NCBI RefSeq assembly: GCF_004348535.1
Contig: NZ_SMJX01000006.1
Span: forward strand, 1 to 64,000
Source of the DNA: Actinomadura sp. KC216
Lineage (GTDB): Bacteria; Actinomycetota; Actinomycetes; Streptosporangiales; Streptosporangiaceae
Direction of reading: 5' to 3'
DNA length: 64,000 nucleotides
Below the pieces are notes generated by a model. The model saw nothing but the letters and a program-made list of their open reading frames with translations. It did not search any database and was not told the origin of the DNA. Shown here in pieces: positions 1-64,000 of this stretch. The stretch's first letter is position 1; the number at the start of each line of letters is the position of its first letter. Both the position numbers and the translations under genes were made by a program.

Positions 1-706
1 GGCGGGGGCGGACGAATCCCAGGTCGTTGGACATCTGCCGGGCGCCCCGTTCGAGGAACCGGCAGAGCAGCGTCGACTTCCCGCTCGCCTTCTCGCCCAT
101 GAGCAGCAGCCCGCGCCCGCGGTAGTGGCAGGCCGCGGCGTGCACCTGGCACAGCCCGAGCAGGCGCAGGCAGGTCCGCAGCGGGTACTTGAGCACGTGC
201 TCGGTGTGCGAGGCGTCGAACGCCTCGTCCGGCCGCAGGTAGTACATCGTGTGCGCGTCGCGGTCGAAGACGGTCAGGCCGGTGAACGGCTCGTAGTGCC
301 GGATCACCGTCTGCCCGGGACCCAGGTCGTGGCGCGCGACGCTGAAGTCCCCCGGCCAGCGGCGGACCGGGGTGGACGCCACCCCGTCGGCCTCCAGCGC
401 CGCCACCAGCTCGTCCGCGACGGCGCCGAACCGTTCCACCATCGCGCTGACCACCCGCCAGCGACCGGCCTCGGGGCGTGCGCCGCCGCCCGCGCCGTTG
501 GCCCGGATGCCGGTGCTGTCGGTGATCTCGGTGATGTCGCAGTACGGTCCGAGGATGGTCTCGGCGATCCGGATGCCCTGCCGATGGTCGCTGTGAAAGT
601 CGATGCCCGTGCCCGCGATGTCGATCCGGACGCCGTGCGCTCCGAGCGCGGCGGCCTCGGCGGCCCGGGTCAGGCGCGAGACCAGGTGGTGGGCACTGTC
701 GGTCAT
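1..706 (-). CDS. P-loop HPr-kinase-like protein, C-terminus cut by window edge
   Basis: An open frame reads leftward from ATG at 706 off the window, giving 235 visible residues. A Walker A motif GEKASGKST lies at about residues 204-212, preceded by a hydrophobic strand and an HAAAC turn and followed by a segment containing ND. This order resembles HPr kinase/phosphatase-like P-loop proteins found beside peptide natural-product genes. The first 200 residues match nothing I recognise. The start overlaps the stop of the upstream 515-residue gene as ATGA, so the two are probably co-translated. A second P-loop protein of similar layout lies in the divergent operon at 7025-8098. The substrate is unknown. 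ATP or GTP binding is supported by the motif; kinase activity is inference. Confidence 0.75.
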   Translation of the reverse strand, partial: MTDSAHHLVSRLTRAAEAAALGAHGVRIDIAGTGIDFHSDHRQGIRIAETILGPYCDITEITDSTGIRANGAGGGARPEAGRWRVVSAMVERFGAVADELVAALEADGVASTPVRRWPGDFSVARHDLGPGQTVIRHYEPFTGLTVFDRDAHTMYYLRPDEAFDASHTEHVLKYPLRTCLRLLGLCQVHAAACHYRGRGLLLMGEKASGKSTLLCRFLERGARQMSNDLGFVRPR

Positions 707-2250
707 GCGCGCACCCTCTCCTTGTCGAGAATGCGGTCCATGATGTGAGCGGTGCCGGCGAGCGTGGTCCAGACGTAGTTCTCCACCCCGGACCGGCCGC
801 TCCGGGATCCGGGATCCGCGGCGCGCCGGGCCAGCTCCGCGAACGCGGCGTGGTCGCCGGATTCGGCGAACCGCACGACGCCGCCGGGCAATTGCGTTCC
901 GGGCAGGTCTCTGAGGGCGGCCAGCGCCGTCCGGAGCGAGGCGCGGGCGGGCTCGTCGAGCGGCGCGGACAGGACGTCCAGCCAGCAGGCGCCGCGGGCG
1001 TCGCCGGTCCGGGGCCGCAGCAGATACGTCAGGTTCTCGCGCAGCGCGGGAAGCCGCAGTGCCTCCTCGTACTCCACCGTGACCCGGTGCACCGGAACGA
1101 ACCGGTCTCCCCACGGGAAGCTCTCGGGGTCGGCCAGAGCCGCGAAGGCGAACATTCCTCCGTGGGGCTCGCCGAGATTCTTCAGGGCCGCGGTGGCCCG
1201 CGCGGTCGGCACGACCGACAGCACCTGCGCCAGCCTGTCGGTGCCGAAGGGGAGGGCGGAGACGACGAACCAGCCCGCCAGCGCGGTGAAGTAGTCGGCC
1301 ACCGCCTCGGCGGACCGGCGGTCGCCGAAGATGTCGACGTCGCACAGCTCGCTCAGGGCCTGGTCGAACCGCGCCATCAGCTCGGTGACATACCGGCCAA
1401 GCGCGGGTTCGCCATCCCACAGGCGGGCGATCGTCTGCGCATGGACCTGCAGCGAGTACAGCTCCAGCGTGGCGATCCCGGGGGTCGCCCAGCCGTCCAC
1501 GAGTCCCTGCGGCAGGGGGCGCTGCGTGCAGGCGTGCCAGTCGTCGATCTCCGGTGGGTGCGGCCGCTCGCAGGCCATCGCGGCGTAGTCGTCCGGCAGC
1601 CGCGCGGGGGGCGGGAACCAGTTCAGCACCGTCGCGTGCACGTAGTCGTGCGATCCGAAAAGGATCAGCTTCCAGAGCGGCTCCAGGACGCGCTCCAGTT
1701 TCGCGCGCCCCTCGGCCCCGGCCTTGGCGACCTGGCCGAGCAGGCCGGAGTCGAGGACGACCACCGGACGGATCACCTGCCAGCCGAGCCCGGTGGAGTC
1801 CGCGGCGTACTGGATCGACAGCGCGTACCGGAACCGCAGCCCCTCGACCTGGTAGGACGAGACCGCCTCCAGCCGGATCGTGTCGCGGACGTCGGCGGCC
1901 CGGTAGAGGTGGATGCGCTCGTTGACGCCGGTGGCGACGAACGTGTCGGTCTCGATGGTGTCGGTGAGGAGCATCGGCGCCGACAGGTAGAGGACCCGCT
2001 TGCAGGCGCTGTTGCGGTTGAAGAGGTCGAGGGTGTCCAGACCGGAGTTCTCGCTCCAGGCGGTGTGGTAGGCCCGCAGCGCGGCGGCCTCGTCGTCCGC
2101 CAGGGCCTCGATCGACAGTCCGCGCGGCAGCCGCATGGCCTCGACGACGGCCTCGTCCGGCACATCCGGTTCGACCAGCCATTTCGCGTAGTCGAGTTCG
2201 GCGGTCACGAGGCCGTTGTTCACTAACTCAGGTCCACGGTTGTTCGCCAT
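703..2250 (-). CDS. Uncharacterised 515-residue protein
   Basis: I do not recognise this family. The start at 2250 is chosen over an upstream in-frame ATG at 2388 because GGGGGAC sits about 7 bases before it and the upstream extension is Arg/Pro-rich and unlike protein. The product looks cytoplasmic: there is no signal peptide or membrane helix. It has mixed alpha/beta character, is rich in Asp and Trp, and has a run of aromatic-containing strands near the middle. The gene is the first of a leftward pair and overlaps the P-loop gene by ATGA. That pairing suggests the two products act together, perhaps as a P-loop enzyme and its partner. It is transcribed away from the operon that starts at 2862. 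Confidence 0.7.
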   Translation of the reverse strand: MANNRGPELVNNGLVTAELDYAKWLVEPDVPDEAVVEAMRLPRGLSIEALADDEAAALRAYHTAWSENSGLDTLDLFNRNSACKRVLYLSAPMLLTDTIETDTFVATGVNERIHLYRAADVRDTIRLEAVSSYQVEGLRFRYALSIQYAADSTGLGWQVIRPVVVLDSGLLGQVAKAGAEGRAKLERVLEPLWKLILFGSHDYVHATVLNWFPPPARLPDDYAAMACERPHPPEIDDWHACTQRPLPQGLVDGWATPGIATLELYSLQVHAQTIARLWDGEPALGRYVTELMARFDQALSELCDVDIFGDRRSAEAVADYFTALAGWFVVSALPFGTDRLAQVLSVVPTARATAALKNLGEPHGGMFAFAALADPESFPWGDRFVPVHRVTVEYEEALRLPALRENLTYLLRPRTGDARGACWLDVLSAPLDEPARASLRTALAALRDLPGTQLPGGVVRFAESGDHAAFAELARRAADPGSRSGRSGVENYVWTTLAGTAHIMDRILDKERVRA

Positions 2251-2656
2251 ATCGTCCCCCGCGCTCCGATCCCTAAGGCGGCGTCTCCGCTGCGGGCCAC
2301 AGTTCCCCCATAACCCCAGCGAATGGTGATCATCGGACTTCTGCGAGCCATGGATCGTGCAAGCCGGGCTTCTGCCGGCCGCTCGCAATTCCCGTTCCGT
2401 CTCAACCAGAAGCCTAGGAGCCTCCGCTGATCGGATGCAAGATCCCTTCGAGTCTTAATGACTTCACATATCGCGTCCACCCGGCGGCGCATTGCCGACT
2501 CAGCGGCTATTACTTTTGCGTCTCTTCCATGTTCTGACCTGGCCTTTTATAGATCCTCGACCGGTCAGCGGCGAGCCGGTCCGACCACATCAGGACCCGG
2601 ACACGACCGCCTTTCACGCAGTCAGAACAGAAGCATCGGACGCAGATCACAAGCCT
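2251..2656. other. Divergent intergenic region, relatively AT-rich
   Basis: This stretch separates the leftward gene at 2250 from the rightward operon. It is visibly richer in A and T than its surroundings and holds no convincing gene; frames open through it lack ribosome sites and protein-like composition. It presumably carries the promoters for the leftward pair and part of the control region for the rightward operon. Confidence 0.5.
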
Positions 2657-2689
2657 TGCGAATACTGCGGGCAATATGCGAGACTGCGG
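2657..2689 (+). promoter_or_regulatory. Direct repeat with 20-bp period, possible activator site
   Basis: Two copies of a TGCGA..ACTGCGG motif occur at 2657-2670 and 2677-2689. The copies start 20 bp apart, about two helical turns, so a dimeric regulator could bind them on one face of the DNA. They end about 32 bp before the small ORF at 2722 and about 170 bp before the operon gene at 2862. Their role is inference. Confidence 0.3.
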
Positions 2690-2721
2690 CGAACTCCAGC
2701 CGAGAACGGGGTGACGGCATC

Positions 2722-2829
2722 ATGAAACTCGGCATGGAGATCCTTGTCCTCCCGCCTTCAAGTTGCGTGCTCAGGGGAATGCGTACCGGGTTACCGTGCG
2801 CGCTCGAACATGCCATTTCGTTCGGGTGA
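2722..2829 (+). CDS. Small ORF, 35 residues, possible precursor or leader peptide
   Basis: The frame opens with ATG at 2722 and ends with TGA at 2829. A GGGG run about 12 bases upstream is a weak ribosome site. The peptide starts MKLGMEILVLPPSS, has two cysteines in its second half and ends in ISFG. It has no clear signal peptide or membrane helix. It lies 32 bases before the seven-gene operon, the usual place for a RiPP precursor or a regulatory leader peptide. No modifying enzyme of a well-known RiPP class is in that operon, so assignment as a precursor is speculative. It may also be untranslated. Confidence 0.35.
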   Translation: MKLGMEILVLPPSSCVLRGMRTGLPCALEHAISFG

Positions 2830-2861
2830 CGGCGGCGCACTGATTGTGGAGTTACCTAGGC

Positions 2862-4148
2862 ATGGACCTCGATGTGGACGCGTTCCACGGTTTATACCGG
2901 CAGGCCATCGCGCTCTCCCCCGCGGAGACACCGCCGACGCGCAGCGCCGAGCACACGATGGGTGCCGCCGTGGACGCCTACGCGTTCCAGCGGCTGCCTG
3001 CGGACCTCCTGGACATGGTCCTGGACGCCGGGATGAAGCTGGAAGTGCACGGCATCCATCCCGACCACTTCACCGCCGTGTGGCCCGGAGCGAGGCTGAT
3101 GCACCCCGGGCACCTGTTCGGGCCGGGGAAGGTCTTCAACATCGTGCGCCCGCGCTTCTTCGTCAGTGACGGACCGGGTCGCACGGGCTCCGCCGGCCGG
3201 ACGCTGATCATGGCGGTGCCGCCGGGGCGCGACTACGTCCTCCACAACGCCCGGATCGTCCGCCAGTACCTCCAGGCGCGGGGCCTCGATCCTGGGCTGC
3301 TGCGCAGCGTGGTCCGCTACCCCGACGCGGAGCGCGGGATCGCGGAATGGACCGGCCTGCCGCGCCTCGTCCGTCCCGGTGACCGCGTGCTCATGGGATA
3401 CGTCAGGGAGGTCGTCTCCCATTGGCTGAGGCGGGGCGCGGCGGTCACCGACGAGGACGGCAGCGACTACTACGGGGTGACCCGCCTGCTGCTGCCCAAC
3501 GGCGAACGGGTCTGCGCCCTGGGCGTCCGCTTCAGCTTCTGGGGTTCCATCGCGGCCAACCTGGCCGTGGCCTGCGCCGGGGCGGGCGCCGACGAGATCA
3601 TCTACGCCGGGAAGCTCGGCACCCTGGCCTCGCCCGACGACATCTACACGCGGCTCTTCGTGCCGTCCGGCTACCTGCGCCTGACCGGCCCGCCCGAGCT
3701 GCTCAAGGAGGCCGACGCCCCGCGCAACGGCGTGCTGGAACATTTTCCGCACCTGTCCACCGGGCTGCACATGTCGGTGGCCACCGTGCTGGAGGAGGAC
3801 CTGGCCCAGCGCGCCCTGGGGATGGGGTACGGCGTCGAGTCCATCGACAACGAGATATCCCAGATGGCGCACGCGATCGCCGCCTGGAACAGTGCGACCG
3901 GCCGCGCCGTCGCCTTCTCCTGCGTGCACTTCGCCACCGACTACCTGCGCCGCCCCGACGAGCCCGAACGGCCCGGCAGGTTCGACCTGACCACGCACCG
4001 GCACGGCGGCGCGCTCCGGCTGAAGCGGAGCATCCTCCGGCGGGTCTCCCGGCTGCTGTTCGAGTACTACATGACCGACTCCACTGGCTGGAACGCGGCC
4101 GGGCCCCCCATCCCGGCGGGCGCCTCCCGTCCGGTGAACGACGAGTGA
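2862..4148 (+). CDS. Nucleoside-phosphorylase-like protein
   Basis: The product has 428 residues. ATG at 2862 is preferred over an in-frame TTG at 2844 because TGGAG lies about 10 bases before it. The second half has a Gly/Ala-rich helix followed by DEIIYAGKLGTL, and later a GVESIDNEISQMAHAI segment. These recall the purine-nucleoside-phosphorylase fold, where an acidic ME-type segment binds the ribose. The N-terminal 180 residues do not match that family. It is the first gene of a rightward operon containing a thymidylate-kinase-like protein and a CYTH phosphatase, which fits nucleoside or nucleotide handling. The family assignment is tentative; it could be an inactive or repurposed relative. 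Confidence 0.55.
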   Translation: MDLDVDAFHGLYRQAIALSPAETPPTRSAEHTMGAAVDAYAFQRLPADLLDMVLDAGMKLEVHGIHPDHFTAVWPGARLMHPGHLFGPGKVFNIVRPRFFVSDGPGRTGSAGRTLIMAVPPGRDYVLHNARIVRQYLQARGLDPGLLRSVVRYPDAERGIAEWTGLPRLVRPGDRVLMGYVREVVSHWLRRGAAVTDEDGSDYYGVTRLLLPNGERVCALGVRFSFWGSIAANLAVACAGAGADEIIYAGKLGTLASPDDIYTRLFVPSGYLRLTGPPELLKEADAPRNGVLEHFPHLSTGLHMSVATVLEEDLAQRALGMGYGVESIDNEISQMAHAIAAWNSATGRAVAFSCVHFATDYLRRPDEPERPGRFDLTTHRHGGALRLKRSILRRVSRLLFEYYMTDSTGWNAAGPPIPAGASRPVNDE

Positions 4149-4162
4149 TTGGACGGACGCAC

Positions 4163-5113
4163 ATGGTCCTGCGGCGCGACTTCCGCGGCATCCCGGTCTC
4201 CACGCTGGGCATCGGGTGCAGCAACTTCGGGAAGCGATGCGACGAAGCCACGGCGGGCGAGGTGGTGAACACCGCGGTCGATCTCGGCGTCGACTTCTTC
4301 GACGTCGCCGACGTCTACGGGTCCGGGACGGCGGAGGGCATCCTCGGACGCGCGCTGGGCCGCCGGCGCGACGAGGTCCTGATCGCCACCAAGTTCGGCC
4401 ATGCCACCAAGGAGGCACGGGCGCCGCACGAGAGGGGCGGGCACCCGGAGAACGTGCTGCGCTCGGCCGAGACGAGCCTGCGGGCGCTCGGCACCGACCG
4501 CATCGACCTCTACCAGATCCACGAGCCGGACCCGTCCGTCCCCGTCGCGGACACTCTCGGCGCGCTCCGCACGCTGGTCGAGCAGGGCAAGGTCCGGTGG
4601 GCGGGATGCAGCAACTTCTCCCGCGCCCAGCTGGAGGAGGCCCGGATCGCCGCGAAGGAGGCGGACTTCGACGGGTTCCTCACGGTGCAGAACGAGTACA
4701 GCCTCGTGAACAGGCAGGCCGAGGACGACGGCGTGCTGGCGTTCTGCGACGAGAACGGCCTGGGCTTCATCCCGTACTTCCCGCTGGCGAGCGGGGTGCT
4801 CACCGGCAAGTACCGCAAGGACGCCCGCATCCCGGAGGGCTCGCGGGTCGCCCGCATGAAGCCCGACAAGCTCTTCCGGTTCTTCACCCCGGCCGCCCTC
4901 GACATCGTCGAGGAGCTCGCCGCGTACGGGGAGCGGCACGGCGTCGGCGTCCTGGAGCTCGCGCTCGGCCTCCACATCGCGAGGTCCACCACGCTCAGCG
5001 TCATCACGGGTGCGATGTCGGGCGACCAGGTGCGCGCCAACGTCGAGGCGATCGACGCGGCGGCCGGGCTGACCGACCGGGACATCGAGTTCGTGAGGAG
5101 CCTCCCCAAGTGA
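4163..5113 (+). CDS. Aldo/keto reductase
   Basis: This 316-residue protein is a complete TIM-barrel aldo/keto reductase, an NADPH-dependent carbonyl or alcohol oxidoreductase. The catalytic tetrad is visible in order: Asp and Tyr in DVADVYGSG, Lys in LIATKFG and His in IDLYQIHEPD. The GCSNFS strand and a C-terminal cofactor segment (TLSVITGAMSGDQV) are also present. The start chosen is ATG at 4163 with GGACGG upstream. GTG at 4145, overlapping the previous stop as GTGA, is an in-frame alternative adding six residues. The gene ends in a GTGA overlap with the kinase-like gene. The substrate is presumably an intermediate of the pathway encoded by this operon. Confidence 0.9.
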   Translation: MVLRRDFRGIPVSTLGIGCSNFGKRCDEATAGEVVNTAVDLGVDFFDVADVYGSGTAEGILGRALGRRRDEVLIATKFGHATKEARAPHERGGHPENVLRSAETSLRALGTDRIDLYQIHEPDPSVPVADTLGALRTLVEQGKVRWAGCSNFSRAQLEEARIAAKEADFDGFLTVQNEYSLVNRQAEDDGVLAFCDENGLGFIPYFPLASGVLTGKYRKDARIPEGSRVARMKPDKLFRFFTPAALDIVEELAAYGERHGVGVLELALGLHIARSTTLSVITGAMSGDQVRANVEAIDAAAGLTDRDIEFVRSLPK

Positions 5114-5853
5114 CCGCCGGCCGCTCGCGCGGTCTGCTCGTCTCGGTCGAGGGCATCGACGGCTCGGGCAAGTCCGAACTGGCCGCGTCACTGGCCGCGC
5201 GCCTCGCGGAGGAGCACCGGGACGCGCTGCTGCTCGACCGGCACACCGCCACCGCCGGCCTGTCCGGCTATCTCGCCGACCACCTGGCCGGGCTGCGCCG
5301 ACTCATCTGGGAGTACCCGCCCGGCGCGGTGACGTCCGACCTCGGCTTCCACCACTGGACGGGCCTGATCGGAGCGTGGTTCCACGGGCTCGACCACCTC
5401 GTGGTGCGGCCCGCGCTGGACGCCGGGCGGCCGGTCGTCGCGGACTCCTGGTTCTACAAGTTCACGGCGCGGTTCGCCCTCACCGCCGGGCACTCCGATG
5501 CCGGGGAGCCGTTCGTCGGCGTGTCCGTGCCGGACCTGGTCATCTGGCTCGACGTGCCGCCCGAGACCTGCGCGGACCGGCGGCCGGACGCCAGGGCGAC
5601 CGAGCGCGGCGAGTGGCAGGGGCTCGCGGACGAGCCGGACGCCTTCACCACGTACCAGCACCGCGTCCGCGGCGCCTACCGCAGGCTCGCCGCCGCGCAC
5701 CAGTGGTGCCGCCTCGGCCCGATGGACCTTCCCGAGCTCACGGAGCGGGCCCGCGAGCTGGTCGAAAGCCGAAGCGAACCGATCGGTGCCGGGCGCCGGC
5801 CAGGTCCGGTGCGCAGTCGAGGAGAGGAGAACGACGGCGATGACCGAGCGTGA
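5110..5853 (+). CDS. Thymidylate-kinase-like P-loop protein
   Basis: The 247-residue product opens with VSVEGIDGSGKSELA, the P-loop of dTMP kinases. The usual DR-Y/H motif is replaced by ADSWFYKFTARF, and a lid-like segment DRRPDARATERGEW follows. The fold is therefore that of a nucleoside monophosphate kinase, but the base-binding motif has changed, so the acceptor may not be dTMP. The C-terminal 30 residues are Arg/Glu/Gly-rich and look disordered. The start is GTG 5110, overlapping the previous TGA. The end overlaps the next gene by 14 bases, whose ribosome site GGAGAGGAGA lies inside this gene. Confidence 0.8.
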   Translation: MTAGRSRGLLVSVEGIDGSGKSELAASLAARLAEEHRDALLLDRHTATAGLSGYLADHLAGLRRLIWEYPPGAVTSDLGFHHWTGLIGAWFHGLDHLVVRPALDAGRPVVADSWFYKFTARFALTAGHSDAGEPFVGVSVPDLVIWLDVPPETCADRRPDARATERGEWQGLADEPDAFTTYQHRVRGAYRRLAAAHQWCRLGPMDLPELTERARELVESRSEPIGAGRRPGPVRSRGEENDGDDRA

Positions 5854-6553
5854 CACGATGCGGCGTCCAGCCGATGGCCCGAGCGCACCGGCCGACGAGA
5901 TCGGTGCCGTGGTCAGGGAGGCGGGCACGATCGACTGGGCGGACACGGCATCGGCGAGGCGGGCCACCGCACGGATCCTGGAACGCCTCGCCGCGCGGGA
6001 GGGCCTGCTGGCCGCGGCCGTCACGGCGCTCGGCGAGGGCGAGGGCGGATCCGCCGGCGACCGCGAGAGCTATCCGAACATGGACAAGCTGGTCCTGTGG
6101 GCCAGCGCCGACCGGGCGATCAGGCTGCGGCTCCACCTGTTCTGGCCCGGCTACGACGACCGTCCGCACAACCACCGGTGGTCCTTCGCGGCCCGCCTGC
6201 TCGCGGGGCGGTACCAGCACGCGCTCTACGGGGAGGAGGGCGAGGTCCTCGCCCGCGCGCGCGAGGGGGACGCCCGCGTCCCGCGCTACATCCACGACGT
6301 GCCGACCGGTGGTGACTACTTCCTGGACCACCGCCTGGTGCATGGGCTGTCGACCGACGAGATCACGGCCTCGCTGATCCTCCGCGGCCCCTCGGTGAAG
6401 GACGGCTACTTCACCCTGGACGGCCCGCGCGGCGAGGTCACCTGGAGTTCGGGGGCCGCCACCGAGACGGCGCAGGAGCGGACCGCCAAGACGATGAGCC
6501 CGGAGCGCTTCGCGACGGTCGTCGCGAAGCTGACCGACCTGGGGGTGATCTGA
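5840..6553 (+). CDS. Cupin-like protein
   Basis: The product has 237 residues, from ATG 5840 preceded by GGAGAGGAGA. It has a helical N-terminal half (about residues 15-75). A beta-rich half follows, with RPHNHRWSF, then ARLLAGRYQHALYG and later DYFLDHRLVHGL. Spaced histidines of this kind are the metal ligands of cupin enzymes such as cysteine-dioxygenase-type oxygenases. No Cys or second full cupin motif makes the class certain. It may be a metal-dependent oxygenase, an isomerase or a binding protein acting on the operon's metabolite. Confidence 0.6.
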   Translation: MTERDTMRRPADGPSAPADEIGAVVREAGTIDWADTASARRATARILERLAAREGLLAAAVTALGEGEGGSAGDRESYPNMDKLVLWASADRAIRLRLHLFWPGYDDRPHNHRWSFAARLLAGRYQHALYGEEGEVLARAREGDARVPRYIHDVPTGGDYFLDHRLVHGLSTDEITASLILRGPSVKDGYFTLDGPRGEVTWSSGAATETAQERTAKTMSPERFATVVAKLTDLGVI

Positions 6554-6554
6554 C

Positions 6555-7028
6555 ATGCCGCTCGAGATCGAGCGCAAGTTCCTCGTCACGGGCGACCCGC
6601 CGGTGGACGGCGCCGAGACCAGGCTGATCGAGCAGGGGTACCTGCCCACGGGCGAGGGCGGCACCGAGGTGCGGATCCGGCGCAACGACGACCAGTGCCG
6701 CCTGACCGTCAAACACGGCAGCGGGCTGGTGCGCACCGAGGTCGACCTGACGATGTCTCCCGCCGACTTCGACGCCCTGTGGCCGCTCACCGAGGGCGCA
6801 CGGGTCACCAAGGTCCGCCACAAGGTCCTGGACGGCGGCGTGGAGATCGAGGTGGACGTCTTCCAGGGCGGGCTGCGCGGGCTGTGCGTGGCCGAGGTGG
6901 AGTTCGCCGACCGGGACCAGGCCGGGCGGTACACGCCGCCCGCCTGGTTCGGCCGCGAGGTCACCGGGCTGCCGGAGTTCGGCAACCGCTCGCTGGCCCG
7001 CAACGGCCGTCCCGGAGGTGACCGGTGA
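6555..7028 (+). CDS. CYTH-domain triphosphatase-like protein
   Basis: At 157 residues this matches the compact bacterial CYTH (ThiaT/class IV cyclase-like) family. It begins with the signature EIERKFLV and continues through EVRIRRNDDQCRLTVK, RTEVDLTM and VEIEVDVFQGGLRGLCVAEVEF, the alternating charged strands of the phosphate-binding tunnel. Known members hydrolyse inorganic or organic triphosphates or make cAMP. It starts one base after the cupin stop and ends in a GTGA overlap with the next gene. In this operon a nucleotide or polyphosphate substrate is the natural guess. Confidence 0.85.
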   Translation: MPLEIERKFLVTGDPPVDGAETRLIEQGYLPTGEGGTEVRIRRNDDQCRLTVKHGSGLVRTEVDLTMSPADFDALWPLTEGARVTKVRHKVLDGGVEIEVDVFQGGLRGLCVAEVEFADRDQAGRYTPPAWFGREVTGLPEFGNRSLARNGRPGGDR

Positions 7029-8098
7029 TCCCGCTTCCGCCGGTGCCCGAGCTCGACGAGCTGCTGGACGAGGCGGGCGCCGACCTGACCGCCCGGGTGG
7101 TGGATCTCAACCTGGTCCGCGTCGGGATGCGCAGCAACCTGCCCGACTTCGCGGGCTACTCCTACTTCACCCGGTTCGTTCGCGACGGCGCGCCGAGCGC
7201 CGACTACTGGGTCGACTGCGTCGATCTGGACCGGACGCCCGTGGACGAGGCGCGCCTGAACGACCTGGCCGACCGGACCTTCCGCGGTCAGCGCTTCCGC
7301 ACCGGGTTCTATCTGACGTCCTACTTCGGTGCCCCCGCGTATCTGGTGTCGCGGGGCAGCCGCTTCGCCGTCTTCGGGCGCCGCCTGGAGAAGACCGTCT
7401 GGCCGTACTTCGTCAAACACCTGCTCACGGCCTACGCGGCGGACAACGGCCTGCTGCATCTCAAGGCGGCCGGTTTCGCCGATGCCGGCGGCCAGGGCAC
7501 GCTCCTGTTCGGGCGCGGCGGGGCCGGGAAGACCGTCTTCCTGGCAACAGCGTGCGCCGAAGGCGGCGCGTTCCTCACCAACACGCACGCGCTGCTGCGC
7601 GGCCGCCAGGCCCACGGGGTACCGGCGGTGATGCGGATCCGCGACGACGCCTGCTTCGCCCCGCTGATCCGGAACGCCGGGCTCGAAGGGCACCTGGAGG
7701 ACAACGAGTTCAAGGCCGATCCCGCCCGGCTCTTCCGTACCACGGTCGACTCGGCCACCGTGCGCAGCCTTTGCGTGGTCGACTACAGGCCGGACCGCCC
7801 GTACGGCATCCGGGAACTGAGCGCCGCGCAGGGCCACGACTTTCTGGAGCAGTTCGCGTTCGCCGTCAGCGCGTACGGGCTCAAGGACGACCTGCTCGCC
7901 CACTACGACGGTGACCTCGACCCCTACCTGGAGGCCTACTCGCGCATGAGAGAACAGCTGCGGGACCTGACGGAGCGTTGCTCGATATTTCATGTGAACA
8001 TGGACATGCTGAATCCGGCCATGCGCGACGAGGTGCTCGGCACCGTGCTCGGCGGCGGCCTGCCCTCCCGCCGGCCGCTGACGGGAGGACGAGCATGA
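7025..8098 (+). CDS. P-loop HPr-kinase-like protein, full length
   Basis: This 357-residue protein carries a Walker A motif GRGGAGKT at residues 163-170, inside a segment (HLKAAGFADAGGQGTLLF) typical of HPr-kinase-like P-loop domains. It is followed by GGAFLTNTHALLRG. The Walker B acidic residue expected after the second strand is not obvious, so catalysis may be altered. The first 150 residues are rich in aromatics and unassigned. It parallels the P-loop protein at 1-706: a long N-terminal region, then a central or late P-loop. The start is GTG 7025, overlapping the previous stop. Confidence 0.75.
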   Translation: MIPLPPVPELDELLDEAGADLTARVVDLNLVRVGMRSNLPDFAGYSYFTRFVRDGAPSADYWVDCVDLDRTPVDEARLNDLADRTFRGQRFRTGFYLTSYFGAPAYLVSRGSRFAVFGRRLEKTVWPYFVKHLLTAYAADNGLLHLKAAGFADAGGQGTLLFGRGGAGKTVFLATACAEGGAFLTNTHALLRGRQAHGVPAVMRIRDDACFAPLIRNAGLEGHLEDNEFKADPARLFRTTVDSATVRSLCVVDYRPDRPYGIRELSAAQGHDFLEQFAFAVSAYGLKDDLLAHYDGDLDPYLEAYSRMREQLRDLTERCSIFHVNMDMLNPAMRDEVLGTVLGGGLPSRRPLTGGRA

Positions 8099-8961
8099 GC
8101 ACGATCGCCGTGATCGGCCTGGGCGCCATGGGGAGCCGGATCGCCGGACGGCTCCTGCGGCGGGGTCACAAGGTGCGGATCTGGAACCGCGGCCCGCGCG
8201 ACTTCGCGGACCTGCGCGGCGCCGGGGCGCAGTGGTGCCAGTCCCCCGCCGCGGCGGCGGACGGCGCCGAAGGGGTCGTCCTCATGGTGTCGGACGGAGC
8301 CGCGCTGCGGGCGGTCTCCGAGGGCCCCGAAGGCGTGTTCGCCGCGGGCGGGACGCCCCTGCTGATCCAGATGTCCACGGTGTCGCCCGCCGATCTGCGC
8401 GCGTTCGCGGAGACGGCACCCGACCCCGCACGCGTGATGGACGCGCCGGTGCTGGGCAGCGTCGCGGAGGCGGAGAACGGATCCCTGCAGGTGCTCGTCG
8501 GCTCCGCCTCGGAGCTGTTCGGCGTGTGGGAGCCGTTCCTGCGCGACCTGGGCACCCCCACCCACCTGGGCCCCTATGGCTCGGGCACCGCCGCCAAGCT
8601 GGTGGCCAACTCCTCGCTCTTCGGTGTGCTGTGCGTCCTGGGCGAGTCCATGCGGCTCGCGGAGGGGCTGGGCCTCGACACGGACGCGACGTACCGGCTG
8701 CTCGCGCTCACGCCGCTGGCGGCCCAGGCGGAGCGCCGCCGCCCGGCGCTGGAGGCGGGCGACTTCCCCGCGAGGTTCGTGCTGGAACTGGCGTTGAAGG
8801 ACTGCGGTCTGGCCGCCGCCGCGGCGGCCGCGGCCGGACTCGACGTCCGGCTGCTTCCCGCCACACGTACCTGGCTGGAGGACGCGGGGCGCGACGGCTG
8901 GGCGGGCCGGGACTACACGGCGGTGCTGGCCCGGATCAAGGGCGACGAACCACCCGCCTAG
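8095..8961 (+). CDS. NAD(P)-dependent beta-hydroxyacid dehydrogenase
   Basis: The 288-residue product has the N-terminal Rossmann signature IAVIGLGAMGSRIAGRLL of the 3-hydroxyisobutyrate/6-phosphogluconate dehydrogenase superfamily. It also has the DAPVLGSVAEAENGSLQVLVG substrate loop, a GSGTAAKLVANS segment with the family lysine, and an all-helical C-terminal half with LKDCGLA. Related enzymes include imine reductases, so the reaction could be alcohol oxidation or imine reduction. The start is ATG 8095, overlapping the previous stop, with GGGAGGA 6 bases upstream. It closes the rightward operon and converges on the aminopeptidase gene 21 bp downstream. Confidence 0.85.
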   Translation: MSTIAVIGLGAMGSRIAGRLLRRGHKVRIWNRGPRDFADLRGAGAQWCQSPAAAADGAEGVVLMVSDGAALRAVSEGPEGVFAAGGTPLLIQMSTVSPADLRAFAETAPDPARVMDAPVLGSVAEAENGSLQVLVGSASELFGVWEPFLRDLGTPTHLGPYGSGTAAKLVANSSLFGVLCVLGESMRLAEGLGLDTDATYRLLALTPLAAQAERRRPALEAGDFPARFVLELALKDCGLAAAAAAAAGLDVRLLPATRTWLEDAGRDGWAGRDYTAVLARIKGDEPPA

Positions 8962-8982
8962 GTCGCCTGGCGCCCCGCCTGC

Positions 8983-11535
8983 CTAGGTCACCGGATGGGA
9001 GGTCGCCTGGCGGGCTCCGGCGTCCAGGTCCCGTCCCCTCAGGGCGCGGGCCACCTCGTCCAGCCCCTCCAGCAGCAGGCGGCGCAACGCCGCCGGGATG
9101 GATCCGTCCTTCAGGTACGTCTCGGTGCGCGCCACCGTCTCGGGCTCGACGGCGTGACCCGGATAGGCGTCCCGGGCGAAGTGGTGGGCCATGTCCACGC
9201 TCCAGTCCTGCCAGATCGCGCCGACGACCTCGAAGAAGGCGTCGCGATAGGGCCGGAGCAACTTCGCGTGCTCCGGCTCGGAGAAGCCTTCGAGAAGCGC
9301 CCGGAACTCGGCGTTCGAGAGGTCGCCGCCGCAGATCCGCCGCCAGGCGGAGTCCTTGGCGTCCGGGGTGGGAACGGCGGCCGAGCAGCCGAGCGCGAGC
9401 AGGTTCCCCGAGGCGCTCGGGTCCCGGTCGAGCTGCCGGGCGATCTCCGCCTGCCCGGCCTCGCCGCGGACGACGAGGCGGCGCAGCGCCGTCCAGCGCA
9501 GGTCGACGTCGAGATCCAGGCCCGGCACGCTCCGCTCTCCGTCCAGCAGGGCCCGGATGGTCGCCAACTGGCCGGCGGAGGTGGCCGTGCGGAGGAACGA
9601 CTGGAACAGGCACAGCTGCAGCTCGGAACCGGCGGCGACCGTCCGCGCACGCTCCAGCAGCGCTCCCGCCATGTGTTCCAGTGCCGCGTCACGGTGCGCC
9701 GGGTCGGCGAACCGCACCAGCGCCTCCCTGGCCTGCCGCAGCAATGACTGGACGACCCCCACGTCGTCCACGGCGCCGGCGGCGATACCGTCGATGACGA
9801 GCCGGGCGTAGGTGCGGGCGGGCAGTTCGGCGTCCCGGCACATGTCCCACAGCGCCGCCCAGCAGACGGCGAGCGGAAGGTCCGCGCGGAACTCGCCGAT
9901 GTGCGCCGCCAGGGTGGCCAGCGACGCCGCGTCGTACCGCACCTTGGCGTAGGTGAGGTCGTCGTCGTTGAGCAGCAGCAGGTCGGGCCGGGGCTCACCG
10001 GCCAGCGCGGGCACCTCGGTGCGGGCGCCGACCACGTCGATCTCCACCCGGCGGCGGCGGACCAGCCCGGCCGGGGTCAGGTCGTACAGCCCGACGGCCA
10101 TCCGATGGGACCGGAGCACCGCGGCTTCGGACGCGGCCTCCTGAACGACGGTCAGGCTCTCCAGCCGGCCGCCGGAGTCCACGACCGGCTCGGGGCGCAG
10201 CGTGTTGACGCCCGCCGTCTCCAGCCACTCCCTCGACCAGGTCGCGAGGTCCCGGCGCGAGGTCTCCTCCAGGCACGCGAGCAGGTCCGGCAGGGTGGCG
10301 GTCCCCCACGCGTAGCGCCGGAAGTAGTCGCGCACGCCGCGCAGGAAATTGTCCGACCCGACGTAGGCCACCAGCTGTTTGAGGACGGACGCGCCCTTGT
10401 AATAGGTGATGCCGTCGAAATTGGCCTCGACCGAATGGATGTCGGGCATGCTCGTGACGATCGGATGCGTCGACGGCAGCTGGTCCTGCCTGTAGGCGAT
10501 CTCCTTGGTGGCGCTGGCGAAGGTCGTCCACGCCCCCTGCCAGCGGGTCGCCTCGGCCTGGCACAGGACGCTCATGTACGTGGCGAAGGACTCCTTGAGC
10601 CACAGGTCGTCCCACCACCGCATCGTGACAAGGTCGCCGAACCACATGTGCGCCAATTCATGCAGGATCGTCACGGCCCGGCGTTCCCGTGCCGCCTCGG
10701 TGACCCTCGAACGGAACAGGAAGTCCTCTTTGAGGGTGACGCATCCGGCGTTCTCCATCGCACCCGCATTGGCCTCGGGTACGAACAACTGGTCGTATTT
10801 GCCGAACGGGTAGGGGCGGCCGAACACCTCTTCGTAGAAGCGCAACCCCTGCCGGGTGACGTCGAAAATCTCCTCGGGCTCCACGTCCGCGGCGCGTGAC
10901 GCGCGATAGTAGAGCGCCATCGGGACCCGGCCGTCACCGTAATCCGCGGTGACCGATTCGTAATGCCCGGCGACGATCGCGGTGAGGTAGGTCGGCAGCG
11001 GCTCGGTGGCGGGGAACCGCCAGATCCCGCCCGTCTCTCGGACGGGCTGGGTGCACGAGACCACCGTCCAGTCGGGCGGGGCGGTGACCGTGAAAGTGAA
11101 CCTCGCCTTCAGGTCGGGCTGGTCGAAGCAGGCGTATACGCGGCTGGCCTCCGCGCACTCGAACTGGCTGTGCAGGTAGACGCGGCCGTCCGGGGGGTCG
11201 ACGAACCGGTGCAGGCCCTCGCCGGTGCGCGAGTACGGCAGCTCCGCGACGACCGTCAGTTCGTTCGCCGCGCGAAGGCCGGAAAGGCTGAGACGGCCCG
11301 TCCGGGAATCGTAGTCGCCGCCGTCGAGAAGGCGGCCGTTCAACCGGGCCGCCGACACCGCGGCACCGTGCAGATCGGCGAAGGTGTCGGCGGAAGGATC
11401 CGCGCATTCGAACCGCACGGTCGTGGTCGAACGGAACGTCTCGGCACCGGTGAGATCGAGCTCGATCTCGTATTCGCGAACCCGGAGCAGCGCAGCGCGC
11501 CGAAATGCCTCGTCCTTGGTGAGCCGGCTCGCCAT
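8983..11535 (-). CDS. pepN: M1-family aminopeptidase N
   Basis: This is an 850-residue zinc aminopeptidase of normal family length. It has the exopeptidase motif GAMENAG and the zinc motif HELAH at residues 292-296, with the third ligand Glu in WLKESFATY about 19 residues later. An ERAP1-like helical C-terminal region follows. ATG 11535 is preferred; an upstream ATG at 11544 has a ribosome site too close to it. Most actinobacteria have a housekeeping pepN, but this copy is divergent from an exporter and next to a peptide-biosynthesis locus. It could trim a leader peptide, as M1 enzymes do in some lanthipeptide pathways. That role is inference. Confidence 0.9.
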   Translation of the reverse strand: MASRLTKDEAFRRAALLRVREYEIELDLTGAETFRSTTTVRFECADPSADTFADLHGAAVSAARLNGRLLDGGDYDSRTGRLSLSGLRAANELTVVAELPYSRTGEGLHRFVDPPDGRVYLHSQFECAEASRVYACFDQPDLKARFTFTVTAPPDWTVVSCTQPVRETGGIWRFPATEPLPTYLTAIVAGHYESVTADYGDGRVPMALYYRASRAADVEPEEIFDVTRQGLRFYEEVFGRPYPFGKYDQLFVPEANAGAMENAGCVTLKEDFLFRSRVTEAARERRAVTILHELAHMWFGDLVTMRWWDDLWLKESFATYMSVLCQAEATRWQGAWTTFASATKEIAYRQDQLPSTHPIVTSMPDIHSVEANFDGITYYKGASVLKQLVAYVGSDNFLRGVRDYFRRYAWGTATLPDLLACLEETSRRDLATWSREWLETAGVNTLRPEPVVDSGGRLESLTVVQEAASEAAVLRSHRMAVGLYDLTPAGLVRRRRVEIDVVGARTEVPALAGEPRPDLLLLNDDDLTYAKVRYDAASLATLAAHIGEFRADLPLAVCWAALWDMCRDAELPARTYARLVIDGIAAGAVDDVGVVQSLLRQAREALVRFADPAHRDAALEHMAGALLERARTVAAGSELQLCLFQSFLRTATSAGQLATIRALLDGERSVPGLDLDVDLRWTALRRLVVRGEAGQAEIARQLDRDPSASGNLLALGCSAAVPTPDAKDSAWRRICGGDLSNAEFRALLEGFSEPEHAKLLRPYRDAFFEVVGAIWQDWSVDMAHHFARDAYPGHAVEPETVARTETYLKDGSIPAALRRLLLEGLDEVARALRGRDLDAGARQATSHPVT

Positions 11536-11571
11536 GACGATCATTCCACAACGTGCACAAGGACATCACCA

Positions 11572-11587
11572 GTAGCCGATCGGCTAC
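11572..11587. promoter_or_regulatory. Perfect 16-bp palindrome in divergent promoter
   Basis: GTAGCCGATCGGCTAC is an uninterrupted perfect palindrome between the divergent aminopeptidase and MFS genes. It lies 36 bp upstream of the putative -10 box of the MFS gene (TATCTT, 11623-11628). Its form and place fit an operator for a homodimeric repressor controlling both genes. The regulator is not known; the LuxR pair at 15605-17704 are the nearest candidates. Confidence 0.5.
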
Positions 11588-11622
11588 GCCGGACGGCGGG
11601 ACCGCATTCCCAGGCGGCCGCC

Positions 11623-11628
11623 TATCTT
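11623..11628 (+). promoter_or_regulatory. Putative -10 box of the MFS gene
   Basis: TATCTT is separated by 7 bases from the ATG at 11636. This spacing puts the transcript start at or next to the start codon, as in leaderless actinobacterial mRNAs. A GGGAG lies in the same 7 bases, so a conventional ribosome site with an earlier promoter is the alternative. Confidence 0.35.
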
Positions 11629-11635
11629 GGGAGCC

Positions 11636-12898
11636 ATGAGATCATTACTCGCCGGTCTCGGCTGGTGGGACGCGCTGACCAGCAAGGGAACCATTCGGCT
11701 GCTGGCCGTGCAATCCCTGATCGACGCGCTCGGCACCGGAATCGCGCTCGTCGTCCTGCCGTTCTTCGCCTCCAGGGCGGCGGGGCTCTCCGCCGGCGAG
11801 ATCGCGCTCGTCCTTTCCGCCGGCGGGATATGCGAGTTCGCCGCCGCCGTCCCCAACGGAGTGATCGCGGGACGCATCGGTGTGCGGAAATTCATCGTGC
11901 TGGCCCACCTCGTCCAGGGCGCGTCGTACGTCGTGGTCGCATTGGCCAGCGGCCTGCCGCTCATACTGGCGGGGACCATGCTGGCCGGTCTGTCACGCGC
12001 GGGATCGGGCGGGTTGAGCCAGGTGCTCACGGCGAACGTGCTCGGGGAGGACCAGAGATCCGGCGCCCTCGGCTCGATCCGGGCGCTGCGCAATATCGGC
12101 TATCTGCTGGCGGGCGGGACGACCAGCCTGATCCTCACCATCGATAGCGAGATGGGAATGCGAGTCGGGCTCCTGCTGAACACGGCGTCCTTCTTCCTGT
12201 CCGCGTACTGGACGATCCGGCTTCCCGCCACCGACCCCGCCGAGGCCCGGCCCACGACCGGAAGAAATTGGTCGGTGCTGCGCGACTACCAGTATTTCGG
12301 GCTCATCTGCAGCGCCTCCGTTTTCAGCAGCAGCCTGATGGTGCTCAGCGTCGGCCTGCCGCTGTGGGCGCTGCACGAAGACCAGGTGCCCAACTGGACG
12401 GTGTCGCTCGTCGTGACGCTGAACACCGCCCTGGTCATCATCCTGCAGTACCGCTTCTCCGAGAGGCTCAAGACCGTCCGGAGCTCCATCACCGGCGTCA
12501 GGCTGAGCGGCTGGATGTTCGTGGCGACCGCGGTGCTGATCGCGCTGACCGCGTCCCGCCCCCTCTGGTTGACGGTGGCGCTGCTGGTCGGCGCGGCTCT
12601 GGCGCTGACCCTCGGCGAGCTCCTGGAGTCGCCGGCGTTCTGGACTCTCTCCTACGAGCTCGCGCCTGCGGACCACCGGAGCGAGTACATGTCGACGTTC
12701 GACCTCAACCGCGCCGGCATGTCCATCGCCGGCCCGCCCGCCATGGCCGCCGTCGTGGCTCTGGGCGTCACCGGCTGGCTGCTGTACGCGGCGGCCCTGC
12801 TGGCCGCCGGCTACGGCGGCGCCTGGATCGCGTCCCGCAGAACCACCCGCTTCACCGTCCCCGCTCCGGCGGCAGAGGTCCCCGCCCAGCCCGGATGA
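11636..12898 (+). CDS. MFS transporter
   Basis: The 420-residue product has about twelve hydrophobic segments in two halves split by a polar loop (about residues 200-215). The first pair of helices is joined by a short loop carrying NGVIAGRIGVRKF, the MFS motif-A region. It resembles drug- or peptide-exporting MFS proteins of antibiotic clusters. The start is ATG 11636 with GGGAG just before it; an in-frame TTG at 11627 is less likely. It lies directly upstream of the small peptide gene at 13024, so export of, or self-protection against, that product is a reasonable inference. Confidence 0.85.
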   Translation: MRSLLAGLGWWDALTSKGTIRLLAVQSLIDALGTGIALVVLPFFASRAAGLSAGEIALVLSAGGICEFAAAVPNGVIAGRIGVRKFIVLAHLVQGASYVVVALASGLPLILAGTMLAGLSRAGSGGLSQVLTANVLGEDQRSGALGSIRALRNIGYLLAGGTTSLILTIDSEMGMRVGLLLNTASFFLSAYWTIRLPATDPAEARPTTGRNWSVLRDYQYFGLICSASVFSSSLMVLSVGLPLWALHEDQVPNWTVSLVVTLNTALVIILQYRFSERLKTVRSSITGVRLSGWMFVATAVLIALTASRPLWLTVALLVGAALALTLGELLESPAFWTLSYELAPADHRSEYMSTFDLNRAGMSIAGPPAMAAVVALGVTGWLLYAAALLAAGYGGAWIASRRTTRFTVPAPAAEVPAQPG

Positions 12899-13010
12899 TC
12901 ATTCCCGAAAGTTGAGCGCGGCCTGAGTGGACGACCTTCCACGGTTACCACAATGGTCCATCGCCCCCCACCCCCAGGTTTAGGGATATCGGCCCGTCCC
13001 CGGCGCCGCC

Positions 13011-13016
13011 TAGCGT
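13011..13016 (+). promoter_or_regulatory. Putative -10 box of the precursor-peptide gene
   Basis: TAGCGT lies 7 bases before the ATG at 13024. This is the same spacing as for the MFS gene and would give a leaderless transcript. No good -35 box is visible 17 bp upstream. Function is inferred from spacing only. Confidence 0.35.
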
Positions 13017-13023
13017 GACGCTC

Positions 13024-13173
13024 ATGGGAAACGGCGGGCTCGGAATGAGCATTCGTCAGGTCCGCCCGCTCCCGTTCATCAACGGGGGAAAGGTGGTGAG
13101 AAAGATGACGAAGATCAAGATCCGGAAGCTGGACAAGCTCGAGACCACGGGCGACCGGAAGAACAACACCTGA
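13024..13173 (+). CDS. Putative RiPP precursor peptide
   Basis: The frame from ATG 13024 gives 49 residues. Internal in-frame starts (GTG 13093, GTG 13096, ATG 13105), preceded by GGGGGAAAGG, would give 22-27 residues. The C-terminal part is very basic, with KIKIRKLDKLETTG followed by a polar tail ending NNT. That pattern of an amphipathic LD/LE leader and a short polar core is common for peptides recognised by RRE domains. The gene directly precedes the ThiF-RRE and M50 genes and is followed by a strong hairpin, as precursor genes often are. No Cys or Ser is in the tail, so the modification is more likely on Asp, Asn, Lys, Thr or the C-terminus. The core is unknown. Confidence 0.6.
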   Translation: MGNGGLGMSIRQVRPLPFINGGKVVRKMTKIKIRKLDKLETTGDRKNNT

Positions 13174-13181
13174 GTACGGGT

Positions 13182-13219
13182 GCCGGGGGTCGCGCGTCCT
13201 GCGGGACCCGGCCCCCGGC
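13182..13219 (+). terminator. Hairpin after precursor gene, likely attenuator
   Basis: GCCGGGGG at 13182-13189 pairs perfectly with CCCCCGGC at 13212-13219. An alternative inner stem GGGTC/GACCC is also possible. No U-run follows, so it may reduce rather than stop transcription. Precursor-peptide genes often use such a hairpin to make more peptide mRNA than enzyme mRNA. Confidence 0.5.
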
Positions 13220-13260
13220 CCTTCTCGGAATCCGTCATTTCTTTCTCGGGGGACGATCTC

Positions 13261-14364
13261 ATGTTGAAACCACGCATCAAGACCGCGCATCTGCCCGTCC
13301 GCCGTCCGGACGGGATGATCTGGATCGGCAGCCGCCACTACGGGCTGGGCAGCGAACTCGACGACGAGTCGGGCCTGGTGTGGCCGCTCTGCGAGCGCAT
13401 GGACGGGACGCTCCGCAAGGACGAGCTGATCGCCGTCGTGGCCGCCGAGCAGGCCGCCGACCCCGCCGACGTCGCCGAGGTCGCGGACTTCCTGATCGCG
13501 TCCGGCTGGGCGGAGGACGCGGGCTCGGAGCCGCCGCCGTCGCTGTCGGAGCGCGAGCTCAGGCGGTACGAGCGCGGCGTCCAGTTCCAGTCCTGGATCG
13601 ACATCGCGCCCCGGTCGCACCCGTACGAGCTGCAGGCCCGGCTGAAGGCCGCCGCGGTGGCGGTGCTGGGCATGGGCGGGATCGGCTGCGCGGTCGCGTC
13701 GAGCCTCGCCGCGTCCGGGGTCGGGCGGATCCACTGCGTCGACTTCGACGAGGTCGAGCTGACCAACCTCAACCGGCAGCTGCTGTACACCGAGGCCGAC
13801 CTCGGGCGGCGCAAGGTCGAGGTCGCCGTCCAGCGGCTCCGCGCGCTGAACTCCGACGTCGAGATCACCGGGGCCGACCTGCGGCTGGACAGCGCCGACG
13901 ATGTCGCCGGCGCGGTGCGCGGCGCGGACGTCTTCCTGCTGTGCGCCGACAGCCCCGAGGGGATCGAGCACTTCGCCAGCCAGGCCGCGCTGCGCCTCGG
14001 CACGCCGTGGCTGAACGGCGCCTACGCGGGGCCGATGCTGTGCGCGGGCACGTTCATCCCGGGCGAGACCGGCTGCTACCGCTGCATGCGGGACGGCGAG
14101 CGGGAACGGCTGGAGTCGGTGGGCCGCGGCGACCTGTCCAACCCGCGGATCCCCGGATTCAACCCGGTGATGGCGCCGACCGCCCAGATGGCCGGGCACT
14201 TCGCCGCCCTGGAGGCCATCTTCCTGCTGCTCGGGATGCCCGTGCAGACGGCCGGCAGGAAGCTGCACCGCAACTTCCTGGACTACGACCACCAGTACTA
14301 CATCGAGGCGAAGAAGCGGCCGGACTGCCCGGACTGCGGGGACGCCGCCCGCCGCGAGGGCTGA
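13261..14364 (+). CDS. ThiF/E1-like adenylyltransferase with N-terminal RRE-like region
   Basis: The 367-residue protein begins with about 95 residues of PqqD/RRE-like character: a strand pair, then helices ending in VADFLIASGWAED. An E1-like adenylating domain follows, with GMGGIGC at about 137-143, DFDEVELTNLNRQLLY and the two zinc pairs CYRC (272-275) and CPDC (356-359). Fused RRE-ThiF enzymes such as PaaA of pantocin A, and the related MccB of microcin C, activate peptide carboxylates with ATP. The gene follows the small peptide gene and has GGGGGA before its ATG. The most likely role is adenylation of a side-chain or C-terminal carboxylate of the precursor. Confidence 0.85.
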   Translation: MLKPRIKTAHLPVRRPDGMIWIGSRHYGLGSELDDESGLVWPLCERMDGTLRKDELIAVVAAEQAADPADVAEVADFLIASGWAEDAGSEPPPSLSERELRRYERGVQFQSWIDIAPRSHPYELQARLKAAAVAVLGMGGIGCAVASSLAASGVGRIHCVDFDEVELTNLNRQLLYTEADLGRRKVEVAVQRLRALNSDVEITGADLRLDSADDVAGAVRGADVFLLCADSPEGIEHFASQAALRLGTPWLNGAYAGPMLCAGTFIPGETGCYRCMRDGERERLESVGRGDLSNPRIPGFNPVMAPTAQMAGHFAALEAIFLLLGMPVQTAGRKLHRNFLDYDHQYYIEAKKRPDCPDCGDAARREG

Positions 14365-14367
14365 AAC

Positions 14368-15615
14368 GTGCCCGTCACTTCGGAGAGCCGGGTCGAGCTG
14401 CACCCGCTCCAGTACAGGGACGAGGGCGGCGGGCAGTGGATCGTCGGCCGTGCGGACATCGGCGAGTTCGTCGAGGTGCCAGCCGAGGCGGCCACCTTCC
14501 TGCGCGCCCTCGGCGACGGTTCGGACCTCCACGCCGCGTGCGACCGCGTCCGCGGCGCGCACGGCGAGGACATCGACGCCGTGTCCTTCGTCGACGACCT
14601 GGTCGACCTGGGGTTCGTCGCCCGCCTCGACGGTGTCGCGATCGGCGAGCCGCCGCGCCCGCCCAGCCTGCGCCGGCTGCGTCCGGAGCACGTCCGCTGG
14701 GCGTTCCGGTGGCCGGTGCTGGTGGCGGTCTACGCCTTCATCCTCGCCGGGCTCGCGGCCTCCGCCAGGCGCGGCGACCTGATCCCGAGCTTCCACGTGT
14801 ACTTCATCACCGGCTCGCAGAGCGTGAACCTGGCCTGGAACACCGCGATGATGCTGACGGCGATCGCGATCCACGAGTTCTGGCACCTGGCCGCCGCGCG
14901 GGTCGACGGCGTCCACGCGCGGTTCGGGCTGGGGACGCGCCTGCAGGTCCTCGTCGCCCAGACGACGGTGGCGGGGCTGTGGGGCGCGCCCCGCCGGGCC
15001 CGGTTCCGGGTCTACCTCGCCGGCGTCACGTCCGACCTGGTGATCATGGCGGGCTGCTCGCTGGCCATCGAGGTCTTCGCCCCTTCGGGATTCGCGCTGC
15101 GATCGCTCCAGGCGCTGACCCTCAGCCTGCTGCTGTCGATCGCCCAGCAGTTCGCCCTGTACATGCGGACCGACATGTACTTCGTGCTGCAGGAATGGCT
15201 GCGGTGCAAGAACCTGTACGCCGACGGCTGGCGCTATGTCCGGTACGTCACGCGGCGGACGGCGGCGGCGCTGCGCGGCCGGCAGGCGCCCGCGAATCCT
15301 CTGCACGACGTGCCGCCCCATGAGCGGCGGCCGGTCAAGGTGTACTCGTGGCTCATGCTGGTCGGTTCCTTCTTGTCGGTCGCCCTGTTCCTCTATTACG
15401 AAGGGCCGATCCTGGTCCATCTGTTCGCCAGGGCGGGCGAGCACGCCATCGACGGGACCATGTCGGGCAACGTCGCGAAGATCGCCGACGGGATCACGGT
15501 CTTCGCCATCGAGGGAACGCTTCAGGTGCTCTTCATCCGCCTGTTCATCGTGAAGCACGCACCGAAGCTGCGCGCGGCGTTCGGCTTCTTCCGCGTTGCG
15601 GCCGTCAGGCGTTGA
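14368..15615 (+). CDS. Membrane M50 (site-2-protease-like) peptidase with RRE-like N-terminus
   Basis: The product has 415 residues, starting at GTG 14368, three bases after the ThiF stop. Residues 1-90 again look PqqD-like (VPAEAATFLRAL, then VDDLVDLGFVARL). About six hydrophobic helices follow, the second or third carrying the zinc motif HEFWH (residues 169-173). It resembles membrane M50 'peptide zinc metalloproteases' found in bacterial peptide clusters. It is probably a polytopic membrane protease that removes the leader or releases the modified peptide. The gene overlaps the convergent LuxR gene by 11 bp at its 3' end. Confidence 0.85.
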   Translation: MPVTSESRVELHPLQYRDEGGGQWIVGRADIGEFVEVPAEAATFLRALGDGSDLHAACDRVRGAHGEDIDAVSFVDDLVDLGFVARLDGVAIGEPPRPPSLRRLRPEHVRWAFRWPVLVAVYAFILAGLAASARRGDLIPSFHVYFITGSQSVNLAWNTAMMLTAIAIHEFWHLAAARVDGVHARFGLGTRLQVLVAQTTVAGLWGAPRRARFRVYLAGVTSDLVIMAGCSLAIEVFAPSGFALRSLQALTLSLLLSIAQQFALYMRTDMYFVLQEWLRCKNLYADGWRYVRYVTRRTAAALRGRQAPANPLHDVPPHERRPVKVYSWLMLVGSFLSVALFLYYEGPILVHLFARAGEHAIDGTMSGNVAKIADGITVFAIEGTLQVLFIRLFIVKHAPKLRAAFGFFRVAAVRR

Positions 15616-16612
15616 TGACCGCCATGAGCTCGTCGCGCCCGCCGGTGCCGGTCTTGCGGAAGATCGCCTTGAGGTGGTCGTTGACCGTGTGGACGGACAG
15701 CCCGAACGCGCGCGCGATCTGCTTCGGCGCCGAACCGCGATGGAGGTGCCGCACGACCTGGCGTTCGCGGGCCGTGATCCCGTACCAGTCGCAGAACGAG
15801 GGAAGCAGGAGCGTCCCGGTCGCACGCTGGATCACGACCGCGACGTCGCCGTCGTCGCCGAGCGGCTGCGCCTCGATCGCGGTCCACCAGCCGGCCCCCA
15901 CCGAGGGGACGCACAACCGCGGGGGTTCCGGGTGCTCGCGCGCCGCGGCCGCGAGCGAGGCGTACGAGGACTCGGCCAGCCAGTCCGGGACCGCCAGATG
16001 CGCCTTCATCGCGTCCAGCCACCGCCGCGCCTGCGGCGTCATGGCGCGGATCCGGTCGTCGGCGCCGATGACGAGCATGCCCGGCGGCGGTTCCCGCTCC
16101 GCGGGCGCGCCGGGCTTCGCCGTCACGTACCCGCGCAGCGCGGCGATCAGCGAAGGCCCGAGCTCGGCGACCCGCCACGCGTCGGCGTCGTCGAACGGGC
16201 GCCCGCCCGCCGCGCGCAGCAGGCAGAGCACTCCCCACACTCCCCGCGCGTCCCGCAGTGCGAGGCGCAGCTCTTCACCGACCCGATGCCTGGCGAGCAG
16301 CGGGTCGTGCGCGCGAGCACGGAGAGCGGCCACGACCGTCGGGGCCGCCTGCCGGACCAGCTCCCGCACGTCCGCTTTGACGCCGTCCACGCTCAGTAGC
16401 GCGCGGCCGAGGTCGGGCGGGTACCCGTGCCAGAACGCCAGCGAGGTGGCGCCCCAGCCCGTCGCCGGGTTCAGCGCCCCGCACCGCAGCGCGTCGTGCG
16501 CCACCACCCGCGCGACCACCCGCGAAAGCTCGGCCCCGACCTCCTCCAGCCCGGCGCCGGGCTGGAGCGCCGCACACAGGTCCCAAGCCACCCGATCACT
16601 GACCGCCACCAT
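15605..16612 (-). CDS. LuxR-family regulator, first of a paralogous pair
   Basis: The 335-residue protein starts at ATG 16612, with GGTGG upstream. Its N-terminal 260 residues form a putative sensor region with no named domain I can be sure of. The C-terminus is a GerE/LuxR helix-turn-helix, WYGITARERQVVRHL to LSVHTVNDHLKAIFRKTG. It is clearly paralogous to the next gene: both share the VIAHDAL/VVAHDAL and FWHxYxPD segments and the CDWYGI linker. Position beside the peptide locus makes it a likely pathway regulator. Confidence 0.85.
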   Translation of the reverse strand: MVAVSDRVAWDLCAALQPGAGLEEVGAELSRVVARVVAHDALRCGALNPATGWGATSLAFWHGYPPDLGRALLSVDGVKADVRELVRQAAPTVVAALRARAHDPLLARHRVGEELRLALRDARGVWGVLCLLRAAGGRPFDDADAWRVAELGPSLIAALRGYVTAKPGAPAEREPPPGMLVIGADDRIRAMTPQARRWLDAMKAHLAVPDWLAESSYASLAAAAREHPEPPRLCVPSVGAGWWTAIEAQPLGDDGDVAVVIQRATGTLLLPSFCDWYGITARERQVVRHLHRGSAPKQIARAFGLSVHTVNDHLKAIFRKTGTGGRDELMAVINA

Positions 16613-16663
16613 GCCACCAGTGGGGTCGCAACGGGTAGCGCACATCAGCCGGATACCAATCGG

Positions 16664-17704
16664 TTAGGAGAAGGCGGCCAGGAGTTCGTCTCGGCCGCTC
16701 GCGCCGGTCTTGCGGAAGACCGCTTTGAGGTGGTCGTTGACCGTGTGCACGGACAGATCGAGATAGCGCGCTATCTGCTTGGGAGCCCTCGCCTCGCGCA
16801 AATGGGTGATGATCTGGCGCTCGCGCGCGGAAATGCCGTACCAGTCACAGAAGGCCGGCAGTAGCTGCTCGGCGCTCGCCGCCTGGATGATGAGCGCCAC
16901 GTCGTCGGTGCCCTTCAGGATCTGCCCGTGCGCGGCGACCCAGCGGCCGTAGGTCGCGGACGGGCCCACGATCAGCGGGGGGACGGCGCGCGGGTCGCGG
17001 GCGTGCCGCCGAGTCTGCTCCGCCAGCCCGGCGGTGAACGACTCGCGGGTCCAGCGCGGGGCGCGGGCGTGCTTCTCCAGCTGCTCCCGCCACCGGAACG
17101 CCTCCGGAGTGGCCGTCCGGATCGCCTGGTCGGGACCAACGATGATCACGCCCGGCGGCGGCGAGGGGACGGGCGGAGCCAGCGGACCCGCGGTGACGTA
17201 GGAGCGCAGGAAGCCGATCAGCCTCGGCACGAGCCGCGTCGCCCACCCCACATCGGCCTCGTCGAACGACCTGCCGCCTTCGGCCCGCACCAGGCCGACC
17301 TGCCCCCAGAGGCCGTGGACGTCCCGCAGCATCAGCCGCATCTCGGCCGCGATCCCGTGCTCCGCCGCAAGGCGCCGCGCGGCACGGTCGTGCGGCGCGT
17401 CCCCGTTTCCCGGCAGGACGGTGACCATCGGCCGTCGCGCGGGATCATCCGGCAGGTACGTGTCGCCACCGGCGTAGTCGGTGCGCAGCAGGGCCCGGCA
17501 GAAGTCGGGTTCGTAGGCGTGCCAGAAGCCGAAGGACCACAACACGGATCCCGCGTTCGGGCTGGTGGCCACCAGCCGCAGCGCGTCGTGGGCGATCACG
17601 GGCCTGATCGCGCTCGACAGCGCCTCCGCCAGTTGCCCCGCACTCGTGCAGAGCGCGGCCGCCTCTTTCAACTCACCTAACAATCGATCATTGACTGTCA
17701 CCAC
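16664..17704 (-). CDS. LuxR-family regulator, second of a paralogous pair
   Basis: The 346-residue product is taken from GTG 17704, with AGGA 9 bases upstream. Longer in-frame starts exist (to 18088), but the extension is not protein-like and alignment with the paralogue at 15605-16612 ends here. The C-terminal helix-turn-helix runs from CDWYGISARERQIITHL through LSVHTVNDHLKAVFRKTG. The N-terminal region shares AHDALR and FGFWHAYEPDFCRALL with its neighbour. The two genes are 51 bp apart and probably arose by duplication. Both may read one ligand or form a heterodimer; this is inference. Confidence 0.85.
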   Translation of the reverse strand: MVTVNDRLLGELKEAAALCTSAGQLAEALSSAIRPVIAHDALRLVATSPNAGSVLWSFGFWHAYEPDFCRALLRTDYAGGDTYLPDDPARRPMVTVLPGNGDAPHDRAARRLAAEHGIAAEMRLMLRDVHGLWGQVGLVRAEGGRSFDEADVGWATRLVPRLIGFLRSYVTAGPLAPPVPSPPPGVIIVGPDQAIRTATPEAFRWREQLEKHARAPRWTRESFTAGLAEQTRRHARDPRAVPPLIVGPSATYGRWVAAHGQILKGTDDVALIIQAASAEQLLPAFCDWYGISARERQIITHLREARAPKQIARYLDLSVHTVNDHLKAVFRKTGASGRDELLAAFS

Positions 17705-18090
17705 GACACAATCCTGACACCGCCGCAAGCAATACCACAACGAATTTTCGAGCGACCAGACCGCCACTTCCGGCCACACTTGAACGACTCCCGTAGAGGC
17801 GCACCCGGGAGACACCTCAGCACAGAGGAGTTTTGTGAAACATTTACCATTAAGAGCCGTTCTCTGCTGGGAGGGGTTCACACGATCGCGCGCCATGCGA
17901 GCCGGCTGCCCGGTCATAGTCCGCTGATACTCGATGAGGTCTCCCCCCAGATTCTGTCCGTGATCGAAATGGTCGGAATGCATCGCGACCCCGGGATCCG
18001 CCTCGGGCGACCGTAGTCGCCGCCTACGCCACAGGCCACCCAGGTCGGCGCGGGTGCTTGTAGTTGGGAGGTTGCTCTTGGTAGCCACTT
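17705..18090. other. Intergenic region with one possible small ORF
   Basis: This gap follows the start of the second LuxR gene. The only suggestive element is a GAGGAG-led 30-codon ORF on the plus strand (listed separately). No other gene, repeat or terminator is convincing. Confidence 0.4.
17835..17927 (+). CDS. Possible small peptide ORF, 30 residues
   Basis: GTG at 17835 is preceded 4 bases upstream by a strong AGAGGAG ribosome site, and the frame ends with TGA at 17927. The peptide starts MKHLPLRAVLCWEG and contains two cysteines and many arginines. The strong ribosome site divergent from a regulator gene is the only support. It could be a second precursor, a leader peptide or chance. 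Confidence 0.25.
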   Translation: MKHLPLRAVLCWEGFTRSRAMRAGCPVIVR

Positions 18091-18567
18091 GTGGTGCTCA
18101 ATGACCCGCGTTCAGAGTCGGGGGCGCGTGTGCCGCCTGAGCCCGATGAGCCGTGGCGTGTCCGTTCGCGGCGCAGGCGGCCGCGGTGGCGCCGCGGGCT
18201 GCCGGTGGTGGCGCCTCTGATCAGCGCCATCGTGGCTTCGCTCGGCACCGCCGCCGTGCTCCATGTCGGGGACGCCTCGCACCCGGCGCCACCGCGGCCT
18301 CAGAAGGCGAGTGTCGGGACGAGCAGTGGCCTGCAGCGGCAGTCTCCTGCGCCGCACACCCCGAAGAAGGGGGAGGCGCCGCACACCCCGAAGAGGTGGA
18401 AACTGGACCGCTCGGCCCCGCGTCGCTCCCTGTCACCGCCTCAGCGGCCGCAGAGGACGCGCCGGGTACCGGCGTGGGTCCGCGACGAATGCCACCGCCG
18501 GTACCCCCGCGACGCCACCCGCCGAGCCGCGTGCATCGCCGCACTACGCGGCTACCTCAGCCGGTGA
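18091..18567 (+). CDS. Small single-pass membrane protein, unknown
   Basis: The 158-residue product, from GTG 18091, has an Arg-rich cytoplasmic N-terminus. One transmembrane helix follows (PVVAPLISAIVASLGTAAVL, about 39-58), then a long Pro/Arg/Lys-rich linker. A compact C-terminal segment has a Cys pair (AWVRDECHRRYP and AACIAALRG). I do not recognise a function. Arg- and Pro-rich composition is partly a product of GC content, so expression is not certain, but the helix and Cys-bearing end argue for a real gene. It is not in an operon. Confidence 0.5.
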   Translation: MVLNDPRSESGARVPPEPDEPWRVRSRRRRPRWRRGLPVVAPLISAIVASLGTAAVLHVGDASHPAPPRPQKASVGTSSGLQRQSPAPHTPKKGEAPHTPKRWKLDRSAPRRSLSPPQRPQRTRRVPAWVRDECHRRYPRDATRRAACIAALRGYLSR

Positions 18568-18593
18568 CGGGGGAACAAGGGCGCTACTTGGGG

Positions 18594-19877
18594 CTAGCCG
18601 GCGTTGAGCAGGAGGACGGTTCGGATCAGGGTTTCTACCAGGCGGTGTGCCTCGCGGACGTCCACCAGGTTCATCCCGAGGGTGAAGTCGACGCTCTCGC
18701 CGGACGGGCCCTCGGGGACCTTCTGCATGCCGACGCGGGCGGTGGGGATGCCGCGCATGCGGAGGATGTTGGCGTCGGTGGCTCCGCTGTTCTCCCTGAT
18801 CGGCCGGTGCGGGACGCCGGCGACCGCCTCCCAGGCCGCGATCGCGGCGCGGACGACCGGTGCGTCCGGGGCGGTGCGGGAGGCGGGGACGGCCGCGATC
18901 TGCTCGACCCGCAGGTCGGTGCCGAGTTCCCGGCCCAGCGCGGTCACGAACGCGCGGACCTCCCGGGTCACGGCCGCGGGTGTCTGCCGGGTCGTCAACC
19001 GGACGTCGGCCCGCAGCCGCACGGTCGCGGGCGTCGAGGCGGCCAGGTGGGCGAGGCCGCCGTCGATGGACGACACCGCGCCCTGCGGACGCATGGTGCC
19101 GTGCTCATGCCGGACGGCGTACTCCTCGAACCAGTCCTCCAGCCGGTTCGCGACGATCCCGCTCAGCGCGACGGCGTTGCGGTACGGCATCCGGTGGCGG
19201 CTCCCGACGTAGGTGTGCTCGCCGGGCACGAGGACGTCGAGCCAGACCAGGCCGACTTCTTCGTGGGAGACGTTCCAGCCGGGCTTCGCGATCACCGCGT
19301 GGTCGGTCGTGAAGCCGCGCTCGGCCAGGAAGGCGGCGCCCACGCCGTGCCCGGTGTTGGCCCGGCCGGGGGTTCCGATGCCGTCGATCGCGAACGCGGG
19401 CATGCCGCCCCCCCCGAACCCGGCGACCACGTCCCCGGCCAGGTCGATGCCCGAGGCCGCCAGGGCCTCGAAGGCGATCAGGACGCAGGCGGCGTGCCCC
19501 TTCGGGTTGCCCGCGCCCAGCCCCTGGACGAGGTCGCCGTGGACCTGTGCCCGCGGCAGCATGTCGGGGCGCATTTGGCGTGCGGCCCCGGCGACGTCCC
19601 AGCGAGGGTCGCCTGTCGTGAACGTGTCCAGCGGCGCGTAGAGCAGTGTCGATGGGCCGTTGCCGGAGCCGCGGAGGACGGCGACGGCGTTCGCCTGGAG
19701 CCCGTCGATCCACTGGACGTGCGACTCGGTGTGGGCGAGGCGGGCGGCGATCCAGGACGCCAGCTCGCCCTCCGCCCCGGTGGGGCTCGCGATGTCCACG
19801 ACGTTGGTGATGGCGGCGAGGAGGTCCTTGGTGGTGACCTGGCGCATCACGTGTGCGACGGCCTCGTCGGCGTTCAT
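18594..19877 (-). CDS. M20-family peptidase/deacylase
   Basis: The 427-residue product is an ArgE/DapE/CPG2-type zinc hydrolase that cleaves amide bonds of N-acyl amino acids or similar. Visible features are GNPKGHAACVLIAFEAL, NTGHGVG, the dimerisation region with SRHRMPYRNAVALSG, and the late RENSGATDANILR segment that carries metal ligands in this family. The usual first zinc motif HxD is replaced by the YAPLDTFTTGD segment (LD), so metal binding may differ. The start at 19877 forms an ATGA overlap with the upstream hydrolase. It is the last gene of the leftward aromatic-catabolism operon. Confidence 0.8.
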   Translation of the reverse strand: MNADEAVAHVMRQVTTKDLLAAITNVVDIASPTGAEGELASWIAARLAHTESHVQWIDGLQANAVAVLRGSGNGPSTLLYAPLDTFTTGDPRWDVAGAARQMRPDMLPRAQVHGDLVQGLGAGNPKGHAACVLIAFEALAASGIDLAGDVVAGFGGGGMPAFAIDGIGTPGRANTGHGVGAAFLAERGFTTDHAVIAKPGWNVSHEEVGLVWLDVLVPGEHTYVGSRHRMPYRNAVALSGIVANRLEDWFEEYAVRHEHGTMRPQGAVSSIDGGLAHLAASTPATVRLRADVRLTTRQTPAAVTREVRAFVTALGRELGTDLRVEQIAAVPASRTAPDAPVVRAAIAAWEAVAGVPHRPIRENSGATDANILRMRGIPTARVGMQKVPEGPSGESVDFTLGMNLVDVREAHRLVETLIRTVLLLNAG

Positions 19878-20746
19878 TTCAGCGGGTGCTTGGCGAGGAA
19901 GCGCAGGCTCAGGTCGTTGTACTTGTCGGGCTGCTCGTGCTGCGGCCAGTGGCCGCAGTCGTCGAAGAGGACGAGTTCTGAGCCCGGGATCGCGTTGTGC
20001 ATGGCGGTGGCCTCGGGGACGTCGCCGAACGGGTTGTCGCGTCCCCAGACGATCAGGGTCGGGGCGGTGATCCGCGCCAGGTCGGAGGGCTTCAGGATGT
20101 TCCGCAGGCGCGTTTCGAGATGTTGCAGGCACAGGAGGTTGTCGATGTTCGCGATGAAGTCGGGACGGTGGTAGATCCCGTGCCGGACGGCGACGAGTTC
20201 CTCGGTCGCGTTGGCGGGGTCCGCCATCAGCAGCCGCATCCGGCGGCGGGTCAGCAGGACGTCATCGGCCTGGACCGCGCGCCGGGTGCTCGTCCGGATC
20301 CGCTCCATCACCTCCGGGTTGGCGACGGTGCCCCCGGCGCACAGCAGCTGGAGCGACGCGATCCGGTCGGGGGCGTCGATGGCGGTCCGCCCGCCGACCC
20401 AGCCCCCGAGGGACTCTCCGACGATGTGCGCCTTGTCGATGCCGACGGCGTCCATGTAGGCGAGCAGGTGGTCGCGGTAGCGCGGGATCTCGTAGGGGTG
20501 GTCGGGCTTGCCCGTGTACCCGTGGCCCAGCATGTCGATCGCGTGGCATGCGTGCCGTTCGGCGTGGGAGCGGAGGTTCCGGGCGAACGCCTCCAGATGG
20601 CCCGACGTCCCGTGCAGGAAGATCACGGCCTCGCCGTCGCCGGTGCGCAGGGAGCGGGTCGGGATACCGGCCGCGTCGACGGTCGACAGGCTGAAGTCGA
20701 GGTCGGCCAGCTCGGTCCAGATGGTGCGGGCCAGGTCGTTGCTCAT
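19874..20746 (-). CDS. Alpha/beta hydrolase, meta-cleavage-product type (1)
   Basis: The 290-residue product has an oxyanion-hole HGTSGHLEAF, a nucleophile elbow GESLGG, an acidic residue in WGRDNPFGD and a catalytic His in DDCGHWPQHEQP. This is the complete triad of C-C bond hydrolases that cleave ring-fission products. It is coupled by overlaps to both the M20 gene and the 57-residue membrane peptide. With a Rieske oxygenase and an extradiol dioxygenase in the same operon, hydrolysis of a ring-opened aromatic is the likely role. Confidence 0.85.
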   Translation of the reverse strand: MSNDLARTIWTELADLDFSLSTVDAAGIPTRSLRTGDGEAVIFLHGTSGHLEAFARNLRSHAERHACHAIDMLGHGYTGKPDHPYEIPRYRDHLLAYMDAVGIDKAHIVGESLGGWVGGRTAIDAPDRIASLQLLCAGGTVANPEVMERIRTSTRRAVQADDVLLTRRRMRLLMADPANATEELVAVRHGIYHRPDFIANIDNLLCLQHLETRLRNILKPSDLARITAPTLIVWGRDNPFGDVPEATAMHNAIPGSELVLFDDCGHWPQHEQPDKYNDLSLRFLAKHPLK

Positions 20747-20916
20747 GTGCGTTCTTCCCCAGAGGTAGCGGTGTGCTGGTTGATGCGGGTCACCCGGGTG
20801 TTGATCCGGTCGGTGAGCCTGGGGAGCAGGGCCCGGTAGGCCGCCAGGCGGCGGCTTGCGAGCGCCAGGGCGGTGAGGATGAGGACGATGGATCCGGCGG
20901 CGTGAATCTTGTTCAT
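20743..20916 (-). CDS. 57-residue single-pass membrane peptide
   Basis: ATG 20916 is preceded by an excellent ribosome site (AGGAGAGGGG), and the gene ends in an ATGA overlap with the hydrolase gene. The product has one hydrophobic helix (residues about 6-20, AAGSIVLILTALALASR) and a basic, Thr-rich tail. It is conserved in position inside the operon, so it is probably translated. Its function is unknown; it may anchor or help an enzyme or transporter at the membrane. Confidence 0.65.
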   Translation of the reverse strand: MNKIHAAGSIVLILTALALASRRLAAYRALLPRLTDRINTRVTRINQHTATSGEERT

Positions 20917-20936
20917 GTGCCCCTCTCCTTCGGGTG

Positions 20937-21827
20937 TCACGGGTGGTCGACGGAGCGCAGGAAGCCGTCCACGATCGCGTGGTAGGCGGCGGGACGCTCC
21001 TCCTGCAGATGGTGGGAGACGTGGTCCATGACGTGCAGGTTTCCGTTCTTCACCATGCGGGCGAGCATCATCGGGTAGTCGGGCGTCAGGAAGGCGTCCT
21101 CACGGCCCCACATGAACAGCGCGGGCGCCTCGACGCGGCCGAGCTCGGCGGTCAGGTCCTGCCAGTCCCCGCGCGGCGAGTCGGACATCGCGGCGAGCTC
21201 GCGCTCCCCGGGGTCGAGGCTCTGCCGCCACCGCATCTCCAGCGTCTCGTCGGGGAGCCTGTCCGCGTCGTACCACTCCAGGCGGGTGATCAGGGACCGC
21301 ATCTTCTCCCTGGTCGGGCCCTCGCCGCCGTAGTAGACGTCGCGGGCGTTGCGGCCGCGGTGCCCGTTCTCGGGCAGCGGGGCGAGCGGGCCGTAGAAGA
21401 CCGGCATGCTCCCGGTGATCACGAGTGAGCGCACCCGGTCCGGATAGGTCGCGGCGAGGCAGAGCGCGATCGTCCCGCCCCAGGAGTTGCAGATGAAGTC
21501 GGCTTTCTGCACGCCGAGCGCGTCCATGAGGGCGTTCGTCTTCGCGGCGTGGAAGTCCCACATCGGCCCGCTGATCCGGCACTTCTCGGACTTGCCGTAC
21601 TGGAGGATGTCGACGATCAGGCAGCGGCGGTCGCGCGCGAACAGCGGGGCCACCGGCCCGAAGTCGCTCCAGCCGGTGCAGCCGGGGCCGCCGCCGTGCA
21701 GGAAGATCGTGTCCGGGCCGTGCCCGAGGTCGAGGTAGTGGTAGCGCACGCCGCCGGCGTCGGCGTACCGGCCCGCGGGCATCGGGCCGGCGGCGGGTGA
21801 GGTGAGCCGGTGGGGCGTCACGGTCAT
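20937..21827 (-). CDS. Alpha/beta hydrolase, BphD-like (2)
   Basis: The 296-residue product has HGGGPGCTGWSDF, the typical oxyanion-hole segment of BphD/HsaD-type meta-cleavage hydrolases. It also has the nucleophile elbow NSWGG, an acid in WGREDAFLTPD and the histidine in MDHVSHHLQEE. Such enzymes split the carbon-carbon bond of ring-opened catechols. The start at 21827 overlaps the extradiol dioxygenase stop as ATGA. This is the second such hydrolase in the operon and the more BphD-like of the two. Confidence 0.88.
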   Translation of the reverse strand: MTVTPHRLTSPAAGPMPAGRYADAGGVRYHYLDLGHGPDTIFLHGGGPGCTGWSDFGPVAPLFARDRRCLIVDILQYGKSEKCRISGPMWDFHAAKTNALMDALGVQKADFICNSWGGTIALCLAATYPDRVRSLVITGSMPVFYGPLAPLPENGHRGRNARDVYYGGEGPTREKMRSLITRLEWYDADRLPDETLEMRWRQSLDPGERELAAMSDSPRGDWQDLTAELGRVEAPALFMWGREDAFLTPDYPMMLARMVKNGNLHVMDHVSHHLQEERPAAYHAIVDGFLRSVDHP

Positions 21828-22789
21828 GGTCGTCCCTTCTCGGTGCCAGGGGGCGCGGCGGGTTCGACGACGGCGGCGGCCATGCCGGTGAGCCACTCGG
21901 GCATCGGCGCGTAGACCAGCGCCCGGCCGGGGACGAAGCCGAGCGCGGACGCCATCACCATCCAGGTGCGCAGCTCCTGCCCGCCGTTGCCTGCCCGGGC
22001 CTCGATCTCGTCGGAGCGGAGATCCGCGTATCTGTGTAGTTCGCCGCGTTCCAGGTCGCCGAGGAAGCTCTTGTCGAAGCCGGTGAAGATCGTCGGTTGG
22101 GCGGCGACGATGATCTCGCGGCGGCGCCGGTCGTAGCGGGTCCATTGGCCGCGGCCGTTGAGCCATGCCTCGACCAGGAACTCCTCGTCCTCGCCCTCGG
22201 GGTCCGTCCAGTCCGACGGCCACGGCAGCCGGTGCGACAGGCCGCCCGAGGCGACGACGGCGACGCGTCCCTCCCCCGGCATCCGGGCGATCGCGGCCGC
22301 CAGGTTCGCGCCGAGCTGGACGCAGCGGCGCATCGTGGGCAGCGGGGCGGCGAACACGTTCACCACCAGCGGCACGATCGGCACGTCGAGGCCGTCGAGC
22401 AGCCATTGGACGGCGTGCGACTGGCCGTGGTCGATCGTGAGCCTGGCGGAGATCGCGACCTCCGTGCCCGCCTCGACGAGCCCGGCGGCCAGCGTCCGCG
22501 CGAACCCGGGGTCGGTGCGCTGCGGGCCCTCCGGCGTGCCGCCGTCGCCCGCCGCGATGACCTCGCCGACCCCGAGCGTGAACGACGGGATGAGGTCGAG
22601 CCAGAAGCCGCGGAAGTGGTTGGAACCGACCACGACGACGACGTCCGGCCGGGCCTCGGCGATGCGGGCGCGCGCGGCGGCGAGGCCGTCGCGGAACGCC
22701 TCCGCGCGATCGGTGTGGACGACCCTGTCCCAATGGGTGTTCATCAGCGTCGAGTGCGACGCGCCGACGCCGAGCACGATGGAGGCCAT
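21824..22789 (-). CDS. LigB-type (class III) extradiol ring-cleavage dioxygenase
   Basis: The 321-residue protein fits the LigB/MhpB superfamily, which opens catechol rings with Fe(II) and oxygen. It has an N-terminal GVGASHSTLM with a metal-binding His, VVVVGSNHFRGFWLD, TIDHGQSHAVQWLL and VAVVASGGLSHRL. It is transcribed between the Rieske oxygenase (10 bp upstream) and the BphD-like hydrolase. This gives the expected order of hydroxylation, ring cleavage and hydrolysis. The aromatic substrate cannot be told from sequence alone. Confidence 0.88.
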   Translation of the reverse strand: MASIVLGVGASHSTLMNTHWDRVVHTDRAEAFRDGLAAARARIAEARPDVVVVVGSNHFRGFWLDLIPSFTLGVGEVIAAGDGGTPEGPQRTDPGFARTLAAGLVEAGTEVAISARLTIDHGQSHAVQWLLDGLDVPIVPLVVNVFAAPLPTMRRCVQLGANLAAAIARMPGEGRVAVVASGGLSHRLPWPSDWTDPEGEDEEFLVEAWLNGRGQWTRYDRRRREIIVAAQPTIFTGFDKSFLGDLERGELHRYADLRSDEIEARAGNGGQELRTWMVMASALGFVPGRALVYAPMPEWLTGMAAAVVEPAAPPGTEKGRP

Positions 22790-22798
22790 CGGTCCCCC

Positions 22799-24025
22799 TC
22801 AGGCGGTGGGGTCGGCGGGGGTGAGTCCCTGCTCCCGGAGGCGGTCCAGCCGGGCCTCTGCCGTGTCCTCGGCGAGCCTGCGCCACTGCAGGAGCGACTC
22901 GTCGGGACGGTAGAGCCTCTCCGGCGGCGCGTCGGTCACCTCGACCATCCACCTGTCCTGGCCGGAGAACTGGCCGTGGAACAGCCAGCGGACGGCACCG
23001 AGGTACTTGACGTAGAAGGGCAGGGTTCTGACGCCCTTCTGGAAGTCGGCCATGACGCCGACGTAGAGGTGGTTGTCGGCGTCCACCGGCACGTAGAACT
23101 CGTAGTGGATGAAGGTCGGGTAGGCGATGCGCAGCACGCCGGGCATGGCGACGGACGCGAAGCCCGGGAACTCCTGGGCGGCGATCACCGGGTTGACCTC
23201 GCGGTGCGACGACGTGTTCCCGATGTTCCTGGTCTCCTTCGGCGGCCTTGCCTTGTACCAGGCCTGGCCGGACCAGCGGCCGAGCCCCGGGAACTCCGCC
23301 TCCCAGTACTGCTTCTCCTGGACGCGGTAGATCCACCGGCCCCGCTTGACGATCTTCGTCGTGTTCCACACCGGCATGGGCTTGAACAGCCGCCACAGCG
23401 CGGCCCGGTGCAGGTACTTGGCGTGGCCCTCGTCGTAGCCGTTCTCGCAGGCGAACCGCCAGTTGCCCGCGCGGGGCTGGATGCGCTGGCCGAGAACGGC
23501 GGCGTTGTCCACGAGCTCCTCGGGGAGCTGCTCGTCGATCGGGTGCGGCCGCTCGCCGTCCCCGACGTACACCCACACCATGCCGAGCCGCTCCTCGACG
23601 TCGTAGGTGGGCTGCCTGACCTTCCCGCAGATCGGCGACCGCGGGCCGTCGGTGATCGCGGCGACGAGATCGCCGGTCTCCAGCTGGAACGTCCACCCGT
23701 GGTAGACGCAGGAGACCGTGCCGGGGAACTGCTTGTTGCCGTAGCTCAGCGGGACGCCGCGATGCGGGCACCGGTCCTTCATCCCGAAGATCCGGCCGCC
23801 GTCGCGGATCACGAAGAGGTCCTCGCCGAGCAGGCGCACCTTGCGGGGCTTGTCGCCGACCTGGTCGGCGAAGCAGACCGGGTACCAGTAGCCGCGGAAC
23901 CCGGACGCGGCCGCCTGGTAGTGCGGCCAGGTCGACCAGTCCTGGCGTCCGGGCAGCATGCCCTGGCGACGGCGGGCGGCCCTCTTCGGCGCGCCGGGGG
24001 AGGTGGCGTTCGCTGTCTCGGTCAT
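22799..24025 (-). CDS. Rieske non-heme iron oxygenase, large subunit
   Basis: The 408-residue product, from ATG 24025, has a Rieske [2Fe-2S] motif CPHRGV...CVYHGW near residues 85-107. It has the mononuclear iron motif NGYDEGHAKYLH in the catalytic half. It resembles the KshA/VanA-like single-component oxygenases that take electrons from separate reductase and ferredoxin proteins. Those partners are encoded divergently at 24201-25597. It is the first gene of the leftward operon and sets the pathway's first hydroxylation or demethylation. Confidence 0.9.
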   Translation of the reverse strand: MTETANATSPGAPKRAARRRQGMLPGRQDWSTWPHYQAAASGFRGYWYPVCFADQVGDKPRKVRLLGEDLFVIRDGGRIFGMKDRCPHRGVPLSYGNKQFPGTVSCVYHGWTFQLETGDLVAAITDGPRSPICGKVRQPTYDVEERLGMVWVYVGDGERPHPIDEQLPEELVDNAAVLGQRIQPRAGNWRFACENGYDEGHAKYLHRAALWRLFKPMPVWNTTKIVKRGRWIYRVQEKQYWEAEFPGLGRWSGQAWYKARPPKETRNIGNTSSHREVNPVIAAQEFPGFASVAMPGVLRIAYPTFIHYEFYVPVDADNHLYVGVMADFQKGVRTLPFYVKYLGAVRWLFHGQFSGQDRWMVEVTDAPPERLYRPDESLLQWRRLAEDTAEARLDRLREQGLTPADPTA

Positions 24026-24070
24026 GGTCCGGAGAACACCACCGGACGAGAGCCGCCGACAACGCGCGCG

Positions 24071-24087
24071 GTTCGCCTGGCGGACCG
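24071..24087. promoter_or_regulatory. Imperfect palindrome in divergent promoter
   Basis: GGTTCGCCTGGCGGACC is a 7-3-7 inverted repeat with one mismatch between the divergent Rieske and reductase genes. Part of it (CGGACCGC, 24081-24088) recurs inverted at 24117-24124. It may be an operator, but GC-rich DNA makes such repeats common. Confidence 0.25.
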
Positions 24088-24200
24088 CGACCGGAAAATC
24101 GGCGCGGGTTCGTTCAGCGGTCCGCGCGGCGCGCCAAGCGACCAACGGTTTTTCTACGTTCTCCGCCGAAGGAACCGAGTCCCCCGGCTGGAGGCAGGCC

Positions 24201-25193
24201 ATGGCCGCACCGCAGTCCATCAGCACCGACGTCCTGATCGTCGGGGCGGGCCCGACGGGGCTGTACGGCGCGTACTACGCGGGATTCCGGGGCCTGTCGG
24301 CGGTCGTGGCCGACGCGCTTCCCGCGCTCGGCGGCCAGGTCACGGCGCTGTACCCGGAGAAGGAGATCCGCGACGTCGCCGCGATCCCCGCGATCCGCGG
24401 CCGCGACTTCGTGAGCGCGCTGGCGGCCCAGGCGGCGGCGTTCGACCCGGTGTACCTGCTCGGGCGGCAGGCGGTCCGGCTCGCGCACTCCGGTGGTGAG
24501 CCCGTCGTCACGCTGGACGACGGCACCGTCGTCCGGGCGCGGGCGGTCGTGCTCACGGCGGGCATCGGCACGCCCACGCCCCGCCCGCTGCCCTGCGGCG
24601 CGGAATGGGCCGGCACCGCCCTGTCGTATTTCGTGCCCGACCCCGCCGTCCACACCGGCCGCGACGTGGTCGTCGTCGGGGGCGGCGACTCCGCGCTGGA
24701 CTGGGCGGACGCCCTCGTCCCGATCGCCCGCAGCGTCACCCTCGTGCACCGGCGGGCGGCGTTCCGGGGGCACGCCGCCACCCTCGCCCGGGTCCGCGCC
24801 GGATCGGCCGCCGTCCACGTCGACACCGAGGTCGTGCGGCTCGACGGCGACCTGGAATCCGGCACGCTCACCAAGGTCACCCTTCGCGGCCGGAGCGGGG
24901 ACGAGACCGTCGTCGCCGCCGACCACGTGATCGCGGCGCTCGGATTCGTCAGCGACCTCGGGCCGCTCCGCGGCTGGGGCCTGGACCTCAGGGGCCGGTC
25001 CGTCGCGGTCGACCGGAGCATGCGCACCAACCTCCCCCGCGTGTACGCGGCCGGCGACCTCACCGACTACGACGGCAAGGTCAGGCTCATGTCGGTCGGC
25101 TTCGGCGAGGTGGCGACCGCGATGAACCACGTCGCCGTCGATCTCGATCCGGACCTCACGCTGTTCCCCGGCCATTCGACCGACGGCGCCTGA
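24201..25193 (+). CDS. Ferredoxin/thioredoxin-reductase-like flavoprotein
   Basis: The 330-residue product has an FAD-binding VLIVGAGPTGLYGAYYAGFRG, an NAD(P)-binding VVVVGGGDSALDWADAL and a C-terminal VYAAGDLTDYDGKVRLMSVGFGE. There is no CxxC redox pair, so it fits the YumC/type-2 ferredoxin-NADP reductase group rather than thioredoxin reductase. The ATG at 24201 has GGAGG 8 bases upstream. With the ferredoxin gene that follows it, it probably supplies electrons to the divergent Rieske oxygenase. Confidence 0.88.
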   Translation: MAAPQSISTDVLIVGAGPTGLYGAYYAGFRGLSAVVADALPALGGQVTALYPEKEIRDVAAIPAIRGRDFVSALAAQAAAFDPVYLLGRQAVRLAHSGGEPVVTLDDGTVVRARAVVLTAGIGTPTPRPLPCGAEWAGTALSYFVPDPAVHTGRDVVVVGGGDSALDWADALVPIARSVTLVHRRAAFRGHAATLARVRAGSAAVHVDTEVVRLDGDLESGTLTKVTLRGRSGDETVVAADHVIAALGFVSDLGPLRGWGLDLRGRSVAVDRSMRTNLPRVYAAGDLTDYDGKVRLMSVGFGEVATAMNHVAVDLDPDLTLFPGHSTDGA

Positions 25194-25255
25194 GCCGCCC
25201 CAGACCGACCGGCTGGGCCACCCGCACCGACCGACCCGCAGAAGAGGACCATCAC

Positions 25256-25597
25256 ATGAGTTACGTCATCGGCCCGGACTGCATCGACGTCCTGGACCGT
25301 TCCTGCGTCGACGTGTGCCCCGTCGACTGCATCTACGAGGGCGACCGCAAGAGCTACATCAATCCCGGCGAATGCATCGACTGCGGAGCCTGCGAGGTCG
25401 AATGTCCCATCGGCGCCATCTTCGTCGACCGGAAAGCGCGCAAGGACCCGGAACGGAAAGCGCACCTCGACGACTCGCGCGCCTTCTTCCAGGAGACGCT
25501 ACCGGGGCGATCGGAGCCAATCGGAAATCCGGGCGGCGCCCAGGCGTACGGCGCGACGGGCGTCGACACCCCGCTCGTCGCAGATCATCCATCCTGA
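25256..25597 (+). CDS. fdxA: 7Fe/8Fe-type ferredoxin
   Basis: The 113-residue protein begins with cysteine-rich repeats: CIDVLDRSCVDVCPVDCIYEG and then CIDCGACEVECPIGAI. This spacing is that of FdxA-like [3Fe-4S][4Fe-4S] ferredoxins. The C-terminal 35 residues are Gly/Ala-rich. It follows the flavoprotein reductase by 62 bp and probably carries electrons to the Rieske oxygenase. Confidence 0.9.
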   Translation: MSYVIGPDCIDVLDRSCVDVCPVDCIYEGDRKSYINPGECIDCGACEVECPIGAIFVDRKARKDPERKAHLDDSRAFFQETLPGRSEPIGNPGGAQAYGATGVDTPLVADHPS

Positions 25598-25637
25598 GCG
25601 GGGCGGGGAAAGGCGGCCACATCTACGCGGCCGCGCC

Positions 25638-25643
25638 TACAGT
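25638..25643 (+). promoter_or_regulatory. Putative -10 box of the EACC1-CHAT operon
   Basis: TACAGT lies upstream of the ATG at 25680 and would start a transcript near 25650. A GGAG ribosome site sits at 25668-25671, 8 bases before the ATG. No clear -35 box was found. Confidence 0.35.
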
Positions 25644-25679
25644 GAAGCCATCGTTTCCCCCATCCCCGGAGCCGAATTC

Positions 25680-26120
25680 ATGGATCATGCCGTTGTGAGA
25701 TTCGAAGTGGCGCTCCCTCCTGACTTCGACGTCCAGGTGGCGGACGAGTTGCGCGTCCATCTGCTCGGTTCCGGCGCCGCGAAGGTGGAGCCGATCCGCG
25801 TCCGGCACACGCCGGCGAGCGGGCGGCCCGCCGAGGCCGAGCGGCCCGCCGAGCTGGTCGAGCTCGCGGGGTTCATGGTGAGCTTCGCCGGCGATCTCAT
25901 GCAGGCGATCGAGGTGCTCCAGGGCTGGCTGGGGATGCGACGCCGATCCCGGACGGGCGGTGACCAGGGCGCGGCCGACCGGACGGACACCCGGATCCGC
26001 ATGCAGATCGGCGACGACTTCATCGAGATCACCAACCCCCTCCTCGAACACGAGGAGCGGCTGGTGGAGCTGTTCGTACGCAAGCACGGCGGCCACGCGG
26101 GCGGGACGGAGCGCTCATGA
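25680..26120 (+). CDS. EACC1-like effector-associated constant component
   Basis: The 146-residue product fits the effector-associated constant component 1 (EACC1) family. An N-terminal strand is followed by LRVHLLGSG, a long helix with a WL..RRR end, and a C-terminal IRMQIGDDFIEITNPLLEHEERLVELF. EACC1 proteins occur beside CHAT, trypsin-like or other effector genes in actinobacterial conflict systems and are thought to be adaptor or sensor subunits. It overlaps the CHAT gene by ATGA, so the two should be made in fixed ratio. The family call is from memory of the pattern and should be confirmed by profile search. Confidence 0.75.
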   Translation: MDHAVVRFEVALPPDFDVQVADELRVHLLGSGAAKVEPIRVRHTPASGRPAEAERPAELVELAGFMVSFAGDLMQAIEVLQGWLGMRRRSRTGGDQGAADRTDTRIRMQIGDDFIEITNPLLEHEERLVELFVRKHGGHAGGTERS

Positions 26121-28135
26121 CGGCGTTGGACGGGATGGACTCCAGCGCGCTGACGACCCTGGACGTGCGCGTCACCGACAAGGCCGACGGCAACGCGCTC
26201 TACCTCTATCTGCTCCGCTCGGCCGAAGGGACCGCGAGGGCCCCGCTCGAGCAGGAGCATTCGGTCGAGGTCCACCAGGAACTCGTCCGGATGCTCAGCA
26301 GCCGGATGGAAGAGGTGCTGCGGAAGAAGCAGGACACCGGCTCGTCGCACCGCAGCGAGCTGGCCACGGTATGCCGGACCCTCTACCAGGCGCTGTTCCC
26401 GCAGATGACCGGCAACGTGCCCGACCTCGTCACCAAGCTGCACGAGTCGTCGGGGCCGCTGCTGGTGCGCACCAACGAGATGACCGTCCCCTGGGAGCTG
26501 CTCTTCGTCGAGAACGAGTTCCTCGGGCTGACCCGCGAGATCGGCCGCCGCTGGGTCGTGCAGCGGCGGGTGGCCGGCGGGCGCAGGATCAACGGCATCC
26601 GCCGCGCCCTCATCGTCGGGGACCCGCTGGGCGACCTGCCCGACGCCGCCCGCGAGGCGGAGAAGGTCGCCGAGTGGATGCGGGAGAAGGGCACCGAGTG
26701 CAAGGTGCTCCTGCGCGAAGAGGCGAACCTCATCAACGTGGTCATGGAACTGTCGGAGCAGCGCTACGACCTGTTCCATTTCTGCGGGCACGTCGCCTCC
26801 GCGGCCTCCGGAACCAGCACCGGCCTGGTGCTGCACGACCGGCAACTGCTGGACGAGCGCGCCCTCCGGTTCGAGGTGCCCCCGGTCATCTTCGTCAACG
26901 GGTGCAAGTCGGCCGGGCGCGCGGCGAACATCTGCGCGTCCTTCATGGTCATGGGAGCCCAGGCCGTGGTGGGCACCAGGACCGGGGTCGGCGAGGAGAA
27001 GGCCCGGCATTTCGCCGAGGAGTTCTACCGGGGCCTCACCACCATGACGACCGGGGCCGCGATGCGCGCGGCGCAGCTGAAGCTGTCCGCGGACGATGAC
27101 GACCTCACCTGGGCGTCCTTCATGCTGTACGGCGATCCGACCGTGCGGATCAGCGGCGACAGCGAACCCCACGGCGAGCCGCCGTCGCCGTCCCAGGGGC
27201 ACGACGAGCAGCTCGAGTTCGACGACGAGGCCACGGGCGTCCTGGCGCGGGCCGTCGAGGCCGCGCAGGGGCGGCGGCTGATCACCTCCGTGCACCTGCT
27301 GCTCGGCCTGATCGGCAGCGTCGACCTGCGGCCGCAGATCACCGCCTCGATCGGCGCCGAGCGGCTCGCGCAGATCACCGAGCGGCTGACGGCCGCCGCG
27401 GCGGTCGGCCGGCCGGCGGGGCCGAAGGAGGACACCGGGACCGGGAGCGACGGGGACCCGGAGGACGAACCGGAGTACGCCGACCCGATCCCGTCCGACA
27501 CCGTGACCCAGGTGTTCTTCCTGGCCGATCAGCTGGCCTCCGCCGAGGGCCACTCGAACGTCTCCGTCCACGACCTGGCGGCGGCGCTGCTGGAGGTGGG
27601 CGCGGGAACGTCCGCCCGCGAGGTGGAGCGCTGCGGGGTGCCGGTGGAGCGGCTGCTGCGGCCCGAGCCGTCCACGACCGGCACCGACCTCGGGACGTCC
27701 CGGCAGATCCTCGGGCTGGCCGACGGCGGCGGCCCGATCCGCACCGAGCGGCTCGACCCGGTCGTCGCGCGCGCGATCCGCATCGCCCACTCGCTCAGCG
27801 CGCCCCGCGGCAAGGTCATCGGCACCTACATGCTGCTGCTCGCCTTCGGGCTCGCCGGAAGCCCCGTGCTCCGGGAGGCGCTGGCGACGCAGGGCGAGCG
27901 CGGGCAGCGGGCGCTGGGCCTGCTGTTCGCCGAGGCCGACCCGCCCGGCACCGGCTTCTCCAAGCGCACGCTCGCCGCGCTCGGCACCGCCGGCGCCGCC
28001 GACCCGGACCGGCCCCTCGGCGAGGCGGCCGTGCTGCGGGCCCTCATCGACCACAACTCGACCGCCCGCAGCCTCCTCAAGGCCTTGGGCGTCGAACCGG
28101 ACGCGGTCAGCCGGAACCTTCGGCCACCAGACTGA
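26117..28135 (+). CDS. CHAT-domain caspase-like protease with Clp-N-like repeats
   Basis: The 672-residue protein has a CHAT caspase-fold domain at about residues 100-345. Its catalytic dyad is His225 (LFHFCGH) and Cys263 (FVNGCKSAG), and the SFMLYGDPTVRI end is typical of CHAT. The C-terminal 300 residues hold three helical segments near 368-400, 462-495 and 546-582 (for example AVEAAQGRRLITSVHLLLGLI). They resemble the Clp N-terminal repeats that bind adaptors or substrates. It is coupled to the EACC1 gene and faces a chaperone operon that itself encodes a Clp-like protein. It is probably a latent protease of a conflict system, targeted through its Clp-like repeats. Confidence 0.88.
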   Translation: MTALDGMDSSALTTLDVRVTDKADGNALYLYLLRSAEGTARAPLEQEHSVEVHQELVRMLSSRMEEVLRKKQDTGSSHRSELATVCRTLYQALFPQMTGNVPDLVTKLHESSGPLLVRTNEMTVPWELLFVENEFLGLTREIGRRWVVQRRVAGGRRINGIRRALIVGDPLGDLPDAAREAEKVAEWMREKGTECKVLLREEANLINVVMELSEQRYDLFHFCGHVASAASGTSTGLVLHDRQLLDERALRFEVPPVIFVNGCKSAGRAANICASFMVMGAQAVVGTRTGVGEEKARHFAEEFYRGLTTMTTGAAMRAAQLKLSADDDDLTWASFMLYGDPTVRISGDSEPHGEPPSPSQGHDEQLEFDDEATGVLARAVEAAQGRRLITSVHLLLGLIGSVDLRPQITASIGAERLAQITERLTAAAAVGRPAGPKEDTGTGSDGDPEDEPEYADPIPSDTVTQVFFLADQLASAEGHSNVSVHDLAAALLEVGAGTSAREVERCGVPVERLLRPEPSTTGTDLGTSRQILGLADGGGPIRTERLDPVVARAIRIAHSLSAPRGKVIGTYMLLLAFGLAGSPVLREALATQGERGQRALGLLFAEADPPGTGFSKRTLAALGTAGAADPDRPLGEAAVLRALIDHNSTARSLLKALGVEPDAVSRNLRPPD

Positions 28136-28466
28136 GGCCCCGGCGGGCGAGCGGATCGTCCGGGTACCGCTCGCACACCAGGCCCCACTGCCGGCGTGCC
28201 TCCGCGACGTCGCCGAGGCGGTACCCGGCCAGCGCCAGGGCGTTGCGCGCCTCGGCGTCGGCCGGGCACCAGTGCACCACCGCGGCGAAATGGTCCCGCG
28301 CCGACGCCAGCCGGCCCGCGCGCGCCTCCGCGAGCCCGCGGTTGAACAGGTACGCGGCATAGACGCTCAGCCGGGCGTGGCCGCGCACCGGTGCGCCGCA
28401 GCCCTCGCACTCGTCGGCGTCGAACGGGTTGCCGGCGCCGCAGCGGGGCAGCGGGCACCGGATCAC
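28107..28466 (-). CDS. Zinc-ribbon/TPR protein
   Basis: The 119-residue product, from GTG 28466, begins with a four-cysteine zinc ribbon (RCPLPRCGAGNPFDADECEGCG). Two to three TPR helices follow (YLFNRGLAEARAGRLASARDHFAAV, NALALAGYRLGDVAEARRQW). The start is uncertain: no strong ribosome site is visible, and an in-frame upstream ATG at 28562 lies inside the Hsp70 gene. It is the last gene of the chaperone operon. Its last 29 bp overlap the 3' end of the CHAT gene on the other strand. It could be an adaptor for the Hsp70. Confidence 0.7.
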   Translation of the reverse strand: MIRCPLPRCGAGNPFDADECEGCGAPVRGHARLSVYAAYLFNRGLAEARAGRLASARDHFAAVVHWCPADAEARNALALAGYRLGDVAEARRQWGLVCERYPDDPLARRGLSLVAEGSG

Positions 28467-28485
28467 GAGGGCGCCCGCGCCGCCG

Positions 28486-31179
28486 TCACCACTCGTCTGC
28501 AATCTTCCCCCTGGACTCGTCCCCGCCGTGGGGCGGCTGGTTCCCACCGGAAGATGTGCCATCCGGCGACTGGCCCTGGCCGCCGCCGGCGCCGGATCCG
28601 GTGCCGGGGCCGGGGCCGGTGTCGCGGACGGGGGCGTTCATGAGGATGTTGTGCAGCTGGGACAGGCGCTGCTGGAGCCCGGGGAGCCGGTCCAGGACAC
28701 CGCGCGGATCGCGGTCGAGCCGCCCCTGCAGCTCGTCGAGCTTGCCCATGATCTCGACCACCTGGGCGCGCAGGTCGGCGCGGCCGGCCGCGTCGGCCAG
28801 CTGCCGGACCTTCTCCGCCTGCTGGCGGCACCGCTTCAGCACGCCCATGGCCCGCTCGGCGTCGGACTGCTGCGGCTGCGGGTGCGCCTGCCGGTAGATC
28901 GCGACCATGTGCTGCTGGTAGCCCAGCAGCTGCCGGATGACCTCCCCGTAGGCCCGCTGGTCGGCGTTGCGGTGGGCGTTCTCGCCCTGGTCGCGCTGCG
29001 TCTCGATCGACTTGGCCATCTCCTGCCCGTCGTAGGGACGGCTGAGTTCCGCGGCGTCGCGCATGAGGTAGGAGTTGAGCTCGAAGCACTCGGCGACCAG
29101 CTGGTCGAACTCCGCCTTCGGGGGTTCGAGCACGGTCCGGAACTTGGCCGCGTCCGCCTCCAGCCCCTCCAGCTGCTCGAACTCGTGGACGGCCTGCGCG
29201 CGGTCGCCGTCCCGCATCGCCTTCTCCAGCGACTCGCGCGCCATCCGCTGCTTGATCTGGAAGTTCTGGCGCTCCCCCGCGGGCAGGAACTCGGCGGCCT
29301 CCGCCAGCCGCCGGTCGAGCCGCTCCACCTCCTCCCGGGTCGGCATCTCCCGCTCGGGCGGCAGCTCCACCGCGGCCTCGAACGCGTGCTCGCCGACGCT
29401 GCCGCGGACGGTGATGAACGAGTGCCGGTCCACGTGCAGGTCGAACCGGATGGGCGTGCCGCGCGGGGTCGTCAGCGGCACCGGGACCGTGATCACCTGG
29501 ATCTTCTTGCTGTGCTGGTAGAGCGGGAACAGCACCGCCTCGGTGTCGCCGGGATGGCTGAAGGAGTACTCCGCGCTCGTCGGCAGCTCCTCCATGGCGG
29601 GCACCAGCTGCTTGCGGTGCACCTTGCCTGCCTTGGACACCTCCAGCAGGAGGGGCTTGGTGGTGATGGCGAGCGAGCTCGGCCGCGGCAGCCGCGCCTC
29701 GGAGATGTCGTCCTGGGTGATGGAGCGGCCCACGGTGGCGATCACGTCGTCGTCGGCGTCGAGGATCTCGAAGGCGAACTGGGACTCGATCCCGGGCTCC
29801 AGCTGCACCCCGGTGAAGCGGAAGGTGCCCGACTTCTCGATGTCCGCCTCGTCCTCGTAGTCGTCGGGGCCGATGAGCCGCACCCGTCCGCCGGTCAGGT
29901 CCCGGCCGGGCGCGAGCGCCGTGACTGTGCCGCCGATGTGCGTCCTCGTCGCCCCGGTGGCGGACGCGCCCCGGAAGGAGACCCGGACGGTGCGGTCGGC
30001 GTCGTAGACGTCCTGGCCGCCGATGACGGCCGCGCGGACCGCCGCGCCCAGCGCCACGACCGTGTCGACCTGCTCGTAGACGGGCTCCTTGCTGCGCGTC
30101 CCGGCGCACAGTTCCGCCGCGACGATCTCGCGCACCAGCGGCATGTGGGTGGAGCCACCGGCCAGGATCACCTGGTCGATGTCCGCCAGCTCCAGCTTGG
30201 CCCTGTCCTTCCGCTCGGTCCGCGCCAGCGCCTCGTGGCAGTAGGGGATGGTCCGCTCGATGAACGGCCGGGCGACCTCCTCCAGATCGGACCGGTCGAA
30301 CATGGTGTCGATGCTGACCGGGTTGCCCAGCTTGTCGGTGATGCGGCCGGGGTCGCGCAGCGGGTACTCGGTGCTGGTGCTCAGCCCCTTCTTCACGCCC
30401 TCGGCCAGGAGCGCGAGCTGGTTGAGCCGCAGGCGGTCCGCCGGGTCGTTCGCCGGGTCCAGCTCCAGCGCCCAGCCCATCCGCACCAGCATCTCCTGCA
30501 GCCGCCCGGCGAGCGCCCGGTCGATGTCGTCCCCGCCGAGCCGGTTGTTCCCGCTGATGCCGAGCACCTCGTACACGCCGGCGGTGGCGCGCACCACGCT
30601 GACGTCGAAGGTGCCGCCGCCGAGGTCGTACACCAGGAACGTGCCGTTGCGGGTCTTGGTCCGCCAGCAGTGGTGGCAGGCCGCGGCGGTCGGCTCGTGC
30701 AGCAGGTCGAGCACCTCGAGCCCGGCCATCTCCCCGGCCTTGCGGGTGGCGTCGATCATCGGCTGGTCGAAGTAGGCCGGGACGGTGACGATCGCCCGGT
30801 CCACCAGCCACGAGGTGTCCTCGGTCGCGAGGCGCGCCACGTCCTGCTCGATCTGCCGTTTCAGCTCGGCCAGGATCGCGGCCGAGACCTCCTCCGGGGT
30901 CATCTCCCGGCCGGCCAGGTCCACCGTGGTGGCGCTGCCCATCAGCCGCTTGATCGACTGGATCGGCTCGGGTTCGCTGCCGATCCGGTTGAACGCCTTG
31001 CGCCCCACCACCAGCTCGCCCGTCGCCGGGTCGCGCCACACGCAACTCGGCGTCGTGCGGGCCCGGGAGACCTCGTCCCGATGGATGATGATCTCGGTGT
31101 CGGTCGGGTCCATGATCCCGACCGCGCTGTTGGTGGTCCCGAGATCGATCCCGACCGCCTTGCTCACGACCTGCGTCAT
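28486..31179 (-). CDS. DnaK/Hsp70-like chaperone with long C-terminal extension
   Basis: At 897 residues it is about 270 longer than DnaK. The ATPase domain is intact, with GIDLGTTNSAVG (10-21), VTVPAYFDQPMIDATRKAGEMAG, DLGGGTFDVSVV (about 185) and VILAGGSTHMPLVR. The middle region is beta-rich like a substrate-binding domain, though divergent. The last 300 residues are mostly long charged helices, then a Gly/Pro/Ser-rich tail. It is coupled by ATGA to the GrpE-like gene. This is not the housekeeping dnaK, whose usual hsp neighbours are missing. It is probably a specialised chaperone or sensor of this conflict island. Confidence 0.88.
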   Translation of the reverse strand: MTQVVSKAVGIDLGTTNSAVGIMDPTDTEIIIHRDEVSRARTTPSCVWRDPATGELVVGRKAFNRIGSEPEPIQSIKRLMGSATTVDLAGREMTPEEVSAAILAELKRQIEQDVARLATEDTSWLVDRAIVTVPAYFDQPMIDATRKAGEMAGLEVLDLLHEPTAAACHHCWRTKTRNGTFLVYDLGGGTFDVSVVRATAGVYEVLGISGNNRLGGDDIDRALAGRLQEMLVRMGWALELDPANDPADRLRLNQLALLAEGVKKGLSTSTEYPLRDPGRITDKLGNPVSIDTMFDRSDLEEVARPFIERTIPYCHEALARTERKDRAKLELADIDQVILAGGSTHMPLVREIVAAELCAGTRSKEPVYEQVDTVVALGAAVRAAVIGGQDVYDADRTVRVSFRGASATGATRTHIGGTVTALAPGRDLTGGRVRLIGPDDYEDEADIEKSGTFRFTGVQLEPGIESQFAFEILDADDDVIATVGRSITQDDISEARLPRPSSLAITTKPLLLEVSKAGKVHRKQLVPAMEELPTSAEYSFSHPGDTEAVLFPLYQHSKKIQVITVPVPLTTPRGTPIRFDLHVDRHSFITVRGSVGEHAFEAAVELPPEREMPTREEVERLDRRLAEAAEFLPAGERQNFQIKQRMARESLEKAMRDGDRAQAVHEFEQLEGLEADAAKFRTVLEPPKAEFDQLVAECFELNSYLMRDAAELSRPYDGQEMAKSIETQRDQGENAHRNADQRAYGEVIRQLLGYQQHMVAIYRQAHPQPQQSDAERAMGVLKRCRQQAEKVRQLADAAGRADLRAQVVEIMGKLDELQGRLDRDPRGVLDRLPGLQQRLSQLHNILMNAPVRDTGPGPGTGSGAGGGQGQSPDGTSSGGNQPPHGGDESRGKIADEW

Positions 31180-31868
31180 CCCCGCTGCTCCTCCTCGTTG
31201 GACTCGTCGGACTCGTCGGACCGGCCCCCGCTTCGGCCGGGCTCGGCCGCGGCGGGCGGCGTCGGGCCGTCCTTGGGCGGCGGGCCGTCCTTGGGCGGCG
31301 CACCGGCGGTCACCCGGCCGAGCCGCACCACCGACCCGCGGTGCAGGACGACGGCGTCGTGGACCTCCGCCACGACCTCGGCGCCGTAGTCGCCGGAGTG
31401 CAGCCAGCCGAGCACCTCGACCCGGTCGGCCACCTCCGCCAGCGGCCGGCCGCGCAGCTCCTCGATGGTCACGCCGCCGGCCCGCAGCGCGTCGGCCATC
31501 TGCTCGCGGACCAGCCGCACGTCGCGGTGGACCGCGCCGAGCCCGGCCTCGTCGAGCGCGCCGCGGTGGCGCTCCAGGACCGCGTCCAGCTGGGCGACGA
31601 GGGCCGCCTGGTCGAGGGCCACGGTCAGGACCTCGTCCACGGCGGCCCGCCGGCGGCTCCGTTCCTCGTTGACCGCGGACCTGTACCGCTGGAGGACGGC
31701 CCGCATCTCCGTGGCCGGGGAGGCGAGGGTCATGCTCTCCGGCGCGGGGCGCTCGTCGAAGGCGTCCCAGTCATACGGCGGGTCCGCCGTCGCGGGAGGT
31801 TGCGGGTCCCCCGCCGGGGCCGGTCCCGGGTCCGCCGTGGCGGGCGGTCGCTCAGCCGAAGAGGACAT
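31176..31868 (-). CDS. GrpE-like nucleotide-exchange factor
   Basis: The 230-residue product has a Pro-rich N-terminus and a long helical region (about 50-130, with MRAVLQRYRSAVNEERSRRR). A short beta domain follows, with DRVEVLGWLHSGDYGAEVVAEVHDAVV and HRGSVVRLGRV, resembling the GrpE head that opens the Hsp70 nucleotide cleft. The tail is acidic and includes a duplicated PPKDG segment. It overlaps the hsp70 gene (ATGA) and the J-like gene (17 bp). Together these look like a complete but divergent Hsp70 cycle. Confidence 0.72.
   Translation of the reverse strand: MSSSAERPPATADPGPAPAGDPQPPATADPPYDWDAFDERPAPESMTLASPATEMRAVLQRYRSAVNEERSRRRAAVDEVLTVALDQAALVAQLDAVLERHRGALDEAGLGAVHRDVRLVREQMADALRAGGVTIEELRGRPLAEVADRVEVLGWLHSGDYGAEVVAEVHDAVVLHRGSVVRLGRVTAGAPPKDGPPPKDGPTPPAAAEPGRSGGRSDESDESNEEEQRG
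31264..31299 (+). repeat. 18-bp tandem repeat, two copies
   Basis: GGGCCGTCCTTGGGCGGC is repeated exactly twice in tandem (31264-31281, 31282-31299) inside the GrpE-like gene. On the coding strand it encodes a repeated six-residue PPKDGP-type unit in the disordered tail. It is probably a recent slippage duplication with little effect. Confidence 0.8.
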
Positions 31869-32310
31869 CGGTCACCTCCAGCGGCGGCGCGCCCGGCGTG
31901 GGCGGCAGCGGCGCGTTGCGGACGCCTTCGATGAGGTCCACCTCCGGGGGGGCCAGCAGCCAGTCCAGGATCAGGTCGAGGACGGCGGCCAGGTCGACGT
32001 CGGTGTCCCGCAGCGTCCCGGCCGACTCCTTGAGCGCTTTGACGTTCGCCGGGTTGCGCCGGTGCCGGCGCGCGAAGTCCTGCCACTCCTCGTCCCGGTA
32101 CGCCGCGCCGGGCGCCTCGGTCAGCAGGTGCACCAGCCGGGTCTCGGGAGCGCCGATCAGCTCGCGCATCGCCCAGCCGCACAGCGACCGCTCCTCCTCG
32201 CTCGCCGCCAGGTCCGACAGCTCCCGGCCGCGCTGGGTGATCGTCTCGGGGGTGGCGTCGGCCGGCAGCCCGAGGATGTGGAACGGGTTGGTCCAGGTCT
32301 CGTTCCTCAT
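31852..32310 (-). CDS. J-domain-like protein lacking HPD
   Basis: The 152-residue product starts WTNPFHILGLPADATPETITQRGRELSDLA, a pattern like the first two helices of a J-domain (DPYxxLGLxxxAtxxxIk). The HPD tripeptide needed to stimulate Hsp70 ATPase is absent. The remaining helices are acidic and Leu-rich. It sits directly between a TPR gene and the GrpE-like gene, as expected for an Hsp70 partner. It may be a J-like (JLP) protein that docks on the Hsp70 without activating it. The family call is tentative. Confidence 0.55.
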   Translation of the reverse strand: MRNETWTNPFHILGLPADATPETITQRGRELSDLAASEEERSLCGWAMRELIGAPETRLVHLLTEAPGAAYRDEEWQDFARRHRRNPANVKALKESAGTLRDTDVDLAAVLDLILDWLLAPPEVDLIEGVRNAPLPPTPGAPPLEVTDVLFG

Positions 32311-32317
32311 GGCATCC

Positions 32318-33787
32318 TCACCTGTCGTAGTAGTCGAGATAGCCGCGGGCCAGCTCGTTGCCGGGGTCCAGTTCGAGCGCCTCCTCCAGCAGCCGGAGCA
32401 CCCGCTCGCTGCGGGCCAGGTCCCGGGCGGTGGCGGTACCGGAGGAGGTGCGCTCGGCGTCCAGGCTCGCCGCCCACAGGGCGAGGACCGTGGACAGCTG
32501 CTTCTGGATGAACGCGACCTTCTCGGGGAGCGCGGCCAGCTCGAGCGCCTTCCGCAGATCGTCCGCGGCCTTCTCCAGGCGCCGGGCCTGGGGCAGGGGG
32601 CCGGCCAGCCCGCGGCCGGCGTGCTGGTCGTTGGCGGTCCGCACACCGCGGTCCAGGTAGGTCTCGACGAGGACCCGGGCGGCGTTGTCGTTGGCGGGGT
32701 TCCAGCGCAGCGCCTCCGTCAGATCGGCCACGATCTGGTCGTCGGTCCCCGCCGCCACCGCGCGGAACAGCAGGTACCGCGACAGGGCCTGGTTCTCGGG
32801 CCGATGCGCCTCCCCGGCGGTGCAGAGCGGGGCCAGGCGGTCGGCGAACTCGCGCCCCGACTTCAGCACGTCCCTGATCGAGTCGAAGTCCTTGCCGTTG
32901 TTGTAGTGGCACATGCTCAGCTCGTTGTGCCATTCCAGACCCGTGACCAGCACCCGCCGCATCGGCACGCCCAGCCGGATGAACGGCGCCAGGCGGTCGA
33001 TGCCCGCGCCGTAGGCCTTGTCGATACCGTCCAGGGCGCTGATCGCCGCCCGGTCGTTGACCCGGCTCTCGGCGTCCTGGACGAGGTCGTCGCACCACCG
33101 TTCGAGGGCCTCGGCGGCCAGCCGCGCCGGGCCGGCGAGCCGCCGCGCGCTCACCCGGTGCGCGAAGGGGATCGCGTGCTCGAAGAGCAGCTCGCGCACC
33201 GGCTCCGGGTCGCCGGACCGGCAGGCGTCCAGGCAGCGCAGGTGCCGCCGGGCGGCGGCCACCCGGCCCTCGGCCAGCGCGCGGGCCCCGTGCGCGACGT
33301 GCAGGTCGAGCAGACCGCCGACGATCTTGTCGCGGGCGGCGTCCTCGGCGTCCCGGGCGATCCCCGCCCGGCGCCAGAAGTCCCCGGTGGCCAGCAGCAG
33401 CGCCCACAGCGTGGTGGCGATCACCAGGAGCTCGGACGCCGAGCCGCCGCGGGCGATCCGCCGCAGCGCCCGCTCCCGGTAGAGGACGGCCAGCTCGTGG
33501 TGCAGGGCGAGGTCGCCCGGCCGGTCGCGCAGGACGGCCCGCCACCGCTCGGAGATCCGCGCCTGGTCGTTCGCCAGCAGCGCGGCACGCAGTTGGGCGT
33601 CGTTGCCGATGAGGGTTTCGAGGACCTGGTGCCGCCCGGCCCGGGTCGTCCCGTCCTCCTCCGCCGTCTCCGGATCGGGGTCGGGGCCGGGGAAGACGTG
33701 GGCGAGCAGCCGCTCGACGCACACCTCCAGTTCGAGGGAGGAGGCGAGCTCGTCCAGGGACCGCCGGGCGGGCGCGCCGGCCGCCAT
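32318..33787 (-). CDS. TPR-like helical protein, 489 residues
   Basis: The start at 33787 shares one base with the stop of the upstream gene (TGATG) and has GGTGGGAG before it. The protein is almost entirely helical. Tetratricopeptide-like pairs are clear toward the C-terminus: NQALSRYLLFRAVAAG, DLTEALRWNPANDNAARVLVETYL and RVLRLLEEALELDPGNELARGYLDYY. No catalytic motif is seen. It is likely a scaffold holding kinase, Hsp70 and Clp-like proteins together. Confidence 0.75.
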   Translation of the reverse strand: MAAGAPARRSLDELASSLELEVCVERLLAHVFPGPDPDPETAEEDGTTRAGRHQVLETLIGNDAQLRAALLANDQARISERWRAVLRDRPGDLALHHELAVLYRERALRRIARGGSASELLVIATTLWALLLATGDFWRRAGIARDAEDAARDKIVGGLLDLHVAHGARALAEGRVAAARRHLRCLDACRSGDPEPVRELLFEHAIPFAHRVSARRLAGPARLAAEALERWCDDLVQDAESRVNDRAAISALDGIDKAYGAGIDRLAPFIRLGVPMRRVLVTGLEWHNELSMCHYNNGKDFDSIRDVLKSGREFADRLAPLCTAGEAHRPENQALSRYLLFRAVAAGTDDQIVADLTEALRWNPANDNAARVLVETYLDRGVRTANDQHAGRGLAGPLPQARRLEKAADDLRKALELAALPEKVAFIQKQLSTVLALWAASLDAERTSSGTATARDLARSERVLRLLEEALELDPGNELARGYLDYYDR

Positions 33788-36700
33788 CAGGACTCCCACC
33801 TTCCGCGCAGGGACCCGGTGTGGGCGAGCGCCTGCAGCTCCTCGAAGTGCCCGAGCGCCCGGGAGACGGCCTTGGCCGCCGCGTGTTCCCGGAAGCGTTC
33901 GAGGGAGCGTGCCCATTCCGCGGCGAGGATCCGGGCGCGTACTCCGGTGAGGGTCGCGAGCCGCTCCTCGTAGAGCCGCCGCACCTCGGCGATCTCGTCC
34001 TCCTCGGGCAGCAGCTCCTCCGGCTCGTCGTCGTCCAGGACCCCGGCGGCCCTGTGCAGCAGCCGCGCCGCCTCCAGGAGGTCGCCGCCGCGCCGGGCGG
34101 CCGTGGCCCGGTGGCACAGGTAGCGGCCGTACTCCTCCCGGACGGCCTCCAGGTCGCCTGCACCGCCCGCGCGCAGCGCGTCCCGCCAGGCGGAATCGGC
34201 CATCTGGTGGTCGCCGACCGCGGTGGCGCAGCGGGCCAGGGTCAGCGGCTCGAACCGGGTGGTGACGACCACCTTGCGCAGCAGCGCGGCCAGTTGGCGT
34301 GGCCGGGCGCCGCCGCCGCGTCCCGGCGCGGCGCACAAAGCGGGCATGACCCGTCCAAGGTCGACCAGGTCGGCGATTTCGTCTTCGGCCAGGGCCTCCA
34401 GAAGCAGCTTCCGGCATGCCTCCGGGTCCGTGTCCGCCAGGCCCGCCGCGCGGGCGAGGCGGAGCGCGGCGGCGATCCGTGCGGGCGCGCCGTCCGGCGG
34501 CGCGAGCTCTCCCGGGTCGTCCGCGGCGGGGCCGCCGAGGGCGGTGGTGAGGATGGCGCGGACGCGTGCCTCGTCGGCGTCGATCGCGGACGCGCCGTCG
34601 AGCAGCCGCAGGGCTTCGGCGCGGTCGCCGCCGGCGAGGGCGTGCCGGGCGGCGGCCAGCGCGCCGGGCAGGTCGGCGGGCGGGTCGCCGGCGGCGCGGC
34701 GCGGCGGGACGGCGCGGACCACGGCGGCGCGCGAGAGGTGATGCAGCCGCCGCAGGACGAGCGGGTCCGCGGCGGGGACGTTCCGCTCGGCGAGCCCGCC
34801 CAGCAGGCCGGACAGCTCGGCCGCCCGCTCGCCACCGGCGAGGACGCTGGCGCGGGCGAGCACCCCGGCGAGGGCGGTCACCGCGGGCGCGGCGGGGTCG
34901 CCGTCCGCGCCGCCGACCTGGTTCACCAGCTGCCCGCACAGGCCGAGGTCGAGGCCGGCGCCGGGCTGCCCGGCGGTCAGCTCCGCCAGCCCGAGCACCC
35001 ACGTCGCCCACGGATGACCGGCGGCCCTCCTGCGCAGCTTGCCCAGCGTGTCGGTGCCCGCCTGCCCGGTGGCGAACAGCTCGGCGGCCCGCGCGAGCGC
35101 GCGGGTGTCGGGCGGGACCAGCCGCGGGCCCGCCGCCGCGGCGCGGTCGAAGTCCTCCTTCGCCTGGAGCGCGGACCGGGTGGCGTCGTCGGGACGGCCC
35201 CGGGCCTGCTGCCGGATCGCCTGGTGCAGCCGCAGGTGCCCGAGGGAGTAGCGGGCCTTCGGCAGCGTGTGCGCTTCCAGGCGTTCGAGCCGATCGGCCG
35301 CGGTCTCCTCCTCGTCGCCGAGGCTCGCCGCGAGCCAGGTGCGCAGCAGCTCGGCCTTCGGCCCGGACGGAGCCTCGGGGCCGTCGAGCAGGTGCAGGGC
35401 GGAGGTGGGACGGCCCTCCTGGGCGTCGTGGGCCGCCAGGACGAGCGCGGCCCGGCCGTACCCGTGCGCCCGGGCGGCCTCGGTGAGCAGTTCACGGGCC
35501 CGATCCGGGCGGGTCTCCAGCTCGGCCAGGCCGGACCACAGCAGCCGTTCCGGGGCGGGCAGCCGCTGGAACAGCGGCAGGGCCGTGGCCTGGGTCAGCG
35601 CGTACTGGTTGTGCCGGGCGAAGCGCAGGGCCAGCACCGTCCGCAACGCTTCGAGGTGGTCGGGCAGGGCGCCGTCGTCCGCGAGCCAGGTGGACGGTTC
35701 GGCGGGCGGGCGCCCGCCCTGGATCAGTTCCGTCCGTGCGGCGGCCAAGGCCGAGTAGGCGCCAGGCGGCGCGGCGCTGGCATCGGCCTCCGCGTCGCCG
35801 GCCGCGGGGTCGATGTCGCAGAGCACGCAGCGCACGGCCCATGCTTCGGGACGTCCCCGCACCCGGTCGAACCGGGCCGCCACCCCCTCGCGGTCGCCGC
35901 GCAGGTACAGGGCCCAGGCCGCGTGGTAGTCCCAGCCGGGACGTCCGGGAAACGCCTCGGCCAGCGGCGCCAGCAGCTCCGCGGCCCGGCGGGAGTCGCC
36001 CTCCAGCAGGTACAGGCGGCCGATCGCGTAGTCGAGCCATTCCCCGGCCTGGGCCGCGACGGTGAACCCGGTCAGCCGCGCCGCGCCGGCCGGTGCGGGA
36101 GCCGGGTCCGCCGGATCGTCGAGCCAGGCCAGGACCCGGCCGAGCCGGATCAGCTCCTCCACCGCGCGGGTGCGCGGGCGCGCGGGGTCGGCCGCCAGCT
36201 CGGCGAGCGACCCGTGGGCGCCGGACCGCAGCAGTGCGGCCAGCAGCCCGGCGAACGCGCTCTCGTCGGCGGGCGCGGCGCGCCACGCCCTGGTCAGCGG
36301 CGCGACCGCGTCGTGCGGGGCGCCGTCGACCATGAGGCGGTGCAGGCCGAGCGTGCGGTCCAGATCGGGACGGGCCGCTCCGGCGGACGCCATCATGGCG
36401 GCGAGCTCGCCCGCCTGGGCGATCCGGATCGTCCCCGAGTCGTGCCGCACCGACAGCAGCCCGGCGACCAGCGCGGCCACCGCGTCCGGTGGGCGCTCGG
36501 CCCGCCCCGTCACCTCGGCGTAGATGCTCAGCTGGTCGCGGCCCACCGCACCGTGCGCCGCCAGTTCGGCGGCGGCCCGGGCAACGACGTGAGGGCCGGA
36601 GTACGGCGATCGGCAGAGCCGGGTCAGCAGGCCGGTGGCCGCGTCCCCTTCTCCGCGCGCCCGGCGGGCCGCGGCGAGCGGAAGCAAGGCCGCCATGAGC

Positions 36701-37002
36701 GCCGTGCCGGGGTCGCCGGACGCGCCGTCCCCGGCGATCGCCTCGGCGTACTGCAGGCCGCGGCTCTCCAGGAGGCCGAAGTCCACATCGGTCAGCTCGG
36801 GAAGCAGCCGCGCCGCCAGCATCGACTCCAGGAGCTGCGGCCAGAACTCCGCGTAGGCGGGGTCGCTCGCGATACCGGCGGCGACCTCGCGCAGCATCTC
36901 GGCCGCCCGCGCGGGGTCGGGCTCGGCGTCCGCGGCGTCCCAGAGCCTGCGCAGCCGTGCACCGCGGCCGAACCGGCCCCCGAGCGCGCGTTCCGGTTTC
37001 AT
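33787..37002 (-). CDS. Large TPR-like solenoid protein, 1071 residues
   Basis: The product is a long Ala/Leu/Arg-rich helical solenoid with many degenerate TPR-like units. Examples are GEWLDYAIGRLYLLEGDSRRAAELLAPLAEAFPGRPGWDYHAAWALYLRGD and DPEACRKLLLEALAEDEIADLVDLG. No signal peptide, membrane helix or enzymatic motif is seen. ATG 37002 overlaps the kinase stop. It may be the platform of the island's complex. Its repeats are weak, so a specific TPR profile match is needed to confirm. Confidence 0.7.
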   Translation of the reverse strand: MKPERALGGRFGRGARLRRLWDAADAEPDPARAAEMLREVAAGIASDPAYAEFWPQLLESMLAARLLPELTDVDFGLLESRGLQYAEAIAGDGASGDPGTALMAALLPLAAARRARGEGDAATGLLTRLCRSPYSGPHVVARAAAELAAHGAVGRDQLSIYAEVTGRAERPPDAVAALVAGLLSVRHDSGTIRIAQAGELAAMMASAGAARPDLDRTLGLHRLMVDGAPHDAVAPLTRAWRAAPADESAFAGLLAALLRSGAHGSLAELAADPARPRTRAVEELIRLGRVLAWLDDPADPAPAPAGAARLTGFTVAAQAGEWLDYAIGRLYLLEGDSRRAAELLAPLAEAFPGRPGWDYHAAWALYLRGDREGVAARFDRVRGRPEAWAVRCVLCDIDPAAGDAEADASAAPPGAYSALAAARTELIQGGRPPAEPSTWLADDGALPDHLEALRTVLALRFARHNQYALTQATALPLFQRLPAPERLLWSGLAELETRPDRARELLTEAARAHGYGRAALVLAAHDAQEGRPTSALHLLDGPEAPSGPKAELLRTWLAASLGDEEETAADRLERLEAHTLPKARYSLGHLRLHQAIRQQARGRPDDATRSALQAKEDFDRAAAAGPRLVPPDTRALARAAELFATGQAGTDTLGKLRRRAAGHPWATWVLGLAELTAGQPGAGLDLGLCGQLVNQVGGADGDPAAPAVTALAGVLARASVLAGGERAAELSGLLGGLAERNVPAADPLVLRRLHHLSRAAVVRAVPPRRAAGDPPADLPGALAAARHALAGGDRAEALRLLDGASAIDADEARVRAILTTALGGPAADDPGELAPPDGAPARIAAALRLARAAGLADTDPEACRKLLLEALAEDEIADLVDLGRVMPALCAAPGRGGGARPRQLAALLRKVVVTTRFEPLTLARCATAVGDHQMADSAWRDALRAGGAGDLEAVREEYGRYLCHRATAARRGGDLLEAARLLHRAAGVLDDDEPEELLPEEDEIAEVRRLYEERLATLTGVRARILAAEWARSLERFREHAAAKAVSRALGHFEELQALAHTGSLRGRWES

Positions 37003-38294
37003 CGGCCGCCGCGTCCCTCCTCGCGGCGGAGCAGCTCCTCGAACCGGTTCGCCTGGTAGTGGTTGCCCGCCTTCGTGTACGCCCGCACGATCGCCCTGAG
37101 CAGCGGAACGCGCTGCTCCCTCATGTCGGGGCGGGACGGGAGGCCGGTGGCGCGGTCGTCCAGCAACTGCCAGGCCGACTTGTACCGGCGGGCGGACTCC
37201 GCGGCCTCGTCCAGTTCGCCGAGGGCCTGCCCCAGGTCGCGCAGCAGGACGAACCTCTCGGCCGGGGGCCAGGTGCGGCTCGCCAGCAGGCGCTCCAGGG
37301 CCGCCCGGGCGCCGTCCAGATCACCCTGCTCGTTCAAGGCCCGCGCATGGCGCAGCTCTTCTTCCATGTCCGGCTGCAAGTCGCGCTTGGGAGGGCGGGG
37401 TGCGTCCAGCGCGGTGAGGAACTCGTCGGCGGTGGCGATCCGGCGGGCCGGGGAATGCTCCAGGCACCGCATGACCAGCGCGTCCAGCTCCTCCGGCACG
37501 GTGTTGTTGAGCAGGGACGGCGGCTCGACCCGGCATTTGGCGCGCGCCTCGAACAGCCAGTCGCGGTGCAGCCCTGACGGCAGGTCGGCCGGCGGGTGCA
37601 GGTGGCCGAACGGATGGCGGCCGGTCAGCCCCTCGTAGATCAGGACGCCCAGCGAGTAGAGGTCGGAGGCGGGCACGCTCTCGCCCAGCAGCGTCTCGGG
37701 GGCCATGGCGGCGTGCGTGCCCACGATGCCTTCGGCGTGGCCGACGTCCAGCAGGCGGGCGGCGAGCCCGAAGTCGACGAGCCGGACCGTCCGGTCGAGC
37801 CCCAGGAGCACGTTGTCGGCCTTCAGGTCGCGGTGCAGGAGCGGCGGCACCAGCGCGTGCAGCCCGCGCAGCGCGAGGCATATCTGCCGCGCCCACTTGA
37901 CCAGCAACGGGGCCGGGACGCCCCTCGGGTACGAGACGAACTGCGCGTGCAGCGTCGTGCCCTGGACGTACTCCATCGCCAGATAGGCGCGCCCGCCCAT
38001 GTCCTCCGCGATCCCGGCGTCGTACAGGTGCACCAGGTGGGCGCGGGCCTCGGTGTCGGACATGCCGTCCATGGCCTCGGCCAGGATCAGGGCGTCGGAG
38101 AACAGGTCGCGGGCGGTGCTCTCCGACATCCCGGCGCGGCGGGACAGCTTGACGGCCACCCGCCGGATCGGCACGCCCATCGCGTGCTGCTCGCTGCGGA
38201 ACACGGCACCGAAGTTGCCCTCGCCGAGCCATTCGCGCAGCACGTACCGGCCGTCGACGGTCCGCCCCTCGAAGCCCTTCAGCTCCGCGCTCAC
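36999..38294 (-). CDS. Ser/Thr protein kinase with C-terminal TPR-like helices
   Basis: The 431-residue product has a full Hanks-type kinase domain: glycine loop LGEGNFGAVF, Lys49 in VAVKLS, HRD at 154-156 (LLHRDLKADNVLL), DFG at 174-176 and MAPETLLG. No membrane helix or PASTA domain is present, so it is cytoplasmic, unlike PknB. Residues 320-431 are helical and TPR-like. The start is GTG 38294, overlapping the Clp-like stop. It may phosphorylate the chaperones or TPR proteins encoded around it and so switch the system. Confidence 0.88.
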   Translation of the reverse strand: MSAELKGFEGRTVDGRYVLREWLGEGNFGAVFRSEQHAMGVPIRRVAVKLSRRAGMSESTARDLFSDALILAEAMDGMSDTEARAHLVHLYDAGIAEDMGGRAYLAMEYVQGTTLHAQFVSYPRGVPAPLLVKWARQICLALRGLHALVPPLLHRDLKADNVLLGLDRTVRLVDFGLAARLLDVGHAEGIVGTHAAMAPETLLGESVPASDLYSLGVLIYEGLTGRHPFGHLHPPADLPSGLHRDWLFEARAKCRVEPPSLLNNTVPEELDALVMRCLEHSPARRIATADEFLTALDAPRPPKRDLQPDMEEELRHARALNEQGDLDGARAALERLLASRTWPPAERFVLLRDLGQALGELDEAAESARRYKSAWQLLDDRATGLPSRPDMREQRVPLLRAIVRAYTKAGNHYQANRFEELLRREEGRGGR

Positions 38295-41179
38295 GAGCCC
38301 GCCCCTCCGTCCTTCGTCAGCTGGACGGCCCTCTCCTGGCCAGCCTTCCGCTCGACGGCCTTCCGCTCGACGGGCTCCAGCAGGACGGCCTCCACCAGCG
38401 GCGTGCCGCCCGGCCGGAAGCGCAGCTCGACCCGCCGGCACCGGTCGAACTCCGCGGGCGCCCGGTCGGCCGCGAGCATGATCGGGTCCTTCACCAGCGC
38501 GGACACCAGCCGGTGGATGATGCGCCCGCCCTTGACGCCGCCCTCGGCGTCGTCGGCGGCGTGCCCGCGGTCGGCGATGTACTCGACCAGGGCCTCGGGG
38601 ACCACGAGGTCCTTCTCCCGGCGGTCCCGCCAGAACCGGCGCTGCGCGTCGATCTCGTGCCGGCAGATCCCGGCCATCGCGGCCCGGTCCAGCGGCCGGA
38701 AGACGATGATCTGGCGCAGCCTGGCCAGGAACTCCGGCGGGAACACCGCCTCGCCCGAGCGCGGATGGCGGGTCTCGCGCAGCCGCCGCTCGACGGCCTC
38801 GGCGATCTCCTCCGCCGGTCGCCCCCGCGCCGACATGTCCGCGATGACGTCGTGCCCGGCGTTGGTCGTGAGGATGAAGATGGCGCGGTCGCCGAACGCC
38901 TTGGTGCCGCGCTGGTCGACGATCCAGCCCTCGTCGAACAGGTTGAGGAAGGGGCGCCAGACCTCCGGGTGGGCCTTCTCCGCCTCGTCCAGCAGGAAGA
39001 CGCAGTAGGGGTCGGCGTTCAGGTCGTTGATCAGCCGCCCGCCCTGGTCGTGGCCGATGTATCCGGGCGGGGACCCGAGGATCCCCGAGACGCTGTGCGG
39101 CTCGGTGAAGTTCTCCATCGGGTAGGTCTGCAGGCGCTTGGACGACGAGTAGAACCTGGCCACGGTCTTGGCCAGCTCGGTCTTGCCCACGCCGGTGAGG
39201 CCCGCGAACAGCAGGACCGACGCGGGCTTTCCCGGCGCGGCGAGGCCCGCCTTGATCTGGCGCAGCTCCGCGGCGACGGTCCGCACCGCCTCGGGCTGGC
39301 CGACCACCCGCTCGCCGAGGGCCCGTTCGAGGTCGACCCGCTCCCCGCCGGACCCGGCGATCTGGGCGACCGGCACCCCCGATATCTCCGCGACGACCGC
39401 GGCGATGTCGTCCGGGCCGACCGCCTCCTGGTCGCTGCCCTCCTGCGTCCGGCGGTAGTGCAGGTCCTCGCAGGCGCGGCGGAGCACCCGCACCGACTTG
39501 GCCGGCAGCCGCTCGTTCAGCATGAAGTCGACCGGGAGCACCACCGCGCGCTCCACCGCGCGGTCGGTCACCTTGACCTTGAAGCGCGCGGCGAACTCCT
39601 CGGCCGCCTGCGCCGCCATGTCGCGGGCCTCGGCCTGGCCCGGCTCGTCCACCTCGACCCGGGCGCACAGCTCCAGCAGCGCCCGGTCGGGGGTGATGAG
39701 CTCGTCGTAGTCGTGCGCGGACAGCACGCCGATGAGGTGGATACGCCGCTCCTTGAGCGCCGCGCGCAGGAGCAGCCGGTGGTCGGCGCCGGACGGCCCC
39801 CGCAGCAGGGCGGCGAGCCCGTCCACGCAGAGGACCAGGTCCGTGCGCCCGGTCACGTGCTCGATCAGCCCGCTCAGCTTGGCGCCGCTCTCGCCGGGCG
39901 GCACGTCCCGGCAGTCCACGTGCAGGAACCGCTTGCGCCGCAGGAACGATATCTGCCCCGCGGCGGCCCGGCGGGCCAGCTCCCGCACCAGCGTGGTGCT
40001 GCCCACCCCCGGCATCCCGATGATCAGGACGTGCGGCGCGCTGGGCCGGTGCAGGGCCCGCAGCAGCAGATCGAAGTAGCGGTCGACGTGCAGCGCGGGC
40101 GGGAGGTCTTCGGTGCGGGCGAGGAACGTGAGGTCCTGGGCGGGCGGCATCCCGGCGGGCAGCCGGAACGCGACCTCGCGCGGCCGTGCCGCGCTGCGCT
40201 GCCGCAGCGCGTCGTCGAGGTCGCGGCGGAGCCGGGCGAGGTCGAGCCCTAGCGGCGGCGTCTGGAGGACGTTGCCGAGCCGCGGCGGCACCTCGTCCAG
40301 GACCGCGCCGAGCAGATGCGGCCCGTCGATCCGCTCGGCGCTCCAGGACACGGCGATGCGGCGCGCCCGTTCGAGCACCGCCAGGAAGGGCTCGCCGAGG
40401 CCCGCGCGGTCGAGGGGCAGGGGGTCGGCGGTCCGCGGCCGGTCGACGAGCCGGAACGCGTCGGCCACCGCCGCGGCGACCTTCGCGGGGCCGACCTGCG
40501 GCGGGACCTGGAGCCGGACGAGGCGCTCGGCGAGCCCCTCGGTCTCGCACAGCAGGGCGAGGAGGCAGTGCGGCGGGAGGACGCGGTCATAACCGAGCAC
40601 GGCCGCCTGCTCCGCCGCCTCTTCCAGGGCCGACCACGCGTCCTGGGTGAACTCCTCCGAGCGGAGCCTGCCCGACTCCTCGTCCAGCAGCGGCGGCAGC
40701 GGCTCCCCGGCCGCCCGGACCTGAGCGCGCAGCGCCGCCACGGCCGCGCCGGCGTCCAGGGTCACGAGGTTCTGCCGGTCCCGGGTCTCCAGGTGCTCCA
40801 GGACGCAGGCCACCAGCAGTTCCAGTGCCGTCTCTTCCGCGGGGGCCTTGGCGTACTCGGCGGCGAACGCGTCGAGCGCCGCGAGGCACTCCGCGCTGAA
40901 TTCGTCCCGGCCGCCGCCGAATTCATCGGCTTCGGAGCCGTTGCGCCCGGGATTGTAAATCTCGATGCCCTCAAGGAGGTGGCGCACCTGCGCGCCATCG
41001 GAGAGGGCCCGGCCCAGCGCTGTCAGCAGCGACGCGTCCCCGGAGGCGATGGCGGCATGCAGCAGGTCACCGGTCCGCACCGGCCCGGCGGCGCGGTCGA
41101 CCGCCGCGCGCAGCACATCGGTCGTCCGGGGGTCGGCAACGGCCTGGGGGGCGAAGATCCCGTTGACGAACAGCGGCAA
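38291..41179 (-). CDS. ClpB/ClpC-like AAA+ unfoldase with degenerate D1 P-loop
   Basis: The 962-residue protein starts at TTG 41179 with GGGAGGA before it. The first 340 residues hold Clp-N-like repeats and an extra helical region. The first AAA domain has GMPGVGST at 388-395, where the Walker A lysine is replaced by Ser394. The second has an intact GLTGVGKT (660-667), CVFLLDEAEK (about 730) and ILTTNAG. D2 therefore should hydrolyse ATP, while D1 may only bind it or be structural. No IGF/LGF-type ClpP loop was recognised, suggesting disaggregation rather than ClpP-linked degradation. It is the first gene of the eight-gene chaperone operon. Confidence 0.88.
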   Translation of the reverse strand: MPLFVNGIFAPQAVADPRTTDVLRAAVDRAAGPVRTGDLLHAAIASGDASLLTALGRALSDGAQVRHLLEGIEIYNPGRNGSEADEFGGGRDEFSAECLAALDAFAAEYAKAPAEETALELLVACVLEHLETRDRQNLVTLDAGAAVAALRAQVRAAGEPLPPLLDEESGRLRSEEFTQDAWSALEEAAEQAAVLGYDRVLPPHCLLALLCETEGLAERLVRLQVPPQVGPAKVAAAVADAFRLVDRPRTADPLPLDRAGLGEPFLAVLERARRIAVSWSAERIDGPHLLGAVLDEVPPRLGNVLQTPPLGLDLARLRRDLDDALRQRSAARPREVAFRLPAGMPPAQDLTFLARTEDLPPALHVDRYFDLLLRALHRPSAPHVLIIGMPGVGSTTLVRELARRAAAGQISFLRRKRFLHVDCRDVPPGESGAKLSGLIEHVTGRTDLVLCVDGLAALLRGPSGADHRLLLRAALKERRIHLIGVLSAHDYDELITPDRALLELCARVEVDEPGQAEARDMAAQAAEEFAARFKVKVTDRAVERAVVLPVDFMLNERLPAKSVRVLRRACEDLHYRRTQEGSDQEAVGPDDIAAVVAEISGVPVAQIAGSGGERVDLERALGERVVGQPEAVRTVAAELRQIKAGLAAPGKPASVLLFAGLTGVGKTELAKTVARFYSSSKRLQTYPMENFTEPHSVSGILGSPPGYIGHDQGGRLINDLNADPYCVFLLDEAEKAHPEVWRPFLNLFDEGWIVDQRGTKAFGDRAIFILTTNAGHDVIADMSARGRPAEEIAEAVERRLRETRHPRSGEAVFPPEFLARLRQIIVFRPLDRAAMAGICRHEIDAQRRFWRDRREKDLVVPEALVEYIADRGHAADDAEGGVKGGRIIHRLVSALVKDPIMLAADRAPAEFDRCRRVELRFRPGGTPLVEAVLLEPVERKAVERKAGQERAVQLTKDGGAGS

Positions 41180-41330
41180 AAGTCCTCCCAGCGCCCGGCG
41201 ACGGGCGTTCTTTGCACTGCTGCGGGGTTTCTCGCGGGGAGTCTTATGCTCTCAAACCCGCCGCTCACAGGCCATGGTTATCAACAATCTCCGCCCGCTC
41301 CGCGCGGGCGAAAGCGGATTGCCTTCAAGA

Positions 41331-42797
41331 TCACCGGGTGAATGGCTCGTTCCCCGAGAGCCAGGAGTGGTAGGCGCGCATCGGGGCGGCCGTTTTCAGC
41401 AGCATCTCCTCGTACTCCTCGTCCGGGTCGGAGTCCAGGACGATGGCGCCACCGGCCCCGAGGCGCAGTGCGCCGCCGGTGAAGACGGCGGTGCGGATCA
41501 CGATGTTGAGGTCGGCGGCGCCGGTGCAGCCCAGATAGCCGATGGCGCCGGAGTAGACGCCCCGCGCCTCGGTCTCCAGCGAGTCGATGATCTCCATGGT
41601 GCGCAGCTTGGGGGCCCCGGTCATCGAGCCGCCCGGGAAGCAGGCGCGCACGGCGTCCAGGGCGGTGACACCGTCGCGGAGCCTGCCGCGGACGGTGGAC
41701 ACGAGCTGGTGCACGGTGGCGTAGGTCTCGGTGGCCATCAGCCGGGGGACGGTGACGCTCCCGGGAACGCAGACGCGGCCCAGGTCGTTGCGGAGCAGGT
41801 CGACGATCATGAGGTTCTCGGCGCGGGCCTTCGCGCTGGTGCCGAGCGCGGCGCGGAGCGCGCGGTCCGCCGCGGGGTCGGCGCTGCGGGGTGCGGTGCC
41901 CTTGATCGGGCGCGCCTCGGCGTGGCCCGTCCGGTCGACGCGCAGGAAGCGCTCGGGGGACGAGCACGCCACGCGCACCTCGCCGAACCTCAGAAACGCC
42001 GCGTACGGGGCCGGGTTCGCGCGCCGCAGCGCCCGGTAGAAGCCGAACGGGTCGCGGTCGCGCGGCGCGGGCAGCCGAGCGGTGTTGGTCAGGCAGATCT
42101 CATAGCTCTCCCCCGCCCGCAGGGCCGCCTGGCAGGCCCGGATGTCGGCGATGTAGCGGGCCCTGTCGCGGACGAGCCAGGGCTCGGCCGCGGCGGTGTC
42201 GGCGACGACGGGGGGCGGCGGGCCGCTCGCGGCGGGCTCCGGGATTCCTCGCAGGGCCTCGGCGGTCGCGTCCAGCCAGGCGGTGGCGTCCCGCCGTCCG
42301 GCCGGGGTGTCCTCGCACAGGCACAGCAGGCGGGTGGCCCGCTCCTGGTGATCGACCGCGATGAGCCGGTCGGCGAACAGCCAGCAGGCGTCGGGGGCCG
42401 GCGACCGGTGCCGGTTCGGCGAGCCGCAGTCGGCCTTCAGCTCGTACCCGAAGTACCCGACGTACCCGCAGGCGAAGTCGAACGGCAGTTCCGGCGCGTC
42501 GATCCGGCGCCGGGCGAGCCGGTCCGCCAGGACGTCGAAGATCCCGGCGCGCGTCCGCCGGGCCGGCCGCCCGGGCCGCTCGATCTCGGTCACGCCCGAC
42601 GTCACGTCGTACCGGACGGCCTCCGCGAGGGGCCCGGAGCCGTCCCCGGCGAAGGAGAAGCGCGCCAAACCGGGCTCGGCCTGCGCGCTGTCCAGCCAGA
42701 ACGCGGTGGGCGACCCGGCGTACAGGCGCTCGAAGACCGTCTCCAGATCCACCGGCGCGGGAAGCGTGCGGGTGAGCAGCCGGAAGCGGGCGCTCAC
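41331..42797 (-). CDS. pabB: Aminodeoxychorismate synthase component I
   Basis: The 488-residue product is a chorismate-binding enzyme. It has an N-terminal region with FACGYVGYFGYELK. The catalytic domain has ARPIKGTAPR, whose PIKGT segment marks PabB rather than TrpE, and also MIVDLLRNDLGRV, TYATVHQLVSTV and FPGGSMTGAPK. With PabA it makes 4-amino-4-deoxychorismate for folate or for a p-aminobenzoate-derived metabolite. It overlaps the amidotransferase gene by ATGA. No pabC-like lyase is adjacent. Confidence 0.9.
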   Translation of the reverse strand: MSARFRLLTRTLPAPVDLETVFERLYAGSPTAFWLDSAQAEPGLARFSFAGDGSGPLAEAVRYDVTSGVTEIERPGRPARRTRAGIFDVLADRLARRRIDAPELPFDFACGYVGYFGYELKADCGSPNRHRSPAPDACWLFADRLIAVDHQERATRLLCLCEDTPAGRRDATAWLDATAEALRGIPEPAASGPPPPVVADTAAAEPWLVRDRARYIADIRACQAALRAGESYEICLTNTARLPAPRDRDPFGFYRALRRANPAPYAAFLRFGEVRVACSSPERFLRVDRTGHAEARPIKGTAPRSADPAADRALRAALGTSAKARAENLMIVDLLRNDLGRVCVPGSVTVPRLMATETYATVHQLVSTVRGRLRDGVTALDAVRACFPGGSMTGAPKLRTMEIIDSLETEARGVYSGAIGYLGCTGAADLNIVIRTAVFTGGALRLGAGGAIVLDSDPDEEYEEMLLKTAAPMRAYHSWLSGNEPFTR

Positions 42798-43414
42798 GGA
42801 CGGGACGCCTCAACGGCGGGCACGAGCCCGCCGCGGCGGCGGGCGGTGAGGTCACGGAAGTTGGCGAGCAGCCGGTGCCCGTGCTCGGTCAGCACCGACT
42901 CGGGGTGGAACTGGACGCCCCACAGCGGGCGGGTGCGGTGCCGCAGCGCCATCAGGACGCCGTCCTCGGCCCACGCGGTCGCCTCCAGCGTCGGCGGCAG
43001 CGGCTCCAGCAGCCGGAAGGAGTGGTAGCGCACGGCCGTGAACCCCTGCGGCACGCCCGCGAACAGGTCGCTGCCGTCGTGCCTGATCGTGGACAGGTGC
43101 CCGTGCCGCGGCCACGGCGCCGGGCTCACCACACCGCCCTCGCCGGCCCCGATGCCCTGGTGGCCGAGGCAGACGCCGAGCAGCGGGACGTCCGTCCGGG
43201 CGATCAGCGCCGCCGCGCCGCCGAAGTCGCGGGCGCGGGACGGGTGCCCCGGCCCCGGCGACACCACCACGTTGTCGAACGCGCCGAGATCCAGGTCCGC
43301 GCACGCCTCGTCGTTGCGCACGACCGCGGGCTCGACGCCGTTGACCTCGGCGATGAGCTGGAAGAGGTTGTAGGTGTAGGAGTCGTAGTTGTCAATGATC
43401 AACGTCTTGATCAT
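42794..43414 (-). CDS. pabA: Glutamine amidotransferase, PabA/TrpG type
   Basis: The 206-residue protein has IIDNYDSYTYNLFQ, VVVSPGPGHPS, the nucleophile Cys in LLGVCLGHQGIG and the His-Glu pair in WGVQFHPESV. It supplies ammonia to the PabB partner encoded next. GGGGAGAG lies before ATG 43414. PabA and TrpG cannot be told apart by sequence alone, but the PabB neighbour decides. The 89-bp gap to the upstream LAL regulator may hold the promoter. Confidence 0.9.
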   Translation of the reverse strand: MIKTLIIDNYDSYTYNLFQLIAEVNGVEPAVVRNDEACADLDLGAFDNVVVSPGPGHPSRARDFGGAAALIARTDVPLLGVCLGHQGIGAGEGGVVSPAPWPRHGHLSTIRHDGSDLFAGVPQGFTAVRYHSFRLLEPLPPTLEATAWAEDGVLMALRHRTRPLWGVQFHPESVLTEHGHRLLANFRDLTARRRGGLVPAVEASRP

Positions 43415-43503
43415 GCTCTCCCCGCACGCGCCCGGCACCGTCCTCACCGGAGGACCGCCCCGACGATACCCGGGCCCCACCCGGGGTCCGGCCGCCGCGG
43501 GGC

Positions 43504-46392
43504 TCAGACGCTCTCCGGCTGAGGCGGGGTCACCTCCAGGGTGATCTGGGCGCGCGATCTCACGTTGAGCTTGCGGAGGACCTTGGCGACGTGCTGCTCG
43601 ACGGTCCGCGTGGACAGCACGAGCGCGTCGGCGATCTCCCGGTTGGTGTGGCCGAGCGCCACCAGGCGGGCGACCTCGCACTCCCGGGGGGAGAGCTGGT
43701 CGCCGTAGCCGCGGCGGCCGCGGCGCGCGGGCAGGACGATGCCGTGGCCGCGCAGCACCCGGCGGCAGCGCGCCGCGTCCCGGGACGCGCCGAGCGCCGT
43801 GTACTCCTCCATCAGGTTCGCCAGCTCCCGGGCGCTGTCGCCCAGGGCCAACCGGCACCGGGCCGCCGCTTCCGCGGCGCGGGCGGCGTGGTACGGCTGC
43901 GGCAGGGCGGCGTAGGCGGCGCGCGCGGCGGTGAACGCCTCGGCCGCGCCCGCGTCGTCTCCGCGCCCGGCGGCGAGGACGCCCCGGCAGGCCGGGAGCG
44001 CGGCGGCGGCCATCGGGGCGTCCCGGCCCGCGATACCCTCGGCGAACTCGTCGGTGATCCGCCGGGCCTCGGCCGGTGAGCCGGCGCGGACCAGGGCGAC
44101 GACGGCCATCGGCACCAGGTCGCCGGCCCAGAGCCAGATGCTTTTGGCGCGTATCCGGGCGATGCCCCGCCGGGCCTCGGCGACCGCGGCGTCGAGGTCG
44201 CCGCGCGCGGTGTGCAGCCGGGCCATCGCGCCGGACGCGGTCGCCAGGACGGTCGCGGGCGCGTTCGCGGGGTCGGCGAGCCCGGCGGCGTCGAGTTCCG
44301 CGGCGGCGGTGCGCCAGGTGCCGAGCGCGGACGCCAGCAGGCCGAGCACGAGGTGGGCGTCCGCCGCGATGCCGGAGACGCCCTGGTCGATCTCCAGCGT
44401 CTGCCGCGCCCGCTCGGCGAGCCCGTCCCAGCGGCCCGCGTACCAGTCGAGACGCAGCTCCGTGCCCTCCATCGTGCCCTCGACGAACGCGGCGGCGCAC
44501 TCGGCGGCGAGGCGCCCGCCCTCGGCGCGGAACCGCTGCGCACGCGGGTAGTGGCCGAGCCAGGTGGCGGCGTCGGCGAAGTTCCCGCAGGCGCGCGCGA
44601 CCTGGCGGCGGTCGGTGCCCGCGCCCGCCGCGTCGATGAGCGCCTCGGCACGTTCCCAGACGGTCGCGTCGCCCTCGAACATCAGCAGCGTGAGGTGGTT
44701 GCCGCGCACCGCCGTCCGGACGGCGGGGTCGGGTTCGGCGGCCACCAGTTCCTCGGCGCGCTCGATCCATCGCCGGTAGACGGGGAACGGATGCTCGCCC
44801 CAGCTCGGCATCGCCAGCGCCGCCATGCCCCGGGCCGCGAGCGCCGGACGCTCGCGCAGTTCCTCGACGGCGGTCTCGGTGCTCTTCCGGCCCGCCTCGT
44901 GGTCGCCCATCTGGTTGTAGAGGAGCAGCCCGAGGTTCAGCCTGATCTCGCCGCGCAGGCCGTCGGGGATGTGCTCGTCCCGGACGACGGTCCGCAGCAG
45001 CTCCACGGCCCGGCGGTTGGTGAGGCCGAGCACCGCGTCGCGGCTGAACTCGACCGCGATCCTGGCGCGTTCCTCCCCGCCGAGACGGGAGTCGGACAGC
45101 AGTTCCTCAAGGATCTCCACGGCGACCGCCAGATCGCCCATCTCGCGGGCCGTGGCGGCGGCGGCCTCGGCGTAGCGCTGCCATTCCGCCACCATTCCGG
45201 CCTCCCGCGCGTGGTAGGCGAGCTGGACGAGCGGCGGCGGCTCCTCGTCCGCGAGCGCCCGCACCGCCTGCCGGTGCAACCGGCACCGGTCCGGGCCGGG
45301 CAGCGCGGAGTAGACGGCCTGCTGCGCCAGCGCGTGCCGGAAGCCGTACCTGTTCCTGCCCCACTCGTACAGGACGCCGGCGAGCAGCGCCTCGCGGATG
45401 GCGGAGGAGCGGTCCGCGGACGGCGGCCGTCCCGGCGGCGGGCCGTCCATGACCGCGCCGATCAGCGCCTCTTCCGCCGGGAGGCGCAGGACGGAGGCGG
45501 CCCGCACGGCGTCGGCCGCCGCGGGCGAGAGCGGTCTCATCCGGTCCGCGATCGCCTCCTGGAGCGGCGTGGGCACCTCCATCCCGTCCAGCACCCCCGT
45601 CTCGCCCCGGACCGAGGCGGGCAGGGCCCGGACGACCTCCTCCACCACGAACGGGATGCCCGCGCTGCGCCGGTGCAGCTCCTCGGCGAGGTCCGCCGCG
45701 GCCTCGGGGCAGGGGGCCTCGGTGACCGCGGCGAGCAGCCCGCGGACGCCCTGCACGTCGAGCGGCCGGAGGGGAAGGAGCAGAGCGGTGGTGCCGGGAG
45801 GGTGCCGGAAGGCGCGCCCCAGCGGCAGCCGGTCGCCCGACAGGTCCTCCGGGCGGTAGCTGAGCACCGCCGACAGGCCGGCGGGCGGATCGTCCACCAG
45901 GAACCGCAGCAGGTCCCGGGTGCCGTCGTCGGCCCAGTGCAGGTCCTCGACGACCATGACGGCCTCGCCGAGCGCGCCGAGCAGCGCGTGGACGGCGCGG
46001 AACACCCGGTGCTCGCGGGCCCGCGCGTCGTGCAGCGGTTCGAGCGCGGGCGGCAGCCGGTCGGCCAGCTCGGGCAGGTAGGGGCGCAGGGCGCCGCAGA
46101 CCGGGCTGGGCTCGGCGACCCGGTCCATGGGCAGATGGCGCAGCAGTTCGAAGACCGGGCCGTAGGGGAACGGCTCGCGGAGCGGGTGGCAGCGGCCGAG
46201 CAGGATCACGCGGTCCCGGAGCGACGGATGCCGGAGGGCCTCGTGGATCAGGCGGGTCTTGCCGATCCCCGCCTCTCCCTCCACCAGCGCCACGGCGGGT
46301 GGACGGGCGGCGACGTCGAGCAGCGCGTTCAGCTCGCCCGTCCTGCCGATCAGGACGGGCGCGGCCGGGGTGCGGATTGGCGGGGGGTTCAT
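43504..46392 (-). CDS. LAL-type LuxR regulator with ATPase domain
   Basis: The 962-residue product begins with an AAA/STAND ATPase: P-loop EGEAGIGKT near residues 39-47 and Walker B VMVVEDLHWADD near 145. A long TPR-like region follows. It ends with a LuxR helix-turn-helix (LSPRECEVARLVALGHTNREIADALVLSTRTVEQHVAKVL). Such LAL regulators are ATP-dependent activators common in actinobacterial clusters. It lies upstream of pabA/pabB on the same strand. Whether it controls them or the secreted proteins nearby is unknown. Confidence 0.9.
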   Translation of the reverse strand: MNPPPIRTPAAPVLIGRTGELNALLDVAARPPAVALVEGEAGIGKTRLIHEALRHPSLRDRVILLGRCHPLREPFPYGPVFELLRHLPMDRVAEPSPVCGALRPYLPELADRLPPALEPLHDARAREHRVFRAVHALLGALGEAVMVVEDLHWADDGTRDLLRFLVDDPPAGLSAVLSYRPEDLSGDRLPLGRAFRHPPGTTALLLPLRPLDVQGVRGLLAAVTEAPCPEAAADLAEELHRRSAGIPFVVEEVVRALPASVRGETGVLDGMEVPTPLQEAIADRMRPLSPAAADAVRAASVLRLPAEEALIGAVMDGPPPGRPPSADRSSAIREALLAGVLYEWGRNRYGFRHALAQQAVYSALPGPDRCRLHRQAVRALADEEPPPLVQLAYHAREAGMVAEWQRYAEAAAATAREMGDLAVAVEILEELLSDSRLGGEERARIAVEFSRDAVLGLTNRRAVELLRTVVRDEHIPDGLRGEIRLNLGLLLYNQMGDHEAGRKSTETAVEELRERPALAARGMAALAMPSWGEHPFPVYRRWIERAEELVAAEPDPAVRTAVRGNHLTLLMFEGDATVWERAEALIDAAGAGTDRRQVARACGNFADAATWLGHYPRAQRFRAEGGRLAAECAAAFVEGTMEGTELRLDWYAGRWDGLAERARQTLEIDQGVSGIAADAHLVLGLLASALGTWRTAAAELDAAGLADPANAPATVLATASGAMARLHTARGDLDAAVAEARRGIARIRAKSIWLWAGDLVPMAVVALVRAGSPAEARRITDEFAEGIAGRDAPMAAAALPACRGVLAAGRGDDAGAAEAFTAARAAYAALPQPYHAARAAEAAARCRLALGDSARELANLMEEYTALGASRDAARCRRVLRGHGIVLPARRGRRGYGDQLSPRECEVARLVALGHTNREIADALVLSTRTVEQHVAKVLRKLNVRSRAQITLEVTPPQPESV

Positions 46393-46649
46393 GGACGACT
46401 CCGGCGGGTGACGCCGCGGCCGGCCGGTAACGGGGAGCGGTCGGGGTCACTGGGAGCGATTGGCAGCCGGTACCGCGGTGACAGTGAAGTTAAGTCTTGT
46501 ACCGGTCCGCGACAACCCCGCGACCCGAAATCCCTGTTTCCGCCCGGCCCCGCGGTCCGCCGGAGCGCGGAAACGGCGCGCGTTCCCGCCAGGTCGCTGA
46601 CGGGGACGCACGCCGTGTCTCTGCCGGATCCTCTCCGGGGCGGGAAGGG

Positions 46650-47249
46650 TCAGTCGATCGGGATCAGCGGCGTCTTGCCCAGCTTGCCGCCGCACAGGGA
46701 CGGCGCCATGACCTCGGACGCGCTTCCCCAGCCGGCGCACCGGTAGCTGCTGTGCCCGTACCAGTCGTGGCCGAACTCGTGCGCGGCGAGAAGCCTCTGG
46801 TCCCTGACACCGCCCAGGAACAGCGCGATGCGCTGGCCCCGGCCCCAGTTGCAGCCGACGATCCTGCCGCCTCCGCCGCAGTCGGTGATGTAGCTGTTGC
46901 GGCACTCCACCGGCGTCCCGCCGCCCTGGGTGAGCCCCTGCCACGCCGCCGCGCCCGCGGCGATCACCGATGCGGACGCCTGGCACGACCCGGTGAGGTA
47001 GTAGCTGCGCCTGCTCGGGACGGGCCAGCCGCCCGGCGGGGGCTCCATCAGCGCGGAGCCGGCCGCTTCGAGTTCCTCCGCGGTGATGCCGTGCGCCTCG
47101 ACGGGCTGCGCCTGGGCGCTCTGCGTCTTGGCCGCCGCGGCGTCGCTCTGGACGCCCGAGGCGAGTTCGGCGTGCGCGGGGACGCCGTTCACGACCACGG
47201 CGGCGGCCACCGCGGCCAGGCCCGTTCTCGTCAGCCGTTTGCTCGGCAT
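46650..47249 (-). CDS. Secreted zinc metalloprotease-like protein
   Basis: The 199-residue product, from ATG 47249 with GGAGGAG upstream, has a signal peptide (KRLTRTGLAAVAAAVVVNG, cleavage near AHA). The mature part has a HEFGHDWYGH motif at residues 157-166, an HExxH with a third His ten positions after the first. This resembles small secreted zincins such as the snapalysin group, though the usual Asp is replaced by His. Several cysteines suggest disulfides. It is probably an extracellular protease; the exact family is uncertain. Confidence 0.72.
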   Translation of the reverse strand: MPSKRLTRTGLAAVAAAVVVNGVPAHAELASGVQSDAAAAKTQSAQAQPVEAHGITAEELEAAGSALMEPPPGGWPVPSRRSYYLTGSCQASASVIAAGAAAWQGLTQGGGTPVECRNSYITDCGGGGRIVGCNWGRGQRIALFLGGVRDQRLLAAHEFGHDWYGHSSYRCAGWGSASEVMAPSLCGGKLGKTPLIPID

Positions 47250-47552
47250 GTGCCTCTCCTCCATGGGGGGTTGGGGGTGTACCTCCCGGCGGCCCGGGGC
47301 CGCCGGGACACACGGTCGATGGAGGGAGAGGGAGAAGCAATCCCGGAATCGGAAGATAGGTCTACGTATTAAATAAGCGCCCTGGTAGGGCGCTTTCAGA
47401 AGCAGCCGGTCATCGCCGCGCAGGCCGTTCTGGTCCGCAATTCATCCCCTTTTCGGGAACGGGATTTCCGGCGGCGAAGGCGGCAGCGGAGGAGCGGCGG
47501 CGGAAGGGCGGCGGCCCGGTGCGGGACCGGGCCGCCGCGGCGTGCCGGGGAA
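47250..47552. other. Intergenic region with terminator
   Basis: The gap between the metalloprotease start and the downstream end of the AMIN-like gene is relatively AT-rich around 47360-47376. It holds one strong hairpin (listed) and presumably the metalloprotease promoter. No gene is seen in it. Confidence 0.5.
47375..47395 (-). terminator. Perfect 9-bp stem-loop terminator
   Basis: AAGCGCCCT pairs exactly with AGGGCGCTT across a 3-base loop. On the minus strand it is followed by TTATTTAA, which fits an intrinsic terminator for the AMIN-like gene ending at 47553, about 160 bp upstream. Confidence 0.65.
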
Positions 47553-48077
47553 CTACCAGGTGTGGGCCACGTCGACGACGAGGCGCGTGCCGCCGCCGTC
47601 GCGCGGGAGGGTGAGGACGCGGAACGGGAGCCGCGCCCGGACGCCGACGCCGATCGTCGTCTGGCTCTCGAAGGAGGCCGCTCCGGCGACCTGCCGGAAC
47701 GTGGAGTAGCCGCTGACGTTGGCCAGCTCGGGCGAGGTGGCGGGGAAGCCGGGCGCGGTGGCCGCCTGGACGATGATCCGCAGCTTGGCGCCGCCGCGCA
47801 GCGGAACCGGCTTGCCGGAGCCTTCCTGGACCACCTCGTCGACGTATCCGGCGAGGTAGCCGAAGCCCGTCCCGTCCACCTCGATGACCAGCCGGTCGTA
47901 GCAGGACTGCTGACCGGTGCGGACCCGCTCCAGCGGGCCCTCCGAGTAGCCGCTCAGCGAGCCCTTCTCCAGCGAACCCCAAGGGGTCGCGCAGGCCGCC
48001 GACGCGGACGTGCCGGTTACTCCGACGAGAGCGGCCGACATGACGAGTGTCAACAAGCCCCCGATAAATGCGCGCAT
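47553..48077 (-). CDS. Secreted AMIN-like domain protein
   Basis: The 174-residue product has a signal peptide (MRAFIGGLLTLVMSAALVGV, cleavage near ASA). An AMIN-like beta domain follows, with CYDRLVIEVDG, GYVDEVVQEGSGKPVPLRGGAKLRIIV and RLVVDVAHTW. Proteins of this type are frequent in actinomycetes and are thought to bind cell-wall polysaccharide. The function of this one is unknown. ATG 48077 is preferred; frames open farther upstream but are not protein-like. It is divergent from the SpoIIE-type phosphatase gene. Confidence 0.85.
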   Translation of the reverse strand: MRAFIGGLLTLVMSAALVGVTGTSASAACATPWGSLEKGSLSGYSEGPLERVRTGQQSCYDRLVIEVDGTGFGYLAGYVDEVVQEGSGKPVPLRGGAKLRIIVQAATAPGFPATSPELANVSGYSTFRQVAGAASFESQTTIGVGVRARLPFRVLTLPRDGGGTRLVVDVAHTW

Positions 48078-48309
48078 TCTGGACCTCCATCGCGCCAAGT
48101 GACATCGATGTTGAAGAAGACGTCTCCTGCCTCCCAATGGTTGGCGTTCCATAGAGTCCGCATGCGGCCGTCCGCGTCCAGAACTCCACGTCCGCCCAAC
48201 GCGACCCACTCGGCCCAGGCGGCACGCGCGGCCCAGGGCTGATACCGCCCGGCATCGTGGGTAGGGAGGGGGTATCCCAGGGTGCGGGGGACCAACCGAG
48301 GGACGTGTG

Positions 48310-50337
48310 ATGCATGACGGCGACAGCCGTGGAATGGAGTGGCTCGCGCTTGAGGCGTTCGACCCGACGCCGGTCGCGGTCGCCCTGACGGCCGGGCCCG
48401 GCCACCGGGTGGCGTACACCAACCGCGCCTTCCGGGCCTACGTCGGCGACCCTCCGCTCGGCCGGCCGCTCGCGGAGGCGTTCAGCGACCGGACGCGGCA
48501 CGACTACGCCGGCCTGCTCGACCACGTGCTCGCCACCGGCGAGCCGGTGAGCCTGGTCGAGGCGCCGGTGCGGGCGGCCCCGTCCGCCGACCCGGACCGG
48601 TTCCTGTCGGTCAGCCTGTCCCGGTTCACCCACGGGCGGCCCGGCGTGCTGCTGATCGCGGTGGACGTGACCGAGCAGGTCGCCGCGGCGCGGCGGGCCG
48701 ACCGCGCCACCCGGGAGCAGGAGCGGATCCGGCGCCGGTACGAGAGCCTGGTGTGGCTGGGCGCGCAGATCGTGTGGGTGGCGGACCCGGCGGGCAGGGT
48801 GACCGAGTCGAGCGGGGTCTGGGAGCGGGTCACGGGGCAGTCGTGGGAGGAGTACCGCGACGACGGCTGGTCGGACGTCCTGCATCCCGACGACCGCGCG
48901 GCGGCGCTGCGGTCATGGCGGGAGGCGTGCGAGCACGCCCGTCCCTGGTACTACACCTACCGGGTGCGGCGGCGGGACGGGGAGTTCCGGCACTACGACG
49001 TCCAGGCCGCGCCCGTGCTCGAGGACGGCGAGGTGGTCGAGTGGGTCGGCACCTGCACCGACGTCGAGGAGCAGTGGCGGGAGCGGCAGCGCAGGGACCT
49101 CCTCGACCGCGCCGCGGCGGCGGCCGTGGAGCAGACCGAGCTGGCCGATGTGTTCGGCGCGCTCGCCGACGTGCTCGTCCCCGCGCTGGCCGACGGGTGC
49201 GGGGTGTACCTGCTCCCCGACCTGGTCGACCGTCCGGCGGGCGCCCCGATCGTCGTGCGCCGGATCGCCACCGCCGCGCGGGCGGGGACCCGCCGGCTGC
49301 CACCGACCGGCGAGGAGCGCTTCGCCCCCGACAGCGGGTTCGCCCGCGCGATCAAGCGGCGCCGCCCGCTGCACCTCACCTTCCCGCCGGGGCGCCCGCC
49401 CCGGGATCTGCTGCCCAGGTCGACCGTCACCTTCCTCACCCAGGCCAAGGCCACCAGCGTCGTGCTGATGCCGGTCATCGTCGACGGGACCCTGGCGGCG
49501 GCGGTCACCGCCGCCCGGCTCGGCGACCGCGAACCCCTCAGAACCGACGACATCGCCCTCATCAGGCAGGTCTTCAACCACACCCACGACGCGCTGAGCA
49601 ACGCCGTCCAGTTCCACCGCACCCAGCAGCTGGCCCTGGCGCTCCAGCACAGCCTGCTCGCCGACCCGCCCGAGCTCGACGATCTGGAGCTCGCGGCCCG
49701 GTACCTGGCGAGCCCCGCCGCGGCCGAGGTGGGCGGCGACTGGTACGACTCGTTCGTCCTGCCCGACGGCGCGACCGCGCTCGCCATCGGCGACGTCGTC
49801 GGCCACGACCTGGCCGCCGCCGTGGAGATGAGCCGGCTGCGCAACATGCTGCGCGTGCTGACCGCCGACCGGCTCACCCCGCCCTGCGAGATCCTCCGCC
49901 GCCTCAACGTCGCCATGGAGACGGTGGACCCGGACGCGACGGCGACCTGCGTCCTGGCGCGCGTCGAGGAGCCCGAACCGGGCCGGTGGCAGCTCAACTA
50001 CGCCGTCGCGGGGCATCCGCCGCCGCTGCTGATCGCTCCGGGCGGCGACGCCCGCCTCCTGGACGAGGTCGCCGACCCCCTCCTCGGCTCCCCGCTCGAC
50101 CAGCCCTACCACAGCGCGATCGAACCGCTGCCGCACGGCTCCACGCTGCTGCTCTACACCGACGGCCTCGTCGAACGGCCCGGCGAGGACCTGGACGCGG
50201 GCCTGGAGCGGCTCCGCCGGCACGCGTCCGCGCTCGTGTCCCGCCCGCTGGAGGACTTCTGCGACGCTCTCCTGGACGACATGCCGAGCACCGGCACCGA
50301 CGACATCGCCATGATCGCCCTGCGCGTCAGCCCCTGA
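48310..50337 (+). CDS. PAS/GAF-domain SpoIIE-type protein phosphatase
   Basis: The 675-residue protein has two PAS-like regions (about 15-125 and 140-250, the second followed by a PAC-type EWVGTCTDVEEQ segment). A GAF-like region follows (about 270-440). It ends with a PP2C/SpoIIE phosphatase with GGDWYDSF, GDVVGHDLAAAVEMSRLR, YTDGLVERPGEDL and TDDIAMIALR. Such proteins dephosphorylate anti-sigma-factor antagonists, so it probably links an unknown signal to sigma-factor control. ATG 48310 follows a GAGGGA site; GTG 48307 is equally possible. No anti-sigma gene lies nearby. Confidence 0.9.
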   Translation: MHDGDSRGMEWLALEAFDPTPVAVALTAGPGHRVAYTNRAFRAYVGDPPLGRPLAEAFSDRTRHDYAGLLDHVLATGEPVSLVEAPVRAAPSADPDRFLSVSLSRFTHGRPGVLLIAVDVTEQVAAARRADRATREQERIRRRYESLVWLGAQIVWVADPAGRVTESSGVWERVTGQSWEEYRDDGWSDVLHPDDRAAALRSWREACEHARPWYYTYRVRRRDGEFRHYDVQAAPVLEDGEVVEWVGTCTDVEEQWRERQRRDLLDRAAAAAVEQTELADVFGALADVLVPALADGCGVYLLPDLVDRPAGAPIVVRRIATAARAGTRRLPPTGEERFAPDSGFARAIKRRRPLHLTFPPGRPPRDLLPRSTVTFLTQAKATSVVLMPVIVDGTLAAAVTAARLGDREPLRTDDIALIRQVFNHTHDALSNAVQFHRTQQLALALQHSLLADPPELDDLELAARYLASPAAAEVGGDWYDSFVLPDGATALAIGDVVGHDLAAAVEMSRLRNMLRVLTADRLTPPCEILRRLNVAMETVDPDATATCVLARVEEPEPGRWQLNYAVAGHPPPLLIAPGGDARLLDEVADPLLGSPLDQPYHSAIEPLPHGSTLLLYTDGLVERPGEDLDAGLERLRRHASALVSRPLEDFCDALLDDMPSTGTDDIAMIALRVSP

Positions 50338-50370
50338 CGCGGTCGCGGGACCGCGCCGCCGGTCAGGGGC
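50330..50370. terminator. Nested bidirectional terminator hairpin
   Basis: GCCCCTGAC (50330-50338) pairs with GTCAGGGGC (50362-50370). Inside it GCGGTC (50339-50344) pairs with GACCGC (50349-50354). The structure covers both stop codons of the convergent phosphatase and enoyl-CoA hydratase genes, so it probably ends transcripts from both sides. Confidence 0.65.
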
Positions 50371-51103
50371 GGCGGGTGGTGAAGGCTGTGATCGCGGCGC
50401 GGGCCTCCGGGCTCTGGATGACGTGGACCTGGTTGGCGGCCTCGGCGTCCAGGGCCTCGGCGAAGGTCGTCTGCCATGTCCGGTTCAGCATGCGTTTCGT
50501 GCCGGACAGGGCCGCCGGGGAGAGGGCTTGGAGGCGCCCGGCCAGGTCGGTCACCGCCGCGTCCAGGCCGTCCGGTGGGACGACCTGCGTGATCATGCCG
50601 GTCTCGAGCGCGGCCTCGGCGCCGACGCGGTCGCCCAGGAGGCACAGCTCGCGGGCGCGCCGGTCCCCCACCAGCCTGGGCAGCAGCCAGCTCGCACCGC
50701 TGTCGACCGACAGGCCGCGGTGGACGAACAGCTGCGCGAAGTAGGCGTCCTCGGCGGCGAGGACGAAGTCGCAGGCCAGCGCGAGGTTCGCGCCTGCCCC
50801 TGCGGCGGGCCCGCCGACCTTCGCGATCGTCGGGACGGGCAGCTCGCGCATCGCCAGCACGCACCGGTTCGACACGGCGATGCGGTCGGGCAGCGAGCCG
50901 GGGTCGTCCAGCAGGCCCGAGACGTCCGAGCCGCCGCAGAAGGAGCCGCCCGCGCCGGTGATGATCAGGACGCGGGTGTCCTGGAGGTCGGTGAGGATCT
51001 CCTCCAGCGCTCCCCACATCGCGTCGGTCATCGCGTTGCGCTTGGCCGGACGGTTGAGTGTTATTTCGGTGATCCCGCCGTCGCGGGTGACGCCGACGCT
51101 CAT
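50363..51103 (-). CDS. Enoyl-CoA hydratase/isomerase
   Basis: The 246-residue crotonase-fold protein has LNRPAKRNAMTDAM, GAGGSFCGGSDV for the CoA oxyanion hole, and KVGGPAAGAGANLALACDFVLA. Later it has HRGLSVDSGASWLLPRLVG, where the catalytic Glu positions of classic hydratases are changed. It could be a hydratase, an isomerase or a ring hydrolase. It is the last gene of an operon coupled by ATGA overlaps through 51103, 52272 and 53018. Confidence 0.88.
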   Translation of the reverse strand: MSVGVTRDGGITEITLNRPAKRNAMTDAMWGALEEILTDLQDTRVLIITGAGGSFCGGSDVSGLLDDPGSLPDRIAVSNRCVLAMRELPVPTIAKVGGPAAGAGANLALACDFVLAAEDAYFAQLFVHRGLSVDSGASWLLPRLVGDRRARELCLLGDRVGAEAALETGMITQVVPPDGLDAAVTDLAGRLQALSPAALSGTKRMLNRTWQTTFAEALDAEAANQVHVIQSPEARAAITAFTTRRP

Positions 51104-52272
51104 CGCCGGTCACCGTCCAGGGTCCGCGCGACGATCTCCTTCATGATCTCGTTCGTACCGCCGAAGATCGTCTGGATCCTGGCGTCCAGGTAGGCCCTGG
51201 CGATCGGGAACTCGCGCATGAACCCGTAGCCTCCGTGCAGTTGCAGGCAGCGGTTGACCACCGTCTGCTGCAGTTCGGTCGTCCAGTACTTGGCCTTGGC
51301 GGCGTCCTCGGCCGTCAGCTCCCCCCGGCCGTGGGCCTCGATGAGCGCGTCGACGAAGGTCTGCCCGACGTCCACCTGGACGGCGAGGTCGGCGAGGGTG
51401 AACCGGGTGTTCTGGTGCGCCATCAGCCGCCGCCCGAACGCCTCGCGTTGCTTGCAGTACTCGACCGTCCAGGAGAGGGCGGCGCGGGCGGCCGAGATCG
51501 CCGACACCGCGAGGCCCAGCCGCTCCTGGGCCAGGTTCCGCATCAGGATGGCGAAGCCCTCGCCCTCGCCGCCGAGCAGGTTCGCGGCGGGGACCCGCGC
51601 GTCGGTGAAGAACAGCTCCGCCGTGTCCTGGCTGCGCAGCCCGATCTTGTCCAGGTGGCGGCCGCGGGTGAAGCCGGGCGTCCCGTCCTCCACGACCAGC
51701 AGGCTGATCCCCTTGTGGCGCTCCGCGGGGTCGGTGCGGGCGGCCAGGATCACGAGGTCGGCGTTGAGGCCGTTGGTGACGAACGTCTTGGCGCCGTTGA
51801 CGACGTAGTCGCCGCCGTCCAGCCGGGCGCTCGTGGTCAGCGCCGCCAGGTCCGAGCCCGCGCCCGGCTCGGTCATGGAGATCGCGCCCATCGTCTCGCC
51901 GGTCACCATCCCCGGCAGCCACCGACGCTTCTGCGCGTCGTCGGCGAAGTGCAGCAGGTAGGGCAGGACGACGTCGTTGTGCAGCGTGATGCACATGCCC
52001 GACCCGATCACGTTCGCGCGCTGCAGCTCCTCGCCGATGACGGCGTTGAACCGGAAGTCGTCCTCGCCGAGCCCGCCGTACTCCGGCGGGACCGCCATCG
52101 CCAGGTACCCGGCCTCGCCCGCGGCGGTGAACATCGCGCGGTCCACCCGCCCGGCGTCCTCCCACCGGTCGTGGTGCGGGACGATCTCGGCGGCGACGAA
52201 GGAGCGGAAGCTCTGCCGGAAGTCCTCGTGGACGTCGTCGTACAGCCTTCTTCGCACGGTTCCTCCGCTCAT
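51100..52272 (-). CDS. Acyl-CoA dehydrogenase (1)
   Basis: The 390-residue flavoenzyme has the family marks: AISMTEPGAGSDLAAL, FVTNGLNADLVILAART, CKQREAFGRRLMAHQ and the C-terminal LHGGYGFMREFPIARAYLDARIQTIFGGTNEI. It introduces a double bond in an acyl-CoA. Both its start and its stop overlap neighbours by ATGA (SDR upstream, hydratase downstream). This supports a single beta-oxidation-like module. Confidence 0.92.
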   Translation of the reverse strand: MSGGTVRRRLYDDVHEDFRQSFRSFVAAEIVPHHDRWEDAGRVDRAMFTAAGEAGYLAMAVPPEYGGLGEDDFRFNAVIGEELQRANVIGSGMCITLHNDVVLPYLLHFADDAQKRRWLPGMVTGETMGAISMTEPGAGSDLAALTTSARLDGGDYVVNGAKTFVTNGLNADLVILAARTDPAERHKGISLLVVEDGTPGFTRGRHLDKIGLRSQDTAELFFTDARVPAANLLGGEGEGFAILMRNLAQERLGLAVSAISAARAALSWTVEYCKQREAFGRRLMAHQNTRFTLADLAVQVDVGQTFVDALIEAHGRGELTAEDAAKAKYWTTELQQTVVNRCLQLHGGYGFMREFPIARAYLDARIQTIFGGTNEIMKEIVARTLDGDRR

Positions 52273-53018
52273 CGGGCGGTCCAGCCGCCGTCCACGGCGA
52301 TGGTCTGGCCCGTGATGAAGCCGCCCGCGTCGCCAGCCAGGAGCAGCAGCGGCCCGTCGAGCTCGGCCAGGCGGCCGGGGCGGCGCATGGGCGTGTTGCG
52401 CCGGAGCCACCGCATCGCCTTCTCGTCGGCGAACATCTCCTCGGTCAGCTCGCTGGGGAACCAGCCGGGCGCGATGGCGTTGACGCGGATGCCCTCGTCC
52501 GCCCATTCCGCGCCGAGCTGCCGGGTGAGGTTGACGACCCCGCCCTTGGCCGCGCAGTAGGCCGCCTGCGTGACCGGCCACGAGGCGCCCAGGCCGAGGA
52601 TCGAGGCGATGTTGACGATGGAGCCGCCCCGGCCCCGCATGGCCTGCGCGGCGTTGACGCTCATCTCGAACGCGGCGGTCAGGTCCACGTCGAGCGTGCG
52701 CCGGAACTCCTTGGCGGTCAGGTCGAACGCGGGGACCGGGTCGCCGAGGCCCGCCGCGTTGACCAGGATCTGCGGGCCGCCGAGCTCCGCCGCCCGCTCC
52801 ACGACGCGGGCGCAGTCGGCGGTGGAGGTGACGTCGCACGCCTGGGGGATGATCCGGTCGTCCGTCGCGGCCAGCTCCCGCAGGCGGAACTCCCGGCGGG
52901 CCGCGGCGACGACGGTCGCGCCCGCCCCGGCCAGGACGCCGCACATGTGCCGCCCGATGCCGCTGGACGCGCCGGTGACGATCGCCACCCGCCCGTCCAG
53001 CGCGAACAGGCCGCTCAT
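52269..53018 (-). CDS. Short-chain dehydrogenase/reductase
   Basis: The 249-residue SDR has the cofactor motif TGASSGIG, the NAAG segment, the Ser in NIASILG and the YCAAK active site. It ends with GFITGQTIAVDGGW, typical of FabG-like enzymes. It probably oxidises a hydroxyacyl-CoA in this module. It overlaps both neighbours by ATGA. Confidence 0.9.
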   Translation of the reverse strand: MSGLFALDGRVAIVTGASSGIGRHMCGVLAGAGATVVAAARREFRLRELAATDDRIIPQACDVTSTADCARVVERAAELGGPQILVNAAGLGDPVPAFDLTAKEFRRTLDVDLTAAFEMSVNAAQAMRGRGGSIVNIASILGLGASWPVTQAAYCAAKGGVVNLTRQLGAEWADEGIRVNAIAPGWFPSELTEEMFADEKAMRWLRRNTPMRRPGRLAELDGPLLLLAGDAGGFITGQTIAVDGGWTAR

Positions 53019-54226
53019 GACAGGCGCTCGATGATCGTCGCGTTGGCCATGCCGCCGCCCTCGCACATGGTCTGCAGCCCGTACCGGCCGCCGGTGCGCT
53101 CCAGCTCGTGCAGCAGCGTCGTCATCAGCTTGGCGCCGGACGCGCCGAGCGGATGGCCGAGCGAGATGCCGCCGCCGTTGACGTTCAGCCGGTCCATGTC
53201 CGCGCCGAGTTCGCGCTGCCACGCGAGGACGACCGGCGCGAACGCCTCGTTGACCTCGAACAGGTCGATGTCGGCGACGGTCAGGCCGGTCCTGGCGAGG
53301 ACGTCGCGGGTGGCGGGGATGGGCGCGGTGAGCATGTCGACGGGGTCGTCGCCCACCACCGCCATGCCCCGGATCGCCGCGCGGGGCGTCAGGCCGAGGC
53401 GGTCGGCGGCGGTGTCGCTCATGACGAGGACGGCGGCGGCGCCGTCCACGATCTGCGAGGAGTTCCCGGCGGTCACCCGCCCGTCGGGGACGAACGCGGG
53501 CTTGAGCCCGCTCAGCGCCTCCGCCGAGGTGGCGCGGATGCACTCGTCCTCGGTGAGCGGCCCGCCGCCCGGCTCGGCGACCTCGCCCGTCTCCCGGTCG
53601 CGGACCTTCCGCGCCACCGGGACGATCTCGCGGCGGAAGCGCCCCTCGGCGGTGGCCGCCGCCGCCCGCTCCTGGCTGCGCAGGCCGTAGGCGTCGAGTT
53701 CCTCACGGGCCAGGTTCCAGCGGTCCACGATCAGCTCGGCGGAGATCCCCTGCGGGACGAGCCCCGGGGTCCCGTAGGAGACGCGGCCCGCGTACCGGGC
53801 CTGGACCTCGTCCCCGTACACGGCGCGGATGTCGCCGCCGGGGGCGTTGGAGAACATCGGCACGGTGCTCATGCACTCCACGCCGGCGGCGACGACCACG
53901 TCCATGAAGCCGGACGCCACGGCCTGCGCCGCGAAGTGGACCGCCTGCTGGGACGAGCCGCACTGGCGGTCCACGGTCGTCCCCGGGACCCCGGCGGGCC
54001 ATCCGGCCGCCAGCACGGCGTTCCGCGCGATGTTCGTGCTCTGCGGCCCCACCTGGGTCACGCAGCCCATGATCACGTCGTTGACGGCGGCGGGGTCGAT
54101 CCCGGCGCGCCCGGCGAGGGCCTTCAGCGTCTCGGCGGCCAGCTCGGCGGGATGCCACCCTGACAGCGACCCGCCCCTCTTGCCCGCGGGGGTACGGACG
54201 GCCTCCACGATGAAGGGAGTCGGCAC
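53015..54226 (-). CDS. Thiolase (acetyl-CoA acyltransferase)
   Basis: The 403-residue product has the nucleophile Cys in VDRQCGSSQQAVHFAA. It also has FEVNEAFAPVVLAW, NVNGGGISLGHPLGASGAK and the second Cys in LQTMCEGGGMANATI. This is a complete thiolase, cleaving a 3-ketoacyl-CoA. GTG 54226 is chosen because AGGAC lies 8 bases upstream and it precedes the usual PFIVEAVRTPAGK start. It overlaps the SDR gene by ATGA. Confidence 0.92.
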   Translation of the reverse strand: MPTPFIVEAVRTPAGKRGGSLSGWHPAELAAETLKALAGRAGIDPAAVNDVIMGCVTQVGPQSTNIARNAVLAAGWPAGVPGTTVDRQCGSSQQAVHFAAQAVASGFMDVVVAAGVECMSTVPMFSNAPGGDIRAVYGDEVQARYAGRVSYGTPGLVPQGISAELIVDRWNLAREELDAYGLRSQERAAAATAEGRFRREIVPVARKVRDRETGEVAEPGGGPLTEDECIRATSAEALSGLKPAFVPDGRVTAGNSSQIVDGAAAVLVMSDTAADRLGLTPRAAIRGMAVVGDDPVDMLTAPIPATRDVLARTGLTVADIDLFEVNEAFAPVVLAWQRELGADMDRLNVNGGGISLGHPLGASGAKLMTTLLHELERTGGRYGLQTMCEGGGMANATIIERLS

Positions 54227-54260
54227 GGCATGTCCTTTCGGAGTCGTCTTGGAACGGGGG

Positions 54261-55385
54261 TCAGCCGGCGGGGGCCCGGGTGAGGAGGGACAGGCATCCG
54301 GCGGTGACGGCCTCGTCGCGCAGCCGGGACGGGTGGCCGTCGAGCGCCGACGACGCCCGCGCCCGCCTGAAGTACAGGTGGGCGTCGTGCTCCCAGGTGA
54401 ACCCGATGCCGCCGTGCACCTGGACGAGCGCGTCGGCGGCCTCGTCGAACGCCTCGGACGCCTCGGCCTTGGCCAGCAGGACGAGCTGATGCGCCGCCTC
54501 GCCCTCGCCGGAGTCGATCGCTTTGGCGGCGGCGAGCACCAGCGCGCGTGCCCCGGCGACCGCGACCGCGACCCGCGCGCAGCGGTGCTGGATCGCCTGG
54601 TAGCCGCCGATGACCTGGCCGAACTGCGTCCGGATCTTCGCGTAGTCCACCATGTGGGCCAGGCAGCCCTGCGCGCCGCCGACCTGCTCGGCCGCCAGCA
54701 GCAGCCGCGCGGCGTCCCGTGCCCTGGCGTGCGCGGCGGTGTCACCGGGCGCCGCCACCGTCGCCGGCACGGCTCGTAGTTCGAGGTCGGCCAGCGCGGC
54801 GGTCAGGTCGGTGGCCGGGACCCGGCGCCGGGCGACGTCGCCGTCCTCGCCGTCCAGGCGGGCCAGCACGGGGACGGCCCCCTGCGGTGAGTCGGCCAGG
54901 GTGAGCAGCACGTCCGCCGACATGCCGTGGGTGACGGCGCGCACCGTTCCGGAGACGCGCCCATCGGCGGAGAGCACCACCTCCGGACGCCGGCCGGCGA
55001 ACGACTGCGGCATCCCGACGATCGCGGTGCCGTCCAGGAGGGCCTCGGCGCCGTCCGGCAGGCTCGCGCCTGGGAGGCCGAGCGTCCAGGCGGCGAGGAC
55101 GGACGCCCGCACCGGCCCCGGGTAGAGGCACCCGCCCGCCTCTTCGAGCGCCGCGGTCAGATGGGCGAGCCCGAGCCCGAGACCGCCCGCCTCCTCCGGC
55201 CCGGCCATCGCGACCAGGCCGACCTCGCCGGCGAGCGCCCGCCAGCGGTCGCGGTCGAACCCGTCCTCGCCGAAGGCTGCGGCGTCGTCGCGCAGCGCCC
55301 TCGCCTCGTCCAGCGCGGAGGAGCCGGCGAAGTACGCGCGCAGCGCGGACCGCACCTCCTCCGGGCTCAGCAGTTCCTCGCTCAC
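54261..55385 (-). CDS. Acyl-CoA dehydrogenase family protein (2)
   Basis: The 374-residue protein, from GTG 55385, is of the FadE-like type with a shortened middle region (PQSFAGRRPEVVLSADGRVSGTV). Late motifs are YAKIRTQFGQVIGGYQAIQHR and QVHGGIGFTWEHDAHLYFRRA. In steroid and other complex acyl-CoA pathways, pairs of unlike dehydrogenase subunits form heterotetramers. This could be one half of such a pair; that is inference. Its start overlaps the hydrolase stop as GTGA. Confidence 0.88.
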   Translation of the reverse strand: MSEELLSPEEVRSALRAYFAGSSALDEARALRDDAAAFGEDGFDRDRWRALAGEVGLVAMAGPEEAGGLGLGLAHLTAALEEAGGCLYPGPVRASVLAAWTLGLPGASLPDGAEALLDGTAIVGMPQSFAGRRPEVVLSADGRVSGTVRAVTHGMSADVLLTLADSPQGAVPVLARLDGEDGDVARRRVPATDLTAALADLELRAVPATVAAPGDTAAHARARDAARLLLAAEQVGGAQGCLAHMVDYAKIRTQFGQVIGGYQAIQHRCARVAVAVAGARALVLAAAKAIDSGEGEAAHQLVLLAKAEASEAFDEAADALVQVHGGIGFTWEHDAHLYFRRARASSALDGHPSRLRDEAVTAGCLSLLTRAPAG

Positions 55386-56575
55386 TTCGCGCCCGCCCAG
55401 CCCCGCTCGGCCAGCCACTCGGTGATCGTGTTCACGGCCTCCGCCAGGTGCGGACGCTGGCTCGGGCCCGAGTAGTAGTGGTTGGCTCCTTGGACGGTGT
55501 GCAGCGTCCTGTCCTTGTGCCCGACCGCCTCGTAGAGCCGCTGCGTGTGGCTCGGGGTGCAGGCGTCGTCGGCGGAGTTGCCGATGACGAGCGTCGGGAC
55601 CTCCAGGTCGGCGGCGCAGCGCAGCCCGTCGCCGTTGGCGTCGTCGTAGCTCCACTGCGACAGCCAGCTCCGCAGCGTGGAGAACCGCGCCAGGCCCACC
55701 GGCCCCATGTTCACGACCTTGGGATCGCCCAGATAGCACCGGCCGGGACGCCGGTCGTTGGGGTCGACGGCCGGGTCCAGCCAGCGCGGGTCGGCCATCG
55801 TGCCGTGGGTGACGAACCCCCGCTCCTCCAGGGGCCGCCCGCTGCCGCGCAGGTCCTCCAGGGTCTCCTTGACCCATGCCGTGATCCGCCGGTTGCGGGC
55901 GATCTGCGCCTGCCGGTACCGGGCCAGGAACTCCTCGGTGTACGGCGGCCGGTTCGGGTTCTCGGGGTCGTAGAGGTCGAGCTCGGGGTCGCGGTTCTCG
56001 GGGTCGCGCTCGTCCAGGATGGAGGCGTCCATCCATTCGGTCAGCGTGCCGTGCCTGCTGACGTGCGCGGCGAGGAGCATCAGGCCGTCCGCGGGCTGCA
56101 GCCCGAGCTTCGTCAGGTCGGGGGCCTCACCGGCGGGGGTGGCGGTGACGGTCGGCGACTGCGCCTGCTGCTGGTAGTACAGCGACAGCGAGCCGCCGCC
56201 GCTCCAGCCGCCGAGGATCACGTTGCGGTAGCCGAGCCGCTCGCGGGCGTCCCGGACGCAGGCCCCGAGGTCCTGGACGACCTTCTCCATGATCAGCGCG
56301 CTGTCCACGCCGCGGTACCGGCTGTTGCAGTAAATGACGTGGTGCCCGGCCCGGGGCAGCGCGTTGGACATCGGCAGGTAGGCGCCCCCGCCGATCGGGT
56401 GCATGAAGACGATCACCGTGTCGGACGGGACGCCGCGCGGCCTGAGCAGGTAGCTCTCCAGCACGACGTCCTCGACCACGCCGCCGTAGGTGTCGCGGTA
56501 CGCGGAGTCGTCCTTGAAGATCACCAGATACGGGACGCGGTCGTACTCGTGGCGGTCGGCGGCGACGGCGGTCAT
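55382..56575 (-). CDS. Alpha/beta hydrolase, large
   Basis: The 397-residue product has an oxyanion-hole-like MHPIGGGAYLPM, the nucleophile elbow GGWSGGGSLSLYY and the late NSADDACTPSH and GANHYYSGPS segments for acid and His. A long insert (about 165-285) forms a cap. It resembles uncharacterised actinobacterial hydrolases beside CoA-catabolic genes. It overlaps the dioxygenase-like gene by ATGA. Its substrate may be an ester or a ring-opened product. Confidence 0.8.
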   Translation of the reverse strand: MTAVAADRHEYDRVPYLVIFKDDSAYRDTYGGVVEDVVLESYLLRPRGVPSDTVIVFMHPIGGGAYLPMSNALPRAGHHVIYCNSRYRGVDSALIMEKVVQDLGACVRDARERLGYRNVILGGWSGGGSLSLYYQQQAQSPTVTATPAGEAPDLTKLGLQPADGLMLLAAHVSRHGTLTEWMDASILDERDPENRDPELDLYDPENPNRPPYTEEFLARYRQAQIARNRRITAWVKETLEDLRGSGRPLEERGFVTHGTMADPRWLDPAVDPNDRRPGRCYLGDPKVVNMGPVGLARFSTLRSWLSQWSYDDANGDGLRCAADLEVPTLVIGNSADDACTPSHTQRLYEAVGHKDRTLHTVQGANHYYSGPSQRPHLAEAVNTITEWLAERGWAGAK

Positions 56576-57666
56576 GCGCCCTCCCCGAGGGCCGCGTCCA
56601 GCAGGGCCCGGCTCGGGGTGAGCCTGCGGCGGGTGTCGATCGCGATGACCTTCCACTCCACGCGCTGGTCGACGTCGAACCTGCGCCGCGACCGCTCCCT
56701 CGCCCGCTCCGGAATCCCGTGGTGAATGCCCTGCGGGACGACGGAGAGCAGCCCCTCCGGCATGTCCACGCCGAACACGCTCCCGCCGTGGTAGAACGCG
56801 ACCTCGTCGTAGTCGACGTTGCGGTGGTACCAGGGGATGCGCTCCACGCCCGGGACCATCTCGGCCGGACGCGGCAGGAAGTTCATCACGTACACGCCGG
56901 TGGCCTGCATGAACAGGTGCACCGTGGGCGGCAGGTGGACGCTCTCCGACGTGATCACGTCGTAGTCGTCGATGTTGAACGTGAAGGCGACGTTGTCGCC
57001 CCGCCAGCCCTCCGCGTCCAGCGGATGGTGGGGGGTGAACAGCGACGTCCGGCCGCCGAGGTGGCGGAGGCGGATCTCGTGCTCGTCCCGCCGCGGCTCC
57101 TCGAACACCTCGGGCTCCGGGATCGTGATCAGCGCGGGGTCGTAGGGGAAGTACCGGCCGATCGCGCCCGCCTCGGGCACCCGGAACTCCTCCCGCGCCT
57201 CGACGATGAGCAGGTGCGACTCACCGTCCGGGACCTGCCGGTAGGTCGTCGCCTTCGGCAGGTAGACGTAGTCGCCCGGACGGTAGGCCAACCGCCCGAA
57301 CTCGGTCTCGAAGTGCCCGGTGCCGCGATGCACGAAGTACAGCTCGTCGCCGTCGACGTTCCGCTCGTAGAACGGCGCCGCCTGCCCGCGGCGGCTGAGC
57401 AGGATGCGGCAGTCGTCGTTGCTCAGCAGCGGCAGCGGCTCGCCCGCCGCATCGTGCAGGTCGCTCGGTTCGAGCGTCCCGGTCTGGACGTCCAGGGGAC
57501 GCAGATCGCCCTCGACCCGGTACTTGGACGGGTCGTTGCGGCGGTAGAAGAAGGTGGTCCGGCCGGTGAACCCGGACCTGCCCATCTCGTCTTCCTTCAG
57601 CCCGTCCAGGTCGCGGTGGACCTGCCGTGGCGTGGTTCCCTTGCGCAGCTGGATGAAGGATTCCAT
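56572..57666 (-). CDS. Homogentisate 1,2-dioxygenase-like cupin protein
   Basis: The 364-residue product resembles homogentisate dioxygenase in layout. It has an N-terminal beta-rich region with FVHRGTGHFETEFGRLAYRPGDYVYLPKATTY. The later segments are FLPRPAEMVPGVERIPWYHRNVDYDEVAFYHGG and VPQGIHHGIPE, where iron-binding His and Glu occur in that family. Its neighbours are CoA-pathway genes rather than tyrosine-catabolic ones, so the substrate may be another dihydroxy-aromatic. The start is ATG 57666. Confidence 0.82.
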   Translation of the reverse strand: MESFIQLRKGTTPRQVHRDLDGLKEDEMGRSGFTGRTTFFYRRNDPSKYRVEGDLRPLDVQTGTLEPSDLHDAAGEPLPLLSNDDCRILLSRRGQAAPFYERNVDGDELYFVHRGTGHFETEFGRLAYRPGDYVYLPKATTYRQVPDGESHLLIVEAREEFRVPEAGAIGRYFPYDPALITIPEPEVFEEPRRDEHEIRLRHLGGRTSLFTPHHPLDAEGWRGDNVAFTFNIDDYDVITSESVHLPPTVHLFMQATGVYVMNFLPRPAEMVPGVERIPWYHRNVDYDEVAFYHGGSVFGVDMPEGLLSVVPQGIHHGIPERARERSRRRFDVDQRVEWKVIAIDTRRRLTPSRALLDAALGEGA

Positions 57667-57683
57667 CGTGTGCCGTCCTAACG

Positions 57684-58907
57684 TCAGCCCGGCTTCGGCG
57701 GCCGGGGCAGGCCGAGCCCGCGCTGGGCGATGATGTTGAGCTGGATCTCGTCGGTGCCGCCGGCGATGTGCATGGCCGGGGCGCCGAGGACGAACTCCGA
57801 CCAGGCGTAGGCGTCCGGCTCGCCGCCGTCGGTGAAGGCGCGCTCGCCGAGGACCTCGCCCGCCAGCGCGGCGATCTCGTCCACGGCCCGGGTCATGAGC
57901 ATCTTCAGGACGGACCCGGACACCGACGCCGTCCGGTGCCCCCAGGAGCCGTCCGGCAGCGCGGCGGCGGCGCGCATCGCGGTGACCGCGGCGACGGTCC
58001 GGGCGATCCGCCGCCGGTGGACGGGATCGTCCGCCGCGCCGAGCCGCTCGACCAGCGCCACCACCCGCTCCAGCACGTAGGGGCTGACCGGGCCGTCGCC
58101 GCCGATCATGGTCTCGCGCTCGCTGCCGAGGCTGGTCCCGGCGACCCGCCAGCCCTCGCCGACCCCGCCGACGCGGTGGGAGTCGGGGACGCGCACGCCG
58201 TCCAGGAACACCTCGTTGAACGCGGACCCGCCCGTCATCTGCCGGATCGGGCGGACGGTCACGCCGGGGGCGTGCATGTCCACCAGGAACACCGTCAGGC
58301 CGCCGTGCTTGCCGGCCGAGGGGTCGGTGCGGACGAGCGCCTCGCCCACGTCCGCGAGGTGGCCCATCGACGTCCACACCTTCTGGCCGGTGAGGACCCA
58401 GTCGTCGCCGTCCCGGACGGCCCGGGTCGAAACGCCCGCGAGGTCGGAGCCGGCGCCCGGCTCGGAGAACAGCTGGCAGCCGATGATGTCGGCGCGGTAC
58501 AGCGCGGTCAGCATCCGCCGCCGCAGCTCCGCCGTGCCGTGCGCGTCGATCGCGGGCGCGACGATGTGCAGCCCGACGAACAGCATCTCCCGCGACGGGA
58601 AGCCCATGTCGGCGAGGAGGCGCTCGACGATCCGGTCGTGCTCGCGGGTCAGCCCGCGCCCGCCGCAGTCGGCCGGGCCGCTCGGCCAGGCCAGCCCGGC
58701 GTCGAACAGCCGCGCCTGGAGCTCCCTGGCCTGCTTGACCTGGAGTTCGTGGCCTTCGCCCAGCTCCTCCACGGCGGCGATCCGGTCGGACGCGCGGCGC
58801 CCCCCGGCACGCTCGGCGGTCGCGAACTCGCCGGCGATCGACCGCAGGAAGCGCTCGGCCTCCTCGCGGAAGGCGTCCAGGCTGAGGGGGTCGTTGTCGC
58901 TCGGCAC
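57684..58907 (-). CDS. Acyl-CoA dehydrogenase (3)
   Basis: The 407-residue product has GCQLFSEPGAGSDLAGV, WVLTGQKVWTSMGHLADVG, FNEVFLDGVRVP and a C-terminal HIAGGTDEIQLNIIAQRGLGLPR. It is the long FadE type with a CoA-binding helical N-terminus. The start is GTG 58907, four bases after the HpaB-like stop, with GGAGGAC overlapping that stop. It belongs to the same leftward operon. Confidence 0.92.
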   Translation of the reverse strand: MPSDNDPLSLDAFREEAERFLRSIAGEFATAERAGGRRASDRIAAVEELGEGHELQVKQARELQARLFDAGLAWPSGPADCGGRGLTREHDRIVERLLADMGFPSREMLFVGLHIVAPAIDAHGTAELRRRMLTALYRADIIGCQLFSEPGAGSDLAGVSTRAVRDGDDWVLTGQKVWTSMGHLADVGEALVRTDPSAGKHGGLTVFLVDMHAPGVTVRPIRQMTGGSAFNEVFLDGVRVPDSHRVGGVGEGWRVAGTSLGSERETMIGGDGPVSPYVLERVVALVERLGAADDPVHRRRIARTVAAVTAMRAAAALPDGSWGHRTASVSGSVLKMLMTRAVDEIAALAGEVLGERAFTDGGEPDAYAWSEFVLGAPAMHIAGGTDEIQLNIIAQRGLGLPRPPKPG

Positions 58908-58911
58908 GGTG

Positions 58912-60294
58912 TCAGTCCTCCGCGAGCCCGGCCAGCTTGAGCGCCAGGGCCTTCGCGTCGTCCATCGGGTAGTGCTTGCGGGCCACGAGCCGCTGCGCGT
59001 AGAGGCCGCCTCCGGACTGCAGCATGGTGACCAGCTGCCAGCCGCCGTAGGCGTCGGCGGTGAAGTCGCGGATCGCGTGGAACAGCCGGGTGCGGTACTC
59101 GCCGTCGATGCCGTCCTTGGTCCGCATGTACTTGCGGATGAACGGGCCGACCTCCGCGTGCTCCAGGTCGCTGACGGACGGCGCGGTGACGATGGCCCCG
59201 CCGCCGATGTCGTGCAGATGGCGGATCATCGTGCTGAACTCGGCGGCGCCGTAGTGCTTGGCGGCGTTGGTGTACAGCTCGCTGGGGAAGTACCAGCCCT
59301 CCGGGCTGGCCTCGGCGTTGGCGATGGCCGCCTCCAGGGCGCCGCGCACCAGCGTGGCGTAGATGACCATCTCGGCGATCTTCTCGCGGATGTGCGGGAC
59401 GCGGTCGGTGCCGTTGGCCTCGGCGATGAGCTGCGCCAGCCCCACCAGGGTGTCGCCGTACTCGGCCAGGTGCGCGGTCCCGCCGAGCCGCTCCCACAGC
59501 CCGAGGGAGTGCGCGAACGTCGCGGAGTGCTCGATCTCCCCCGCCAGGAACACCCGCTCGTTGGGGACGAAGACGTCGTCGAGGATGACGAAGCCCTCCG
59601 GCATGTTGTGCCGGGAGCTGACCGGGAAGTCGGCCTGCCGCTCGCGCGGCGCGTAGCTGGTGTTGACGATCGTCACGCCCGGCGCGTTCACCGGGATCGC
59701 GCACGCGACCGCCCAGTCCTCCTCTCCCGGCTTCATGTTCTTGGTCGGCATCACCACCAGCTCGTGGCTGACCGCCGCCGACGAGATGTGCAGCTTGGCG
59801 CCGCGGACGACGATGCCGTCCGGGCGGCGCTCGACGATGCGGGTGTAGACGTCGGGGTCGTCCTGCGCGCTCGGCGGGCGCTTGCGGTCGCCCTTGGCGT
59901 CGGTGATCGCCTGCACGCAGCGCAGGTCCCTGTCCCGGCAGTGGGCGAAGTAGTCCTCGATCCGCCGCGCGTACTCCGCGTCGGCCGGGCGGATCCGGGC
60001 CGCCGCGGTGAGCAGCGCCAGCAGCCCCTGGGACGTGGTGACGGTGACCATGTCCCAGCCGAGCAGCAGTTCCAGGATGTCCTTCAGCTCGGCGGGGCTG
60101 CGCGGGATCTTGAAGTAGGGGCCGCTGGCGTCGTCTCCGGGACGGTGATGCCGGTCGTACCCGGCACCCACCAGCTTCAGCGCGGTGGCGAACTGAGGGT
60201 GGGTGGCCAGGTCCTTGATGTCCTCGCCCTCGGCGACGATGCGTCTGCCGTCGTCGAGTGAGGCGAGGTACTCCTCCCCGGTCATCATCGCCAT
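58912..60294 (-). CDS. HpaB-family flavin-dependent hydroxylase/dehydratase
   Basis: The 460-residue product belongs to the 4-hydroxyphenylacetate 3-hydroxylase / 4-hydroxybutyryl-CoA dehydratase superfamily. It has the TGEEYLASLDDGR start, TDAKGDRKRPP, GIVVRGAKLHISSAAVSHELVVMP and WERLGGTAHLAEYGD. The segment AAKHYGAAEF keeps a His but lacks the following Cys of the iron-sulfur dehydratases, so a flavin monooxygenase-type role is more likely. It is the first gene of the leftward operon and lies under the operator-like repeats at 60358-60379. Confidence 0.85.
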   Translation of the reverse strand: MAMMTGEEYLASLDDGRRIVAEGEDIKDLATHPQFATALKLVGAGYDRHHRPGDDASGPYFKIPRSPAELKDILELLLGWDMVTVTTSQGLLALLTAAARIRPADAEYARRIEDYFAHCRDRDLRCVQAITDAKGDRKRPPSAQDDPDVYTRIVERRPDGIVVRGAKLHISSAAVSHELVVMPTKNMKPGEEDWAVACAIPVNAPGVTIVNTSYAPRERQADFPVSSRHNMPEGFVILDDVFVPNERVFLAGEIEHSATFAHSLGLWERLGGTAHLAEYGDTLVGLAQLIAEANGTDRVPHIREKIAEMVIYATLVRGALEAAIANAEASPEGWYFPSELYTNAAKHYGAAEFSTMIRHLHDIGGGAIVTAPSVSDLEHAEVGPFIRKYMRTKDGIDGEYRTRLFHAIRDFTADAYGGWQLVTMLQSGGGLYAQRLVARKHYPMDDAKALALKLAGLAED

Positions 60295-60350
60295 GGGTGC
60301 GTCCCTTCGATCGGCCGTCCGGTCGTGCGGCGGGCAATGCCGCCTTGGCG

Positions 60351-60383
60351 GATAATACTGATGCTAAATTCAGTTTTAGTCAA
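60351..60383 (-). promoter_or_regulatory. Promoter with operator repeats upstream of the HpaB-like operon
   Basis: On the minus strand TTGACT (60383-60378) and CAGTAT (60360-60355) are 17 bp apart and could be -35 and -10. The spacer contains CTAAATTCAGTTTTAG (60364-60379), with a perfect CTAAA-N6-TTTAG inverted repeat. A second overlapping site of the same form (CTGAT-N6-TTCAG, 60358-60373) is shifted by 6 bp. Similar sites occur at 62178 and 62249. A repressor here would block RNA polymerase directly; the TetR at 60487 is the obvious candidate. Confidence 0.6.
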
Positions 60384-60486
60384 CGGGGTCGGGAGCGCAC
60401 TCCGGGCGGCGGGTGATCCTCTAAACTTCGGTTCACGTTCACCAGGTGCGCGGGAGCGGTCCGCCGTCATCAGAAGGGGTTGCAGG

Positions 60487-61110
60487 ATGCCTGCGAAGCC
60501 ACCCACGCCCAAGGGACGGCGGACGGAGGCGGCGTTCCTGGAGGCCGCGCGCAAGGTCTTCGCGGAGCAGGGCTACTTCAACGCGAAGATCTCCGACATC
60601 GCGCGGGAGGCGGGCAGGTCCCCCGGCTCGTTCTACAACTACTACGAGAACAAGGAAGAGCTGCTCGAAGCGCTGCTGGAGCAGTTCTCCGTCGAGGTCC
60701 TGGAGAGCTCGTTCCAGGCGCAGAGCGACGACCCGCTGGAGGGCATCCGCGGCGCCGTCCGGGCGTACTGGACCACCTACCGCAAGTACCTCGCCGAGAT
60801 GGTGGGCGTGTTCCAGATGTCCATGACGGACGAGACCTTCGCGCAGCGGTGGCGGGAGCAGCGCGCCATCGGCATCCGCGTGGTGCGGGCGGGGATCAGG
60901 AACGCGGAGCGGTCGGGGTACCGCGTAGGCGCCGCGCCCGGGCTCCTCGCCTCGGCGATCGTCTCGGTGCTGGAGTCGTTCTGCTGGGTCTGGATGGTCT
61001 CGGGCGGCGACACCGACGTGGACGCCCCCGACGACGAGGCCGCCATCGAGACGCTCAGCCAGCTCTGGTACCGCGCGGTCTACCACCAGGAGCCCGAGAC
61101 CAACGGCTGA
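60487..61110 (+). CDS. TetR-family regulator
   Basis: The 207-residue protein has an N-terminal TetR helix-turn-helix: AAFLEAARKVFAEQGYFNAKISDIAREAGRSPGSFYNYYENKEELLEALL. A helical ligand-binding domain follows. It is divergent from the HpaB-like operon and shares its control region. By position and by the repeated operator, it probably represses both that operon and the divergent lyase/CoA-transferase genes until an acyl-CoA or aromatic inducer binds. Confidence 0.92.
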   Translation: MPAKPPTPKGRRTEAAFLEAARKVFAEQGYFNAKISDIAREAGRSPGSFYNYYENKEELLEALLEQFSVEVLESSFQAQSDDPLEGIRGAVRAYWTTYRKYLAEMVGVFQMSMTDETFAQRWREQRAIGIRVVRAGIRNAERSGYRVGAAPGLLASAIVSVLESFCWVWMVSGGDTDVDAPDDEAAIETLSQLWYRAVYHQEPETNG

Positions 61111-61121
61111 GCCCCCGGCAT

Positions 61122-62093
61122 TCAGCCCGTGGCGACCGGGAGCCGGGGCCCGGCGCGCATGATCTGGCCCGGCAGCTCGCGTCCGGTGAGCTCCTCGGCG
61201 AGCCGCGCGGCGCCGACCAGCGCGGAAAGGTCGAGGCCGGTGGCGGTGCCCAGCTCGTGCGCCAGATGGACGAAGTCCTCGGTGCTGATGTTGCCGCGGG
61301 CCGACGGCGGCGCGAACGGGCAGCCGCCCATGCCCGCGACCGAGGCGTCGAACAGCGTGACGCCGAGCGTCAGCGCGGTCAGCGCGTTGGCCATGCCGAG
61401 CGCGCGGGTGTCGTGCAGGTGGAGCCCCACGGGACGGCCGTCGGCGGCGGACCGCGCGACGGGCACCAGGGAGGCGATCGACGCGGGCGTGGCCATGCCG
61501 GTCGTGTCGGCGAGGAAGACCTCGTCGGCGCCCTCCCGGACCGCGAGGCTCACCAGCGAGAGCACGGTCTCGGCGGGGACGTCGCCGGCGTAGGGGCAGC
61601 CGAACGCGGTGGCGACGACGACGCTCAGCGGCGTCCCGGCCGCTGCGGCGAGCCCCGCGACGCGATGCAGCTCGCGCGCCGACTCCTCGGTGGTCATCCG
61701 CACGTTGCGCTCGTTGAACGTGCTGCTCGCCGCGACGACGAACACCAGGCGGTCGACGGCGCCGGTGCCGATCGCCCGCTCACCGCCGCGGCCGTTGGGC
61801 ACGAGCGCCTCGACCGACACCCCGGGCAGGTCGCGCACCGCGCGGACCACCTCCTCCGCGTCCGCCATCTGCGGGACGGCGCGCGGGCTGACGAACGACG
61901 CCGCCTCGATCCGGCGCAGGCCCGCCGCCGCGGCGGCGCGGATGAGCCGTACCTTGTCCTCTACGGTCAGCGTGACGTCGATGTTCTGCAGCCCGTCCCG
62001 GGGGCCGACCTCCCGGACCTCGATAGCGGCGGGCAGCCGCTCCGGCCAGTTCCAGGGCAGAGGGGAGGTGGAGTCGGCGGACCGGACGGGCAT
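61122..62093 (-). CDS. HMG-CoA-lyase-like enzyme
   Basis: The 323-residue TIM-barrel protein of the DRE-TIM type has EVREVGPRDGLQN, ASFVSPRAVPQMAD, HDTRALGMANALTAL and AGMGGCPFAPPSARGNISTEDFV. The last carries the conserved Cys and metal-binding Asn of HMG-CoA lyases. It splits 3-hydroxy-3-methylglutaryl-CoA or a related 3-hydroxyacyl-CoA. AGAAGGGA precedes ATG 62093. It is divergent from the CoA-transferase gene across two operator-like sites. Confidence 0.9.
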   Translation of the reverse strand: MPVRSADSTSPLPWNWPERLPAAIEVREVGPRDGLQNIDVTLTVEDKVRLIRAAAAAGLRRIEAASFVSPRAVPQMADAEEVVRAVRDLPGVSVEALVPNGRGGERAIGTGAVDRLVFVVAASSTFNERNVRMTTEESARELHRVAGLAAAAGTPLSVVVATAFGCPYAGDVPAETVLSLVSLAVREGADEVFLADTTGMATPASIASLVPVARSAADGRPVGLHLHDTRALGMANALTALTLGVTLFDASVAGMGGCPFAPPSARGNISTEDFVHLAHELGTATGLDLSALVGAARLAEELTGRELPGQIMRAGPRLPVATG

Positions 62094-62177
62094 GCGGATT
62101 CCCTTCTGGGGGGCGGCGGCGACGGCTCTGACAGGGCGGGCGCCGGGCGCCGTGGTTGCCTGGAGCCGACACCAAGA

Positions 62178-62193
62178 CTAATTTCAGATTCAG
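62178..62193 (+). promoter_or_regulatory. Operator-like site A
   Basis: CTAATTTCAGATTCAG matches 13 of 16 bases of the site at 60364 and 14 of 16 of the site at 62249. It lies between the divergent lyase and CoA-transferase genes, 85 bp from the lyase start. It probably binds the TetR at 60487. Confidence 0.5.
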
Positions 62194-62242
62194 AAAAATC
62201 AAGACCGCCGCCGTCCGTCCGGGGATTGCGCGGAGACCAAGA

Positions 62243-62264
62243 CTGAGACTAGTTTCAGTTTCAG
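62243..62264 (+). promoter_or_regulatory. Operator-like site B, two overlapping copies
   Basis: CTAGTTTCAGTTTCAG (62249-62264) is overlapped by CTGAG-ACTAGT-TTCAG (62243-62258), again shifted by 6 bp as at 60358/60364. The site ends 24 bp before the GTG of the CoA-transferase gene, so a bound repressor would cover its promoter or transcript start. Confidence 0.55.
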
Positions 62265-62288
62265 TTTGTTAGGAAGGGACCGATCTCC

Positions 62289-63530
62289 GTGAGCCGCACT
62301 CCCCTCGACGGCGTCCGGGTCCTCGAACTCGGCAGCTTCATCGCCGGCCCGTTCGCCGGCCAGCTCCTCGGCGACTACGGCGCCGAGGTCGTCAAGATAG
62401 AGCCCTGCGACGGCGACGCCATGCGCCGCTGGGGCGTCATGCGGGACGGCCAGTCCCTGTGGTGGGCGCAGCTCGCCCGCAACAAGCGGTCCGTGGCCGT
62501 CGACCTGCGCGACCCGCGCGGCCGGGACCTGGTGCGGCGGCTGGCGGGCAAGGCCGACATCGTGGTCGAGAACTTCGCCCCGGGCAGGCTCGCGAGCTGG
62601 GGCCTGGACTACCCCGCGCTCTCGGCCGCGAACCCGAAGCTGATCATGGCGCACGTGTCCGGCTTCGGGCAGAGCGGGCCGCGCGCGCACGACCGGGGGT
62701 TCGGCAGCGTGGGCGAGGCGATGGGCGGGATCCGCGCCCTCACCGGGCACCCCGACCGTCCCCCGACGCGCGTGGGGGTCAGCCTCGGCGACGCGCTCGC
62801 CGGGATGTTCGCCGTGATGGGGGTGCTCGCCGCGCTGCAGGAGCGCCACCGCAGCGGGCGCGGCCAGGAGATCGACGTCGCGCTGTACGAGGCCGTGTTC
62901 GCGCTGATGGAGTCCACGCTGGCCGAGCACGAGCTCGCCGGCTCCACCCGGACGCGCACCGGCAGCACGCTGCCGGGGGTGGCGCCGTCCAACGTCTACC
63001 GGGCGGGCGACGGCGGCGAGCTGCTGATCGCCGCCAACGGGGACGCCCTGTTCGCCCGCCTCTGCGCGGCGATGGGCACCCCGGAGCTGGCCGCCGACCC
63101 CCGGTTCGCCACGCACCAGGCCCGCGGGCAGAACATGGCCGAGCTGGACGCCGTCATCGGCGGCTGGGTCGCCGGTCTCCCGCTGGAGGAGGCCGAACGG
63201 CTGCTGGACGAGCACGCGGTCCCCCGCGGCCGGATCTACACCCCGGCGGACATGCTCGCCGACGCGCACTACGCCGCCCGGGAGATGATCGTGCGGCTCG
63301 CCGACCCCGGCACCGGCCTGGAGATCCCGATGCCGGGCGTCGTCCCGAAGCTGAGCCGGACGCCGGGCGCGATCCGCACCCCGGGCCCGCTCCTCGGCGC
63401 CGACACCGCGCGGGTGCTGCGGGAGTGGGCCGGGTGCCCGGAGAAGGAGATCGACCTGCTGGCCTCCCGGGGGGTCGTCCGCCGCGCGGACGACGCCTCT
63501 CCCGTTCCCACCTCCGCCGTCCGGCACTAG
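62289..63530 (+). CDS. CaiB/BaiF-type (class III) CoA-transferase
   Basis: The 413-residue protein has VLELGSFIAGPFAGQLLGDYGAEVVKIE and NKRSVAVDLRDPRGRDLVRRL. The catalytic Asp region is AGKADIVVENFAPGRLASWGLDY. Later come HVSGFGQSGPRAHDRGFGSVGEAMGG and GRGQEIDVALYEAVFALME. It moves CoA between carboxylic acids to activate a pathway acid. The start is GTG 62289. The acyl-CoA ligase gene follows 16 bp downstream. Confidence 0.92.
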   Translation: MSRTPLDGVRVLELGSFIAGPFAGQLLGDYGAEVVKIEPCDGDAMRRWGVMRDGQSLWWAQLARNKRSVAVDLRDPRGRDLVRRLAGKADIVVENFAPGRLASWGLDYPALSAANPKLIMAHVSGFGQSGPRAHDRGFGSVGEAMGGIRALTGHPDRPPTRVGVSLGDALAGMFAVMGVLAALQERHRSGRGQEIDVALYEAVFALMESTLAEHELAGSTRTRTGSTLPGVAPSNVYRAGDGGELLIAANGDALFARLCAAMGTPELAADPRFATHQARGQNMAELDAVIGGWVAGLPLEEAERLLDEHAVPRGRIYTPADMLADAHYAAREMIVRLADPGTGLEIPMPGVVPKLSRTPGAIRTPGPLLGADTARVLREWAGCPEKEIDLLASRGVVRRADDASPVPTSAVRH

Positions 63531-63546
63531 CAAGGGAGAATCGAGG

Positions 63547-64000
63547 ATGCGCACCACCGAGGCCCTCGTCCGCGGGCACGCCGAGCTGCGGCCGGGCGCC
63601 GTCGCCTTCGCCGGCCACGACGGCCCGCCGCTCACCTACCGGGACGTGGACGCCGCCGCCGACCGGATCGCCGGAGGGCTGCTCGCCTCCGGGATCGAGC
63701 CCGGCGACCGGGTGGCCTGGCTCGGCCGCAACCATCCCGACTACGCCCTGCTGCACCTGGCGGCCGAACGCGTCGGCGCGGTGACCAACCCGCTCAACTG
63801 GCGGCTGTCGGCCCGCGAGCTGAGCGCGGTGATCGCCGACGCGGGCCCGGGGATCGTCGTCGTCCAGGAGGAGTTCGAGCCGCTCCTGCGGGACTCGCTG
63901 CCCGGGGGTTCGTCCGCGCCCGTCGTCGTCATCCGCGGCGGGGGCGCGGCTGACGGTTTCCGCGCCTGGTACGGCGGCTTCCCGGCGGAACCTGGCGGGC
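63547..64000 (+). CDS. Acyl-CoA synthetase, C-terminus beyond the window
   Basis: ATG 63547 has GGAGAATCGAGG upstream. The 151 visible residues are the N-terminus of an AMP-forming ligase: LTYRDVDAAADRIAGGLLASGIEPGDRVAWLGRNHPDYALLHLAAERVGAVTNPLNWRLSARELSAVIADA. The P-loop and adenylation motifs lie beyond the edge. With the CoA-transferase it probably activates the acid entering this cluster. Confidence 0.88.
   Translation, partial: MRTTEALVRGHAELRPGAVAFAGHDGPPLTYRDVDAAADRIAGGLLASGIEPGDRVAWLGRNHPDYALLHLAAERVGAVTNPLNWRLSARELSAVIADAGPGIVVVQEEFEPLLRDSLPGGSSAPVVVIRGGGAADGFRAWYGGFPAEPGG

Follow-up and report, generated by a model that had tools for sequence, protein, structure and literature searches.

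The window analysed here, a 64,000-nucleotide stretch of the genome of Actinomadura sp. KC216, carries a cassette of about 2.5 kb in which the gene for a short peptide is followed by genes for a ThiF-type adenylyltransferase and a membrane metalloprotease of the M50 kind (Table 1). We consider it likely that the three form a tandem RiPP cassette of the ThiF-like-adenylyltransferase kind, comprising a precursor, an RRE-ThiF enzyme and an RRE-M50 protease. An MFS transporter and an M1 aminopeptidase lie on one side and two LuxR-type regulators on the other; every gene named in the first-pass annotation is present, with the M1 peptidase falling just outside the interval it had given for the locus. 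Promoter and terminator scans of the locus found nothing. A repeat search returned the paralogy of the two LuxR genes and some short repeats, the latter taken as chance.

Table 1. Features of the cassette and of its neighbours, in window coordinates.
Feature	Position	Strand	Description
M1 aminopeptidase N	8983..11544	-	TIGR02412 951.7 bits; neighbour, judged outside the unit
MFS transporter	11636..12898	+	MFS_1 6.5e-24; neighbour, judged outside the unit
Precursor peptide gene	13105..13173	+	22 aa, leader MTKIKIRKLDKLETT, putative core GDRKNNT
RRE-ThiF adenylyltransferase	13261..14364	+	367 aa; Pfam ThiF 2.8e-47
RRE domain of ThiF, ~residues 1-88	13261..13524	+	N-terminal profile vs PaaA; PqqD in relatives
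RRE-M50 membrane metalloprotease	14368..15615	+	415 aa, GTG start; weak Pfam Peptidase_M50
Putative RRE domain of M50, ~residues 10-87	14395..14628	+	PqqD in relatives; weak fold matches
LuxR-type regulator 1 (LuxR1)	15605..16645	-	GerE 2.2e-9; local, outside the conserved core
LuxR-type regulator 2 (LuxR2), paralog of regulator 1	16664..17704	-	GerE 1e-7; 45% identity to LuxR1

The first-pass annotation had proposed a RiPP locus and named the absence of the peptide beside ThiF-M50 pairs in related genomes as the outcome that would speak against it; instead, a same-strand short ORF with the same leader lies near ThiF in 79 of the 83 loci read. The leader consensus across loci is IxIRRLDKIETT, and the leader of the window's peptide includes IRKLDKLETT. 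The leaders are conserved and the tails, of 6-13 residues, are hypervariable, a pattern that, judged from sequence, looks like that of RiPP precursors. Leader positions -6, -4, -2, -1 and 0 are invariant in all 22 distinct sequences of the window's clade, and the first core position (+1) takes at least eight residue types in the same set. Because a leader profile trained on other clades recovers a peptide near ThiF in 33 of the 34 window-clade loci, we regard the peptide as more than a chance reading frame; the profile gave no match above 15 bits elsewhere in these loci. The four loci that lack a same-strand peptide are L051, L089, L117 and L118, and L089 has one on the opposite strand. NCBIfam held no family for ten peptides of this precursor family. 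An encoded precursor, a conserved leader, a variable core and an adjoining modifying enzyme, the features by which RiPPs are recognised, are all found, and the leader-sharing peptides and cross-validated profiles uphold the original proposal.

Actinomadura soli shares only positions 12926-17293 of the window, with cassette DNA about 94% identical there, and its precursor gene departs from the window's at two sites, a silent change in one leader codon and the core substitution K19Q. The in-frame upstream extension differs by five amino-acid changes in 27 codons, and because the 22-mer is nearly unchanged against this fast-diverging sequence, translation probably begins at the ATG at 13105. A 49-aa reading from 13024 was rejected because the residues that it adds change more quickly than the 22-mer itself. 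A purine-rich, Shine-Dalgarno-like stretch lies, by eye, directly 5' of the ATG.

Two genes that had earlier been counted in the unit, the MFS exporter and the M1 peptidase, were rejected as cluster members, as both are absent from the A. soli cassette. The MFS protein had no match above 32% identity in 60 genus genomes (E 1e-30), and no exporter was generally conserved near the cassette in the loci comparison. An aminopeptidase of the M1 kind is carried by all 60 genus genomes; the window's gene is one of two genomic copies, the other being 60% identical (G000:C355), and the draft genome of A. soli (G269) has a single M1 match, on a contig other than that of the cassette. In some relatives (14 loci), an MFS gene of another cluster, named from one member, lies upstream.

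LuxR1 lies inside the block shared with A. soli and converges on the M50 gene, with an 11-base overlap at its end, and the block ends inside LuxR2, at 17293. The earlier placement of two LuxR regulators in the locus holds for the window genome and A. soli, the only ones among the 83 loci with the pair beside the cassette, but not beyond them, as tblastn (1e-5) found no LuxR1 match in any of the 81 remaining loci (as cut). The two proteins may regulate the cassette in these two genomes of the genus. It is conceivable that the cassette makes a signalling peptide sensed by them, and the convergence of the two paralogs on the cassette within the shared block (the second in part) would suit such a role, as would the similar roles suggested for the GRC and enterofaecin types in a review (PMC12250964). 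The confinement of LuxR1 and its weak GAF match (0.043) argue against this, and we hold it to be quite unlikely.

The best PDB relatives of the window ThiF are MccB (3e-29), ThiF (2.5e-26) and PaaA (4.4e-24), in agreement with the kinship to PaaA and MccB noted at first pass. PaaA, matched over residues 2-202, is the sole one among the 60 PDB matches listed whose best stretch spans the RRE too. An N-terminal profile matched PaaA residues 7-89 at 1.2e-9, the next matches being unrelated (0.011 and worse). Across 24 members, PqqD was matched by 17 N-termini (best 7.4e-6) and PaaA-like_N by 11 (best 2e-4), both at a permissive limit of E 1; the window's own N-terminal stretch had no RRE family match in Pfam. 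The PaaA profile match and the PqqD matches sustain the RRE that had been assigned to this N-terminus. In 28 aligned ThiFs, G137, G139, G140, G142, D163, R172, Q173, K185 and D230 are invariant, so that the enzyme combines an RRE at its N-terminus with an adenylation domain carrying the catalytic Arg, Lys and Asp, the architecture by which ThiF-like adenylyltransferase RiPPs are defined. The two Cys pairs reported earlier, C272/C275 and C356/C359, are likewise invariant in the 28 proteins and presumably hold zinc.

The NCRTAG stretch of E. coli ThiF, in which we place its catalytic Cys, aligns with NPRIPG in the window enzyme, which keeps the ATP-site residues and has no equivalent of that Cys; sulfur-carrier chemistry is disfavoured because no Cys stands there. 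A role as YcaO partner or sulfur-carrier enzyme, with the peptide incidental, could draw on a match to the TOMM leader-binding family TIGR03882 (2e-5, below its cut-off) and on four YcaO matches in the genome. All four lie on other contigs, for which reason YcaO partnership was rejected, and the cluster has no YcaO partner of the TOMM/azoline (ocin-ThiF) type. The invariant ATP-site residues and the peptide in 79 of 83 loci also weigh against such a role, to which we give next to no probability.

The protease carries HEFWH at residues 169-173, and H169, E170, H173 and D269 are invariant in 27 aligned proteins, D269 being the putative third zinc ligand. HExxH with such a ligand in a membrane protein is what characterises M50 proteases. 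The Pfam Peptidase_M50 score of the window protein (0.0073, 16.1 bits) lies below the cut-off of 27.2, and a phmmer search of the PDB at E 1 found no relative. The RRE-like N-terminus claimed for this protein too finds support in its relatives, PqqD being matched by 14 of 25 members (E 1, best 2e-7; the window's own not among them), but the window's own stretch has no RRE family match in Pfam, and the assignment therefore rests on relatives and weak fold matches. A PDB profile search gave weak matches, with TbiB1 first (0.074); below it, TfuB1 (0.39) and a PqqD protein (0.91) stand among S100 proteins. The predicted order of the N-terminus is bbb-aaa in a poor AlphaFold model, and the first four Foldseek matches are to TbiB1 and ThcOx, with probabilities of 0.84-0.98 but E values of 0.37-0.66. 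Both AlphaFold models were built on alignments of three sequences and are of low quality (mean pLDDT 51.5 and 46.1); we give their fold searches little weight.

M50 proteases that act on RiPPs are described for epipeptide and pearlins (EpeP, TglG and TmoG) in PMC10885120; compared by description, these too are membrane M50s maturing RiPPs, and the protease here may differ from them in its N-terminal RRE-like domain. Because TglG and TmoG cleave modified residues from scaffold C-termini (same source), the peptide could be a reusable scaffold whose last residue is activated and altered, with the M50 acting as a carboxypeptidase to free a small molecule. Short cores with frequent C-terminal Gly agree with this pearlin-like scheme. 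The hypervariable cores are odd for a scaffold, however, and no LanB/PEARL-type protein, the ligase by which pearlins are defined, was found among the eight window and ten neighbour proteins scanned; we judge the scheme very unlikely.

ThiF was found in 100 of the 345 genomes of the order. The M50 gene lies directly 3' of it in all 34 window-clade loci and was matched by tblastn in 28 of the 49 loci outside that clade; since the other 21 gave no match, M50 is not a fixed member across the family. Over 61 loci, ThiF distances rise with M50 distances (r 0.973; none of 999 permutations reached this value), a correlation that shared ancestry alone could yield. A DUF6879 gene recurs in 20 loci (Pfam-tested in two) and is absent at the window. 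An incomplete literature search found no description of a peptide-ThiF-M50 cassette.

The loci read hold 60 distinct cores, 21 in the window's clade and 39 elsewhere. Arg is present in all 21 of the former, eight of which have no Lys, Ser, Thr, Cys, Trp, Tyr or His; each of the 39 others has at least one of Lys, Ser, Thr and Cys. At position +3, 21 of 22 window-clade sequences have Arg, whereas 29 of the 46 others have Ser or Cys. The earlier remark that the tail has no Cys or Ser is right for the window's peptide but not for the precursor family. The C-terminal residue is Gly in 18 of the 21 window-clade cores, Asn in none and Thr in the window's own, against Asn in 18 of the 39 others, often as ...SNSTGN or ...GNSN. 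These endings, loosely like MccA (MRTGNAN), could suggest a microcin C type, in which ThiF would make a peptide-nucleotide with an N-P bond at a C-terminal Asn, a Trojan-horse inhibitor of a tRNA synthetase. By sequence, no solved structure is closer than MccB, which also heads the fold search with the low-quality ThiF model, and the neighbouring MFS is of the transporter type of MccC. Yet that MFS is not common to A. soli, no MccD, MccE or MccF type was found among the eight window proteins scanned, and the lack of a C-terminal Asn in all 21 cores speaks against microcin-C-type nucleotidylation in the window's clade. As an account of the cassette it is unlikely, and of the lactam, amide and nucleotidyl options first put forward, the last is the one that loses ground.

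On our best reading, the cassette works like the microcin C, pantocin, GRC, enterofaecin and Ind systems but lacks the marks specific to each. Enterofaecin (EnfA/EnfB), according to PMC12250964, likewise pairs an RRE with an adenylyltransferase that activates the C-terminal carboxylate; the essential Arg167/Lys180/Asp225 of EnfB, compared by residue number, have the spacing of R172/K185/D230 here, and its leader has (V/I)RKA where ours has (I/V)RKL. Enterofaecin has a WWIVI core, ABC transporters and an Enterococcus host, whereas here Arg-containing cores end mostly in Gly, an RRE-M50 is present and the hosts are actinobacteria; the window peptide and its clade's cores have no WWIVI-like C-terminus. 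The indolylamide (Ind) system (IndA/IndF/IndP) shares the minimal precursor-ThiF-peptidase set, and its core EDTTNWYFI places TT shortly before the nucleophile, with a short ring to the C-terminus, as may be the case here. It has a Trp nucleophile, an M16 peptidase and a clustered transporter; Trp-x-x-Ile, or any NWYFI-like core, is missing from the window peptide, and no M16 peptidase occurs among the eight scanned proteins. Pantocin A is described in the review (PMC12250964) with a Glu-Glu-Asn core, a follower and the PaaB oxygenase on or beside PaaP, none of which is in the window, where the core is GDRKNNT and none of the eight proteins scanned is an oxygenase. The GRC type, a Glu-Cys thiolactone with two radical SAM enzymes, finds no Cys in the window peptide and no radical SAM protein among the same eight.

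Carboxylate chemistry, first suggested from the sequence, is the most plausible modification, in keeping with the PaaA/MccB kinship and the invariant R172, K185 and D230. We propose that the ThiF RRE would dock the IRKLDKLETT leader, that the core C-terminus would enter the active site, and that ATP would convert its carboxylate into an acyl-adenylate. This could then react with an amine, or with a nucleophile in the core (a backbone amide, or the side chain of a residue near +3), so that a macrocycle or a C-terminally amidated peptide results. The M50 protease, in the membrane, would bind the leader as well, with an RRE of its own, and cut near ETT, freeing a short product (6-8 residues in the window's clade), which might leave through a pump outside the cassette or through the protease itself. 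Nine of the 21 clade cores lack Asp and Glu, which rules out a side-chain carboxylate of the core as general target; the conserved leader Glu (-2, or Glu/Asp at -5) could be activated instead. In a more specific and rather improbable version, the core Arg guanidino group in the window's clade would be joined to the C-terminal carboxylate in a side-chain-to-tail acylguanidine ring of 4-6 residues, with the Ser or Cys that sister clades often have near that position giving lactone or thiolactone rings; the conserved Arg may instead serve recognition or cleavage. If true, the acylguanidine version would mean that a single enzyme family can exchange its nucleophile, alongside a protease with its own leader-docking domain.

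In the texts consulted, most characterised ThiF-type RiPPs belong to Gram-negative bacteria, Bacillus and lactic acid bacteria, and ThiF-like enzymes repeatedly yield new bond types. The present family would add a large actinobacterial branch: in a single order, ThiF occurs in 100 of 345 genomes. Its leader code is readable and can serve as a probe for precursors missed by annotation, and the loci read hold 60 distinct cores. Given that code, the many cores, a cassette of about 2.5 kb and a protease with an RRE-like domain, docking, core tolerance and ring chemistry are directly testable, and the cassette looks like a so far undescribed route to short modified peptides.

The candidate RiPP cassette comprises a precursor peptide, a ThiF-family adenylyltransferase and a membrane M50 protease, encoded by co-directed genes flanked by an MFS gene on one side and two LuxR genes on the other. 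The 22-codon peptide gene is a real one. Nonomuraea lactucae encodes MKAIKVRKLDKLETTKVRVLLIF at the equivalent position, sharing the leader (the conserved N-terminal part, ending in ETT, with the last Thr at position 0) and differing in the tail. Using a 12-residue leader profile, and searching short ORFs on ThiF's strand up to 500 bases upstream of ThiF or 1,050-2,600 bases after its start, we found a leader-bearing ORF near ThiF in 79/83 loci; the conservation beside ThiF anticipated by the first-pass annotation is thus borne out in relatives.

Features of the cassette and its surroundings in the window
Feature	Position	Strand	Remark
M1 peptidase gene	8983-11544	-	
MFS gene	11636-12898	+	
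Precursor ORF	13105-13173	+	22 codons, MTKIKIRKLDKLETTGDRKNNT
ThiF-family gene	13261-14364	+	
Membrane M50 gene	14368-15615	+	
LuxR1 gene	15605-16645	-	
LuxR2 gene	16664-17704	-	
ORF beyond LuxR pair	18091-18567	+	sub-threshold DUF6234 match (0.042); 24-base repeat at 18349-18399, copies 27 bases apart

The four misses include L089 (L-numbers denote ThiF loci from related genomes), where the peptide is present on the opposite strand, and L051, L117 and L118, where visual inspection of three short frames on each side revealed none. Across 2.63 million bases on both strands, nine profile matches fell outside the set distance; the sequences of all nine resemble the family. The leader profile derives from the same loci, so we cross-validated it. 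Trained on other clades, the profile recovered the peptide in 33/34 loci belonging to the window's clade, where no distant match exceeded 15 bits; trained on the window's clade, it recovered 44/49 of the others, 26 scoring above the best distant match, with two distant matches above 15 bits, of which one is the L089 peptide and the other lies in L115. Several loci (L070, L086, L090, L091, L146, L072, L073 and L077-L079) carry two to four leader-bearing peptides with differing cores, some of them away from ThiF.

ThiF was found at E <= 1e-40 in 100 of 345 genomes of the order, at 132 places according to the match column of the table. The 83 loci read are the window, Actinomadura soli, N. lactucae (ThiF 67% identical to that of the window) and 80 of the 130 remaining places; the window's clade, provisionally delimited from the peptides and from how the tips are ordered in a quick tree of 76/83 ThiFs, holds 34 (the window, L007, L008 and L039-L069). 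Among 394 genomes sampled from the class, 13 had ThiF matches, three of them outside the order, and of four loci read from these three had the peptide and two an M50 match. A plasmid-record search gave five records with a ThiF match, four of which were read, leaving out Sporosarcina (29.5% identity). ThiF, M50 and a leader-bearing ORF are present in each: Streptomyces sp. NBC_00464, Actinacidiphila glaucinigra, Nocardia sp. NBC_00511 and the 11.85-Mb record of Nonomuraea gerenzanensis. These short ORFs have no CDS in the record tables, which are incomplete. In the Streptomyces, Actinacidiphila and Nocardia plasmid records (L146, L147, L148), one ThiF has an IS5 transposase gene ~3.7 kb away and another has a MobF relaxase gene at a distance of ~2.6 kb.

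The cassette also occurs in one same-genus genome, A. soli (contig NZ_VCKW01000034.1). We compared the whole window, from a 9.06-Mb assembly of 667 contigs, with 40 kb of this contig (47.6 kb in all); alignments longer than 200 bases covered 12926-16649 and 16667-17293, each ~94% identical, the only other match being to a LuxR paralog. Since the alignments are confined to these blocks, the shared unit consists of peptide, ThiF, M50, LuxR1 and part of LuxR2. Of the neighbours previously proposed as cluster members, the MFS exporter and M1 peptidase lie outside it and are dropped; LuxR1 falls wholly and LuxR2 partly within it. A home-made gene caller, which undercounts, placed ThiF in 79 loci, M50 in 43, a DUF6879 type in 20 and an MFS type in 14, revealing no further gene generally conserved across loci.

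The DUF6879-type protein is encoded near ThiF in 20 loci, L072 among them, that fall outside the window's clade (family assignment checked in L072 and L105). The M1 gene is one of two PepN-type aminopeptidase genes in its genome, the second (G000:C355:15311-17842) being 60% identical; every one of the 60 genus genomes carries one or more such genes, and the M1 gene may serve as an accessory or duplicated-target copy. The adjoining MFS gene has no close relatives in the genus. Upstream of the N. lactucae cassette (L008:435-4460) lie a long ORF, NRPS-like by eye, and a transporter-like ORF, an arrangement that the window does not share.

Among 22 distinct sequences of the window's clade, L-6, K-4, E-2, T-1 and T0 are invariant. 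Cores (the variable tail from +1) are 6-8 residues long; position +3 is Arg in 21/22 (QVARLNG has its Arg at +4) and the C-terminus is Gly in 19/22. The last residue is Thr in the window and A. soli, and Phe in N. lactucae. The 46 distinct sequences from outside the clade all keep I-11, R-8 and L-6; at +3, 20 of them have Ser and 9 have Cys. As the sequences are related, these counts are not independent. Between the window and A. soli, the 22-mer differs by a single silent change in the leader and a single K-to-Q replacement in the core.

The nearest solved proteins to the window ThiF are MccB, ThiF and PaaA, and among the 60 matches listed PaaA alone covers the N-terminal domain. The RRE-like N-terminus proposed for this enzyme is upheld, its profile matching PaaA at 1.2e-9 and PqqD being matched in 17/24 members at E 1. 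All 28 ThiFs aligned share the glycine loop, D163, R172, Q173, K185, D230 and four cysteines. The review PMC12250964 gives Arg167, Lys180 and Asp225 as essential in EnfB, spaced exactly as R172, K185 and D230, while R174 and K187 of PaaA match the spacing of R172 and K185.

The same proposal for the M50 N-terminus fared less evenly: PqqD was matched in 14/25 members at E 1, but the PDB profile search was weak and mixed, with TbiB1 on top at 0.074 and S100 proteins ahead of TfuB1 and a PqqD protein. Foldseek ranked TbiB1 and ThcOx first (E 0.37-0.66); TbiB1, TfuB1 and ThcOx contain RREs. The N-terminal profiles of M50 and ThiF match one another with 80% probability. All 27 M50 proteins aligned keep H169, E170, H173 and D269. 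An M50 gene follows ThiF in 34/34 clade loci and was found in 28/49 others. Two loci lacking an M50 match have a signal peptidase S26 type (L106:9238-10320) and a prolyl oligopeptidase type (L118:8919-11333) downstream of ThiF.

The outline of PMC12250964 names four types of ThiF-like-adenylyltransferase RiPP (microcin C, pantocin, GRC and enterofaecin), and PMC12150305 describes the Ind type, mentions other promising groups, and presents a network of 27,400 RRE-ThiF fusions that may well include sequences of this branch. The cassette showed none of the type-specific features tested for these five. The sole text found with both 'RiPP recognition element' and 'M50' was a protease review (PMC10885120). 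No prior description was found in the largely open-access main texts searched, among them the RRE-Finder papers (PMC7470986, PMC12710340), PMC7157772 and PMC7136475; 'undescribed' here means not found in that literature.

By analogy, the cassette would work as a ThiF-like-adenylyltransferase RiPP system, the general definition of which fits it. Known RRE-ThiF enzymes adenylate a carboxylate that is then captured by a nucleophile (PMC12150305, PMC12250964). Because acidic residues are absent from 9/21 distinct clade cores, the general target would be the C-terminal carboxylate or a leader Glu; because 8/21 lack Lys, Ser, Thr, Cys, Trp, Tyr and His altogether, capture must be by Arg, an amide of the backbone or of a side chain, the Thr pair of the leader, a freed amine or some external molecule. 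On the model of characterised relatives, from which both carboxylate activation and leader docking are drawn, ThiF would activate the carboxylate by adenylation for nucleophilic capture, after which the M50 protease, its putative RRE holding the leader at the membrane, would cut the leader off.
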